NCBI GenBank assembly: GCA_013425455.1 | Contig: JACCLI010000047.1 | Location: 1-39,238, forward strand | Length of the DNA: 39,238 nt | Origin: Microcaldota archaeon | Lineage (GTDB): Archaea > Micrarchaeota > Micrarchaeia > Anstonellales > Bilamarchaeaceae | Direction of reading: 5' to 3' | In this document: one piece after another, positions 1 to 39,238 of the stretch | How positions within the stretch are numbered: the stretch's first letter is position 1 | Layout: every line of letters begins with the position of its first letter | Notes under the pieces: model-generated | Told to the model about the DNA's origin: nothing | Databases searched by the model: none | What the model saw: the letters and a program-made list of their open reading frames with translations, nothing else | Program-made: the position numbers and the translations under genes

Positions 1-131
1 TCAATGAGATAACCATGTTCTCGATAATCTCCATAATCATAATAGCCATAATAACCTACAGCGGAACGAGGGCGATCTCGACCGCGCTGGGCGGGGAGTA
101 CTCCTTCGCCGGGATAACGAGGATGATATGA
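1..131 (+). CDS. C-terminal fragment of a polytopic membrane protein, paralogue 1 of the six-member cluster
   Basis: Only the last 42 residues lie in the window (reading frame from base 3, stop TGA at 129-131). They form one hydrophobic helix of Ile/Ala/Met-rich sequence followed by the tail LGGEYSFAGITRMI. That tail matches the ends of the next membrane proteins (LGGDMDIPGMMRMI, LGQEVDLSRLMQVL, FGTEVDVSALGKVS). I therefore read it as a sixth member of the same family. It overlaps the next gene by 4 bp (ATGA), which indicates translational coupling in one operon. The rest of the protein, and the promoter of the operon, are upstream of the window. Confidence 0.7.
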   Translation, partial: NEITMFSIISIIIIAIITYSGTRAISTALGGEYSFAGITRMI

Positions 132-1009
132 TGAGGGGCGCGGCGATTTTCATAATTCTTCTTTCCCTCTCCTCGGCGGGCTGCGGCATACTGGATGATG
201 ATGCGAACCGGGCGTTCGCGGAGGCGATGCCCATAATAGGCGCGGCTATCGCGATCTCCATCGCAATAGCGGCTCTTGCCTACATGGCCGGGAGCTTCAC
301 AAAGGACCCGCACTTGCTCGTTTTCAGCAAGGACCAACTGTTCCACACATTCGTGTCCGTGCTTCTCGTGATGTCCATACAGGGGATATTCTACAGCGTC
401 TGCATGTTCGCAAGCGGGGCCGCGGGAGGGGAGATGCAAAACACCTCGCTCAACTATCTCCGCGAACTGAGGGTGGACGGAAGCCAGATGCTCACGCAGA
501 TAATGAAGAGGTCGATAGAGTACAAGTTCACGGCGGCTTACTACACCGCATACCAGGTCCCCTACATGGGAGGGGAGAGCTACTGGTGGGAGGCATACAA
601 CAACGCCTACGCGCGCCACCTGGAGATATTGTTCGACTTTGTCATGGCAGGGTATGTGAGCGCGGGGGTGCAGTACACCCTCCTGGGGATGCTGCCCCAG
701 ATTGCGCTGGGGGTGATGGTGCCGCTCGGGCTCCTGCTCCGCTGCATACCAAAGGCAAGGGACTCGGGGAACATGGTACTGGCACTCGCGCTCGCCCTTT
801 ATGTCGTCATACCGTTCACATACGCAGTGCACTCCTCCATGCGTGATACCTCGGTGCCATGGTTCACCGGGGCGCTGGACGATTCGGGCGTCTCGTTTGA
901 GAACGCCGCGCTCTACCTGTTCCAGACTGTGTTCCTGCCCAACCTTTCGCTGGTGGTGTTTGCGACCGCGGTTGGCGGGCTGATGAAGGTCGCGAAGGTG
1001 ATCCCATGA
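128..1009 (+). CDS. Polytopic membrane protein, paralogue 2 (VirB6/TrbL-like, inferred)
   Basis: A 293-residue protein. It starts with a signal-like helix ending SSAGC (residues 15-19), which could be a weak lipobox. Helices follow at about 35-55 and 73-95, with the linker motif SKDQLFHTF between them. A polar extracytoplasmic segment of about 100 residues comes next. The family core block (about 198-232) contains VPLGLLLRCIPKARDSGNMV and ALALYVVIPFTYA. A last helix ends in AVGGLMKVAKVIP. The start overlaps the previous stop (ATGATGA) and the stop overlaps the next start, so it is coupled on both sides. It is the most divergent full-length member: the TR of the core is AR and the second GG is GN. 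A channel or scaffold role like VirB6 is inferred from topology and context only. Confidence 0.75.
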   Translation: MMRGAAIFIILLSLSSAGCGILDDDANRAFAEAMPIIGAAIAISIAIAALAYMAGSFTKDPHLLVFSKDQLFHTFVSVLLVMSIQGIFYSVCMFASGAAGGEMQNTSLNYLRELRVDGSQMLTQIMKRSIEYKFTAAYYTAYQVPYMGGESYWWEAYNNAYARHLEILFDFVMAGYVSAGVQYTLLGMLPQIALGVMVPLGLLLRCIPKARDSGNMVLALALALYVVIPFTYAVHSSMRDTSVPWFTGALDDSGVSFENAALYLFQTVFLPNLSLVVFATAVGGLMKVAKVIP

Positions 1010-3291
1010 AGGCGGCGCACATATTTGTACTGGCATTGTTCCTTTCGGCGGCCTTTGCGCAGGCCAGCGGGGAGGAAATACTTGTGCAGACACAGGAGCA
1101 TCCAACGCTGCTAGGGAACATAGCGAAGGACTGGCAGATTTACACAGTGGCGGTGCTGCTGCTGATGGCGGCGCTCGTGGCGCTTGCGTATGCCATCGCA
1201 AACTCGTTCTCGCTGCCGGACCTGAAGGCATGGGCGGACGTGGAGCTCGGGGAGATATTCGCCAGCGCGCTCATACTGATTTTCATAATAGCGGCAATAT
1301 CCTTCATAGATGTGAGCGTGGCCGGGACGATAGGGCCCAGCTTCCCGAGTTCCTGCGCAAAGCCTGGCTTCTGCCCCGCTAACATAGCGTCGGATTATCT
1401 TGAGAGCTACATCCGCGCGGCAGGTTCCGCCTACAAGATCACCATGATAAACAGCATAGACGCCGCGAACGACGCGATGGCAGGAAGCACGGTCGGGATA
1501 CAGGACCTCATATACGGATACCTCACATACAGGTTCAGGGACAACCCGCAGGAGATGATACGGGTGGAGATGTACGACCAGGTCCTGCAGAACCTCGCCG
1601 CGGTGCTGAACGCGCTGCTCGCGCAGAAATTCATGCTCCAGTTCATGACATTCAGCGTGGCGCCCATCGCAATATTCCTCGGCATAGTGCTTCGTTCCTT
1701 CTTCCTCACGCGGAAGATGGGGGGGCTGCTGCTGGCGTTCGGGCTCGGTTTCCTGGTGATTTATCCGCTCACATATGCGCTCGCGTGGTACACGCTGGAC
1801 GCGGCCATTTACGGCGCCCAGAAGGGCCCGAGCGGAAAGCTCACGCCCTGCCCCGAGGTGTGCCTGCCTTTCTCAAAAGTGGTGGACCTTTCCAAGACGC
1901 CGCTGGTGGAGGTTCCCATGGACACGGTGCGGGAGGGATTCCACGAGCAGTGCATGACCGAGCTGGAGCGGGACGGTATAGATGAAACTGGGCGCTCGAA
2001 CACGTGCATGAACGATTGCAGGGACAATGTGGACCCCACGGGGCGCTCGGCCAGCTGCATGGACGGCTGCACGGCGGAAATAGACGAAACGGGAAGGATG
2101 GTATCGTGCATGGGCGACTGCACACGCCTCTACCCCTTCAACTGCGAGGGGAGATGCGCGGAAGATTGTACGGCGCGCGGATATGTGGCGCCCGCGGCTG
2201 AGTTCCCGGACCCGGCCACCGTCGCGGCATGGGACGAGTGCATGCTCCCGTGCATGGAAAGCGAGAACTGCGATGCCACCGTGGAGGAGAAGACATTATA
2301 CTGCCAGGAGAACGAATGCCCTCCCGTAATCGGGGAGCTGGCAAGCGGGCTGGAATATTGCCAGTTATACAATTGCGGCGTGCTGGCTGGATATGCGGGG
2401 AACGAAACCGCATATTGCGAGGGCCAGTGCGTCCCGTTGGACGGCTTCGGAGGAAGCCAGGAAGAGTACTGCAACCACGAGACGGACAACATGCTTGCCC
2501 AGCTGGGGAAGGAGGGCGGCGTGGCGGTAGGAAGCGGCGCGGACTACCATGAGTATGGATATTGCCCCGCGGACCCGTGCGGGTTCCCGATCCCATACCA
2601 CAAGAAGGAGTGCCTGGGTTACCGGGGCGTTCCGAACATATGCAACACAAGGCCGTTCGTGGCCGAAGACCCCGCGTATGCGATGATGGACGCGAGCGAG
2701 CTGGTGGACGGGTGCCCCGCGGAATGCAGGACGCTTGCGCCAATGAAGGCGGGGAGCGGATGCTACAACAAGAAGAGCATAAGGCAGGACGACGGCACCT
2801 ACAAGAATTCTACGATATGCCCTTCGCAATGTATGTGGATGACGGCGGGCGGATACAAGGACCCTACCTGCCCCGCCGAGTGCAGCCGGTTCTATCCTGG
2901 CACTCCGCAGGCGCTCTGGGATGCAAAACTTTCCAGCGAGACCTGCGTATACATAATACCTGATGTTGTTTTTGACGAGCCGGACACGTGCTCGCAATGC
3001 GCGTTCGTGGCTGAGAAGGGGCTCACCATGGAGCCCGCGATGATATGGGACTGCACCGCGTTCTGCGGGGCGCCCAGCTCGACCGTGATGGGGCAGGACC
3101 CTGCGTCCATGACAAACAACATAGGCGGGATGCAGGGGCCGACCGATGTGATTGCCGTGAGCAAGCTGATGGTGCCAGCATATGTGCTCCCGTTCTTCTG
3201 CCTCGCGGTCACGCTGATGTTCATCATGACTTTGTCGCCAATGCTTGGCGGGGACATGGACATACCCGGGATGATGAGGATGATACAATGA
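1006..3291 (+). CDS. Polytopic membrane protein with large cysteine-rich insertion, paralogue 3
   Basis: A 761-residue protein with a signal peptide (1-20), helices at about 45-66 and 84-102 joined by LKAWADVELGEIF, and the family core at about 219-255 (FLGIVLRSFFLTRKMGG, then AFGLGFLVIYPLTYA). A region of about 440 residues then follows that the other members lack. It has roughly 38 cysteines by eye, many as CxxxC or CPxxC pairs, and a threefold 17-residue repeat. A final helix (about 718-742) leads to LGGDMDIPGMMRMIQ. The signal peptide and cysteine density suggest the insertion is extracytoplasmic and disulfide-bonded or metal-binding. AAGGTGATCCC just before the ATG is a good ribosome-binding site. 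Both ends overlap neighbouring genes by 4 bp. Function is unknown; membership in the family is clear. Confidence 0.78.
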   Translation: MKAAHIFVLALFLSAAFAQASGEEILVQTQEHPTLLGNIAKDWQIYTVAVLLLMAALVALAYAIANSFSLPDLKAWADVELGEIFASALILIFIIAAISFIDVSVAGTIGPSFPSSCAKPGFCPANIASDYLESYIRAAGSAYKITMINSIDAANDAMAGSTVGIQDLIYGYLTYRFRDNPQEMIRVEMYDQVLQNLAAVLNALLAQKFMLQFMTFSVAPIAIFLGIVLRSFFLTRKMGGLLLAFGLGFLVIYPLTYALAWYTLDAAIYGAQKGPSGKLTPCPEVCLPFSKVVDLSKTPLVEVPMDTVREGFHEQCMTELERDGIDETGRSNTCMNDCRDNVDPTGRSASCMDGCTAEIDETGRMVSCMGDCTRLYPFNCEGRCAEDCTARGYVAPAAEFPDPATVAAWDECMLPCMESENCDATVEEKTLYCQENECPPVIGELASGLEYCQLYNCGVLAGYAGNETAYCEGQCVPLDGFGGSQEEYCNHETDNMLAQLGKEGGVAVGSGADYHEYGYCPADPCGFPIPYHKKECLGYRGVPNICNTRPFVAEDPAYAMMDASELVDGCPAECRTLAPMKAGSGCYNKKSIRQDDGTYKNSTICPSQCMWMTAGGYKDPTCPAECSRFYPGTPQALWDAKLSSETCVYIIPDVVFDEPDTCSQCAFVAEKGLTMEPAMIWDCTAFCGAPSSTVMGQDPASMTNNIGGMQGPTDVIAVSKLMVPAYVLPFFCLAVTLMFIMTLSPMLGGDMDIPGMMRMIQ
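1981..2133 (+). repeat. Three tandem 51-bp coding repeats (17-residue CxxxC units)
   Basis: Residues 326-376 of the cysteine-rich membrane protein are three consecutive 17-residue units. Each begins D(E/P)TGR and carries CMxxC: DETGRSNTCMNDC, DPTGRSASCMDGC and DETGRMVSCMGDC. The DNA copies have diverged at many third positions, so the duplication is not recent and the protein pattern has been kept. Confidence 0.85.
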
Positions 3292-4358
3292 AGCGCCTGC
3301 TGCTGTTGCTGTTCCTGTTTTCACTCTCCTTTGCGGTTGATGAAACGCCGGAATGGATCCCGATAGCGCTTCTTGCTGTCATTGCCGGGCTCGGAGTCCT
3401 CATAATATTCTATCTTATCAGCTATGTTGTTGAGGCGGACCAGATGAGGGCCATGGCCATATCCGAGATGTGGCAGGTGGTCATCACTGGGGTGATGATA
3501 GCGGGGCTGATAGGGGCGCAGGCGCTCGCCACCGAGTTCGGGTCCGGGATGGCAAAGGATTTCGGGGCCGAGGACGGGGACACGCACATGGATTTTGCGA
3601 TAAAGGTGACGCAGGAGACTGTTGCTTACCAGTGGGCAACCCTCATGGACTTCACCAACAACATCGTAATTCCGATGGGCGACCTCGCGTCCCTTTCAGG
3701 CAACTGCTGGCTGTTCGGAGTCGCTTTCACCTATTCGGGATGCTCGAGCATAAACGTGCCCTTCTCGTCCGCATCGCTCGCTGCGAGGACGATGGCCATG
3801 GCGATACTGGCGCTGAATTCCCAGTTGGTGCTGCTCAACCTGGCAAGCAGGTTCTTCTTCCCGGTCCTTCTCCCGCTTGGCCTCTTCCTGCGGACCTTCC
3901 ACGTGACGAGGGGGACGGGGGGCGTCCTCATCGCCTTTGCGGTGGCTTTCTATTTCGTGTATCCGCTGGCGACCATCATAACGAAAGGGATGTCGGACGA
4001 GGTGCCCCTTTCCGCATTGGGCATCCATTATCCTGAACCACCAGCCATAAACCAGGTGGGTGCGGACGAGACGTGGGAGTTCAGCAACGTTTACACGTTC
4101 GAAGTTCCGGCGGAATGCGACCCATTCAAAACCTATGATTATGGGGATGGGGGCCAGGTTGAAGGATTCGGATATACGCAAACGCAGATAAACTATCTCC
4201 TGAACGAGAACATGCTGGACCCGCTGCTGTTCATTTTCATGATAAGTGGAATATTCAACCCCGCGCTTAGCATATTGATGGCGCTTGCGGTGCTGCGGCC
4301 TCTGACAAGAGTATTCGGGACCGAGGTGGACGTCTCAGCCCTCGGGAAGGTGTCCTAG
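3288..4358 (+). CDS. Polytopic membrane protein, paralogue 4 (VirB6/TrbL-like, inferred)
   Basis: A 356-residue protein. The ATG at 3288 overlaps the previous stop (ATGA) and gives a clean signal peptide (MKRLLLLLFLFSLSFA), so I prefer it to the longer in-frame extension inside the upstream gene. Two N-terminal helices flank the linker AISEMWQVVITGV. A soluble segment (about 85-160) contains two cysteines (GNCWLF and SGCSS). The core (192-230) reads FPVLLPLGLFLRTFHVTRG, then GGVLIAFAVAFYFVYPLA. A second polar loop follows. A C-terminal helix ends FGTEVDVSALGKVS. Around the core it is strikingly similar to paralogue 6 (LNSQ upstream, PLGhhLRThHhTRGhGG). It is likely a subunit of the same membrane complex as its neighbours. 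Confidence 0.8.
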   Translation: MKRLLLLLFLFSLSFAVDETPEWIPIALLAVIAGLGVLIIFYLISYVVEADQMRAMAISEMWQVVITGVMIAGLIGAQALATEFGSGMAKDFGAEDGDTHMDFAIKVTQETVAYQWATLMDFTNNIVIPMGDLASLSGNCWLFGVAFTYSGCSSINVPFSSASLAARTMAMAILALNSQLVLLNLASRFFFPVLLPLGLFLRTFHVTRGTGGVLIAFAVAFYFVYPLATIITKGMSDEVPLSALGIHYPEPPAINQVGADETWEFSNVYTFEVPAECDPFKTYDYGDGGQVEGFGYTQTQINYLLNENMLDPLLFIFMISGIFNPALSILMALAVLRPLTRVFGTEVDVSALGKVS

Positions 4359-4366
4359 GTGTTTTG

Positions 4367-5524
4367 ATGGTGTGCATTGAAGGCGGACTGGACTGGCTGT
4401 ATTCCCTTTCCCTGCTGTCGCTCGGGATGACGCTTGTGGTTATAGGGGTAGCGTATGCGCTCGGGCAGCTGCTGAGCAACCCGCAGTTCAACGTCTGGGC
4501 GAAGACCGAGATATTCCAGGTTTTCGTGTCGTTCTTTTTCGTACTGCTTGTGCTCTTCCTGAGCGACTCCCTGTGCCATTTCAGGTACGGGGACCTGGCG
4601 GGGCTGGGGCCTGCGGAGACCAACCCGACGAGCACCTCCAACCCGTATGCATATGCGCACCCGAGCATCTCGGCTGACGACAACGTGATAAACGCCTCCG
4701 GCAAATATCTCGCGAATGTTGCATATTTCATAAACACGGAGATGAGGGCGGCGCGCTCCCTTTACGGGATTTCCGAGGAGGCGTCCAGGTATTCGCGCAC
4801 CCCCTGCATGCCCGCGGCGACCTTCTGCCTCTACGGGACAAGCGGCTACACCGTGAGGCCGTACTCCGGGCTGAGCAGCTGGGTGCAGATACTTGGGTTC
4901 TCGCTCTATACGGACACCGCGTCCTACCTCACGGTGCTGATACAGATGGCGCTGCTCGCGTTCATATCCGGGGGAGGGATAATGGCATACCTTCCGCTGG
5001 CGATAGTATTGCGCTCGCTTCCGTTGATGAGGCAGCTGGGGGGCGGGTTGCTGGCGATATGCGTCGCGCTTTTCCTCATATACCCGGCGCTCCTGACCAT
5101 GGAATCGCTGTTCTGGAACCCGTACCAGATGCTCGGGGACGGATGGAGCACGCTGGCGGATGCGGCGGACAGCATGGGGAGGGGGTTCACCTATGTGACC
5201 GCGGGGGCATATGCGGAGACCATGGCGGCGGCGCTCTTGCTGGCGGGCGCGCTGCTGGACATTGCGGCGATAATAGCGGTGGTGGTTGCCGCGGGGTTTG
5301 TGAGCGCGGTACTTATGATAATAAGCGCAGGAGCAGTTTCCCAGTGGACGCTGACGAGCCTCCATGCGGCGATACAGGTGAGCATGCAGGCGTCATCCAT
5401 ATCTTTCTTGACGGCAACGTTCCTCCTTTCGCTGAATATAATAGCCATAGGGGCTTCCGCGAGGGAGCTCGGGAGATTGCTGGGGCAGGAAGTTGACCTG
5501 AGCAGATTGATGCAGGTGTTGTGA
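4367..5524 (+). CDS. Polytopic membrane protein, paralogue 5 (VirB6/TrbL-like, inferred)
   Basis: A 385-residue protein starting at the ATG at 4367. A TTG at 4364 is possible, but AGGTG at 4357-4361 is better spaced for the ATG. There is no cleavable signal peptide; a first helix (about 12-35) leads into the linker WAKTEIFQVFVSF, typical of the family. The extracytoplasmic segment (about 68-185) has Cys147 and Cys154. The core (209-243) reads LPLAIVLRSLPLMRQLGGG, then ALFLIYPALL. It has more C-terminal helices than its relatives (about 285-335 and 350-370) and ends LGQEVDLSRLMQVL. It lies 8 bp after the previous stop and abuts the next start. Confidence 0.8.
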   Translation: MVCIEGGLDWLYSLSLLSLGMTLVVIGVAYALGQLLSNPQFNVWAKTEIFQVFVSFFFVLLVLFLSDSLCHFRYGDLAGLGPAETNPTSTSNPYAYAHPSISADDNVINASGKYLANVAYFINTEMRAARSLYGISEEASRYSRTPCMPAATFCLYGTSGYTVRPYSGLSSWVQILGFSLYTDTASYLTVLIQMALLAFISGGGIMAYLPLAIVLRSLPLMRQLGGGLLAICVALFLIYPALLTMESLFWNPYQMLGDGWSTLADAADSMGRGFTYVTAGAYAETMAAALLLAGALLDIAAIIAVVVAAGFVSAVLMIISAGAVSQWTLTSLHAAIQVSMQASSISFLTATFLLSLNIIAIGASARELGRLLGQEVDLSRLMQVL

Positions 5525-6532
5525 ATGGCTGAAGAGGATTTGTTCCACTTTGCTTTTTCGGGATGGGGAGCGGGCGGACCCTGGTTCGTCAACTGCCTTC
5601 TCGCCATCATAGTCGTCGCGGTGATAATGGGCACCGTATACGCCATCTCATACGCATTCAATTTCATGAGCTTGAAGAGGTTCGCGGTTTCGGAGTTCTA
5701 CCAGCTCGCGGCCACGGCGGTTCTTGTGATTTTCCTGGTTGCAATCGTGGAGAACGGGCAGGCATTCTTCCTCTCCAAATATGGGGGGACGGTCATCTGC
5801 CAGGGAGGGGAGATAGACAACACGGTTCAGGCGGCCATGTGCCGCACCGAGGAGAGGCTAACGTATTTCGACAAGACGTTCAATTCCATAAAGGACAGCA
5901 GCGAGCTCGCGGATAAGGAGCTGCGTTACTACTCGTCGATGTCGCTTTTCGGCATAATATTCTGGCAGGGGAACTTCGACGCAAGCCTGCACAAATATGT
6001 GGAGACGCAGCACGCAATAGCCTCCAAGCTCGTCTCGCTCATGATTTCGCTGAACAGCCAGATGTTCGTGCTGAAATACATAAAGGAGAACATGCTCGTG
6101 TTCTTCCTTCCGCTCGGGATAGTGCTGAGGACTCTGCACTTCACGAGGGGAATCGGGGGCTTCTTCATAGCCCTTGCGGTGGCGCTGTATTTCATCTACC
6201 CGGGCATGCTCTTCATAATGGACGCGTCCTATGCGCCCCCTCCGCCGCAGGCGCCCTCTTCCATTTCCAACCGGGCGGACCTGTGCAACATACCTGTTTT
6301 TTCGGGAATGTCCCTGGGCGCCACCACCGCGGAGGGGCAGAGCACGAGGAGCGCCGCTTCCATATCAGTGAGCACCTCCAGCCTCGCGGCGTTCGTGTCG
6401 CAGGTGTTCGTAAAACTGTTCTATGACAACATGGTGGCGCTGGCGATTGCGGTGACGATGATGAGGTACGGGACCATGCTGCTGGGCGGGGACAGCAACG
6501 TTTTCCTGCAGATGATGGGGAGGTGGGTGTGA
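5525..6532 (+). CDS. Polytopic membrane protein, paralogue 6 (VirB6/TrbL-like, inferred)
   Basis: A 335-residue protein whose ATG directly follows the previous stop. AGGTG inside the upstream gene serves as ribosome-binding site. Helices at about 22-46 and 61-77 surround the linker FAVSEFYQLAATA. A polar loop with Cys92 and Cys106 follows. The core (194-228) reads FLPLGIVLRTLHFTRGIGG, then IALAVALYFIYPG. A Pro-rich stretch (YAPPPPQAPSS) and a Ser/Thr-rich loop precede the last helix and the tail LLGGDSNVFLQMMGRWV. The core is the best match to paralogue 4, suggesting a recent duplication or a paired role. Its stop TGA overlaps the next ATG by 1 bp. Confidence 0.8.
   Translation: MAEEDLFHFAFSGWGAGGPWFVNCLLAIIVVAVIMGTVYAISYAFNFMSLKRFAVSEFYQLAATAVLVIFLVAIVENGQAFFLSKYGGTVICQGGEIDNTVQAAMCRTEERLTYFDKTFNSIKDSSELADKELRYYSSMSLFGIIFWQGNFDASLHKYVETQHAIASKLVSLMISLNSQMFVLKYIKENMLVFFLPLGIVLRTLHFTRGIGGFFIALAVALYFIYPGMLFIMDASYAPPPPQAPSSISNRADLCNIPVFSGMSLGATTAEGQSTRSAASISVSTSSLAAFVSQVFVKLFYDNMVALAIAVTMMRYGTMLLGGDSNVFLQMMGRWV
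6519..6526 (+). promoter_or_regulatory. Strong Shine-Dalgarno site that fixes the lipoprotein start
   Basis: GGAGGTGG lies 5 nt before the ATG at 6532 and is complementary to the archaeal 16S 3' end. It excludes the upstream in-frame GTG at 6523, which overlaps it. It is the strongest ribosome-binding site in the operon and sits in front of the first non-paralogous gene, which may allow higher expression of the lipoprotein than of the membrane subunits. Confidence 0.75.
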
Positions 6533-9500
6533 TGAGGGGCATTTCTGTTGTTCTGGCTTTTGCTTTCGTGTTCGGGGCGCTCATGCTCGCGGGATGCGTG
6601 GCTCCGCAGCCATCGTTCAGCAACTGCTGCATGTACGACAACGCGAGCAATGATGAGCGATGCATAACTGCGGACAGGACGGAGTACGATGCGCACGGGT
6701 GCAACATGCTGAACATGACGTGCAACGTAACGCTCGGAGAGGGGGACGACACCGAGCTGCTCCCCATCTGCCCGAAATCCGAGCTTCTGAAATGCAACAG
6801 CAGCTGCGTGGGGATGTTCTGCGGCTCTTTTGAATTTGACCCGCGGCCGCCCATCTCCCTTGATGCGGAAGACATGAACGATTCCCGCGACACCGAGAAC
6901 GCCGACAAGGGCCAGTTCGGAGGGACGAGCAAGGGCGGGGCGAAGGGGCTTTATAACGGAGAGTGCCGGCTGCTCAACATGAGCCCGGCGACCCTGCGCG
7001 CCACCGGGAACACGAACGGGGGCTTCGCGCTCAACAGCTTCAGGTTCGGGGTCGGGGACTCCTTTGCGGAATTTGACGAGGCGAACATGTACTATCCGCT
7101 CACGGATTTCGCCTGCAAGATAAACCAGATGGGGACTATAGACAGGTATGCGAATTATGCGATACCGAATTCGCTAACAGAGGCGGGGACGAGGATTTGT
7201 GCGCCTTCCGGGGACAACAAATGGGTGTGCGTGCCGAGCACCAGCTACTCGGACGTTTTCTTTGAGACATATACATATTTTGACTGCGCCACCAAGTGCC
7301 TCCTGCAATTTTCCGGGGATTTCCCGGGCATAGACCCCAACAGCGCCTACCTCACGGAAAGGAACGGGCAGATGCTGGGGAACCCGTTCGCATACGGGGT
7401 TGCGGCGGATTCGCCCTGGGGAAATCTCATCAACGACAAGGACTACAAGAGCTCGGCTGAGGATACGGCATTTTATGATGGTTATCCCCTCGGGTACAAT
7501 TATTACGGGGCGGATTTCGAGAGGGACGACCGCGTGCTGGGCCCGAACAGGGGGGGCATCGAAGGGCTCCTCGCGGAGAAGGGAAGCGGTGAATTCGGGC
7601 TGCAGAGCGACGTGATGGACTATTATTCGGGCGAAACGGCGGACCTGCCCACCATGAGATGGGACCACCTGCTCGAGAACTTCATAACCGTGGAGAGGGA
7701 GCCGCACAGGATGTATGAATTCCTGCTCACCTACCATTCCGTTTATGCGGACCAGTTCCAGAACGGGCATTATGAAGATAATGGAACCTGGAAGAACGGG
7801 GCGGAGTTCGAATGCACCATGGAGGAGAACGGCTGCCTTTCAGGGTATTGCAACATATTCGATTATTCGCGCGGCGTATGCGTGAACATGGATAATTTAT
7901 CAAAGGACGCGAACTGCGACTGCGTGTATGATTATATTGAAGGGGGGGTGGCCTGCACCGGGAAGAAGCTGTTAAGCTCGCCTTCGTGGGACAGGTACAA
8001 CGACGCGACCTCGAACATAGAGGTGGCGACAACCCTTGCCGCTCCCATAGACCGCGTAGGGGATGGCCCCTACACCCACACATCCATGCCTTCCAAGGGA
8101 AGGACGGTGACGTTCAACCTTGATAGTACGGATTACATAAGCGGACTGGCGGAATCGGACAGGGACGACATAGACAGGTCCTTCCTCGTGATATTCCTTG
8201 GCGGGCAGAACGCCTTCCCGACATACACTGCCTACCAGCCACCCACTGATGACACCGCGGCCCTGTGGAACCAGACGCTCACGATTCCGCAGGTCCTTTC
8301 CCCGGAAAAATGGAGCGGCTGCAGCAGGTATTCGGACTGCGGAAAATTCTATACGACCTTCGTGGACCAGTGCGTGCCTACTTATGAGGAGGACCGGGAG
8401 TTCTACAGGACTAGCTTTGGCGTCTGCTATTCCGGCAGCCCTATGACGACCACTTCATCTTCGATTTTTGGGGGGCTGATTGAGACAAGGGTCCCCTATT
8501 CATACGGGCAGTACCTCAAGCCGGACGGGAGCATAGATGTGGAAAACTGGAACTGCCAGGGGCTCTTCAACTTCGACAAGAAGAAAGTGACTGGAAAGGG
8601 CGACCCTTCAAGGCAGGTCTATTGCTACGCGCGGGACAAGGACGGGAACTGCGAGGCATATTCCACCGCGGCGCTTATGATAAGGGGAAGGGATGTTGAG
8701 TATGAGGACGAGGATAGAAATCTGGTGGAGGGGCAGGCGTTCGGGAAATGCATCCTGGATGGGAGCGGCAACCTGCGCACCAAAACATACGGATATTGCG
8801 ACCAGTGCAGCTTCCTGACAATGGCGAAGGAGAAGGTGGTTGCCCTCCCGGAGAACAAGTTAGACCCGGGCTACCAGGCGTTGCGCGTGGATGGAAGCGC
8901 GCAGAGGAAGGACAATAAGTACTGCCCCTCGCTGATGATAAGCACCATTTATTCCCCGGATGCGGCCTTTGAAATAGAACGAGCCTCGTCTCCGCTTGGG
9001 GAGTGGGAGGGGCAGGGAGTGCACGCTTCGAGCGACGACCCGGAGGATTCGTATTACAGGAGCCAGTGCAGGATGCCGGATGGAAGCGAGGTGGGGATGG
9101 AGGAGGCATGGCCGGATTACCTTCCTAATGCGTATTATCTGAAAACAAAACTGAAGGACTACCTGCAAAGGAACATAATGCCGGTGCTGTTTGCGGATGA
9201 TGACGGATTGTACAGGGCACGCACCACGGACAGGGAGCCATACAAGGACAAGCCGGTGCTGCAGCTGGGCCTTAGCGACCATTTTGAAGCCGTCCAGGCG
9301 GGCACGACCACGAACCCATTGATTGCATCTCTCTGGAAGCGCAACCCCTCCATTTTTGACAAATACGGCCTGCCCGGGGACCAGCCATATGCATACACCG
9401 CACAGGGAACCTATCTTGCGGATTCGGTCATGAACCTCGGGGCCGGAATAATAGTTGTGAAGAACCTGAGCACCGACTTCGTGGAGGGCAGCGACATAGT

Positions 9501-10794
9501 GGCCGGGCTGGAGTGGAGGTCCGGTTCTGTGAGGCTCATGTGCCCGAACTGCATGGTAGCGGTCGCCGCCGGATACAGCGACGAGGGCTCCGGCCCCCAG
9601 ACAAGGATGCGGCTTGTCTCACGGCTCTTCGGATACGGAATTAGATACGGGGCCGGGACGCCGCTTTGGGATGACTATTCATACAACCTATCCTGCGCCA
9701 ACGGGGAGGTCGCGTGCATTTATGAGCGCCTGGATTATGTGGATGTGATTGCTGTGAAATGGGGGTTGGGCGGGCGCAATTCCCATTGTGACATCGAGGA
9801 CGAGCAGGAGAGGTTCGCGGCGATACTCGCGGACGAGATGGAATTCGGCTCCAAGATGCTGCGCAGGTTCGGCAAGCCGGTCGTGGTGACCGACCTCACC
9901 ATAACAAGGCACGAGGGCCTGATTTATGATGAAGGAGTGAGGGACTGCTGGAACGAAACGAGCGCCGCCAAATTTATGGAATACCTCGGCCAGCACACCG
10001 AGGACCTGATAAAGAGCGGGCACATCGGGATTATTTACGGGGACTGGACGTATGACCACTCGAGCGGCACCACCGGCCCCACATATGTAAGGACAAAGGA
10101 GAGCGCGGCTGGTGGATACGTGAGCGGATACAGGGGCTCGTTATATGAGGGGACCCTGCTTGCCTCGAGGGACTTCTCCGGGTATGGAGAGATGACCTCG
10201 CTCATGGAGATACCGGTCAAGGAGAACTGCACCTGCGTCCCCTGCACGTCCACCGACCCGGCGGAGATATGCAATGGAAAATTCGCGGGAAGCGGCGCCC
10301 TCTGCGAATGGGAGGGGGAGCGCGTGATGGTCAAGTGGCCGGACGACTGCATAACCGAAGATGCGTGCATGCCCGGGGAGCAGATGGCCGAATACATGAT
10401 GGACTGCGTGCTTGTGAGCGGAGGGCAGGAGACCGAATTCAGCGTGGACGGGGCGGAGGTCGTCGGGAATCCAGAATTGTACAAGCAGATGATCGCATCA
10501 ATAGAGAATACGGTGGACAGGCCGTGCTTCATGAACAAAACCTACGGCAAGACGCAGATCACAAGGTTCCTTTCCCATCCCCTTCTCTTCAGGAAGGACG
10601 GGAACATGAGCTATACCTGCAATCCGCTCTCCGTGGCGCAGGGGGCAATGTGCGGGCCGCTCCCGAGCTTGGACCTTGAGCAGATGAGATGCACCCTGAG
10701 GATAAAGACCGGATGGCTGACGCCCGGCGGGGTTCCGAGCCCCGGAGGGTTGCCGTCGCTGCCAAGCGGGCCTGGGGGGCCCATCGGAGGATAA
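6532..10794 (+). CDS. Very large cysteine-rich lipoprotein with TIM-barrel-like C-terminal domain
   Basis: A 1420-residue protein. The N-terminus is a lipoprotein signal with lipobox LAGC (Cys22), so the mature protein is probably lipid-anchored outside the membrane. Residues about 23-850 are Cys-, Tyr- and Asp-rich with many short cysteine pairs and no family I recognise. Residues about 900-1180 look like an alpha/beta barrel: alternating hydrophobic strands, VLQLGLSDHF, LDYVDVIAVKWG and GKPVVVTDLTITRHEG, the last resembling the GKPhhhTEhG strand of glycoside-hydrolase barrels with Asp in place of Glu. A cysteine-rich segment (CTCVPC) and a Pro/Gly tail (SGPGGPIGG) end it. It is co-transcribed with the membrane cluster (1-bp overlap). 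A surface-exposed enzyme or adhesin is inferred; the barrel assignment is by eye. Confidence 0.7.
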   Translation: MRGISVVLAFAFVFGALMLAGCVAPQPSFSNCCMYDNASNDERCITADRTEYDAHGCNMLNMTCNVTLGEGDDTELLPICPKSELLKCNSSCVGMFCGSFEFDPRPPISLDAEDMNDSRDTENADKGQFGGTSKGGAKGLYNGECRLLNMSPATLRATGNTNGGFALNSFRFGVGDSFAEFDEANMYYPLTDFACKINQMGTIDRYANYAIPNSLTEAGTRICAPSGDNKWVCVPSTSYSDVFFETYTYFDCATKCLLQFSGDFPGIDPNSAYLTERNGQMLGNPFAYGVAADSPWGNLINDKDYKSSAEDTAFYDGYPLGYNYYGADFERDDRVLGPNRGGIEGLLAEKGSGEFGLQSDVMDYYSGETADLPTMRWDHLLENFITVEREPHRMYEFLLTYHSVYADQFQNGHYEDNGTWKNGAEFECTMEENGCLSGYCNIFDYSRGVCVNMDNLSKDANCDCVYDYIEGGVACTGKKLLSSPSWDRYNDATSNIEVATTLAAPIDRVGDGPYTHTSMPSKGRTVTFNLDSTDYISGLAESDRDDIDRSFLVIFLGGQNAFPTYTAYQPPTDDTAALWNQTLTIPQVLSPEKWSGCSRYSDCGKFYTTFVDQCVPTYEEDREFYRTSFGVCYSGSPMTTTSSSIFGGLIETRVPYSYGQYLKPDGSIDVENWNCQGLFNFDKKKVTGKGDPSRQVYCYARDKDGNCEAYSTAALMIRGRDVEYEDEDRNLVEGQAFGKCILDGSGNLRTKTYGYCDQCSFLTMAKEKVVALPENKLDPGYQALRVDGSAQRKDNKYCPSLMISTIYSPDAAFEIERASSPLGEWEGQGVHASSDDPEDSYYRSQCRMPDGSEVGMEEAWPDYLPNAYYLKTKLKDYLQRNIMPVLFADDDGLYRARTTDREPYKDKPVLQLGLSDHFEAVQAGTTTNPLIASLWKRNPSIFDKYGLPGDQPYAYTAQGTYLADSVMNLGAGIIVVKNLSTDFVEGSDIVAGLEWRSGSVRLMCPNCMVAVAAGYSDEGSGPQTRMRLVSRLFGYGIRYGAGTPLWDDYSYNLSCANGEVACIYERLDYVDVIAVKWGLGGRNSHCDIEDEQERFAAILADEMEFGSKMLRRFGKPVVVTDLTITRHEGLIYDEGVRDCWNETSAAKFMEYLGQHTEDLIKSGHIGIIYGDWTYDHSSGTTGPTYVRTKESAAGGYVSGYRGSLYEGTLLASRDFSGYGEMTSLMEIPVKENCTCVPCTSTDPAEICNGKFAGSGALCEWEGERVMVKWPDDCITEDACMPGEQMAEYMMDCVLVSGGQETEFSVDGAEVVGNPELYKQMIASIENTVDRPCFMNKTYGKTQITRFLSHPLLFRKDGNMSYTCNPLSVAQGAMCGPLPSLDLEQMRCTLRIKTGWLTPGGVPSPGGLPSLPSGPGGPIGG

Positions 10795-10796
10795 AA

Positions 10797-10802
10797 TTTA
10801 AA
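10797..10802 (+). promoter_or_regulatory. TATA box for the giant tail protein
   Basis: TTTAAA begins 3 bp after the lipoprotein stop, centred 27.5 bp before the ATG at 10827. That spacing places the transcription start at or next to the start codon (leaderless). The last large gene can thus be transcribed on its own as well as from the upstream operon promoter. Confidence 0.55.
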
Positions 10803-10826
10803 GGTGAGCATATCCATAAGAGACAT

Positions 10827-13800
10827 ATGCGGAAGGCTTTGCTGGCCGTGCTTTTTCTCATTCCAGTACTTTTTTCCATAGTCCCGGATTTGGGCGCAGG
10901 GGCTTATGGCGCTTCCGCGCCGGGCATCTCCAACTCACGGGTCCGCATCGACATAAGCGGGGTGCACCTCATAAATCCGCAGGACGTCTGCCCCTCCTGC
11001 AGCATATTCACAACACAGCCTTTCATGGCTCCCTCCATAAACGAGGAGGAGAAGACCGTTTCCGTGAGCATGGGCGTGATAAACGAGAGCGGAGTGACGG
11101 CGGTGGAGGGGGCGACCCTTTTTGCATATGTACAGAAGGCTGACGGGAGCAACTCAAAAAGATGCAGGATATACACCAATGCGAACGGGAGCGCGAAAAT
11201 AAGCTACAACCCGGTCGACTGCCAGGACGGGTGCACTGTCAAGTTTTTCTTCTGCTGCGCCAACCCCGTCGCGCTCGCCTGCGTGCTGGAGCCCTGCCTA
11301 GGCGAGCCCGTCACCGCGTATAGCGACGTCCCAGCATGCGGCAGTGATGGATACGGGGGAGGGGAATGGCCCTCCAACGCCACGGTGGGTGGGCAGGAGA
11401 TACAGCTATACCCGACCCTAGAAGAGGCGGCGATACCCCCGAGGGCAGTGCTGCCCGGATTTGAATACACTTTTACGCTATGCTTCCCTCTCCTCATGAT
11501 ATTCGGCTTCCTGGGTGCGGCGATGTACGCGTCGGGCAGGGACCCGTTCGCGATGTTTTCATTCTATACCCCAAGGTTCACGCGGGGCATGGAGAGGCCC
11601 ATACAGGGAAGGGGATACACCATCCCGGGCTCTTCAATAATCAATGTCGCGATGAAGGCGACGGATCTAGGGACAGGGAAAACCTCCGCAAATGAGATGT
11701 TCGTTAGTTCGATGGAACAGAGCCCGATGGTCGCAAAAACCAAGGGCGCAGCTGGTGAGTTGGGAGGAGCCAAAGGAACCGCAACTGAAAGAGCAGGTGC
11801 AGGAAGGGCTAGTGCAAGCCAGGAGGAGCTTACAAGCAGGACGTCCGCTGACCGGATGGTTGCCGGGGGTTCCGGCGCAGTCATCGGCCAGAGCATCGGG
11901 GTTTCCGAGAGCATGATGCGCCCCGGCGAGGCAGGCGTTGGCGTGGGAACCGCGCTCCTTGCGCTGCTCGGGATAATGCTGAGGTTCTCAAATGCTCCCT
12001 GGCTCACAGGAGGGCTTTCACAAAGATTGATTGGAATTGCCGATGCATGGCAGGCCGAAAGGGTCTCGGGCTATTTCCAAACGAATGCGGCGCCAATAGC
12101 AGGAAGCATGCACGTTCGGTTTGACTCGGAAGGGAATGTCAGCCAGCTCACATATGTAAGCCCGCAAACCGGTGAAACGGTGACGGTTGAGGGTGTCGAC
12201 AAATGCAGGGCATTCGTAGATTCGGTGAGGAACGGCCTTGCCGCGAATGCCCAGGCGGGCGATAATAATGCGATTGATGGCCTGAACCAGTTCAATGAAC
12301 GGGTTGCGAACCTCCAGCACCCTGTGACCGGGGCGCGGGCAATGCTGATTGCTGAGGGAAGCAGGGAGGGTGGCCCTACTGGGGAGGTTCTTGCTGCAAT
12401 GGCAACGCTTGCAGACCCGAGTTCTTCTCCTGACAAGAGGCGCCAGGCCCTTGAAACTATTGCCAATTCGGACCAGGTTTCTGGGGATGTAAAAATAGCG
12501 GCGTTCGTTGCCGCAAGCGACGGAATGAATTATCAGCAGTTTGCCGCTTTTGTTGGTGCGGAAGGTTCTTCTGCGGCCAGGATATTCGGGGAACTAACTT
12601 CAAATTCTGCGGCGCTAAATGAAAGGCTGGACGGGAAGATTGACGGGAACATGCTCGGCGCGATAGGCGCGGCTGCGGAGAGGCTCGAGCAATTAAATGC
12701 CGGCAGGAGGGAAGGCCAGGCGGACAGCCTCGGCATCGGAACTATTGTCGCAAACATGAGGAGCGATATGGGCGAATGCCGTGGGGGCCCGGAAGTGTTT
12801 GTTTTCAGGAGCGGAACGGAAGATTCAGCCGCCAGGATGGCTGCAATGGGCCTCTCCGGAGCCGCATTGGATATGCGCATAAGCCTTGACGCGTTGGGCC
12901 AACGCACCGCAGAAAACGGCGAGGTAACCGACGGAATCGGCCAACGCCTGATTCTCGGCCATTTGAGTGCTGATGCACGCGCTGAGGTGGAGGCTGCGAT
13001 GGACAGCGAGGGCAGGGTGGACATATCCAAGCTAAGCGGAAATGCGAGAGGAGAATTGGGCAGTGTGATAGAACAACAGGTGAGAGGGGCAATTGTCAGT
13101 GAATACAATGTCGCCTACTCGCAACAACAGGCGACGGATTTCAAGAATGGCAACTCGGGGGAGGCACTTACCCTGAGAGACTTCCAGGAGGCGCTTGGGA
13201 ACTATGCGGCGGCAACACAAAGCTCCTACGAGATCATGAATGCGCAGGTTATGGGCCCTGCAAGGGAGGAGGCGCTCGCACTAATAGAGAGGAATCCGAA
13301 TCCAGTGGACAACCTGGGCAGGCTCACCACGATGGTCCTGCCTGAACAACTGGCAGCAAATGATGTGAGGGCTGTCATGGAGAGGCGGGGGATAGACCCG
13401 GAACTGGCAAGCATCATGGTTGGGATAGCGGGGGCGCAGGCGCAAGTAGGCTTCATTAATGGCCGCTATGAGGAACGTCCTGATGGCCAGAGGGAGTACG
13501 TACCGGGCCTCAGCGAAAGGCTTGGATTGCTGGCCATGGGGCCTACGGAATCCTACGGGCAGAGGGCAGACAATGCATATGCCAGCCTTGCTGAGATAGA
13601 CCGGCAGGTGGCTGAATTCAACGGCGCCATACAGACGCTTGACAATCCAAATGCGAGCCCGGAGGAGAAGGAACACGCGAGAGGGGTGGTCGCTGGGGGT
13701 ATGGAGCCATTTTTGGAGTACAAACGGGCCGAAGCCTCGCAGATTCTCGAAAACCCGGAAGCAAGCCAAGCGGACAAGGAATGGGCAACAAGAATTATGG

Positions 13801-14951
13801 CTTTGGACCCCGCCACCGCATTCACTGATGAGGGGCAGCGGGGGACACTCTGGCAGGAATACAATGCCCATATGGGGGAGCAGAAGGACCAGCAAAGAGC
13901 GGAAATGGAATTTGGAAGAACTAGGGAAAGCATATTTGCATCGGGGCCGCCTCTGGGCCAGCCTTCTAACGAACAGGAGAGGATAGCGGCGCAGGAAAGG
14001 GAAGCCGCCCTCCGGCAGGCGGTCGAGCAGTATACAACCTCCGCTTATTCACAAGCTGAAACCAAGCCAGACTCCGGACAGATTATACAGTTTACCATAT
14101 ACGGGGATCCGAATGCCAGGGAGATGCTCGATGCAGCAAGGCCCAACCTTCCCGCCACGGTCCAGGCGCAGCTTGACACGTTCCTGTCTAATACCGCATC
14201 ACAAGAAGAAAAATCACGTGCCCTGGACGTGCTTGTGCCCGCCCTCGATAATTATTATAGATATGCCGAAAATTCTGCCGATGACCGGCTCACTGCAGCG
14301 GACCGCAGCGAAGCTCAATGGGCAGTACACACTCTTACGACTTCCGAGGACTCCTCCGCCCGCCAACAAGCCGCAGAAAGTCTCCGCGAACTGAGAGGAG
14401 TGTCAGGTGAGGCGCAGCCTGGAATAGACGCGCTGATTGCTACGGCAACCGTGCCGCCTTCGCAGTGGACAGACGAGCAAAGGGCGAATCTCGGAGCTGT
14501 GTTGCCCAAGGTCCAGGAAAGGCTGGATATATATTTCGACACCACTGGCTATGACAGGGCGATTTCAAATCCAGATGGAACGAGGCAGGGGCTCATAAAC
14601 GATTATGCGAACGACAGGCAAAGCGAACTGAATGCGACCCGGGATTGGGCACAACAGGCAGGCACCGCTGCAGCCAGAACAGAGTACGAAACCGCGCAGA
14701 TACAGGTATCCCTTCTGGGAAATGAAGCGATAGACCGCTTTTACCAAAACATGGATGCGAACAGGGAGATTGCGGAAAGGGCCGCAAGGAACGTCACGGA
14801 ACGCGGATCAGAGAGTGTCGGGGCAGAGATTGCGGGAAGAGGCGGCTGGAGCTCCGAATACCAGGCTGCCGACAGCGCGTTTGCAGCAAGAAGGGCTGAA
14901 GAAGAGAGGCGCCGCAGGGAGCAGGGAGGCAGCGAAGGGGGGCAGAGGTAA
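10827..14951 (+). CDS. Giant membrane-anchored protein with Ig-like N-domain and long Gln/Ala/Glu-rich tail
   Basis: A 1374-residue protein. The ATG at 10827 is chosen because it starts a signal peptide (RKALLAVLFLIPVLF) at leaderless distance from a TATA box. An upstream in-frame extension would overlap the lipoprotein gene. Residues about 65-150 resemble an Ig/Big-type beta domain (TLFAYVQKADGS, then TNANGSAKISY) with paired cysteines. A transmembrane segment at about 207-235 is followed by a linker with FTRGMERPIQGRGYTIPGSS, a second hydrophobic stretch at about 372-390 (GTALLALLGIMLRF), and then nearly 1000 residues of hydrophilic, mostly helical sequence with few cysteines and many Asp-Asn-Pro-Ala/Ser-Pro-type turns. 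It ends RRAEEERRRREQGG. The domain order suggests a wall- or host-facing head with a long tail on one side of the membrane. Function is unknown. Confidence 0.7.
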   Translation: MRKALLAVLFLIPVLFSIVPDLGAGAYGASAPGISNSRVRIDISGVHLINPQDVCPSCSIFTTQPFMAPSINEEEKTVSVSMGVINESGVTAVEGATLFAYVQKADGSNSKRCRIYTNANGSAKISYNPVDCQDGCTVKFFFCCANPVALACVLEPCLGEPVTAYSDVPACGSDGYGGGEWPSNATVGGQEIQLYPTLEEAAIPPRAVLPGFEYTFTLCFPLLMIFGFLGAAMYASGRDPFAMFSFYTPRFTRGMERPIQGRGYTIPGSSIINVAMKATDLGTGKTSANEMFVSSMEQSPMVAKTKGAAGELGGAKGTATERAGAGRASASQEELTSRTSADRMVAGGSGAVIGQSIGVSESMMRPGEAGVGVGTALLALLGIMLRFSNAPWLTGGLSQRLIGIADAWQAERVSGYFQTNAAPIAGSMHVRFDSEGNVSQLTYVSPQTGETVTVEGVDKCRAFVDSVRNGLAANAQAGDNNAIDGLNQFNERVANLQHPVTGARAMLIAEGSREGGPTGEVLAAMATLADPSSSPDKRRQALETIANSDQVSGDVKIAAFVAASDGMNYQQFAAFVGAEGSSAARIFGELTSNSAALNERLDGKIDGNMLGAIGAAAERLEQLNAGRREGQADSLGIGTIVANMRSDMGECRGGPEVFVFRSGTEDSAARMAAMGLSGAALDMRISLDALGQRTAENGEVTDGIGQRLILGHLSADARAEVEAAMDSEGRVDISKLSGNARGELGSVIEQQVRGAIVSEYNVAYSQQQATDFKNGNSGEALTLRDFQEALGNYAAATQSSYEIMNAQVMGPAREEALALIERNPNPVDNLGRLTTMVLPEQLAANDVRAVMERRGIDPELASIMVGIAGAQAQVGFINGRYEERPDGQREYVPGLSERLGLLAMGPTESYGQRADNAYASLAEIDRQVAEFNGAIQTLDNPNASPEEKEHARGVVAGGMEPFLEYKRAEASQILENPEASQADKEWATRIMALDPATAFTDEGQRGTLWQEYNAHMGEQKDQQRAEMEFGRTRESIFASGPPLGQPSNEQERIAAQEREAALRQAVEQYTTSAYSQAETKPDSGQIIQFTIYGDPNAREMLDAARPNLPATVQAQLDTFLSNTASQEEKSRALDVLVPALDNYYRYAENSADDRLTAADRSEAQWAVHTLTTSEDSSARQQAAESLRELRGVSGEAQPGIDALIATATVPPSQWTDEQRANLGAVLPKVQERLDIYFDTTGYDRAISNPDGTRQGLINDYANDRQSELNATRDWAQQAGTAAARTEYETAQIQVSLLGNEAIDRFYQNMDANREIAERAARNVTERGSESVGAEIAGRGGWSSEYQAADSAFAARRAEEERRRREQGGSEGGQR

Positions 14952-14957
14952 TCCCCC

Positions 14958-15269
14958 ATGCCAGAAACCCGCCCGATAAAAAGATTAAGACGGCACCTCA
15001 CGATTGAAAATTTGTGGCTCTATATTCTATCTATAATCAGGAGGGACGGCGAATGCTATGCGTATACGCTCCCGGACCAGATTGAGAAGGATTTCTACTT
15101 CAGACCCAGCAGAGTTATGGTATATATAGTATTGCACATGCTGGAGGGGGAGGGGCTCATCAAAAGCGAGCAGAAGGAGAGGAGGAAATATTACAGATTG
15201 ACGGAGAGGGGGAAGGAAACCCTGACCGAAGCGAAAAAGTATTTCAAATTGCTCTCCGAAACCTTATGA
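14958..15269 (+). CDS. PadR-like winged-helix transcriptional regulator
   Basis: A 103-residue protein beginning 6 nt after the tail-protein stop, so probably the last gene of the operon. Residues 16-95 fit the PadR wing-helix pattern: a first helix IENLWLYILSIIRRDG, an AYTLPDQIE turn, a recognition helix region RPSRVMVYIVLHMLEGEGL, then the wing EQKERRKYYRLTERGKE. PadR-type proteins sense small molecules or stress and often regulate their own operon, so control of the large envelope operon is a reasonable inference. The C-terminal dimerisation extension is short. Its stop codon overlaps that of the convergent pelA (TTATGA). Confidence 0.8.
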   Translation: MPETRPIKRLRRHLTIENLWLYILSIIRRDGECYAYTLPDQIEKDFYFRPSRVMVYIVLHMLEGEGLIKSEQKERRKYYRLTERGKETLTEAKKYFKLLSETL

Positions 15270-16295
15270 GATGCGGAAGCGGAGGAGCGCAGCAACTCCG
15301 CCGAACCCCTTCAATTTGTGCGCGGAATCGCCCTTGGAGGAAAAGAACACTATGTTTGCCTTTTTTGATTCCGCCTCCTCGGTCATCCTTTCTATTTCCT
15401 TGTCCTTGCGCAATGCGTCGTCCAAAACGAGGAGGGATTCCACCGCGCTCATTTCCACCGCCTGCGCCACCTCCTTTTTTCCGTATGCGGCCAGCCCCGT
15501 GCCCTTGTTCACGCGGACCATGAATTCCTCGAACAGCTTCTCCTCCTGTTCCATCTGCGCTTCTCCCGCTATTTTTTCTATAACGCCTTTCTTCATCAGT
15601 TCGTTTATTCCGCTTCTTTCCGCATAGGAGCAGGATTCGAAAACTATCTTTTTGAGGAGGTCGGGGTATTTCTTGGAAACGAAGGATTTGAGCCCGTCCT
15701 TTGCGAAGCCCGGGCCGGCGACGATAAAGCGCTCGTCCGCCCCGGAAACATAGGAAGCGACCTCGCCGTAATACTGCCTAACCTTGTCCTCATAATTATC
15801 CTCCCTCTTGCTTCCCCCGAACCAGATGGTCGGGCCGTATTCCAATCCATATCCACGGAGGATTGCGGTGATGGCTTTCTCCTCGTCCATCACTATTATG
15901 CGGAGGGTGGGGCGGGAGGTCTCCTTCACCGCCTTCTCCAATCTTGAAATTTCGAAATTCTTCCATTCCTTGATTACCTTTACTGTGTCCCCGGCCTCCA
16001 AATCGAAGGTGTGGTGGCGGCCCTTCTGGACGAACTCCTCCGGGTTTCCGGCGATTATGACTCCAGCGATGCGGAGGCGGTTCGCGGTCTCGGCGAATTC
16101 AACGTTTTCCACTCTTAATGTAATAAAAACGGGCTTCCTTTCCTCCTTCCCCTCGCCGAATTTTACGCTGCGGTAAGTCCTGGCTTCCACTAGGTCTCCC
16201 TCCTTGAGGATTCTCTCCAGATGCCAGAGGTCCTCGAGGCGCTGGAGCATGAGCTTCATTTCGCCCGCCTTAAGGTCACGGTGGACTATTCGCAT
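15264..16295 (-). CDS. pelA: Pelota/Dom34 ribosome rescue factor
   Basis: A 343-residue protein, the normal archaeal length. It has the three-domain aRF1-like layout: an N-terminal Sm-like beta domain (MRIVHRDLKAGEMKLM through GDTVKVIKEW), a central domain (LRIIVMDEEKAITAILRGYG) and a C-terminal eL30-like domain ending KGFGGVAALLRF. As expected for Pelota and unlike release factor aRF1, it lacks the GGQ peptide. With the ABCE1 ATPase it splits stalled ribosomes in no-go and non-stop decay. A TATA box at 16320-16325 places it as a leaderless gene. Recognition is firm. Confidence 0.95.
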   Translation of the reverse strand: MRIVHRDLKAGEMKLMLQRLEDLWHLERILKEGDLVEARTYRSVKFGEGKEERKPVFITLRVENVEFAETANRLRIAGVIIAGNPEEFVQKGRHHTFDLEAGDTVKVIKEWKNFEISRLEKAVKETSRPTLRIIVMDEEKAITAILRGYGLEYGPTIWFGGSKREDNYEDKVRQYYGEVASYVSGADERFIVAGPGFAKDGLKSFVSKKYPDLLKKIVFESCSYAERSGINELMKKGVIEKIAGEAQMEQEEKLFEEFMVRVNKGTGLAAYGKKEVAQAVEMSAVESLLVLDDALRKDKEIERMTEEAESKKANIVFFSSKGDSAHKLKGFGGVAALLRFRIS

Positions 16296-16319
16296 ACAGT
16301 AGATAGTGGGATTGGGGAA

Positions 16320-16325
16320 TTTAAA
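16320..16325 (-). promoter_or_regulatory. TATA box for pelA
   Basis: TTTAAA is centred 27.5 bp ahead of the pelA ATG on the minus strand, in the 42-bp gap between pelA and the PHP gene. The spacing predicts a leaderless or nearly leaderless transcript separate from the upstream gene. Confidence 0.55.
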
Positions 16326-16337
16326 ATAAGTGGGAAC

Positions 16338-17801
16338 TTACTTCCAGAGCTTCAGCCTTCTCTTTGCCTCCTGCCAAAACATCTTTACGTATTGCAATCC
16401 CTGCCTGGCTTTCCCGGTAAGGAGGACCATCTTCCTCAAAAGGGAGCGCCTCGCCTTCATCGGAAGGAGCTTTCCCCCGTCCAGCTCGACGAAGGCGTCA
16501 TAGGAGACCTTCGCTGGGATTTCGCATCCGTTGCGGGAGAAAGAGCCCTTGCGGAGGACCTGCACGAATTCCGAAGATGTGAAGTCCTTCTTTGCGAAAA
16601 CCTCGCGGGCGCGCTCCTTGTTCTTCTCGTCAAAGTGGATTACGAGGCGGCCGTATGAGAGCGGGCTCGCCATCCTCCAGTAGAACGGAACTCCGGAGTA
16701 AACGTGCGTGTCGTGGTCAAAATAATTCCTCTTGCCGAATGTGTGGCGACAGTGGAGGGAGAACGCGTAGGTGATGTTGTTCTGCGTCATCTTCGCAGTG
16801 GTGCCGACGTACTTCGTAACGATGCCTCTGAAGAAATCCTCGGAAATTAGCCTGCCGGAAAATGAGACGGGGCTGTTGGAGAATGTCGGGTTGTATATGG
16901 CGACCATGTCTGCGTATTTCCTTATGAAATCGAAAAGCCACTGCAGGGACTCGCCGGCATCGAGTTCGTTTATGATGCCCATGCTGAGCACGCCCGCGCC
17001 CAGCTGCGTTTCCCCGTAGGGATGGGCGATGCCGAGGGCGAGCTCGTTCCTTGCGCGCATGTCGGATATCCTTCCCAGCAGCTTTTTCCGTTCCATCACG
17101 GGCGCCATCCCGGGGAATTCGCGGACCAGGCGGTCAACCATCATCCCGTAAAAGGAGGAAGCGGTCTCAAGGCTGCTGAAATAGATGTTCATGTGGGGGC
17201 CGTTCGAGCTGTCCGGGTTCCTGTGCGGGAGGGTGAGCTCTATGGAAGGGACTTTCAGGATTCCGCATCTTCTCTCCAGCTCCGCAATCTCGCGGATGTG
17301 TTTGGGGATTACGTGGTTGTGGTATCCGGTGGCGTCTATGTCATAGTGCCAGAGGAGCATCTCGCGGATTATGTTTATCCTTGAGGATGCGCCGTCGTCC
17401 TTCCCTTCGTTCTCTCCCCAGTGGCCGTGCGGGACTACGAAGCGGGTGTTGGGGTCCTTCGCCTTCTGCACGTCCAGTACCTCGTCCTTCACCTTCTCCG
17501 CCCAGGCGTCGCTGACGCGGAACGAGGAGAAGCGGCGCATCAGCTCTCGCTTGGAAAGCGCCTTTCCGCCCTCCCCCTTGGAGGGGTCGGTGAAGAATAC
17601 CTTTGTCCTTCCGAAAAATGAGGTTTTTATGAACACGCAGAAATTGGAATCCGGGGAGTTCAGCCCGCGGTTGAGGATTATCTCCCCTTTTTTGCATAAT
17701 CGGGAGTCGTCTATTATGCCGAAGCCGAGGCCCTGAAGCTCATCAACGAGCTTCTGCCTCTTTTCAATCCCCCTCTGCTGGAGGGAGCGGAAGATTCCCA
17801 C
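16338..17801 (-). CDS. Divergent PHP-domain phosphoesterase
   Basis: A 487-residue protein with a GTG start at 17801, preceded by GGTGGGC; the overlapping ATG at 17803 is out of frame. The metal-binding signatures of the PHP fold can be followed in order: HGH (125-127) for motif I, GYHNH (159-163) for motif II, PSIEL (185-189) for the metal-bridging Glu, PHMNIYF (202-208), GIAHPYG (257-263), and HDTHVYSG (363-370) for the terminal Asp/His. PHP enzymes are tri-metal phosphoesterases (nucleases, histidinol phosphatases, DNA polymerase proofreading domains). An N-terminal extension of about 120 residues and a C-terminal region of about 110 basic residues are unlike the simple family members. Substrate unknown. 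The window also encodes a second, clearer PHP enzyme (EndoQ). Confidence 0.7.
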   Translation of the reverse strand: MGIFRSLQQRGIEKRQKLVDELQGLGFGIIDDSRLCKKGEIILNRGLNSPDSNFCVFIKTSFFGRTKVFFTDPSKGEGGKALSKRELMRRFSSFRVSDAWAEKVKDEVLDVQKAKDPNTRFVVPHGHWGENEGKDDGASSRINIIREMLLWHYDIDATGYHNHVIPKHIREIAELERRCGILKVPSIELTLPHRNPDSSNGPHMNIYFSSLETASSFYGMMVDRLVREFPGMAPVMERKKLLGRISDMRARNELALGIAHPYGETQLGAGVLSMGIINELDAGESLQWLFDFIRKYADMVAIYNPTFSNSPVSFSGRLISEDFFRGIVTKYVGTTAKMTQNNITYAFSLHCRHTFGKRNYFDHDTHVYSGVPFYWRMASPLSYGRLVIHFDEKNKERAREVFAKKDFTSSEFVQVLRKGSFSRNGCEIPAKVSYDAFVELDGGKLLPMKARRSLLRKMVLLTGKARQGLQYVKMFWQEAKRRLKLWK

Positions 17802-17861
17802 ATGCCCACCAACGTATATTTATGTGTGGTAACCTATATAAACGGGATGTGGGCGGAGGTG

Positions 17862-18350
17862 TTACGGAGAGATTTTCTTCCAGAGCTCCCTCTTCGCCTT
17901 CTCGGAAAGGCTCTTGTCCTCCTTGAAGAACCTGAGGAAGAATTCGCGCAGGAGCTCGTTGGTGCGGGCGGGGTCCCTCTTCTTCGCCATCTTCATGTAT
18001 TTGGCGGACTCTGGGCTGTCTAAAAAAAGAAGGCACGCCGCGACAAGGAACAGGGAATCCGTATCCTCGGAAATCTCCAATGCGTGGTGGAGGTCATCCA
18101 TCGCCTCCTCGAATTCGAACAATTCCATGTGCACAGAGGCCTTTGCGCGGTAGTATTTTGCATCCGGCTTAATTTGGAGTGCGCGCTCGAAACATTCCGT
18201 GGCGTATTCGAGCCTCCCCTCGTGCTGGGAGACCATCCCCATCCTGAACCAGGACTCGGGGTCCCATCTGGTCTTCCTGATGGTGTCCTTCGCGCGCTTC
18301 CTCACTTGCTCTTTCTTTCCTGCGCGCAGAAGGGCGAGCGTTTCCTCCAT
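17862..18350 (-). CDS. TPR repeat protein
   Basis: A 162-residue cytoplasmic protein built from helical hairpins. Tetratricopeptide units are visible at about 31-64 (WFRMGMVSQHEGRLEYATEC, then FERALQIKPD) and 65-97 (AKASVHMELFEFEEAMDDLH), with a degenerate third. A basic C-terminus (KAKRELWKKISP) follows. TPR arrays bind other proteins; the partner is unknown. The ATG is 25 bp from a palindromic TATA box that also faces the divergent tRNA-Gln, suggesting a leaderless transcript. It ends about 60 bp before the PHP gene, which has its own TATA-like element. Confidence 0.75.
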   Translation of the reverse strand: MEETLALLRAGKKEQVRKRAKDTIRKTRWDPESWFRMGMVSQHEGRLEYATECFERALQIKPDAKYYRAKASVHMELFEFEEAMDDLHHALEISEDTDSLFLVAACLLFLDSPESAKYMKMAKKRDPARTNELLREFFLRFFKEDKSLSEKAKRELWKKISP

Positions 18351-18372
18351 GCGAGCATATGCCCATCAAGCA

Positions 18373-18378
18373 TTTAAA
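18373..18378. promoter_or_regulatory. Shared palindromic TATA box, TPR gene / tRNA-Gln
   Basis: TTTAAA, identical on both strands, lies 25.5 bp from the TPR start codon (minus) and 28.5 bp from the tRNA-Gln 5' end (plus). No other TATA-like element lies in this 53-bp gap, so one box probably serves both directions. Confidence 0.55.
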
Positions 18379-18403
18379 ACGGTTATTGTGTAGTTTAATT
18401 GCT

Positions 18404-18476
18404 AGCCCCTTCGTCTAGCGGTCAAGGATAGCGGGCTTTGGACCCGTTGACACCGGTTCGAATCCGGTAGGGGCTA
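18404..18476 (+). tRNA. tRNA-Gln (anticodon TTG)
   Basis: A 73-nt cloverleaf: acceptor AGCCCCT pairs with AGGGGCT, discriminator A; anticodon stem GCGGG/CCCGT with loop CTTTGGA gives anticodon TTG; T-arm CCGG-TTCGAAT-CCGG. The 3' CCA is not encoded and there is no intron. In archaea this tRNA is normally charged with Glu and amidated. Confidence 0.93.
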
Positions 18477-18508
18477 ATAGGAGTATGGAACGACGGAGGA
18501 GGAGAGGG

Positions 18509-18516
18509 TTTATAAA
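18509..18516 (+). promoter_or_regulatory. TATA box for small unknown gene
   Basis: TTTATAAA is preceded by GGAGGAGAGGG. The predicted transcription start (about 18538-18540) falls after the ATG at 18534 and just before the ATG at 18546, which decides the start of the following gene. Confidence 0.55.
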
Positions 18517-18545
18517 TCCTTTCCGAGTAATATATGTGTGAGAAA

Positions 18546-18854
18546 ATGGTTATGAAAGAAAAGTACGTTCCAGAGCAACTCGACATTGTCCCTTCCAGGG
18601 CAGAAAGGGAGGCAGTTGTACCCATAGCCATAAGGCAGATGGACCATTCCGCTTATACAATAGAAAAGCTCAGGGAGAGCGTCACCGCGATGGAGCTCGA
18701 CCACCACAATTTTCCTACTCCTTTTGAGGCCTCTGCCCATACGCAGGTGGCGGAGAGGTGGGAGCGCCTGCCGATAAACAAAAATCACGGTTCCTCGAGG
18801 CACGACCCGATCGGAAGGCTTTTTGAGAATCTCAGGCACTCTGTTTCTGACTAG
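18546..18854 (+). CDS. Small uncharacterised hydrophilic protein
   Basis: A 102-residue protein if it starts at the ATG at 18546. The in-frame ATG at 18534 (106 residues) lies too close to the TATA box to be transcribed. The sequence is hydrophilic with several His (SAYTIEKL, ELDHHNFPTPFEASAHTQ, NKNHGSSRHDPIG) and no membrane segment or motif I recognise. It stands alone between tRNA-Gln and the convergent guaA subunit gene, 21 bp from the latter's stop. It has a good promoter and plausible codon use, so it is probably real. Confidence 0.6.
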   Translation: MVMKEKYVPEQLDIVPSRAEREAVVPIAIRQMDHSAYTIEKLRESVTAMELDHHNFPTPFEASAHTQVAERWERLPINKNHGSSRHDPIGRLFENLRHSVSD

Positions 18855-18875
18855 AAAACCCGGAAAAGAAATTTG

Positions 18876-19832
18876 TTATTCCATCTCTATTGTGGAAGGC
18901 GGCTTGTTCGTAATGTCATAGACCACTCTTCCGACGCCCCTTATCTCGTTTGTAATCCTTGTGGAGATTGTGGATAATACCCCAAATGGGATTTCTGAAA
19001 AGTTGGCGGTCATTCCGTCCAAACTGCGGACTGCGCGCACGACCACCGTGTATTTGTATACTCTTTCATCTCCGGCGACTCCCACGGTCTTTGAAGGGAG
19101 CACAGCGGCGAAATATTGCCAGGGGCGCTCCATTTTCTTTTCCGCGGATGCGCGGTCCAGTTCCTCTTCAACGATGAAGCAGGCATCCTTTACAATATCT
19201 AATTTCTCGCGGGAGATTTCACCTACTATGCGGACCGCGAGGCCGGGGCCTGGGAAGGGCTGCCTCTCGAAAATGTAATTCGGGAGCCCGAGTTCTTTTC
19301 CAACCATGCGCACCTCGTGCTTGTAGAGTTCGCGCAGGGGCTCGCACAGTCTCAAATCCATATCTTTTGGGAGGCCGCCCACATTGTGGTGGGACTTTAT
19401 TGTCTGCCTCCCTCCGCCGCCGCTTTCAATCCAGTCCGGGGCAATTGTTCCCTGGATGAGCACCTTTACCTTTTCCTTTTTCGCTATTTCCTCGAATACG
19501 CGGATGAATTGTTCGCCGATTATTTTCCTCTTCTGCTCAGGCTCGGAAATTCCTTCCAGTTTCTTGATGAAGCGCTCGCTCTCGCTTGCGATGCGGATTG
19601 GAATGCCCACCTTTCCAGCCGCTTCTTTCACGTGCTGCGCCTCGTTCTTGCGCATGAAGCCGTTGTCCACGAAGACGGAAACGAGTTGGTTAGGAACGGC
19701 GCGGGCGGCGAGGGTGGCGGCGACCATTGAATCCACGCCTCCGGAAACAGCGATTATGCATCTCTCCTTCCCCACTGCTTTCTTTATGTCTTCCACTGCC
19801 TGCGGAATGAATTTTGATGGATTGAATGCCAT
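18876..19832 (-). CDS. guaAB: GMP synthase subunit B (ATP-pyrophosphatase)
   Basis: A 318-residue protein that adenylates XMP and accepts ammonia to form GMP in purine synthesis. The N-terminal PP-loop AVSGGVDSMVAA is clear, as is the family C-terminus SLDGMTANFSEIPFGVLST ... YDITNKPPSTIEME that forms the dimerisation and XMP-binding part. There is no glutamine amidotransferase domain, matching the split archaeal enzyme. The partner glutaminase subunit is not in this window. It is divergent from EndoQ and probably leaderless from a shared TATA box. Confidence 0.95.
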   Translation of the reverse strand: MAFNPSKFIPQAVEDIKKAVGKERCIIAVSGGVDSMVAATLAARAVPNQLVSVFVDNGFMRKNEAQHVKEAAGKVGIPIRIASESERFIKKLEGISEPEQKRKIIGEQFIRVFEEIAKKEKVKVLIQGTIAPDWIESGGGGRQTIKSHHNVGGLPKDMDLRLCEPLRELYKHEVRMVGKELGLPNYIFERQPFPGPGLAVRIVGEISREKLDIVKDACFIVEEELDRASAEKKMERPWQYFAAVLPSKTVGVAGDERVYKYTVVVRAVRSLDGMTANFSEIPFGVLSTISTRITNEIRGVGRVVYDITNKPPSTIEME

Positions 19833-19853
19833 GGCTGGATTTCTGGGGCGGAT

Positions 19854-19859
19854 TTTAAA
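19854..19859. promoter_or_regulatory. Shared palindromic TATA box, guaA subunit B / EndoQ
   Basis: TTTAAA is centred 24.5 bp from the GMP synthase start (minus) and 26.5 bp from the EndoQ start (plus). It is the only TATA-like element in the 50-bp gap. Both transcripts would be leaderless. Confidence 0.6.
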
Positions 19860-19882
19860 TAGCTCACGGTCAAAAGTGGTGC

Positions 19883-21112
19883 ATGCACATTATCGCGGAC
19901 TTGCATCTCCATTCAAAGTATTCACGCGCGACCAGTGGAAACTCTGATTTGGAGGGTTTGAGCGAGTGGGCGCAGACAAAGGGGATTGGATTGTTGGGGA
20001 GCGCGGATTTCACGCACCCTAAATGGCTGGGGGAATTGAAAAAGAAACTGAAGGATGAGGGGGAGGGGATTTTCTCCTACAAGAATACGAAATTCATGCT
20101 CACCACGGAAGTGAGCAACATATTTTATCGGAAGGATGTGAACAAGAAAGTGCATAACATCCTATTCGCGCCTTCGCTGGAAGTAGTGGGGCAGATCTGT
20201 GAAGGGCTGAAGAAATTTGGAAAATTGGAGGAGGATGGGAGGCCCATCCTGAATTTGGATATTATTGAGATGATGGAGATTCTCCGCGGGATATCGCGCG
20301 AAATCTACGTCGTGCCGGCTCACGCTTGGACTCCTTGGTTTGGGGTGTTCGGCTCAAAATCCGGGTTTGATTCATTGGAAGAGGCGTTCGGGAAATATGC
20401 GAAGGATATTTTTGCATTGGAAACGGGATTGTCTTCCGACCCTTCGATGAACTGGATGCTGAGCGCGCTGGACAGGATCACTCTAATCTCCAATTCGGAC
20501 TGCCATTCCCCGCAGAAATTGGGGAGGGAGGCGAATGTGTTTGAGCTTGAGAGGCTGACGTACAAGGCGGTTATGGATGCGATAAAGACGCGGAAGGGAT
20601 TCCTGAAGACTTATGAGTTTTATCCGGAGGAAGGGAAATACCACTGGGACGGGCACCGTGACTGCAAGGTATGCCTTTCCCCTCCGGAATCAATTAAGAT
20701 GGGGGATTTGTGCCCGGTGTGCAAGAAGAAGTTGACCGTGGGAGTATTGCACAGGGTTGCTGCGCTTGCGGACAGAAAGGAGGGGTTTGTTCCTCCGCAC
20801 TCGGTTCCGTTTACGAGATTGATTCCGCTCATGGAAATTATTGCCTCTGTGCGGGATGCGGGGGTAGGCACGAAGGGGGTGCAGGAGGAGTATTTCAAAT
20901 TGGTGAATTACTTCGGGAATGAGTTTGCGGCGCTGGAGGCGCCGGAAGAGAATCTAATTCTGGCTTCGGACAAGGTGCTTGCAAAAGCAATAGTGAAGGC
21001 AAGGGAAGGGCAGGTTTACTGGAAGCCGGGTTACGATGGGGTTTTCGGGGAGATGAGATGGGAAAAGCCGAAGGAGGACCCGAAGAGCCAGAAGAGCCTT
21101 ATGGATTTCTAA
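19883..21112 (+). CDS. endoQ: Endonuclease Q (PHP-type DNA repair nuclease)
   Basis: A 409-residue protein with a textbook PHP domain: DLHLHSKYS (6-14), SADFTHPKW, a metal-bridging Glu in LTTEVSN, PAHAWTPWF and SNSDCHSPQ. A zinc-binding segment with CKVC and CPVCKKK then leads to a helical C-terminus. This domain order and length match the Pyrococcus EndoQ family. EndoQ cleaves DNA 5' of deaminated bases (uracil, hypoxanthine, xanthine) and of abasic sites. The product presumably enters an alternative excision pathway. Transcription is predicted leaderless from the box shared with guaA subunit B. Confidence 0.88.
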   Translation: MHIIADLHLHSKYSRATSGNSDLEGLSEWAQTKGIGLLGSADFTHPKWLGELKKKLKDEGEGIFSYKNTKFMLTTEVSNIFYRKDVNKKVHNILFAPSLEVVGQICEGLKKFGKLEEDGRPILNLDIIEMMEILRGISREIYVVPAHAWTPWFGVFGSKSGFDSLEEAFGKYAKDIFALETGLSSDPSMNWMLSALDRITLISNSDCHSPQKLGREANVFELERLTYKAVMDAIKTRKGFLKTYEFYPEEGKYHWDGHRDCKVCLSPPESIKMGDLCPVCKKKLTVGVLHRVAALADRKEGFVPPHSVPFTRLIPLMEIIASVRDAGVGTKGVQEEYFKLVNYFGNEFAALEAPEENLILASDKVLAKAIVKAREGQVYWKPGYDGVFGEMRWEKPKEDPKSQKSLMDF

Positions 21113-21139
21113 CACTTAAAAACACCTACTACCAATATG

Positions 21140-21147
21140 TTTAAATA
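21140..21147 (+). promoter_or_regulatory. TATA box for nucleotidyltransferase-like gene
   Basis: TTTAAATA is centred about 27 bp before the ATG at 21170, so a leaderless start is predicted. The gap from EndoQ (57 bp) contains nothing else of note. Confidence 0.55.
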
Positions 21148-21169
21148 CCCTTCTTGACCATATATTACC

Positions 21170-22051
21170 ATGAATGGTGCCACCAAAACCCTCAGCCCTG
21201 AGGATAGGGCAATTGCCTTTACACTCAAGAGGGGAAGCGATTCTCAATTCGCAAACAGCATGTTCAAGCTCTCTTCAGACAGGATGCCAGAAGCCGCAAG
21301 GCTCTTCAGGTACCTGGAGAAGGTGGAGGAGGCGAGGGGAACGGGGCACTTTTTCCCGCTAAAATACCTGCTTACGCTGGCAATAGAGAGCAACGAGAGA
21401 AGCCAGAGGTTCTGCCTTATAGGCGGATTCGCGGCCTTCATGTACATAACGGCTGCGGAAGGCGAGCTGAAGGGCCCCACTGAGAAGTGGAGGGGCTCCC
21501 ACGACCTGGACATAATAGCGATAGACAGGGGATTCCCGGCGATGGCGGCGGCAACTTTCAATACCCCGTTGATAAAGGCTCCTTTCCCGAACAAGACCGC
21601 GGTGAACGCATACGACGAGCACGCGGAGTTCCCGTGCGAAATGGACATCTATCACTTTGAAGGCGGAAAGCTCAGGATAGAGGAGTATGTGCTGAAAGAG
21701 AAGGACCTGAGGGCCGTAACATTCGAGAGGCTTGGGGTAAAATTCAATGTGATCTCCTGGGACCAGCTGGTCTCGCTGAAAGTTTATGCTAACAGGATGC
21801 GGGATAAGATAGATGTGGTTGACCTTGTATGCGCCCTTGCGAAGGCGGAAGAGCGCGGAATCAGCGGTGAGCTGGGGGGGAGCCTGGAGGAGCAGTTTGG
21901 AAAGCTTACCGAGGCGGAGAAGGAAGCGGTGAGGAAGGCGTTCGTGGAAGTTATCGCGACAAGGGATGTGAAGGAGAAGTTCGGGGGCATTGTCCCGTAT
22001 TACGGCAGGCAGGAGATAATCAGGGCATACGGGCAGATAGAAAGCCTTTGA
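21170..22051 (+). CDS. Nucleotidyltransferase-fold protein (AbiEii/DUF6036-like)
   Basis: A 293-residue protein. LIGGFAAFMY (83-92) followed by SHDLDIIAIDR (110-120) is the glycine-containing helix plus hDhD catalytic strand of the minimal nucleotidyltransferase superfamily. A third acidic residue may be in FPCEMDIYHF. FNVISWDQLVSLKVYANRMR then DKIDVVDLV resembles the conserved downstream region of AbiEii-type and related proteins that reads DLxxL. Such proteins include toxin components, but no antitoxin-like partner is adjacent, so a toxin role is not supported here. Transcribed alone; the T-rich CTCTTTTTTAA after its stop may terminate it. Confidence 0.6.
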   Translation: MNGATKTLSPEDRAIAFTLKRGSDSQFANSMFKLSSDRMPEAARLFRYLEKVEEARGTGHFFPLKYLLTLAIESNERSQRFCLIGGFAAFMYITAAEGELKGPTEKWRGSHDLDIIAIDRGFPAMAAATFNTPLIKAPFPNKTAVNAYDEHAEFPCEMDIYHFEGGKLRIEEYVLKEKDLRAVTFERLGVKFNVISWDQLVSLKVYANRMRDKIDVVDLVCALAKAEERGISGELGGSLEEQFGKLTEAEKEAVRKAFVEVIATRDVKEKFGGIVPYYGRQEIIRAYGQIESL

Positions 22052-22064
22052 TGCATACCTCTCT

Positions 22065-22072
22065 TTTTTAAT
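22065..22072 (+). promoter_or_regulatory. TATA-like element for glyS
   Basis: TTTTTAAT is centred about 26 bp before the glyS ATG. The same T-run could act as a terminator for the preceding gene. Confidence 0.45.
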
Positions 22073-22094
22073 CGTTATCCAGCAAATCTAACCT

Positions 22095-23585
22095 ATGGAA
22101 CTCCACGAGAGAATATATGAGCTGGCGCTCACGCGCTCCTTTTTCTACCCTTCAAATGAGCCTTATGGGCAGGTTTCGGGCTTCTATGATTATGGGCCGA
22201 CGGGATGGCAGATTAAAAGGAGATTGCAGGCCCTCTGGAGGAGGATGTTCATACAGGAGGAGGGATTTCTGGAGGTGGAATCCTCTATTGTTACTCCGGA
22301 GATTGTATTGAAGGCGAGCGGGCACGTGGAGGAATTCACGGACCCTGTGGTAGAGTGCGAGAAGTGCCACACGAAAGTGAGGGCAGACCATTTGGTCGAG
22401 AGCAAGATTGAGTTCAAGTGGGACGGAAAACTGGAGACGCTCACCGCGAAGATAAGGGACAATGAGATAAAGTGCCCTTCCTGCGGGGGAAGGCTGTCGG
22501 ATGCGTTTGCTTCCAATCTGATGTTCCATACGGGGATTGGGGCGGGGCAGGAGACTGCCTATTTGAGGCCCGAGACCGCGCAGGGCATATTTACCGCGTT
22601 TCCGCGGGTGTTCAGGAACCATGGGGCGAAACTGCCCCTTGCGGTGGGGCAGATTGGGAGGAGCTTCAGGAACGAGATTTCCCCGCGGAGGAGCCTCGTG
22701 AGGATGAGGGAGTTTACGCAGATGGAGCTGGAATACTTCTTCAACCCCAAGATTCCCACAATTGAGGGGTTTGAAAGGGTGCGGGAAAAGAAGATTAGGA
22801 TTCTCACCCGGGAAGAGCAGGAGGGGAGCGGGGCGCCAAAATGGATGAGCGCGGGGGAGATAGTGGAGAGGGGGATTGCGAACGAGATTATGGCCTATTT
22901 CCTGGTTAAGGAATGGGAGTATTATACTATTGCAGGTTTGGCTCCTGATGCGATGTGGTTCAGGCACCTTCGTGCGGATGAGACTCCGCACTATTCCCGG
23001 AGCAATGTGGATTTGGAGGTGGAAACCTCCCATGGGATTGTGGAGATTGCAGGGAACGCGTATAGGACGGATTATGATTTGGGAAGGCATGCGCAGTTCA
23101 GCAAGAAGGATTTGAGTGTGTTTTCCGAAGAGACTAAGGAAAAAGTTGTACCGCACGTGGTGGAGGTCTCGATGGGAGTTGATAGATTGTTCTTCTGCAT
23201 GCTCGAGCACTCGTTTAGGGAGAAATCCGAGGGGAAGGACTGGGAATGGTTTGACTTTTCCCCCTTTGTTGCGCCTTATGACTTATGCGTATTCCCTCTT
23301 ATGAAGAAGGACGGGCTGCGCGAGAAGGCAGAGAGCATCGTGCTTATGATGAGGGAGGCGGGAGTGGAGGCGTTCTTCTCCGATGCGGGGAGCATAGGGA
23401 GGAGGTATGCGAAGGCGGACGAGATTGGGGTTCCTTATGCGATTACTATTGATTATCAGACGCTGGAAGACGATTCCGTAACCATCCGGTTTAGGAACGA
23501 CGGAAAGCAGGAAAGGGTTGCGGTAGAGAAACTGGTGGAAAAGATAAAGAAATTGAAGAAGGAAGGGAAATTGGTATTAGGTTGA
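22095..23585 (+). CDS. glyS: Glycyl-tRNA synthetase
   Basis: A 496-residue class II aminoacyl-tRNA synthetase of the dimeric archaeal/eukaryotic type. Motif 1 region: GFYDYGPTGWQIKRRLQALW. Zinc-type cysteine pairs CEKC and CPSC occur in the insertion (about 95-135). Motif 2: FRNEISPRRSLVRMREFTQM. A glycine-recognition segment contains VETSHGIVEIAGNAYRTDYD. Motif 3 is VVEVSMGVDRLFFCM. An HGTP anticodon-binding domain (APYDLCVFPLMKKDG onward) completes it. It is somewhat shorter than typical archaeal GlyRS because the insertions are compact, but all catalytic blocks are present. Followed after 4 nt by a small unknown gene. Confidence 0.95.
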   Translation: MELHERIYELALTRSFFYPSNEPYGQVSGFYDYGPTGWQIKRRLQALWRRMFIQEEGFLEVESSIVTPEIVLKASGHVEEFTDPVVECEKCHTKVRADHLVESKIEFKWDGKLETLTAKIRDNEIKCPSCGGRLSDAFASNLMFHTGIGAGQETAYLRPETAQGIFTAFPRVFRNHGAKLPLAVGQIGRSFRNEISPRRSLVRMREFTQMELEYFFNPKIPTIEGFERVREKKIRILTREEQEGSGAPKWMSAGEIVERGIANEIMAYFLVKEWEYYTIAGLAPDAMWFRHLRADETPHYSRSNVDLEVETSHGIVEIAGNAYRTDYDLGRHAQFSKKDLSVFSEETKEKVVPHVVEVSMGVDRLFFCMLEHSFREKSEGKDWEWFDFSPFVAPYDLCVFPLMKKDGLREKAESIVLMMREAGVEAFFSDAGSIGRRYAKADEIGVPYAITIDYQTLEDDSVTIRFRNDGKQERVAVEKLVEKIKKLKKEGKLVLG

Positions 23586-23589
23586 AGAT

Positions 23590-23853
23590 ATGACTTTGAT
23601 TTCAGAACCGGAAGATTTGGTCTGGAAGGTTAAGACAGGGCGAATGTCTGCGCATGATGCCTTGCTCATTATGAAAAGATTATTTGAAAAGAATGCTAAA
23701 CTAGATGAGGCGAGGAATTTAAGGGAGATAAGGGGATACCTGGAGGACGAAGCAGCAAAAGAAAACATGAGGGCAGTCCTGAAAGCTGGTAGAAGAACGA
23801 GAATGGAAAGAAGAAATCCTGAGCCAACGCATCTGAGAAGGCTGAGGGTATAG
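23590..23853 (+). CDS. Small basic protein downstream of glyS
   Basis: An 87-residue hydrophilic helical protein, starting 4 nt after the glyS stop and probably co-transcribed. It has an acidic/helical first half (EPEDLVWKVKTGRMSAHDAL) and a strongly basic end (GRRTRMERR ... RRLRV), compatible with RNA or ribosome binding, but no recognised family. It converges on the ACT-domain gene with 6 bp between stops. Confidence 0.6.
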   Translation: MTLISEPEDLVWKVKTGRMSAHDALLIMKRLFEKNAKLDEARNLREIRGYLEDEAAKENMRAVLKAGRRTRMERRNPEPTHLRRLRV

Positions 23854-23859
23854 AAAACT

Positions 23860-24261
23860 CTAATCCTTTATGCCGAGCGCATCCTTGGCAAGGCTCATCT
23901 GGCTTTCAACCGGCTTTATTGCCACTTCGGTGAATGCGTGGTCGGTTTTTCCGAGGATGTAGACGCTCTCCAGGTCCACTTTTCTGTTTGAGAGCTTCCT
24001 TGTGAGCTTTCCCAGTTCCCCGGGCCTGTTCGCCATCTTTATTACGAGGATGTCTGCGACGGTTATCTCCCGTATTCCCACCTGCTTGTCAAGGATTCTC
24101 TTTGCGGAAACCGGGTCGGTGGTCACGATGCGGAAGATTGCGTTGACCCCCTGCCCGTAGGCGGCGATTGCCTCGATGTTCACGCCTGCGCCCCCGATCG
24201 CCTCCGCGATGTTCGCGAGAGTACCAATCCTGTTTTCCACGATTACGGTTATTTCCTTCAT
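23860..24261 (-). CDS. Double ACT-domain regulatory protein
   Basis: A 133-residue protein made of two ACT domains and nothing else. The first (3-68) begins EITVIVENRIGTLANIAEAI and contains GVNIEAIAAYG. The second (about 70-133) begins EITVADILVIKMANRPGELG and contains KVDLESVYILGK. ACT pairs bind amino acids or related ligands and act as regulators. The start is the ATG at 24261: the reading frame extends further upstream but would run through the initiator tRNA gene. Ligand and target unknown. Confidence 0.85.
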   Translation of the reverse strand: MKEITVIVENRIGTLANIAEAIGGAGVNIEAIAAYGQGVNAIFRIVTTDPVSAKRILDKQVGIREITVADILVIKMANRPGELGKLTRKLSNRKVDLESVYILGKTDHAFTEVAIKPVESQMSLAKDALGIKD

Positions 24262-24278
24262 ACGGACACCCCAAATCC

Positions 24279-24306
24279 TTTTTGCGCCCGAAAGACCGGG
24301 CAAAAA
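24279..24306 (-). terminator. Hairpin and T-run between initiator tRNA and ACT gene
   Basis: On the minus strand a T5 run 7 nt after the tRNA is followed by the stem GCCCG/CGGGC (loop GTCTTT) and an A5 run that partly pairs with the T-run. It could end or process the tRNA transcript before the ACT gene. Confidence 0.4.
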
Positions 24307-24311
24307 TGAAT

Positions 24312-24386
24312 TAGCGGGAGGTGGATTTGAACCACCGATCTCTGGGTTATGAGCCCAGCGGGCACTCCAAGCTACCCTATCCCGCT
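24312..24386 (-). tRNA. Initiator tRNA-Met (anticodon CAT)
   Basis: A 75-nt cloverleaf. Acceptor AGCGGGA pairs with TCCCGCT with discriminator A, giving the A1:U72 pair that marks archaeal initiators. The anticodon stem CTGGG/CCCAG contains the three G:C pairs typical of initiators around loop CTCATAA. T-arm GGTGG-TTCAAAT-CCACC. No CCA is encoded. The two identity features together favour initiator over elongator Met or Ile2. Confidence 0.92.
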
Positions 24387-24489
24387 TCAAAATCTAACAG
24401 AAGTGATTCCTATTTTGAGCGACGCTCTTTTTAATTCTTCCATCGTATTTAATTAAATCTGACCTACGGCGATTGCTAATAAAAATCGC

Positions 24490-24507
24490 GGGGGGTTATG
24501 ATTACCC
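24490..24507 (+). repeat. 18-bp dispersed repeat, copy 1
   Basis: GGGGGGTTATGATTACCC is identical at 28622-28639. It can fold as GGGT/ACCC with a 7-nt loop. Here it follows a TATA-like TAATAAAAA (24476-24484) and precedes three GC-rich hairpins and tRNA-Ser. Confidence 0.7.
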
Positions 24508-24545
24508 GTTAAATCGGGTGGGGGTCAGGAGGACCCTCAAACTGG

Positions 24546-24564
24546 GGGGAGGGTGTCCCTCCCC
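24546..24564 (+). other. Perfect GC-rich hairpin upstream of tRNA-Ser
   Basis: GGGGAGGG/CCCTCCCC with loop TGT is a perfect 8-bp stem, ending 10 bp before tRNA-Ser. Two smaller hairpins precede it: ACCCG/CGGGT at 24504-24519 and GGGTC/GACCC at about 24522-24536. No gene lies in 24387-24574. The run of stems suggests a structured leader or small RNA. Confidence 0.5.
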
Positions 24565-24574
24565 GCGGTTCGGT

Positions 24575-24659
24575 GCTGGGGTCGCCTAGTCCGGTAGGGC
24601 GGCAGCCTGCTAAGCTGTTCTCCCAAAAGGAGTCGAGGGTTCAAATCCCTCCCCCGGCG
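24575..24659 (+). tRNA. tRNA-Ser (anticodon GCT)
   Basis: An 85-nt tRNA with the long variable arm of serine tRNAs (TCTCC/GGAG stem). Acceptor GCTGGGG pairs with CCCCGGC (one T:G wobble), discriminator G. Anticodon stem GCAGC/GCTGT with loop CTGCTAA gives GCT. T-arm GAGGG-TTCAAAT-CCCTC. No encoded CCA. Confidence 0.93.
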
Positions 24660-24764
24660 AAGGTCTTGGGTTAGAGTTAGGTAGGACTGCTTCTGTCCGG
24701 AAGTGTCTGTTTTTAAGATTTCCTGTATAAACCCCAAACAACACATTAATACTGGGGTGAAAAT

Positions 24765-25103
24765 ATGGGATGTGGAGAACTTGATGGCGGAACCCGTTGC
24801 CTTGGGGCTATACATGGCCCGGAGGATGTAATTGCGCTATTGCGCGCTGGCGCAATAAGCGAGGCAGAGGCAGAAGAAATAATCAGAACCGGAAAAGAAG
24901 CTGACTTAAATTTTCTGACGTGTGATAGGGTCGGGATTGAAAAGGAAGCTGCACGCAAGCTGGTTGACAAGAGATATGAAAGAGTTCCAGAGCAGCTCAG
25001 GGCAGCCGCAAGCGAAAGCAGGTTCGTGGCAAAGGACAGGGGAGAAAGGATGAAAGGGACAGAAGCCACTGCCCCGGCCAAAGATGGCTTAAAGAAGAAA
25101 TAA
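24765..25103 (+). CDS. Small uncharacterised protein
   Basis: A 112-residue hydrophilic protein. GGGGTGA 5 nt before the ATG is a good ribosome-binding site and TATAAA at 24726-24731 a plausible promoter giving a short leader. It has two N-terminal cysteines (GCGELDGGTRC), a helical acidic middle (AISEAEAEEIIRTGKEADL) and a basic C-terminus rich in Lys/Ala. No family recognised. It sits between tRNA-Ser and an 11-bp copy of that tRNA's 3' end, so it could be cargo of an old integration, though that is weak. Confidence 0.6.
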   Translation: MGCGELDGGTRCLGAIHGPEDVIALLRAGAISEAEAEEIIRTGKEADLNFLTCDRVGIEKEAARKLVDKRYERVPEQLRAAASESRFVAKDRGERMKGTEATAPAKDGLKKK

Positions 25104-25158
25104 TCTATTGGGCTTTTACGGGAGTGGAGGTCCAAAGTTGAACCTAGAGTGAGAGGCG

Positions 25159-25169
25159 CTCCCCCGGCG
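25159..25169 (+). repeat. 11-bp copy of the tRNA-Ser 3' end
   Basis: CTCCCCCGGCG repeats the last 11 bases of the tRNA-Ser gene (24649-24659) in direct orientation, 510 bp away. Such copies can mark integration at a tRNA. The match does not extend on either side, and no integrase is present. Confidence 0.3.
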
Positions 25170-25177
25170 TCTTATTT

Positions 25178-25183
25178 TTTAAA
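25178..25183 (+). promoter_or_regulatory. TATA box for two-repeat protein
   Basis: TTTAAA within TTATTTTTTAAAC is centred 24.5 bp before the ATG at 25205 and predicts a leaderless start. Confidence 0.55.
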
Positions 25184-25204
25184 CTTAAAAAGAGGAATAT
25201 CCAT

Positions 25205-25903
25205 ATGCGAAACCTTGCGTTCGCAATCCATCCGCATGAGATGGATGTTGCGATACGAAGGGCGAAGTCCTCGCTTCGGCTGCTTGAGGCCGAGCCATGC
25301 AAGGCACCCAAGGAAAGGAAATGGCCCATTCCGGAGCCGGTGCAGGTGGCTATGCTGAAGGCGATGCACCCGGAGATGGAGGGGGCGAGGATAAAGAGGC
25401 TGCTGCGGGACGGGAGGATGCGCCTGCCGCAAAAGAAGTACCATCTGGAAGAGGTAAAGAGGGCGGCGGTATTGGCGCTGGTTAAGCACCTTGGCAAAAA
25501 CCCCTTGTGCGTGCCGGACGAGGATTTTGAAAGGAATGGGCTGGGATGGCTTGTGAACAGGTACGGCTCGTCCTTCAAGGCGCTGAAAAGCGTCGGTCTT
25601 CTCTCTGAAAAGGACAGGCACGCGCACCGCTTCAAGAAGAAGCCCTGGACCTTCAGCAACAGGGAGAACAGGATAAAAGCACTGCGGGAGGCGGAAGAAA
25701 AGCTGGGCGGGAAGCCACGGGAGACGAGGCTGTGGCACCTCAAGGATGAATTCCCGAAGGTCCATGCGATGGTGATAAACTATTATCACGGCTCGGTCTT
25801 CGAGGCGTACGTGGATGCTGGCCTTGCCACCCGGAAGGATGAGGAATACATGCGCGCCGGGACCGAGAGGCTGAAAAGGAAGATTGCGAGGGAAGGCGGA
25901 TAA
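25205..25903 (+). CDS. Two-repeat protein related to HNH-associated/DNA-binding repeats
   Basis: A 232-residue basic protein. Two copies of a roughly 55-70 residue unit occur at about 81-132 (LVKHLGKNPL, DEDFERNGLGWLV, SSFKALKSVGL) and 151-207 (NRENRIKALREAEEKLGGKP, INYYHGSVFEAYVDAGL), joined by KKPWTF. The unit pattern (helix, G-x-P, D-F, short helix, [FY]xS..AL..AG) resembles homing-endonuclease-associated repeats that bind DNA. The 419-residue protein at 34053 has four units of the same type with PWEM linkers, and both proteins share the end motif DEEYMR, so they are paralogues. There is no nuclease motif; a DNA-binding role is inferred. Confidence 0.65.
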   Translation: MRNLAFAIHPHEMDVAIRRAKSSLRLLEAEPCKAPKERKWPIPEPVQVAMLKAMHPEMEGARIKRLLRDGRMRLPQKKYHLEEVKRAAVLALVKHLGKNPLCVPDEDFERNGLGWLVNRYGSSFKALKSVGLLSEKDRHAHRFKKKPWTFSNRENRIKALREAEEKLGGKPRETRLWHLKDEFPKVHAMVINYYHGSVFEAYVDAGLATRKDEEYMRAGTERLKRKIAREGG

Positions 25904-26257
25904 CTATTTGTTCTCGCACCTCAGCTGCACATACATGTCCGAGCGGTCCTTCTGGTTTGCCTCCCCATCGTAGGCGAAAAGGGCGACGTCGCACTTGTAG
26001 AGCTGGGGCGGCGTGTTGTGGTTGGAGAAGACCTTTATTCCCTTGGAAAGGGAGCCGCGGGGCTCGCATATCCCGATTCTAAACCTCCCTGTGCCCATCA
26101 TCCCGGTCTGGGAAAGGGAGAGCGCGGGCGGGAGCTTCACGTCCGCCTCGTACCACATGGGCAATTCGCGAGTTGAATCTATTTTTATGATTATTTCCAC
26201 GGAATCCACGCGCCTCGCGGCGAGCGGGCCCGGATAGACTGAGAGTTCCACTTTCAT
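25904..26257 (-). CDS. Small predicted beta-sandwich (Ig-like) protein
   Basis: A 117-residue protein starting at the ATG at 26257, preceded by GGTGGTG; a TTG at 26272 is a weaker alternative. It lacks a signal peptide. Alternating hydrophobic strands (KVELSVYPGPL, VEIIIKIDST, WYEADVKLP, YKCDVALFAYD) suggest an Ig/CARDB-like beta sandwich, as in the protein at 38511, though the two are not obviously alignable. Function unknown. Its stop abuts that of the convergent repeat-protein gene. Confidence 0.65.
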   Translation of the reverse strand: MKVELSVYPGPLAARRVDSVEIIIKIDSTRELPMWYEADVKLPPALSLSQTGMMGTGRFRIGICEPRGSLSKGIKVFSNHNTPPQLYKCDVALFAYDGEANQKDRSDMYVQLRCENK

Positions 26258-26290
26258 TCCCACCACCTGCAATAATTTTACCGGATTAGT

Positions 26291-26298
26291 AATTTAAG
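26291..26298. promoter_or_regulatory. Probable shared TATA element of divergent pair
   Basis: AATTTAAG is centred 26-27 bp from the GTG start at 26321 (leaderless). It is about 37 bp from the minus-strand ATG at 26257, leaving a short leader that holds its GGTGG ribosome-binding site. It is not a perfect palindrome, so the two-way reading is less certain here. Confidence 0.4.
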
Positions 26299-26320
26299 GC
26301 TTGCCTTACAAACTGGGAGC

Positions 26321-26761
26321 GTGATACCCGAATCAAAGTTCATACGGAAAGAGATTGTGCTGCGGAACATGTGGCTCGCGGACGAAGTGAGGCTCACGCG
26401 CAAGTCCATGGTGAGGTGGGTGGCGCTCTCGCTGGGATTGATTTCGGAGAAGGAGAGCAGGGATTTGATTGTGGACCTGCTGGACGTGCTTTTCGAATTC
26501 TTTGCGAAGGGCGAGGAGCCCACGACGCAGGAGATACTGGATAGATTAAAAGTGAAAACGAATGAGGAGCCGAATCCAAAAGCGGTCTATTATCATTTAC
26601 AAAAATTGATGGACCAGGGATTATTGCAGAGGGAGAAGGGGAAGTATTTCATTTCCCGCGAGAATAAACGGCTCTCGGTTGCGGTGAAGGAACTCTACTT
26701 GAAGGAAGTGAACGAGGCGCTGGGCGAGATTACTAAAGCCCTGGAGATGCTGGAGAAGTAA
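26321..26761 (+). CDS. Winged-helix transcriptional regulator
   Basis: A 146-residue protein with a GTG start at 26321, supported by TATA spacing; the next ATG would remove 16 residues. An N-terminal helical region (EIVLRNMWLADEVRLTRKSM) precedes a winged helix at about 55-115: TTQEILDRLKVK, then PKAVYYHLQKLMDQGLLQRE and wing KGKYFIS. The tail (AVKELYLKEVNEALGEITKA) is a dimerisation-type helix. DNA target unknown; it is divergent from the small beta protein, which it might control. Confidence 0.75.
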   Translation: MIPESKFIRKEIVLRNMWLADEVRLTRKSMVRWVALSLGLISEKESRDLIVDLLDVLFEFFAKGEEPTTQEILDRLKVKTNEEPNPKAVYYHLQKLMDQGLLQREKGKYFISRENKRLSVAVKELYLKEVNEALGEITKALEMLEK

Positions 26762-27259
26762 TCAGGGCCTGCAGCAGGATAAACCCTTCCTGGGCTCCGC
26801 ATGGGATCTCATTGACTGGCAGGCGGGCATCCTTTCGAATGTGGGTTTTTGCCTTATGTCTTCCTTGCCAACGACTATTGTCTTTAGCACTTCAATCACG
26901 ATGGCAATCTTCTTGTCGCAGGTTATCACATTTCCGTCAGGCCCGCGGGCGAACCGTATCTTGTTTATCCTTTCCTGCTGGGAGATGTATTCGGGGTCGG
27001 TTTCGCTGGAGTTGTGGAGCACAAACGTATCCGGGAACCTTTTCTGGATGAGGGGCACTATGCCTGAAAAGGCGCTCTTGTTTTCTTCTATCTCCTCATC
27101 CATGATGTAGGCGTCGTATCTTGTCTCGGAAACCTTGAGGTAGCCGCCCACGCTCACCACTATGTCCACCCTCGCTTCAGGCATCATTCTACTGAAGATC
27201 TCCTTGTACATCCTAACCAGCGATGGGTTGTCCTCGACTATCAAAATCTTCATGGTCAT
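26762..27259 (-). CDS. Stand-alone response-regulator receiver domain protein
   Basis: A 165-residue protein (163 if started at the second ATG, 27253, giving MKILIVEDN). The acidic pair ED follows the first strand and the phospho-acceptor Asp lies in YIMDEEIE, about residue 54. A Ser/Thr-type position occurs in LHNSSETD. The conserved Lys before the last helix is not clear, as a loop FARGPDGNVITCDKK replaces the usual KP. A basic tail of about 35 residues with three Cys follows. There is no output domain and no histidine kinase in the window. It would relay or sequester phosphate if phosphorylated. Confidence 0.75.
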   Translation of the reverse strand: MTMKILIVEDNPSLVRMYKEIFSRMMPEARVDIVVSVGGYLKVSETRYDAYIMDEEIEENKSAFSGIVPLIQKRFPDTFVLHNSSETDPEYISQQERINKIRFARGPDGNVITCDKKIAIVIEVLKTIVVGKEDIRQKPTFERMPACQSMRSHAEPRKGLSCCRP

Positions 27260-27344
27260 ATTGCTCGCCTTTTGGAAAGTTCCTTATTTGCATGGCATGG
27301 GAATAAAAAGCTAGGTTTTCCCCTCAGCCTGGCGGGATGGGATG

Positions 27345-27350
27345 TATAAA
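27345..27350 (+). promoter_or_regulatory. TATA box for HMG-CoA reductase
   Basis: TATAAA (followed by AA) is centred 28.5 bp before the ATG at 27376 and argues against the longer in-frame start at 27337, which lies upstream of the box. Confidence 0.6.
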
Positions 27351-27375
27351 AAGGTTTTTCATACAAATAAGCCCC

Positions 27376-28620
27376 ATGGATTTCTCGGGATTCTACAAGC
27401 TTCCAGTAAAGGATAGGCTGGCGAAGCTCAGGGAGGCCGGAAAGATTAGTGCGGAAGATGAGAAGGTGCTCCTGGACGGGGACGCCCTGAAAATGGAGGT
27501 GGCGGACCGCATGGTTGAGAACGTGGTGGGCAGGTTCCACCTTCCGTTTGCGGTTGTTCCTGGGTTTGTGGTGAACGGGAAGGAGTATGTGGTGCCGATG
27601 GTGATAGAGGAGCCGTCGGTGGTTGCGGGCTCGGCCAACGCGGCGAAGAGCGCGCGGGAGAGCGGCGGGTTCACTGCGGATGCGGACGAGCCCATAATGG
27701 TCGGGCAATTGCAGATTATGAACCCAAAGAGTGGCGCGCTCGCGAAACTGGAAGCTGCAAAGGGAAAGATATTTGCGAAGGGGAAGGAGTTCGCGGTGGG
27801 AGTGGAGAGGTACGGGGGAGGACTGAAGGAGATAAGGTTCAGGGAAGTGAAGACCTCCCGCGGAAAGATGGTTCTTGTTGAATTCGAGGTGGACGTTCGG
27901 GACATAATGGGCGCGAACACGGTGAATACTATAGTGGAGGGGACCGCGCCGCTCGTGCAGGAGATTATTGGCGGGACCGTGAGGCTTCGCATACTGAGCA
28001 ATTTGGCGGTAAAAAGAAAAGCGAGGGCGAAGTGCACCTGGAAAAAAGAGGTTATTGGGGAGGCAGCAGTGGAGGGAGTGTTGGACGGGTACGAGATGGC
28101 GGCGAATGACGTGTACAGGTGTTCCACTCATAATAAGGGGATAATGAACGGAATAGACGCGGTCGCCGTGGCGACGGGAAACGACTGGAGGGCGGTGGAG
28201 GCCGGGGCGCATTCCTTTGCGGCTTTGGGAGGATACCATCCGCTTACAACATATTGGAAAGATGCGGATGGAAATCTTGTGGGCGAGATAGAATTGCCGC
28301 TTGCGGTGGGGACCGTGGGCGGGGCGATAAACATTAATCCGCTGGCGCAAATCGGGCAGAAGATTCTCGGTGCCAAGAGCGCGCGCGAGCTTTCGATGGT
28401 CATGGCGGCGGTGGGATTGGCGCAGAACTTTGCGGCCCTCCGCGCCCTGGGGATGGAAGGGATTTCCCAGGGGCACATGAAACTGCACGCGAAAAACCTT
28501 GCGGTGATTGCGGGCGCGAGCACCACCGCAGAAATAGACAAGGTTACGGAGAAGATGAAGGAAAGCGGGGTTTATACTGTCGAGAATGCGAAGAAAATAT
28601 TCGAAGAGTTGAAAAAGTGA
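27376..28620 (+). CDS. hmgA: HMG-CoA reductase, class II
   Basis: A 414-residue enzyme reducing HMG-CoA to mevalonate, the committed step to archaeal isoprenoid lipids. The sequence follows the class II (Pseudomonas mevalonii-like) pattern: MVENVVGRFHLPFAV, VPMVIEEPSVVAGSANAAKS, catalytic segment HNKGIMNGIDAVAVATGNDW with Lys and Asp, and the C-terminal catalytic His in GHMKLHAKNLAVIAGA. Many archaea carry class I instead; class II is known from Archaeoglobales, Thermoplasmatales and other lineages and is often thought to have been acquired from bacteria. Leaderless start inferred. The downstream glycan genes are separated by a structured 67-bp gap. Confidence 0.93.
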   Translation: MDFSGFYKLPVKDRLAKLREAGKISAEDEKVLLDGDALKMEVADRMVENVVGRFHLPFAVVPGFVVNGKEYVVPMVIEEPSVVAGSANAAKSARESGGFTADADEPIMVGQLQIMNPKSGALAKLEAAKGKIFAKGKEFAVGVERYGGGLKEIRFREVKTSRGKMVLVEFEVDVRDIMGANTVNTIVEGTAPLVQEIIGGTVRLRILSNLAVKRKARAKCTWKKEVIGEAAVEGVLDGYEMAANDVYRCSTHNKGIMNGIDAVAVATGNDWRAVEAGAHSFAALGGYHPLTTYWKDADGNLVGEIELPLAVGTVGGAININPLAQIGQKILGAKSARELSMVMAAVGLAQNFAALRALGMEGISQGHMKLHAKNLAVIAGASTTAEIDKVTEKMKESGVYTVENAKKIFEELKK

Positions 28621-28621
28621 T

Positions 28622-28639
28622 GGGGGGTTATGATTACCC
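28622..28639 (+). repeat. 18-bp dispersed repeat, copy 2
   Basis: GGGGGGTTATGATTACCC is identical to 24490-24507 and starts one base after the hmgA stop. As at the first copy, GC-rich hairpins follow immediately. Confidence 0.7.
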
Positions 28640-28646
28640 TAAAGAG

Positions 28647-28679
28647 AAGGGGGGACTCCCCCTTCCTCTTGGGAAGAGG
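28647..28679 (+). other. Tandem hairpins overlapping the ribosome-binding site
   Basis: Stem AAGGGGG/CCCCCTT (loop GACT, 28647-28664) is followed directly by CCTCTT/AAGAGG (loop GGG, 28665-28679). The 3' arm of the second contains GAGG, the start of the GAGGGG ribosome-binding site of the gene at 28688, so folding could hide that site. Confidence 0.5.
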
Positions 28680-28687
28680 GGTTCTAA

Positions 28688-30091
28688 ATGAAGGAATACT
28701 TGCATTTGTTTGCGCTTGTGCTGTTTTCTATTGGGTTCTTTTTGGTCGGCTACCAGGGGATTTCCGAGCAGGGGTACGGGAAATTGCTTGCGCTCGGAAT
28801 CAATGACGTGCAAACCGCCTACTACATTGCGCTGGGGAGCGTGGTGGTTGCACCGCTTCTTCTCTATTTTGCGTTGAAGACGGTTGGGCTTTCGGACTGG
28901 AAGTGCATGTTCGGGGGGCTGTTGCTTGCGACCGCGCCAGTGGCGATAAACAATTCAATAGTTCTTGCTGACCCGGAGGCATCCCTCATGATGGTGGGTG
29001 CGGCTGCGGCGATTCTTGTTGCGGGATTGGTTTCGCAATTAATCAAAAACAGGAGGGCGGGGCTGGTTTTCCTGCTGGTGGTGGCTGGGGCCGCTATTTA
29101 TCTGGGAATGACTAATGGGGCCGGCGTAAATTATTATGTGGGGGAATATTCCCTATTGCTCCCCTTTTCGTTCGCATTGCTCATAGAGGGGATAAAGGAG
29201 AGGCGGGAGGATAAGGTTGGGCCGCCAATATTCGGATTTGCGGCGTTGCTGTTCTCGCATCCACTTGGGGCGGCGATACTCGCCTGCACCAGCGCGCTGG
29301 GGCTTGCGGAGCTCTGGAAGGAGAAGGAGAGGCCCCTTCTCCTGGAATTCCTCGCGGTCTATTCACTGTGCCTGGTGTTCGCGCAGGGGGACCCCTTAAG
29401 GAGCGCGGTGGCTGGGCTTTTCGGATTCATTGTTTTCTATGCGATAATGATAATGTACAATGTGAAAATGAGGGATGTGGCGCAGCCTGCGGCGATACTG
29501 CTGATGCTGGTTGCGGTGCTTTCCATGGCGGGGAACCTCTCCGCGCACAAATTCGAGGGAAATGTGCTGCCCGTGCCCTCGGAGGAAACCGTCGGGATGT
29601 ACAAATGGGCGGAAGGAAAGGGGGAGATGGGCATATTCGCCTATCCCAATGCATTTGAGTATTATGCGGGAAGGGAGGCGAAGGTGCTGGACCCCCTGGG
29701 GACGGAGTGGGCGGATAACGTGATATTCACATATGATACACTGGACGCAGGGGTGGAGGGGAGCCCGAATTTGTTCTATTATATGGCTACCAGCACCGCA
29801 CAGGACAATTCCCAGTATGCAATTTACAGGAACGGGGATTACGGGCTGATGATGAGGATAATGGATGGGAGGGTGGACCGGAGCGACGCGGACCTCGTAG
29901 ACATAAATCGGCAGATGAGAATAAAGACGATACCGTTTACGAAAATAAAGATTCTGGACGGGAACTTATCCTATTCGGATGCGAAGAACAGGGTGGTCAA
30001 CGTACTGGATATAGAAGGGAGCGTGCTTGCGGAAGGGATGAAGAAGGCCAGGGAGTATTCCCTCCCCGGAGCGTTTGTGGTGAGGGGCTGA
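28688..30091 (+). CDS. Polytopic membrane protein with extracytoplasmic C-terminal domain
   Basis: A 467-residue protein with about ten hydrophobic segments in residues 5-285 and a soluble C-terminal region (about 290-467, from NLSAHKFEGNVLPVP). The plan resembles a GT-C glycosyltransferase or oligosaccharyltransferase-like protein: many helices, then a mixed alpha/beta outer domain with FAYPNAFEYYAG and VLDPLGTEWADN. I see no firm catalytic signature; ADPEASL in an early loop is a possible acidic site. It overlaps the GPT/MraY-type transferase gene by 1 bp, so a role in lipid-linked glycan assembly is inferred. Weakly supported function, strong gene. Confidence 0.65.
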   Translation: MKEYLHLFALVLFSIGFFLVGYQGISEQGYGKLLALGINDVQTAYYIALGSVVVAPLLLYFALKTVGLSDWKCMFGGLLLATAPVAINNSIVLADPEASLMMVGAAAAILVAGLVSQLIKNRRAGLVFLLVVAGAAIYLGMTNGAGVNYYVGEYSLLLPFSFALLIEGIKERREDKVGPPIFGFAALLFSHPLGAAILACTSALGLAELWKEKERPLLLEFLAVYSLCLVFAQGDPLRSAVAGLFGFIVFYAIMIMYNVKMRDVAQPAAILLMLVAVLSMAGNLSAHKFEGNVLPVPSEETVGMYKWAEGKGEMGIFAYPNAFEYYAGREAKVLDPLGTEWADNVIFTYDTLDAGVEGSPNLFYYMATSTAQDNSQYAIYRNGDYGLMMRIMDGRVDRSDADLVDINRQMRIKTIPFTKIKILDGNLSYSDAKNRVVNVLDIEGSVLAEGMKKAREYSLPGAFVVRG

Positions 30092-31062
30092 TGTGGAGCT
30101 TCATAGGAATACTGCTGTTTTCCATCGTTGTGACGGTCGCGTTCTCCGAGTTGCTCATTCCGAGGTTGAAAAGGTTCGGGATTACTGGAAAGGATGTGAA
30201 CAAGGAGGGGAGGCCGGAAGTTGCGGAGATGGGCGGGCTGGCAATAGTCGCGGGATTTACGGCGGGAGTGTTGCTGGCGATAATGCTGAATACGTTCAAT
30301 GGATTGGAGTTCAACATAACTTATGTGCTTGCGGCCCTTGTGACCATACACGCGATGGGCTTCATAGGAGTTGTGGATGATTTGCTGGACATTCCGCAGG
30401 CGGTGAAGGCGTTCCTTCCCCTTGCGGCGGCCGTTCCGCTTGTGGCGGTGAGCGCTGCGGGGAGCACCGCGATGACGATTCCTTTTGTAGGTTCGGTGGA
30501 TTTGGGGATATTCTACATAATTTTGCTTATTCCCATAGGGGTGGCGGTTTCCTCAAATTTGACCAATATGCTTGCGGGCTTCAACGGGATGGAGGCGGGG
30601 ATGGGGGGCGTGATGATGCTTGTTATGGCGCTGCTTGCCTATCTGAACGGCTCGAACGAGATGCTGGTGCTGTTCCTTCCGATGGTTGGGGCGCTTGTGG
30701 GCTTCCTGAAAAACAATTGGTATCCGGCGAAGGTGTTTCCCGGGGATGTGGGCAATTTGACCATAGGGGCGGTGCTCGCCTCCGGAGTGATAATAGGGAA
30801 CATGGAGAGCGCTGGGGCGCTCATAATGATTCTTTACGTGGTGGACTTCTTCATAAAGGCGTACAATAAGTTCCCAAGCAGCAAATGGTGGGGGGAGCTC
30901 AAAAATGGGAAACTTCGCCCTGTGGAGGGGAAGGTGCGGGGATTTGCGCAATTAGTTATGAAAATGAGCGGGGGAATAAGCGAGAGGAACCTCACGCTCG
31001 TGTTCATAGGGATGCAAATAATAGTGGGATTGGTGGTTTTCCTCCTTTATGCGAAACTCTAG
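30091..31062 (+). CDS. GPT/MraY-family phospho-sugar transferase (AglH-like)
   Basis: A 323-residue polytopic enzyme of glycosyltransferase family 4. It probably transfers a HexNAc-phosphate from a UDP-sugar to dolichyl phosphate, starting N-glycan assembly on the cytoplasmic face. Motifs in order: TGKDVNKEGRPEVAEMGG (33-49), FIGVVDDLLDIP (91-102) with the catalytic Asp pair, NLTNMLAGFNGMEAG (156-170) and VFPGDVGNLTIG (215-226). About ten helices and the normal family length. The ATG overlaps the stop of the upstream membrane gene. The 3' end overlaps the convergent sugar nucleotidyltransferase at a CTAG shared by both stops. Confidence 0.88.
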   Translation: MWSFIGILLFSIVVTVAFSELLIPRLKRFGITGKDVNKEGRPEVAEMGGLAIVAGFTAGVLLAIMLNTFNGLEFNITYVLAALVTIHAMGFIGVVDDLLDIPQAVKAFLPLAAAVPLVAVSAAGSTAMTIPFVGSVDLGIFYIILLIPIGVAVSSNLTNMLAGFNGMEAGMGGVMMLVMALLAYLNGSNEMLVLFLPMVGALVGFLKNNWYPAKVFPGDVGNLTIGAVLASGVIIGNMESAGALIMILYVVDFFIKAYNKFPSSKWWGELKNGKLRPVEGKVRGFAQLVMKMSGGISERNLTLVFIGMQIIVGLVVFLLYAKL

Positions 31063-31745
31063 TGCTTTGGGGATTTTTCCTTCATCTTTTCATATTCTTC
31101 CACATTCCCTATGTCATGCCAGTAGCCGGAGAGCGTGTAGGTGTTGATGCATTTTCCGGAGGAAAGAAGGCGCGGGAAGACGTTCTTGGCGAAATCCTCC
31201 TTTTCTTTTATTTGGGAGAATACTCCGGGCTCCAGAATGTAGATTCCGGTGTTTATCTTATGAGTAAGTAATGGCTTCTCCTGGAATTCCTCCACTTTTC
31301 CGTCTTTTTTTGTCTTGATTACGCCGTACTCTATTTTGGTGTGGTGATCCTGGACCGCGATGGTTGCGGGGCAGCCGGACTTCTTGTGGGAAGCGAGCAT
31401 CTCCCTGAAATTTATGTCCGTGAGGTGGTCGCCCATTGTAACGAGAAAAGTTTCGTGGGGCTTCTTTGCGTGGAGGAGGGCTCCCGCGGTTCCGCGCTCT
31501 TCCTCTTCCTCAACATATGAGATGGATACGCCCAGTTTCTTCCCGTCCCCGAAATAGTCCTTTATGTCCTGGCGCAAATAGCCAACGAACAGGGTGATGT
31601 CGGTTATGCCGGATGCCTTCATATGCTCGATTATGTGCTGGAGGATGGGCTTTCCCTCTTCTATGGGAAGCATTGGCTTTGGCATCTTGTATGTGTATGG
31701 CCTTAGGCGGGTGCCTTTCCCTCCGCAAAGAATGAATGCTTTCAT
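31059..31745 (-). CDS. Sugar-phosphate nucleotidyltransferase
   Basis: A 228-residue protein starting at the ATG at 31745, with AGGTGA 6 nt upstream. It is a nucleotidyltransferase domain only: LCGGKGTRLRPYTYKMPKPM is the nucleotide-binding signature, followed by ITLFVGYLRQDIKDYF, TMGDHLTD (metal-binding Asp), VEEFQEKP and TGIYILEP. There is no left-handed beta-helix domain, so an acetyltransferase activity is absent. It makes an NDP-sugar, probably UDP- or dTDP/GDP-linked, for surface glycans. Last gene of the minus-strand operon wHTH-rtcA-DUF92; the exact sugar cannot be read from sequence alone. Confidence 0.88.
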   Translation of the reverse strand: MKAFILCGGKGTRLRPYTYKMPKPMLPIEEGKPILQHIIEHMKASGITDITLFVGYLRQDIKDYFGDGKKLGVSISYVEEEEERGTAGALLHAKKPHETFLVTMGDHLTDINFREMLASHKKSGCPATIAVQDHHTKIEYGVIKTKKDGKVEEFQEKPLLTHKINTGIYILEPGVFSQIKEKEDFAKNVFPRLLSSGKCINTYTLSGYWHDIGNVEEYEKMKEKSPKH

Positions 31746-31750
31746 GTTTT

Positions 31751-32365
31751 TCACCTTATGTAAAGTCCTATTAACGCGCCTACTATAGCGCAAATTATGT
31801 TGGTGGTCCCTTTTGTGCCTATCCCCCTTTCCTCCAAAACCCCGAAAAGGGTGTCCACTATGCTTCCTGCGAAACCAGCGATGGTTATGAGGAGGGCGGC
31901 GGTGGGGGAGAGGCCGAAGAGGAAGATTGCACCTATCCCTATGAGGGCTGCCCCCAGCAAAGACATCACGAAGCCGAGGATGCTCACCGCGCCGGAGGTG
32001 CCGGGCTTCACCCGCTTGAATCCATCCAAGGAGAGGGGCTCTCCGGACAATACCCCTAATTCGGAGGCGAACTTATCGGAAGTTACGGCCGCGATGGAGG
32101 CGATGTAGGGGAGGGGGCCCACATAAACGGAAAGGCCGGCGCAGATTGCCGGTACCAATCCATTGGAGAGGACATTCTCCCAGCTCCGGTCGTGCTCGTA
32201 TATGCCCATGTCCTTTTTCTCATAATAGCCGTATTTTGTAACGAAGATGGCGAGCATGAGGAAGAAGAGCATCATCGCGAGGTAGGGGGCGCCACCGAAA
32301 ATGAAAATGGCTGCACCGAAGATTATGGCAAGGGTGAGCCCGGGCTTGTCCAGCATCGCGACCAT
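31751..32365 (-). CDS. DUF92 integral membrane protein
   Basis: A 204-residue protein with five to six membrane segments. It carries the DUF92 signatures AAVTSDKFASELGVLSGEP, a loop GTSGAVSILGFVMSLLGA and AGSIVDTLFGVLEERG. The plant relative VTE6 is a phytyl-phosphate kinase, so phosphorylation of an isoprenoid alcohol phosphate is possible but unproven in archaea. The first conserved motif has Lys (SDKFASE) where the family usually has Trp (ADTWASE). AAGGTGG before the ATG supports the start. Lies between rtcA and a sugar nucleotidyltransferase with 0-5 bp gaps. Confidence 0.85.
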   Translation of the reverse strand: MVAMLDKPGLTLAIIFGAAIFIFGGAPYLAMMLFFLMLAIFVTKYGYYEKKDMGIYEHDRSWENVLSNGLVPAICAGLSVYVGPLPYIASIAAVTSDKFASELGVLSGEPLSLDGFKRVKPGTSGAVSILGFVMSLLGAALIGIGAIFLFGLSPTAALLITIAGFAGSIVDTLFGVLEERGIGTKGTTNIICAIVGALIGLYIR

Positions 32366-33340
32366 TCAATCCACCTTTATGGTTGTTCCCTCTATAGAGA
32401 ATTTACTCTGGAGGAATTTCCCAATTATATTTATAGAGGTTGCTGTATGGCTGGAGACCCTGGAGGTTTTGTAGGAGGTTTTTCCTGCCATTGCCGCATA
32501 AATGAGCAATTGGTCGGCGAGGCGGTGGTCAACGTCCACATCGCCCTCTTCCTTTATTCCGTTGAAGCACTCCTCTCCCACCTTCTCGGAAGGCTTTCCC
32601 TTTTCGCCCATCACCTGGAAGCCTACGAATCCCCTCCAGGCGAGCATTGAGTTGCCGGGGTCCCTGCATTCCTCTTCCCGCACGTATACCTTATTGATAG
32701 CATTATGGGCGAATATTTTCTTCTCCCGGATTGCGATGGGCATGGGGAGGTTTGCGAGGGAGATGATTACTTGCGTAGCGGGAAAAGGCACGCGGGTCCA
32801 GTAATCGGTGGACCTGGGCTTGGAAGGCTTTACTTTTAAGCGGATTTCCCCGCCTCCGGAGGGGTAATAGCCGGCGCGGAGCATTTCCGATTCTATTTCG
32901 CAGCCCATGTACCCTAAGGCGGGAAGGAAAACCCTCTCAAAATAATCGTAGGAGGGGGCCTTGGGGTTGTGGGTGCCCCCGATAATTTTTACTTCCGAAG
33001 GCTTGGAGGCGGAAAGGAGCAACGGGAGGATTGTTTGGGCGACGAGGACTGAGGAGCCGGCGGTGCCGATGTTGAAGTCATATTTGCCCCCTATTATGCC
33101 GGAGGGGGTATAAGAAATCTCCTTGGAATCCTCTTCCGCGCCCTCTAAAGTGCCCCTTGCGATGGAGCGGACGGCCTTTGCGGCCATTAAATGCTGGGGG
33201 CGGAGGCCGGGCTTGTCCCTTTTTGCCCTGATGTTGAAGATGCGGACCGGAGTATTGGTGAGGGCGGAAAGGGTGAGGGCGGTGCGGATTATCTGGCCGC
33301 CGCCTTCGCCTGCGCCGCCGTCTATTTCTATCATTTTCAT
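32366..33340 (-). CDS. rtcA: RNA 3'-terminal phosphate cyclase
   Basis: A 324-residue enzyme converting RNA 3'-phosphate ends to 2',3'-cyclic phosphate through an adenylated histidine. IDGGAGEGGGQIIRTALTLS at the N-terminus, GGTHNPKAPSYDYFERVFLP in the middle and VDHRLADQLLIYAAM, with the nucleophile His272, are diagnostic. Length is near the usual 340. It starts 4 bp after the stop of a small winged-helix gene and ends next to the DUF92 start. No RtcB ligase is in the window. Confidence 0.95.
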   Translation of the reverse strand: MKMIEIDGGAGEGGGQIIRTALTLSALTNTPVRIFNIRAKRDKPGLRPQHLMAAKAVRSIARGTLEGAEEDSKEISYTPSGIIGGKYDFNIGTAGSSVLVAQTILPLLLSASKPSEVKIIGGTHNPKAPSYDYFERVFLPALGYMGCEIESEMLRAGYYPSGGGEIRLKVKPSKPRSTDYWTRVPFPATQVIISLANLPMPIAIREKKIFAHNAINKVYVREEECRDPGNSMLAWRGFVGFQVMGEKGKPSEKVGEECFNGIKEEGDVDVDHRLADQLLIYAAMAGKTSYKTSRVSSHTATSINIIGKFLQSKFSIEGTTIKVD

Positions 33341-33344
33341 TCTC

Positions 33345-33620
33345 TCAGCTCTTTTTGATTTTCCATTTCTCTATTATCGCAAAAATCTCATCTTTCCTCT
33401 GAAAATTAAGGCTTACCTCCAAACCATAACCGGTCGGTTTTTTAATAAGGAAATTATCCTTTATCAGTTGTTTAGCGGCATCCTCTATTTTATCCTTAAG
33501 GTGGCTGGGTGCGCCCTTTGCAATATTGTCGAAGCTGGTGTGCTTTGCCTTCCACCAGCCGTGGCGGGCGAACTTGTCGAGAATCCATGGGATAATGTCC
33601 TCGTTTCCCAGCTCAGGCAT
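33345..33620 (-). CDS. Small winged-helix-like protein at the head of the rtcA operon
   Basis: A 91-residue protein starting at the ATG at 33620. The upstream in-frame ATG at 33665 lies at the TATA box and is rejected. It has a helical start (NEDIIPWILDKFARHGWWKA), a helix-turn-helix-like middle (SHLKDKIEDAAKQLIKDNFL) and a basic wing-like end (KKPTGYGLEVSLNFQRKDEI). It resembles small archaeal wHTH proteins of unknown role. First gene of a four-gene operon ending in a sugar nucleotidyltransferase; it may regulate it or act with rtcA on RNA. Confidence 0.65.
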   Translation of the reverse strand: MPELGNEDIIPWILDKFARHGWWKAKHTSFDNIAKGAPSHLKDKIEDAAKQLIKDNFLIKKPTGYGLEVSLNFQRKDEIFAIIEKWKIKKS

Positions 33621-33654
33621 CGATGTACACCAAAATATACATTCAACGTATGGT

Positions 33655-33662
33655 TTTATAAA
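33655..33662. promoter_or_regulatory. Shared palindromic TATA box, rtcA operon / wHTH regulator
   Basis: TTTATAAA is a perfect palindrome centred 25.5 bp from the plus-strand ATG at 33684 (leaderless) and 38.5 bp from the minus-strand ATG at 33620 (leader of about 12 nt). A single box in a 63-bp gap can drive both directions. Confidence 0.6.
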
Positions 33663-33683
33663 CATATACGACGTTAGAATGTT

Positions 33684-34010
33684 ATGGAAAAATCATTGTT
33701 TGTGAATTTCCTTGGGGACACGCCGCTTGTGAGGGTGATGGACTTCTTCATAGGGAACAGCATATTCGACTACACAAAAACAGACATTGCGGAGAACTCG
33801 GATGTATCCAGAGCTTCCCTATATACTGTATGGCCGCAGCTTGAGCAATACGGGATAGTGAAAGCGAGCAGGAAAATTGGGAACACTACATTATACCGCC
33901 TGAACAAAGAAAACCCGGTTGTGCAGAAGCTTATTGAGCTGGATTTGAAGCTGAGCAGGGAATATGCGGATACGGGAGAGAAGGTTGCGGCGAAAGTTGC
34001 GAACAGGTAA
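33684..34010 (+). CDS. Winged-helix transcriptional regulator (TrmB/MarR-like)
   Basis: A 108-residue protein. Residues 10-75 form a winged helix: FLGDTPLVRVMDFFIGNSIF, then TDIAENSDVSRASLYTVWPQ (helix-turn-helix), GIVKASRKIGNTTLYRLN (wing). A C-terminal helix (VQKLIELDLKLSREYAD) likely dimerises it. It is divergent from the rtcA operon across one TATA box, so autoregulation or control of that operon is plausible. The repeat-protein gene follows after 42 bp, with its own palindromic element. Confidence 0.8.
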   Translation: MEKSLFVNFLGDTPLVRVMDFFIGNSIFDYTKTDIAENSDVSRASLYTVWPQLEQYGIVKASRKIGNTTLYRLNKENPVVQKLIELDLKLSREYADTGEKVAAKVANR

Positions 34011-34021
34011 GTGGAAACCTA

Positions 34022-34035
34022 TTTAAGCACTTAAA
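34022..34035. promoter_or_regulatory. Inverted repeat upstream of the four-repeat protein
   Basis: TTTAAG-CA-CTTAAA forms a 6+6 palindrome between the wHTH stop and the ATG at 34053. Its left half doubles as a TATA-like box about 28-31 bp from the start. It is a candidate operator for the wHTH regulator just upstream. Confidence 0.4.
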
Positions 34036-34052
34036 TACATAATAAATAACAT

Positions 34053-35312
34053 ATGCTGATTACCATAAACCTCTTGCCGAAAGGAAGTGCTCAGACCAAG
34101 GTGCGGGAGCCTTTGGTGGAAAAACCAAGGAAAAGGAGGGAAATCCCTGATTGGCTGAAGGTTACGCTAGTCAGGAACAGCTGCGACTCCATAAATTTCT
34201 GGAAGGTGGCGGAAGAGGCGGGCATGAGAACGCAGTTCCTGGAATTCGCGGAGATGCACTGCAACAGGGAAAGGGAGGAAAGGCTGGCTTACGGCGGCAG
34301 GCCGAACAAGCGGGTGAAGGGAATCATAGCGCAGGCATTCGAGGACATGATGGGAAAGGCAAGCAATGTGCAGATACTCGATTGGCTGGAGAAGGGATAC
34401 ATCTGCATATACCGCTACAAGTGGGGCAGGGAAAGCGTAAGGAAACTCGCGGTCATTGGGCTGGTGAATGCCCTGGGGAAAGATGTGCGCGAGACGACGC
34501 AGGACGACTTCAATGATAATGGGCTGGGCGGGCTGCTCACGAACTATTACAGAGGCTCGCCTTACGAAGCCTTGAAGGATGCGGGCTATCTCATTCACCC
34601 TTGGGAAATGAAAACAGCGCCGCACATCTATGAGAATAGGGACAACCGGGTTGCGGCCATACAATGGGTGGTTGAAAAAATGGGGGGAGACCCTAAGACC
34701 ATCACCTCCGACGATTTCCACGAGAACGGCCTTCGCGGCGTGATGCCTTATTACGAAACATTGTGGGATATGGTCTCTGATGCGGGTTATGATGTGAAGC
34801 CGTGGGAGATGGAAATGACTCCAACCTCCTTCTATGCAGAAAGGGAAAACAGAATCGCCAGGGTGAGGTGGCTGGTGGAGAAGCTTGGTAAAGAAGTGAC
34901 GGGAATAACGCAGGATGACTTCAACGCCAATGGGCTAGGCAGGCTATTGGAGGGTTACTACGGCAATTCTCCGCACAAAGCGCTTGTTGACTCCGGCTAT
35001 GATGTCAAGCCGTGGGAGATGGCGAGGGTTCCTTTTGGGACCTATGATGAGAAGAAAAATAGGGCGGATGCAGTAAAATGGCTTGTTGAAACGCTGGGAA
35101 AGAGGGCAAGGGACATTACTGTGGCCGATTTCTACAATAATGGATTCTCCGGATTGCTTAAGTATTATAATGACTCTCCTTATTCTGCGCTTCTTGAAGC
35201 CGGATTGGTTTCTGAGGCGGATGAAGAATATATGAGGTCAAAACAACACACGCATAAGGGGAAACAGGGAACTGAGATGCCTAGCCCTCCCTCTAAGGGA
35301 AGTGAGAATTAG
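34053..35312 (+). CDS. Four-repeat protein with PWEM linkers (HNH-associated-repeat-like)
   Basis: A 419-residue soluble protein. A basic N-terminal region (EKPRKRREIPDWLKVTLVRN) and a helical segment with two Cys come first. Four repeats of about 67-70 residues follow at about 127-186, 194-253, 264-323 and 333-386. Each has a helix ([NS]R..A..WLVE.LGK), an I(T/S)..DF..NG segment, a YY..SP..AL.(D/E)(A/S)G turn and, in the first three, HPWEM or KPWEM. The final repeat runs into EADEEYMR and a polar tail. The unit resembles homing-endonuclease-associated repeats known to bind DNA, but no nuclease domain is present. A related two-repeat protein is at 25205. Probably DNA binding; biological role unknown. 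Confidence 0.7.
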   Translation: MLITINLLPKGSAQTKVREPLVEKPRKRREIPDWLKVTLVRNSCDSINFWKVAEEAGMRTQFLEFAEMHCNREREERLAYGGRPNKRVKGIIAQAFEDMMGKASNVQILDWLEKGYICIYRYKWGRESVRKLAVIGLVNALGKDVRETTQDDFNDNGLGGLLTNYYRGSPYEALKDAGYLIHPWEMKTAPHIYENRDNRVAAIQWVVEKMGGDPKTITSDDFHENGLRGVMPYYETLWDMVSDAGYDVKPWEMEMTPTSFYAERENRIARVRWLVEKLGKEVTGITQDDFNANGLGRLLEGYYGNSPHKALVDSGYDVKPWEMARVPFGTYDEKKNRADAVKWLVETLGKRARDITVADFYNNGFSGLLKYYNDSPYSALLEAGLVSEADEEYMRSKQHTHKGKQGTEMPSPPSKGSEN

Positions 35313-35334
35313 GCCAGCGCACGTATGCGCTGGC
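35313..35334 (+). terminator. Strong hairpin directly after the four-repeat gene
   Basis: GCCAGCGCA/TGCGCTGGC with loop CGTA is a perfect 9-bp stem that begins on the base after the stop codon. No T-run follows at once, so it may protect the mRNA end rather than terminate. Confidence 0.5.
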
Positions 35335-35392
35335 TGGCAAGGCGACCAGTTTCCTCCCCAAAATACGCAACCTACTCTTAGGAAGTACCATA

Positions 35393-35400
35393 TATATAAA
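35393..35400 (+). promoter_or_regulatory. TATA box for ferredoxin-GGR operon
   Basis: TATATAAA is centred 24.5 bp before the ATG at 35421, favouring this leaderless start over the internal ATG at 35484. Confidence 0.6.
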
Positions 35401-35420
35401 TCTTTGGGGGGTGTGTCTGA

Positions 35421-35663
35421 ATGGAAACAGACGTGGATTTGCCGTCTTTTCCTTTAAAAAAGTATCCGAACAAAGGAGAACCCATGATAGAGATTAATCA
35501 CGATAGGTGCATACAGTGCGTGGGATGCGCGTCCGTGTGCCCCGTGCTCGCAATAGAGCTGGTGGGGCTGAGGATGAAGACCTATCCGGAGAAGTGCATA
35601 AGCTGCAAGGCTTGTGTGAGGGTTTGCCCGGCGGATTGCATTAAACTAATAGAAAAGAAGTGA
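35421..35663 (+). CDS. 2[4Fe-4S] ferredoxin
   Basis: An 80-residue small electron carrier with two complete cluster motifs, CIQCVGCASVCP (30-41) and CISCKACVRVCP (59-70). Each cluster takes three Cys from one motif and the fourth from the other. A 21-residue N-terminal extension is kept because the TATA spacing fits the ATG at 35421. It lies immediately before geranylgeranyl reductase, with the reductase ATG 5 bp after its stop. In Methanosarcina acetivorans an adjacent ferredoxin of this type supplies electrons to that reductase, so the same job is likely here. Confidence 0.9.
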   Translation: METDVDLPSFPLKKYPNKGEPMIEINHDRCIQCVGCASVCPVLAIELVGLRMKTYPEKCISCKACVRVCPADCIKLIEKK

Positions 35664-35668
35664 ATCCT

Positions 35669-36883
35669 ATGGATTACGATTATGATATCATAATAATAGG
35701 GGGAGGACCCGCGGGGGCTTCCATGGCGAGGATTGCCGCCCAGAACGGAATGAGCGTAATGATTTATGATAAAAGGAAGGAATTGGGCGAGCCGGTGAGG
35801 TGCGGGGAGGGGCTCGGGCAGAGGGAGGTGCTCGCGCAGGGGATAGATTTGCCGAGATGGTGCTTCTCAACGGAAATCCACGGGGCGAAGGTGATTGCGC
35901 CCAATGGGAAGAGCATAACCTGGAAGAGCAAGGATACGAAGGGATGGGTGCTCGAACGAAAAATGTTTGACAAGTGGCTAGTGGAGCTGGCCGTGGAGAA
36001 GGGCGCGAAGGTGAAGACTTATGCCAGGGTTACGGATTTGGTGAAGAAGGACGGGAAAATAGATGGAGTGATGGTCTCGCAATGGGGCAAGGAGCCGTTT
36101 GAGGTCCGGGCGCCACTGGTGGTTTCGGCGGAGGGGATGGAGGCAATCGTTGCCCGTAAGGCGGGGCTGAAGGCCATGTCCACGCTCTATGATGTGGATA
36201 CGTGCTACCAGTATGAGATGAAGCCCTACGACCATGAGAATCTGATAGAACTCTATTTTGGGAACAAGATTGCACCGAGGGGGTACGTATGGATATTCCC
36301 GAAGGACGCGAAGAAGGCGAATGTGGGAATAGGGATAGGCGCGCACCTCACGAACTGGAAAAAAGGAGGGAACGTGGATGGGGCGGACCCCAAAATCCTT
36401 ATGGACAGGTTCATAGAGAACCATCCCCAATTGAAGGATTCCAGCGTATTGCAGGACTTCGGGGGGGTTATTTCGGTCGGGGCGCCGATAGAGTCATTCG
36501 TGAAGGACGGGTTCATGTGCATCGGGACCGCGGCGAAGCAGGTGGACCCCATACACGGGGGCGGGATTGCGCTTGCGATGGAGACGGGCATACTGGCTGC
36601 GGCGATTGCGAAGAAGGCGCATGGGAAGAAGGATTACTCGGAAAAGGCGCTGAAGGAGTATGAGAGCATATGGAGGGCCGGGCCGGGGAAGAAGATGGCG
36701 AAGAGGCTGCTCTTAAGGAAAGTGATGGAGGAAGTGAACGATGATGATTTGAACCATATCTTCAATACCATTACGGATGCGGATTTGCAGAAGGTAATGG
36801 AGGGGAGCTTTGCCGGGCCTGTGGCGAAAGTGGTTGGCGGAAGGCCGCAATTATTGCGTATTCTGAAGGCTCTGATTAGCTAA
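35669..36883 (+). CDS. Geranylgeranyl reductase (digeranylgeranylglycerophospholipid reductase)
   Basis: A 404-residue FAD enzyme that saturates the isoprenoid chains of archaeal membrane lipids. The Rossmann motif is YDIIIIGGGPAGASMARIAA (5-24), followed by KRKELGEPVRCGEGLG, which matches the family's PxxCGE(G/A) region. The second FAD-binding block is CIGTAAKQVDPIHGGGIALA (about 283-302). The start is the ATG at 35669 rather than the overlapping GTG at 35660. Operon partner is the ferredoxin; together with hmgA the window covers early and late steps of lipid synthesis. Stop overlaps that of the convergent GGDEF gene. Confidence 0.92.
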   Translation: MDYDYDIIIIGGGPAGASMARIAAQNGMSVMIYDKRKELGEPVRCGEGLGQREVLAQGIDLPRWCFSTEIHGAKVIAPNGKSITWKSKDTKGWVLERKMFDKWLVELAVEKGAKVKTYARVTDLVKKDGKIDGVMVSQWGKEPFEVRAPLVVSAEGMEAIVARKAGLKAMSTLYDVDTCYQYEMKPYDHENLIELYFGNKIAPRGYVWIFPKDAKKANVGIGIGAHLTNWKKGGNVDGADPKILMDRFIENHPQLKDSSVLQDFGGVISVGAPIESFVKDGFMCIGTAAKQVDPIHGGGIALAMETGILAAAIAKKAHGKKDYSEKALKEYESIWRAGPGKKMAKRLLLRKVMEEVNDDDLNHIFNTITDADLQKVMEGSFAGPVAKVVGGRPQLLRILKALIS

Positions 36884-38220
36884 ATTATCGGGCGGAAGGA
36901 AAGCTCGCCGTTCTTTGCGATGGGCATGGCTGCCCCGTTCTTTCCTGCCAGTTTTACGAAGTACATCGCCATGTCGGCAAGGTCTATCATGAGCTGGCAC
37001 CAGTCCTTTGCATATTCCAAAAGCTGGCCGTCCACCTTGTCCGGGAGCTTCTTCTGCCTACGGATGCGCTTGAGGTCCGCATCGCATTTCTCCCTCATCT
37101 CCTTCATACGCTCTATGCGCTCCACGACCCTTTTCATTATCTCCTGCTTGAAATCCACGGGAAAGCGCCTCACCTCGCGGAGCTCCTGCCAGATGGATGA
37201 GCCAACCACGCCGACGCTGGTGCGTATCCCGAGTGGACCGGACTCTGTCTGACAAACCATTGGGTCGAAGAGGCTGTGGAGGTATGTGCCGTGCCGTTCG
37301 ATGTCCTGGATGGTTGCGACGCCTGGGTTGAGGAGGAAGAATTCCTCGCCCCCGTACCTGGAGGCGAAGCCGCCCGCCTCGGAGCGGAGCCTGGAGCCAA
37401 GTATGCCCATCACCTCGTCAGCGGTGCCATGCCCGTAAGTGTCGTTGAATTCTTTGAAGTCGTCTATGTCGATCATGGACGCCGCGAAGCGCCTTTTTCT
37501 CACTATGCTGGCGATGGCCATCTTAAGGAGCACCTCGTTGAGGAACCGCCTGTTCCAGAGGTTTGTGAGCGGGTCTATGTTCTTGATTTCCTCGTCGCGC
37601 TGGGTATAGAGCTCCTGCCAGATGAGGCGGGCCATTCCAACAAGATAGTCCAGCTGTTCGTTGTCCCTGCTCCCCGAAGGGTTCACGAAGCCCTCCACCG
37701 CGACCATGTGGGTGACATCCATGTGGCCCCTGGACATGTTTCCGAGGGGTATCCAGCAGCCGCAGTTGCCGAATGAGGTGGTCAGGCTTTCCTCCCGCAT
37801 GTTGAAGTCGTCCGGGTCGGAGGTAAATAAGGATATCTTGTCCCCGTTGAAAATTACGGTCTGGCCGCCCAGTATCTTGCCTATGCGGGGGTCCGTGCGC
37901 ATCATGAACTCCCTCTGCTCGCTTCCGATGGGGGTGCCGCCCACCCGCGACATCAGGCGGAGGCCGTCGTCCTTCGCCTCCCAGAGCTCCACCTTGGAGA
38001 GGTTCGGGTCGGTGGTGAGAATCTCCTTCATTATGAAGTTGCGCCGGTTGTGCCTGTGCCCCACCATGTGGAGCCTGCGTACGACTGAGCTCTGGGAGCG
38101 GAAAAAGGATGTTTGGGGGTCCTTCAGGCCGAATTCCTTGGGGGCTGGCGGAGGCTGGGATGCCCTTGTATCCTGGCAACCCGGGCTGGGTGGAGCTGAA
38201 AGTCTGGATTTATCATTCAT
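36880..38220 (-). CDS. GGDEF-domain protein (putative diguanylate cyclase) with GAF-like sensor
   Basis: A 446-residue soluble protein from the ATG at 38220; a TTG at 38229 is possible. Residues about 60-205 look like a GAF-type sensor (MKEILTTDPNLSKVELWEAK to QLDYLVGMARLIWQELY). The GGDEF domain has DPLTNLWNRR (216-225), SMIDIDDFKEFNDTYGHGTA (248-267) with the metal-binding Asp, and SRYGGEEFFL (287-296), an intact GGEEF active loop. The usual RxxD inhibitory site is absent (RSEA). Between SVGVVG and the closing ADMAMYFVKLAGKNG lies an insertion of about 50 extra residues, mostly charged coiled-coil. Active-site residues suggest c-di-GMP or related dinucleotide synthesis. GGDEF proteins are rare in archaea. 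Confidence 0.85.
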   Translation of the reverse strand: MNDKSRLSAPPSPGCQDTRASQPPPAPKEFGLKDPQTSFFRSQSSVVRRLHMVGHRHNRRNFIMKEILTTDPNLSKVELWEAKDDGLRLMSRVGGTPIGSEQREFMMRTDPRIGKILGGQTVIFNGDKISLFTSDPDDFNMREESLTTSFGNCGCWIPLGNMSRGHMDVTHMVAVEGFVNPSGSRDNEQLDYLVGMARLIWQELYTQRDEEIKNIDPLTNLWNRRFLNEVLLKMAIASIVRKRRFAASMIDIDDFKEFNDTYGHGTADEVMGILGSRLRSEAGGFASRYGGEEFFLLNPGVATIQDIERHGTYLHSLFDPMVCQTESGPLGIRTSVGVVGSSIWQELREVRRFPVDFKQEIMKRVVERIERMKEMREKCDADLKRIRRQKKLPDKVDGQLLEYAKDWCQLMIDLADMAMYFVKLAGKNGAAMPIAKNGELSFRPII

Positions 38221-38243
38221 ACTATTCAACCAACTATAACTAC

Positions 38244-38251
38244 TAATTAAT
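38244..38251. promoter_or_regulatory. TATA-like element between GGDEF gene and tiny acidic gene
   Basis: TAATTAAT is centred about 27 bp from the GGDEF ATG at 38220 on the minus strand. On the plus strand it could give a leader of about 33 nt for the tiny gene at 38306. Weaker than the other boxes. Confidence 0.35.
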
Positions 38252-38305
38252 GCACCACATCTGTTTTTATTTGTTTCCCTACTTCCATAGGGGCAGGTGG
38301 AACAA

Positions 38306-38398
38306 ATGTTCGCTTTCGATGAAGACGAGGACTGGGAGGACGAGGACTTCGACGACGAGGAATGGGGAGAGGACGGAGAAGAGGAGGAAGAGGGCTAG
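38306..38398 (+). CDS. Tiny highly acidic protein
   Basis: A 30-residue open reading frame beginning MFAFDEDEDWEDED and ending GEEEEEG. About two thirds of residues are Asp or Glu, plus two Trp and three Phe. CAGGTGG 5 nt upstream is a good ribosome-binding site, and a clear hairpin plus T-run terminator follows 26 bp after the stop. It is thus framed as its own transcription unit. It could be a nucleic-acid mimic or a basic-protein partner; that is guesswork. Low complexity means the coding call rests on its signals. Confidence 0.55.
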   Translation: MFAFDEDEDWEDEDFDDEEWGEDGEEEEEG

Positions 38399-38423
38399 TC
38401 TTTCCCTTGCGTTTTTTCTTGTA

Positions 38424-38448
38424 GCCCGCTCTTGCGGGCCCTGTTTTT
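38424..38448 (+). terminator. Hairpin and T-run terminator
   Basis: GCCCGC/GCGGGC with loop TCTT, then CCTGTTTTT. It ends the tiny acidic gene's unit and separates it from the gene at 38511. Confidence 0.65.
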
Positions 38449-38510
38449 CACTTTCCGGAGAGGGAATAGTGTTAAAAATTTACGGGAATAATGTTCTCTA
38501 AGGTGTTCTA

Positions 38511-38972
38511 ATGGGAATTATGGACTACTTCCTGGGTGGAAAGAGAGAGGAGCCGAGAAAGGCTGCGTCTGGTGCGCCTATGGCCACGAAGCCGGTGGAG
38601 AAGCCGTTTGCGATATCCACAAAATTCAGCGCACTGAGGCTCAGGACCGGGAGGAACAGCAAGATATTCATAGAGGTGAACGTGAAGAACATAAGCCCCA
38701 CGAAGCAGCTGGTTTCCGTGGATTTGGGGCTTCCCCTGAACTCCAAGATAGGGTTCGACGTGAACTGCAACCAGAACTATATCGAGAAGAGATTGGGGGA
38801 GATCGCCCCGGGGGCGGCTGCGGACTTCACCGTCCCGATTTATGCCTCAAGCCTTACGAAGGAGGGGAGCTACACCGTGGAGATAAATGCATTCTCGCAC
38901 TATATAGATTACAAAAAGGTATTGTCCCAGATGAAGAAGAAGGTTGCGCTGAGGGCAGTCTCCGGGGCTTAG
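38511..38972 (+). CDS. Uncharacterised Ig/CARDB-like domain protein
   Basis: A 153-residue soluble protein; AAGGTG 6 nt upstream supports the ATG. After a charged N-terminal stretch of about 40 residues, residues about 42-135 show a beta-sandwich pattern: KIFIEVNVKNISPTKQLVSV, DLGLPLNSKIGFD, GEIAPGAAADFTVPIY, SYTVEINAFSHY. The phrase LGEIAPGAAADFTV is typical of CARDB/APHP-type domains. There is no signal peptide, so it may act in the cytoplasm. The C-terminus is basic (SQMKKKVALRAV). A TATA-like TTAAAAATT lies at 38472-38480. Function unknown. Stop overlaps the convergent metallo-beta-lactamase gene. Confidence 0.75.
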   Translation: MGIMDYFLGGKREEPRKAASGAPMATKPVEKPFAISTKFSALRLRTGRNSKIFIEVNVKNISPTKQLVSVDLGLPLNSKIGFDVNCNQNYIEKRLGEIAPGAAADFTVPIYASSLTKEGSYTVEINAFSHYIDYKKVLSQMKKKVALRAVSGA

Positions 38973-39238
38973 CCGAGGAGGGCGGAGAGCGCCCCCTTAA
39001 CATTTTCCATATAACCTGGGGCGGAAAAGGGCTCGCCGTGCCCGGGGAAGAATTTTTCTATTTTTAATTTGGAGAGCCTCTCATAAGATTGCAGAAGCTG
39101 GAACGGGTCGCTCCTTGGGAGGGAGAGGTTGGGGAGCATCAGGTCCGGGAATACTGTGTCCCCGGAGAATAAATATTTCTTTTCCTTAAGATAGATGCAG
39201 ATTGCGCCGGGGCAGTGGCCGGGCGTATGGAGGATGCG
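38969..39238 (-). CDS. Metallo-beta-lactamase-fold hydrolase (C-terminal part)
   Basis: The window holds the last 89 residues; the gene continues beyond base 39238. HTPGHCPGAICIYL is the second His-containing motif of the family and YLFSGDTVFPD the bridging-Asp motif. FFPGHGEPF supplies the final metal-binding His. The first motif (HxHxDH) is outside the window. Glyoxalase II-like or related hydrolases have this pattern; the substrate cannot be told from this part. Its stop (TTA on the plus strand) overlaps the stop of the gene at 38511. Confidence 0.88.
   Translation of the reverse strand, partial: RILHTPGHCPGAICIYLKEKKYLFSGDTVFPDLMLPNLSLPRSDPFQLLQSYERLSKLKIEKFFPGHGEPFSAPGYMENVKGALSALLG

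Follow-up and report, generated by a model that had tools for sequence, protein, structure and literature searches.

Diguanylate cyclases of the canonical kind (PF00990/TIGR00254), such as PleD, WspR, and DcsBis (PDB 4zmu), share a catalytic fold, a metal-binding Asp, the GG[DE]EF motif, a guanine-contact Asn/Asp pair, and an N-terminal regulatory module. The protein described here has the same features, the N-terminal module being a putative sensor, but it is archaeal, it has no RxxD I-site, it carries a hairpin of about 60 residues before the last helix, and no EAL, PilZ, HD-GYP, or MshEN domain was found in its genome. The Hypr GGDEF enzymes, among them the 3',3'-cGAMP synthase GacA, also have the same fold, whereas the present protein has Asp in place of Ser/Thr at the specificity position and GGEEF in place of GGDEF. 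Natural Hypr enzymes with Ser/Thr at that position carry GGDE[F/Y] exclusively, and in GacA mutants the Ser/GGEEF combination is inactive, while Asp/GGEEF is active as a GTP-only cyclase (PMC6456294).

Surveys have found c-di-GMP signaling to be almost absent from archaea and caution that archaeal GGDEF reports need a contamination check (PMC5847659, PMC10086821). Galperin et al. (2018) described one archaeal GGDEF protein, from Methanocella, and an inactivated one from Micrarchaeum, and left contamination open (PMC5847659). The latter belongs to the same phylum as our protein and has a GGDEF-derived domain, but it was described as an inactivated form joined to a receiver domain; the protein described here lacks such a domain, and its loop is intact. 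BLAST searches by Braun et al. (2021) gave over 300 archaeal GGDEF hits, with Asgard and DPANN archaea supplying many of them (PMC8646023), and a 2022 review still wanted confirmation in archaeal contigs (PMC10086821). The putative DPANN proteins of Braun et al. were counted only, while we examined distribution, motif state, absence of partners, synteny, and selection. In groundwater, diguanylate cyclase genes were 1.7-fold commoner in sediment-enriched ultra-small MAGs, with bacteria and archaea pooled, and the Micrarchaeota of that study were all planktonic (PMC9938205). In a search of mostly open-access papers, we found none that analyzes Micrarchaeota GGDEF proteins beyond the Micrarchaeum note.

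The gene, its product, and the predicted fold

The window, that is, the whole stretch of 39,238 nucleotides analyzed here, is one entire contig of a 986-kb genome that is 85.8% complete with 0.2% contamination. The GGDEF gene, its parts, and its neighbors are as follows.

35421..35663 (+), ferredoxin-like gene; synteny kept
35660..36883 (+), geranylgeranyl reductase (GGR) family gene, the convergent neighbor; synteny kept
36880..38220 (-), GGDEF protein gene; 446 aa if started at the ATG, 449 aa if started at the TTG at 38229
36934..36978 (-), ADMAMYFVKLAGKNG, C-terminal GGDEF helix with Lys423, from alignment
37006..37185 (-), helical-hairpin insert of about 60 residues (approx. 346-405) before the C-terminal helix, from alignment, model, and spacing
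37201..37578 (-), GGDEF catalytic core (residues 215-340), from profile matches, model, and dN/dS
37339..37353 (-), GGEEF signature motif (290-294), from residue check
37417..37446 (-), N259...D268 guanine recognition pair (equivalent to PleD N335/D344), from alignment and residue check
37456..37476 (-), MIDIDDF with metal-binding Asp251, from alignment with 18 bacterial GGDEFs
37579..37671 (-), linker helix 184-214 from sensor to GGDEF domain, in the predicted model
37672..38091 (-), putative sensor domain (residues 44-183), alpha/beta in a modest-confidence model; no Pfam match
38092..38220 (-), N-terminal 43 residues, Pro-rich, predicted to be disordered (pLDDT <50 for residues 1-43), weakly conserved
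38511..38972 (+), divergent neighbor gene; synteny kept

Residues are numbered from the ATG; the in-frame TTG lies three codons upstream. The Pfam GGDEF profile (PF00990) matches residues 214-339 with E=2.3e-22 and 79.9 bits, against a curated cut-off of 23.8 bits. TIGR00254, the NCBIfam model for diguanylate cyclases, gives 84 bits against a cut-off of 37.4. A residue check placed D216-P-L-T, M249-I-D251-I-D-D-F, N259, D268, and R288-Y-GGEEF294 in the core, and A415-D-M-A-M-Y...K423 near the C-terminus. Asp251 does not vary across the alignment with 18 bacterial GGDEFs or in alignment A3. The protein thus has the residues of an active diguanylate cyclase, namely, the metal Asp251, GGEEF, and the guanine-contact pair N259/D268, and the claim of the earlier note that this is a genuine archaeal gene with an intact active loop is borne out; both guanine-specificity residues are in place. 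The same note was right that the RxxD feedback site is missing; EAGG is found at that position, and RxxD is absent from the orthologs as well.

The spacing between GGEEF and ADxAMY is 120 residues, whereas most bacterial GGDEFs in the comparison have 54-61, so that the window protein has about 60 extra residues. An insert inside the domain had been noticed previously, with an estimate of about 50 residues, and is indeed present. In an AlphaFold2 model built with 18 bacterial relatives, the insert is predicted as a helix at 359-389 and an N-terminal extension of the helix at 398-424, with pLDDT of about 80-95. Both predicted helices are amphipathic beyond shuffled sequences (p ~0.005), which would be consistent with packing, and the hairpin is common to the genus.

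The mean pLDDT of the whole model is 74.5, and that of the GGDEF domain is about 76-95. The PDB matches of the model are diguanylate cyclases, with DcsBis (4zmu) first at E=5.8e-12. Since the matches that superpose best are GGDEF domains on their own, they support the GGDEF part of the model and tell little about the N-terminus. Residues 44-183 are probably sensor-like, judging from the alpha/beta fold modeled at modest confidence; folded as a single sequence, this domain reached a mean pLDDT of 46. A GAF identity was suggested by the multiple alignment and the model, but a profile-profile comparison did not support it: hhalign against bacterial GAFs gave a probability of 0.2%. The N-terminal domain has no Pfam GAF match.

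Conservation, distribution, and origin

Three further genomes of the genus share the order and orientation of the ferredoxin, GGR, and GGDEF genes, and each has RtcA upstream. The 38511 gene lies downstream of the GGDEF gene in two of the three; in the remaining one (G027), the GGDEF gene is cut off by the contig end. Identity to the window is 90-91% for GGR and 79, 69, and 33% for the GGDEF protein. In a fifth genome of the genus (G025), the absence of the GGDEF gene carries no information, as the assembly lacks the syntenic GGR too. The window contig carries archaeal-type genes (geranylgeranyl reductase, HMG-CoA reductase, RtcA), in agreement with the earlier note, which saw archaeal genes around the GGDEF gene; no bacterial flanks are present. 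Thus, the conserved locus shows that the GGDEF gene is a settled resident of the genus. The stretch separating the GGDEF gene from the 38511 gene also contains an extremely acidic ORF of 30 residues, MFAFDEDEDWEDEDFDDEEWGEDGEEEEEG, at 38306-38398 (+), conserved in two of the congeneric genomes (G028 and G026).

The GGDEF gene is under purifying selection. Whole-gene dN/dS is 0.18-0.26 among the three intact GGDEF copies, and it is 0.16 for the GGDEF core of the window protein against two orthologs. By contrast, the ortholog in G026 (L064:2282-3535 (-)) has a dN/dS of 0.49-0.64, with the adjoining GGR at 0.09. This copy, still in synteny, carries D268S and GGEEL, and its NDTYGH loop is broken. 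Loss of catalytic residues in close relatives, which the earlier note had named as a weakness to look for, is therefore seen in one of the three orthologs, while the other two are intact. Judged by the GacA mutants, the Asp/GGEEF combination of the window protein would be the active one, and that of the G026 protein comes close to the inactive Ser/GGEEF. The G026 copy is thus probably an inactive GGDEF protein, offering a natural comparison in synteny. As its residue combination is inactive elsewhere, activity would not be universal in the genus; catalysis has probably been kept in some but not all of its members, and the window protein itself is probably catalytic in its own species.

Pfam GGDEF matches above the cut-off were obtained in 112 of the 301 genomes of the phylum and in 28 of the 43 genomes of the family. 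The statement that c-di-GMP signaling is largely undescribed in archaea consequently needs qualifying, given these genomes and the more than 300 hits reported earlier (PMC8646023). Among 112 distinct Micrarchaeota GGDEF ORFs, the metal Asp and GG[DE]E[FYL] are intact in 82 and RxxD is kept in 79; the ORFs were drawn from the best GGDEF matches, so these fractions are not unbiased, and the set includes L053 (the same gene as L002) from a suspect contig of genome G042. Because c-di-GMP is the ligand of RxxD in bacterial enzymes, the conservation of this motif favors c-di-GMP as the likely product in many Micrarchaeota and, together with the intact signatures, argues that the phylum makes c-di-GMP. 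In a scan of named genome contigs, the GGDEFs found were all bacterial. G027 carries a second, short GGDEF protein (232-234 aa) with an intact I-site, which forms a starred clade with sequences from three genomes of another genus (L007, L003, L004, L005), suggesting that this second cyclase is shared or was transferred.

In a tree built on 165 columns, a starred clade free of bacteria unites 49 micrarchaeal rows that belong to several families. The genus of the window protein sits outside this clade on its own long stem, where the nearest rows by path are bacterial. A separate bacterial transfer into the genus or its ancestor, in place of an old phylum-wide gene, is one possible reading of this placement, which we hold only tentatively and which is compatible with the other readings considered below. 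It would also fit the absence of GGDEF from G031, a genome of another genus of the same family, in which no GGDEF match lies beside the GGR locus. However, the data do not reject a single origin of all micrarchaeal rows with respect to the bacteria sampled (p-AU 0.415); furthermore, these bacterial sequences are few and were selected for their similarity to the window protein, and 165 columns resolve little.

Signaling partners

A search for partners in the genome itself, as the earlier note had proposed, gave no EAL, PilZ, HD-GYP (HD_5), or MshEN domain, the genome being 85.8% complete; bacterial controls were positive in all of these searches. Thus, there is no known reader or eraser in the genome. 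PilZ was found in none of the 301 phylum genomes and MshEN in none of the 43 family genomes. The c-di-GMP riboswitch search (RF01051) gave no match, but its control search was equally silent, so that this result carries no information. EAL was above the cut-off in one of the 301 genomes (G042), and we rejected this candidate (L173, G042:C42:1-6441) as a probable contaminant, since the GGDEF-EAL protein is on a 6.4-kb contig without an archaeal marker. That contig has three long frames, and the GGDEF-EAL protein, with AGDEF and a receiver-like N-terminus, is bacterial in look.

HD_5 (HD-GYP-like) was above the cut-off in 24 of the 301 genomes, none of them in the window's genus, and some of the proteins have a true HD-GYP motif, for example, HHERWDGKGYP. 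HD_5 and GGDEF co-occur above expectation (16/24 vs 96/277, Fisher p=0.003, with kinship ignored). True HD-GYP motifs are present in L154, L155, L156, L157, and L159, from several Micrarchaeota genomes, and such proteins are possible archaeal c-di-GMP phosphodiesterases. In family f19, HD proteins (L151, L152, L153) have HHEKLNGKGYY or a close variant replacing GYP, and their genomes also carry GGDEF.

Proposed mechanism and alternative readings

We consider the gene product fairly likely to be an archaeal diguanylate cyclase that is specific for GTP, lacks product inhibition, and feeds a c-di-GMP pathway. The domain, its residues, the synteny, the selection, and the predicted fold are the basis for this reading. 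In the proposed mechanism, the N-terminal alpha/beta domain, probably a sensor, would be coupled by the long helix to the GGDEF domain. Upon activation by a putative signal, a pair of GGDEF domains would dimerize and join two GTP molecules into c-di-GMP. As it has no I-site, the cyclase would escape inhibition by its own product. The hairpin insert beside the C-terminal helix would most likely aid dimer packing or partner binding, and the c-di-GMP product may act via receptors outside the known families. We suggest more tentatively, as a possibility somewhat short of even, that the Micrarchaeota run a c-di-GMP system with receptors, and mostly erasers, unrelated to EAL, PilZ, and MshEN, in which the cyclase of this genus is insensitive to its product and has a helical insert.

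Since the G026 ortholog looks inactive, yet stays in place, the gene may have a noncatalytic role. The GGDEF domain would then bind GTP or nothing, as a scaffold or nucleotide sensor, with the loop retained for nucleotide binding only. The missing c-di-GMP receptor and phosphodiesterase families in the genome would fit such a role, as would the D268S/GGEEL copy kept in G026, given the inactive Ser/GGEEF form of GacA (PMC6456294), and the Micrarchaeum protein, in which REC is fused to an inactivated GGDEF (PMC5847659). However, we regard this as unlikely, because the window species and two orthologs retain a complete active site that is subject to purifying selection, and because the dN/dS of the G026 copy is raised relative to theirs, as if constraint had been lost there.

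It is still much less probable that the product is a different cyclic dinucleotide (3',3'-cGAMP or c-di-AMP), in the manner of Hypr GGDEFs. The known c-di-GMP readers are missing, and Hypr enzymes do use the GGDEF fold (PMC6456294), but D268 with GGEEF is the guanine-specific combination, and the Hypr combination of Ser/Thr with GGDE[F/Y] is not what the window protein has. Finally, bacterial contamination or a mis-binned contig has practically no chance of explaining the gene, even though GGDEF is a bacterial hallmark, the closest noncongeneric matches are bacterial (top 61 bits, vs 45 bits for the best micrarchaeal match from another genus), and GC3 of the gene is slightly above that of its neighbors, since archaeal lipid and mevalonate genes share the contig, the genome has only 0.2% contamination, and the conserved synteny rules it out, with the RtcA-ferredoxin-GGR-GGDEF order, and a GGR of 90-91% identity, in three independent assemblies.

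The protein itself, read as a diguanylate cyclase, is a variant of a known enzyme; it is the phylum-wide pattern of GGDEF proteins without partners that deserves attention. Synteny, purifying selection, and the phylum-wide count remove the contamination doubt for the window gene, and archaeal c-di-GMP becomes directly testable. The missing readers point to new receptors in genomes of about 1 Mb, which are small enough to search. Elsewhere in the window, at 6523-10794 and 10689-14951 (+), there are two very large adjoining ORFs, each about 1420 residues long.
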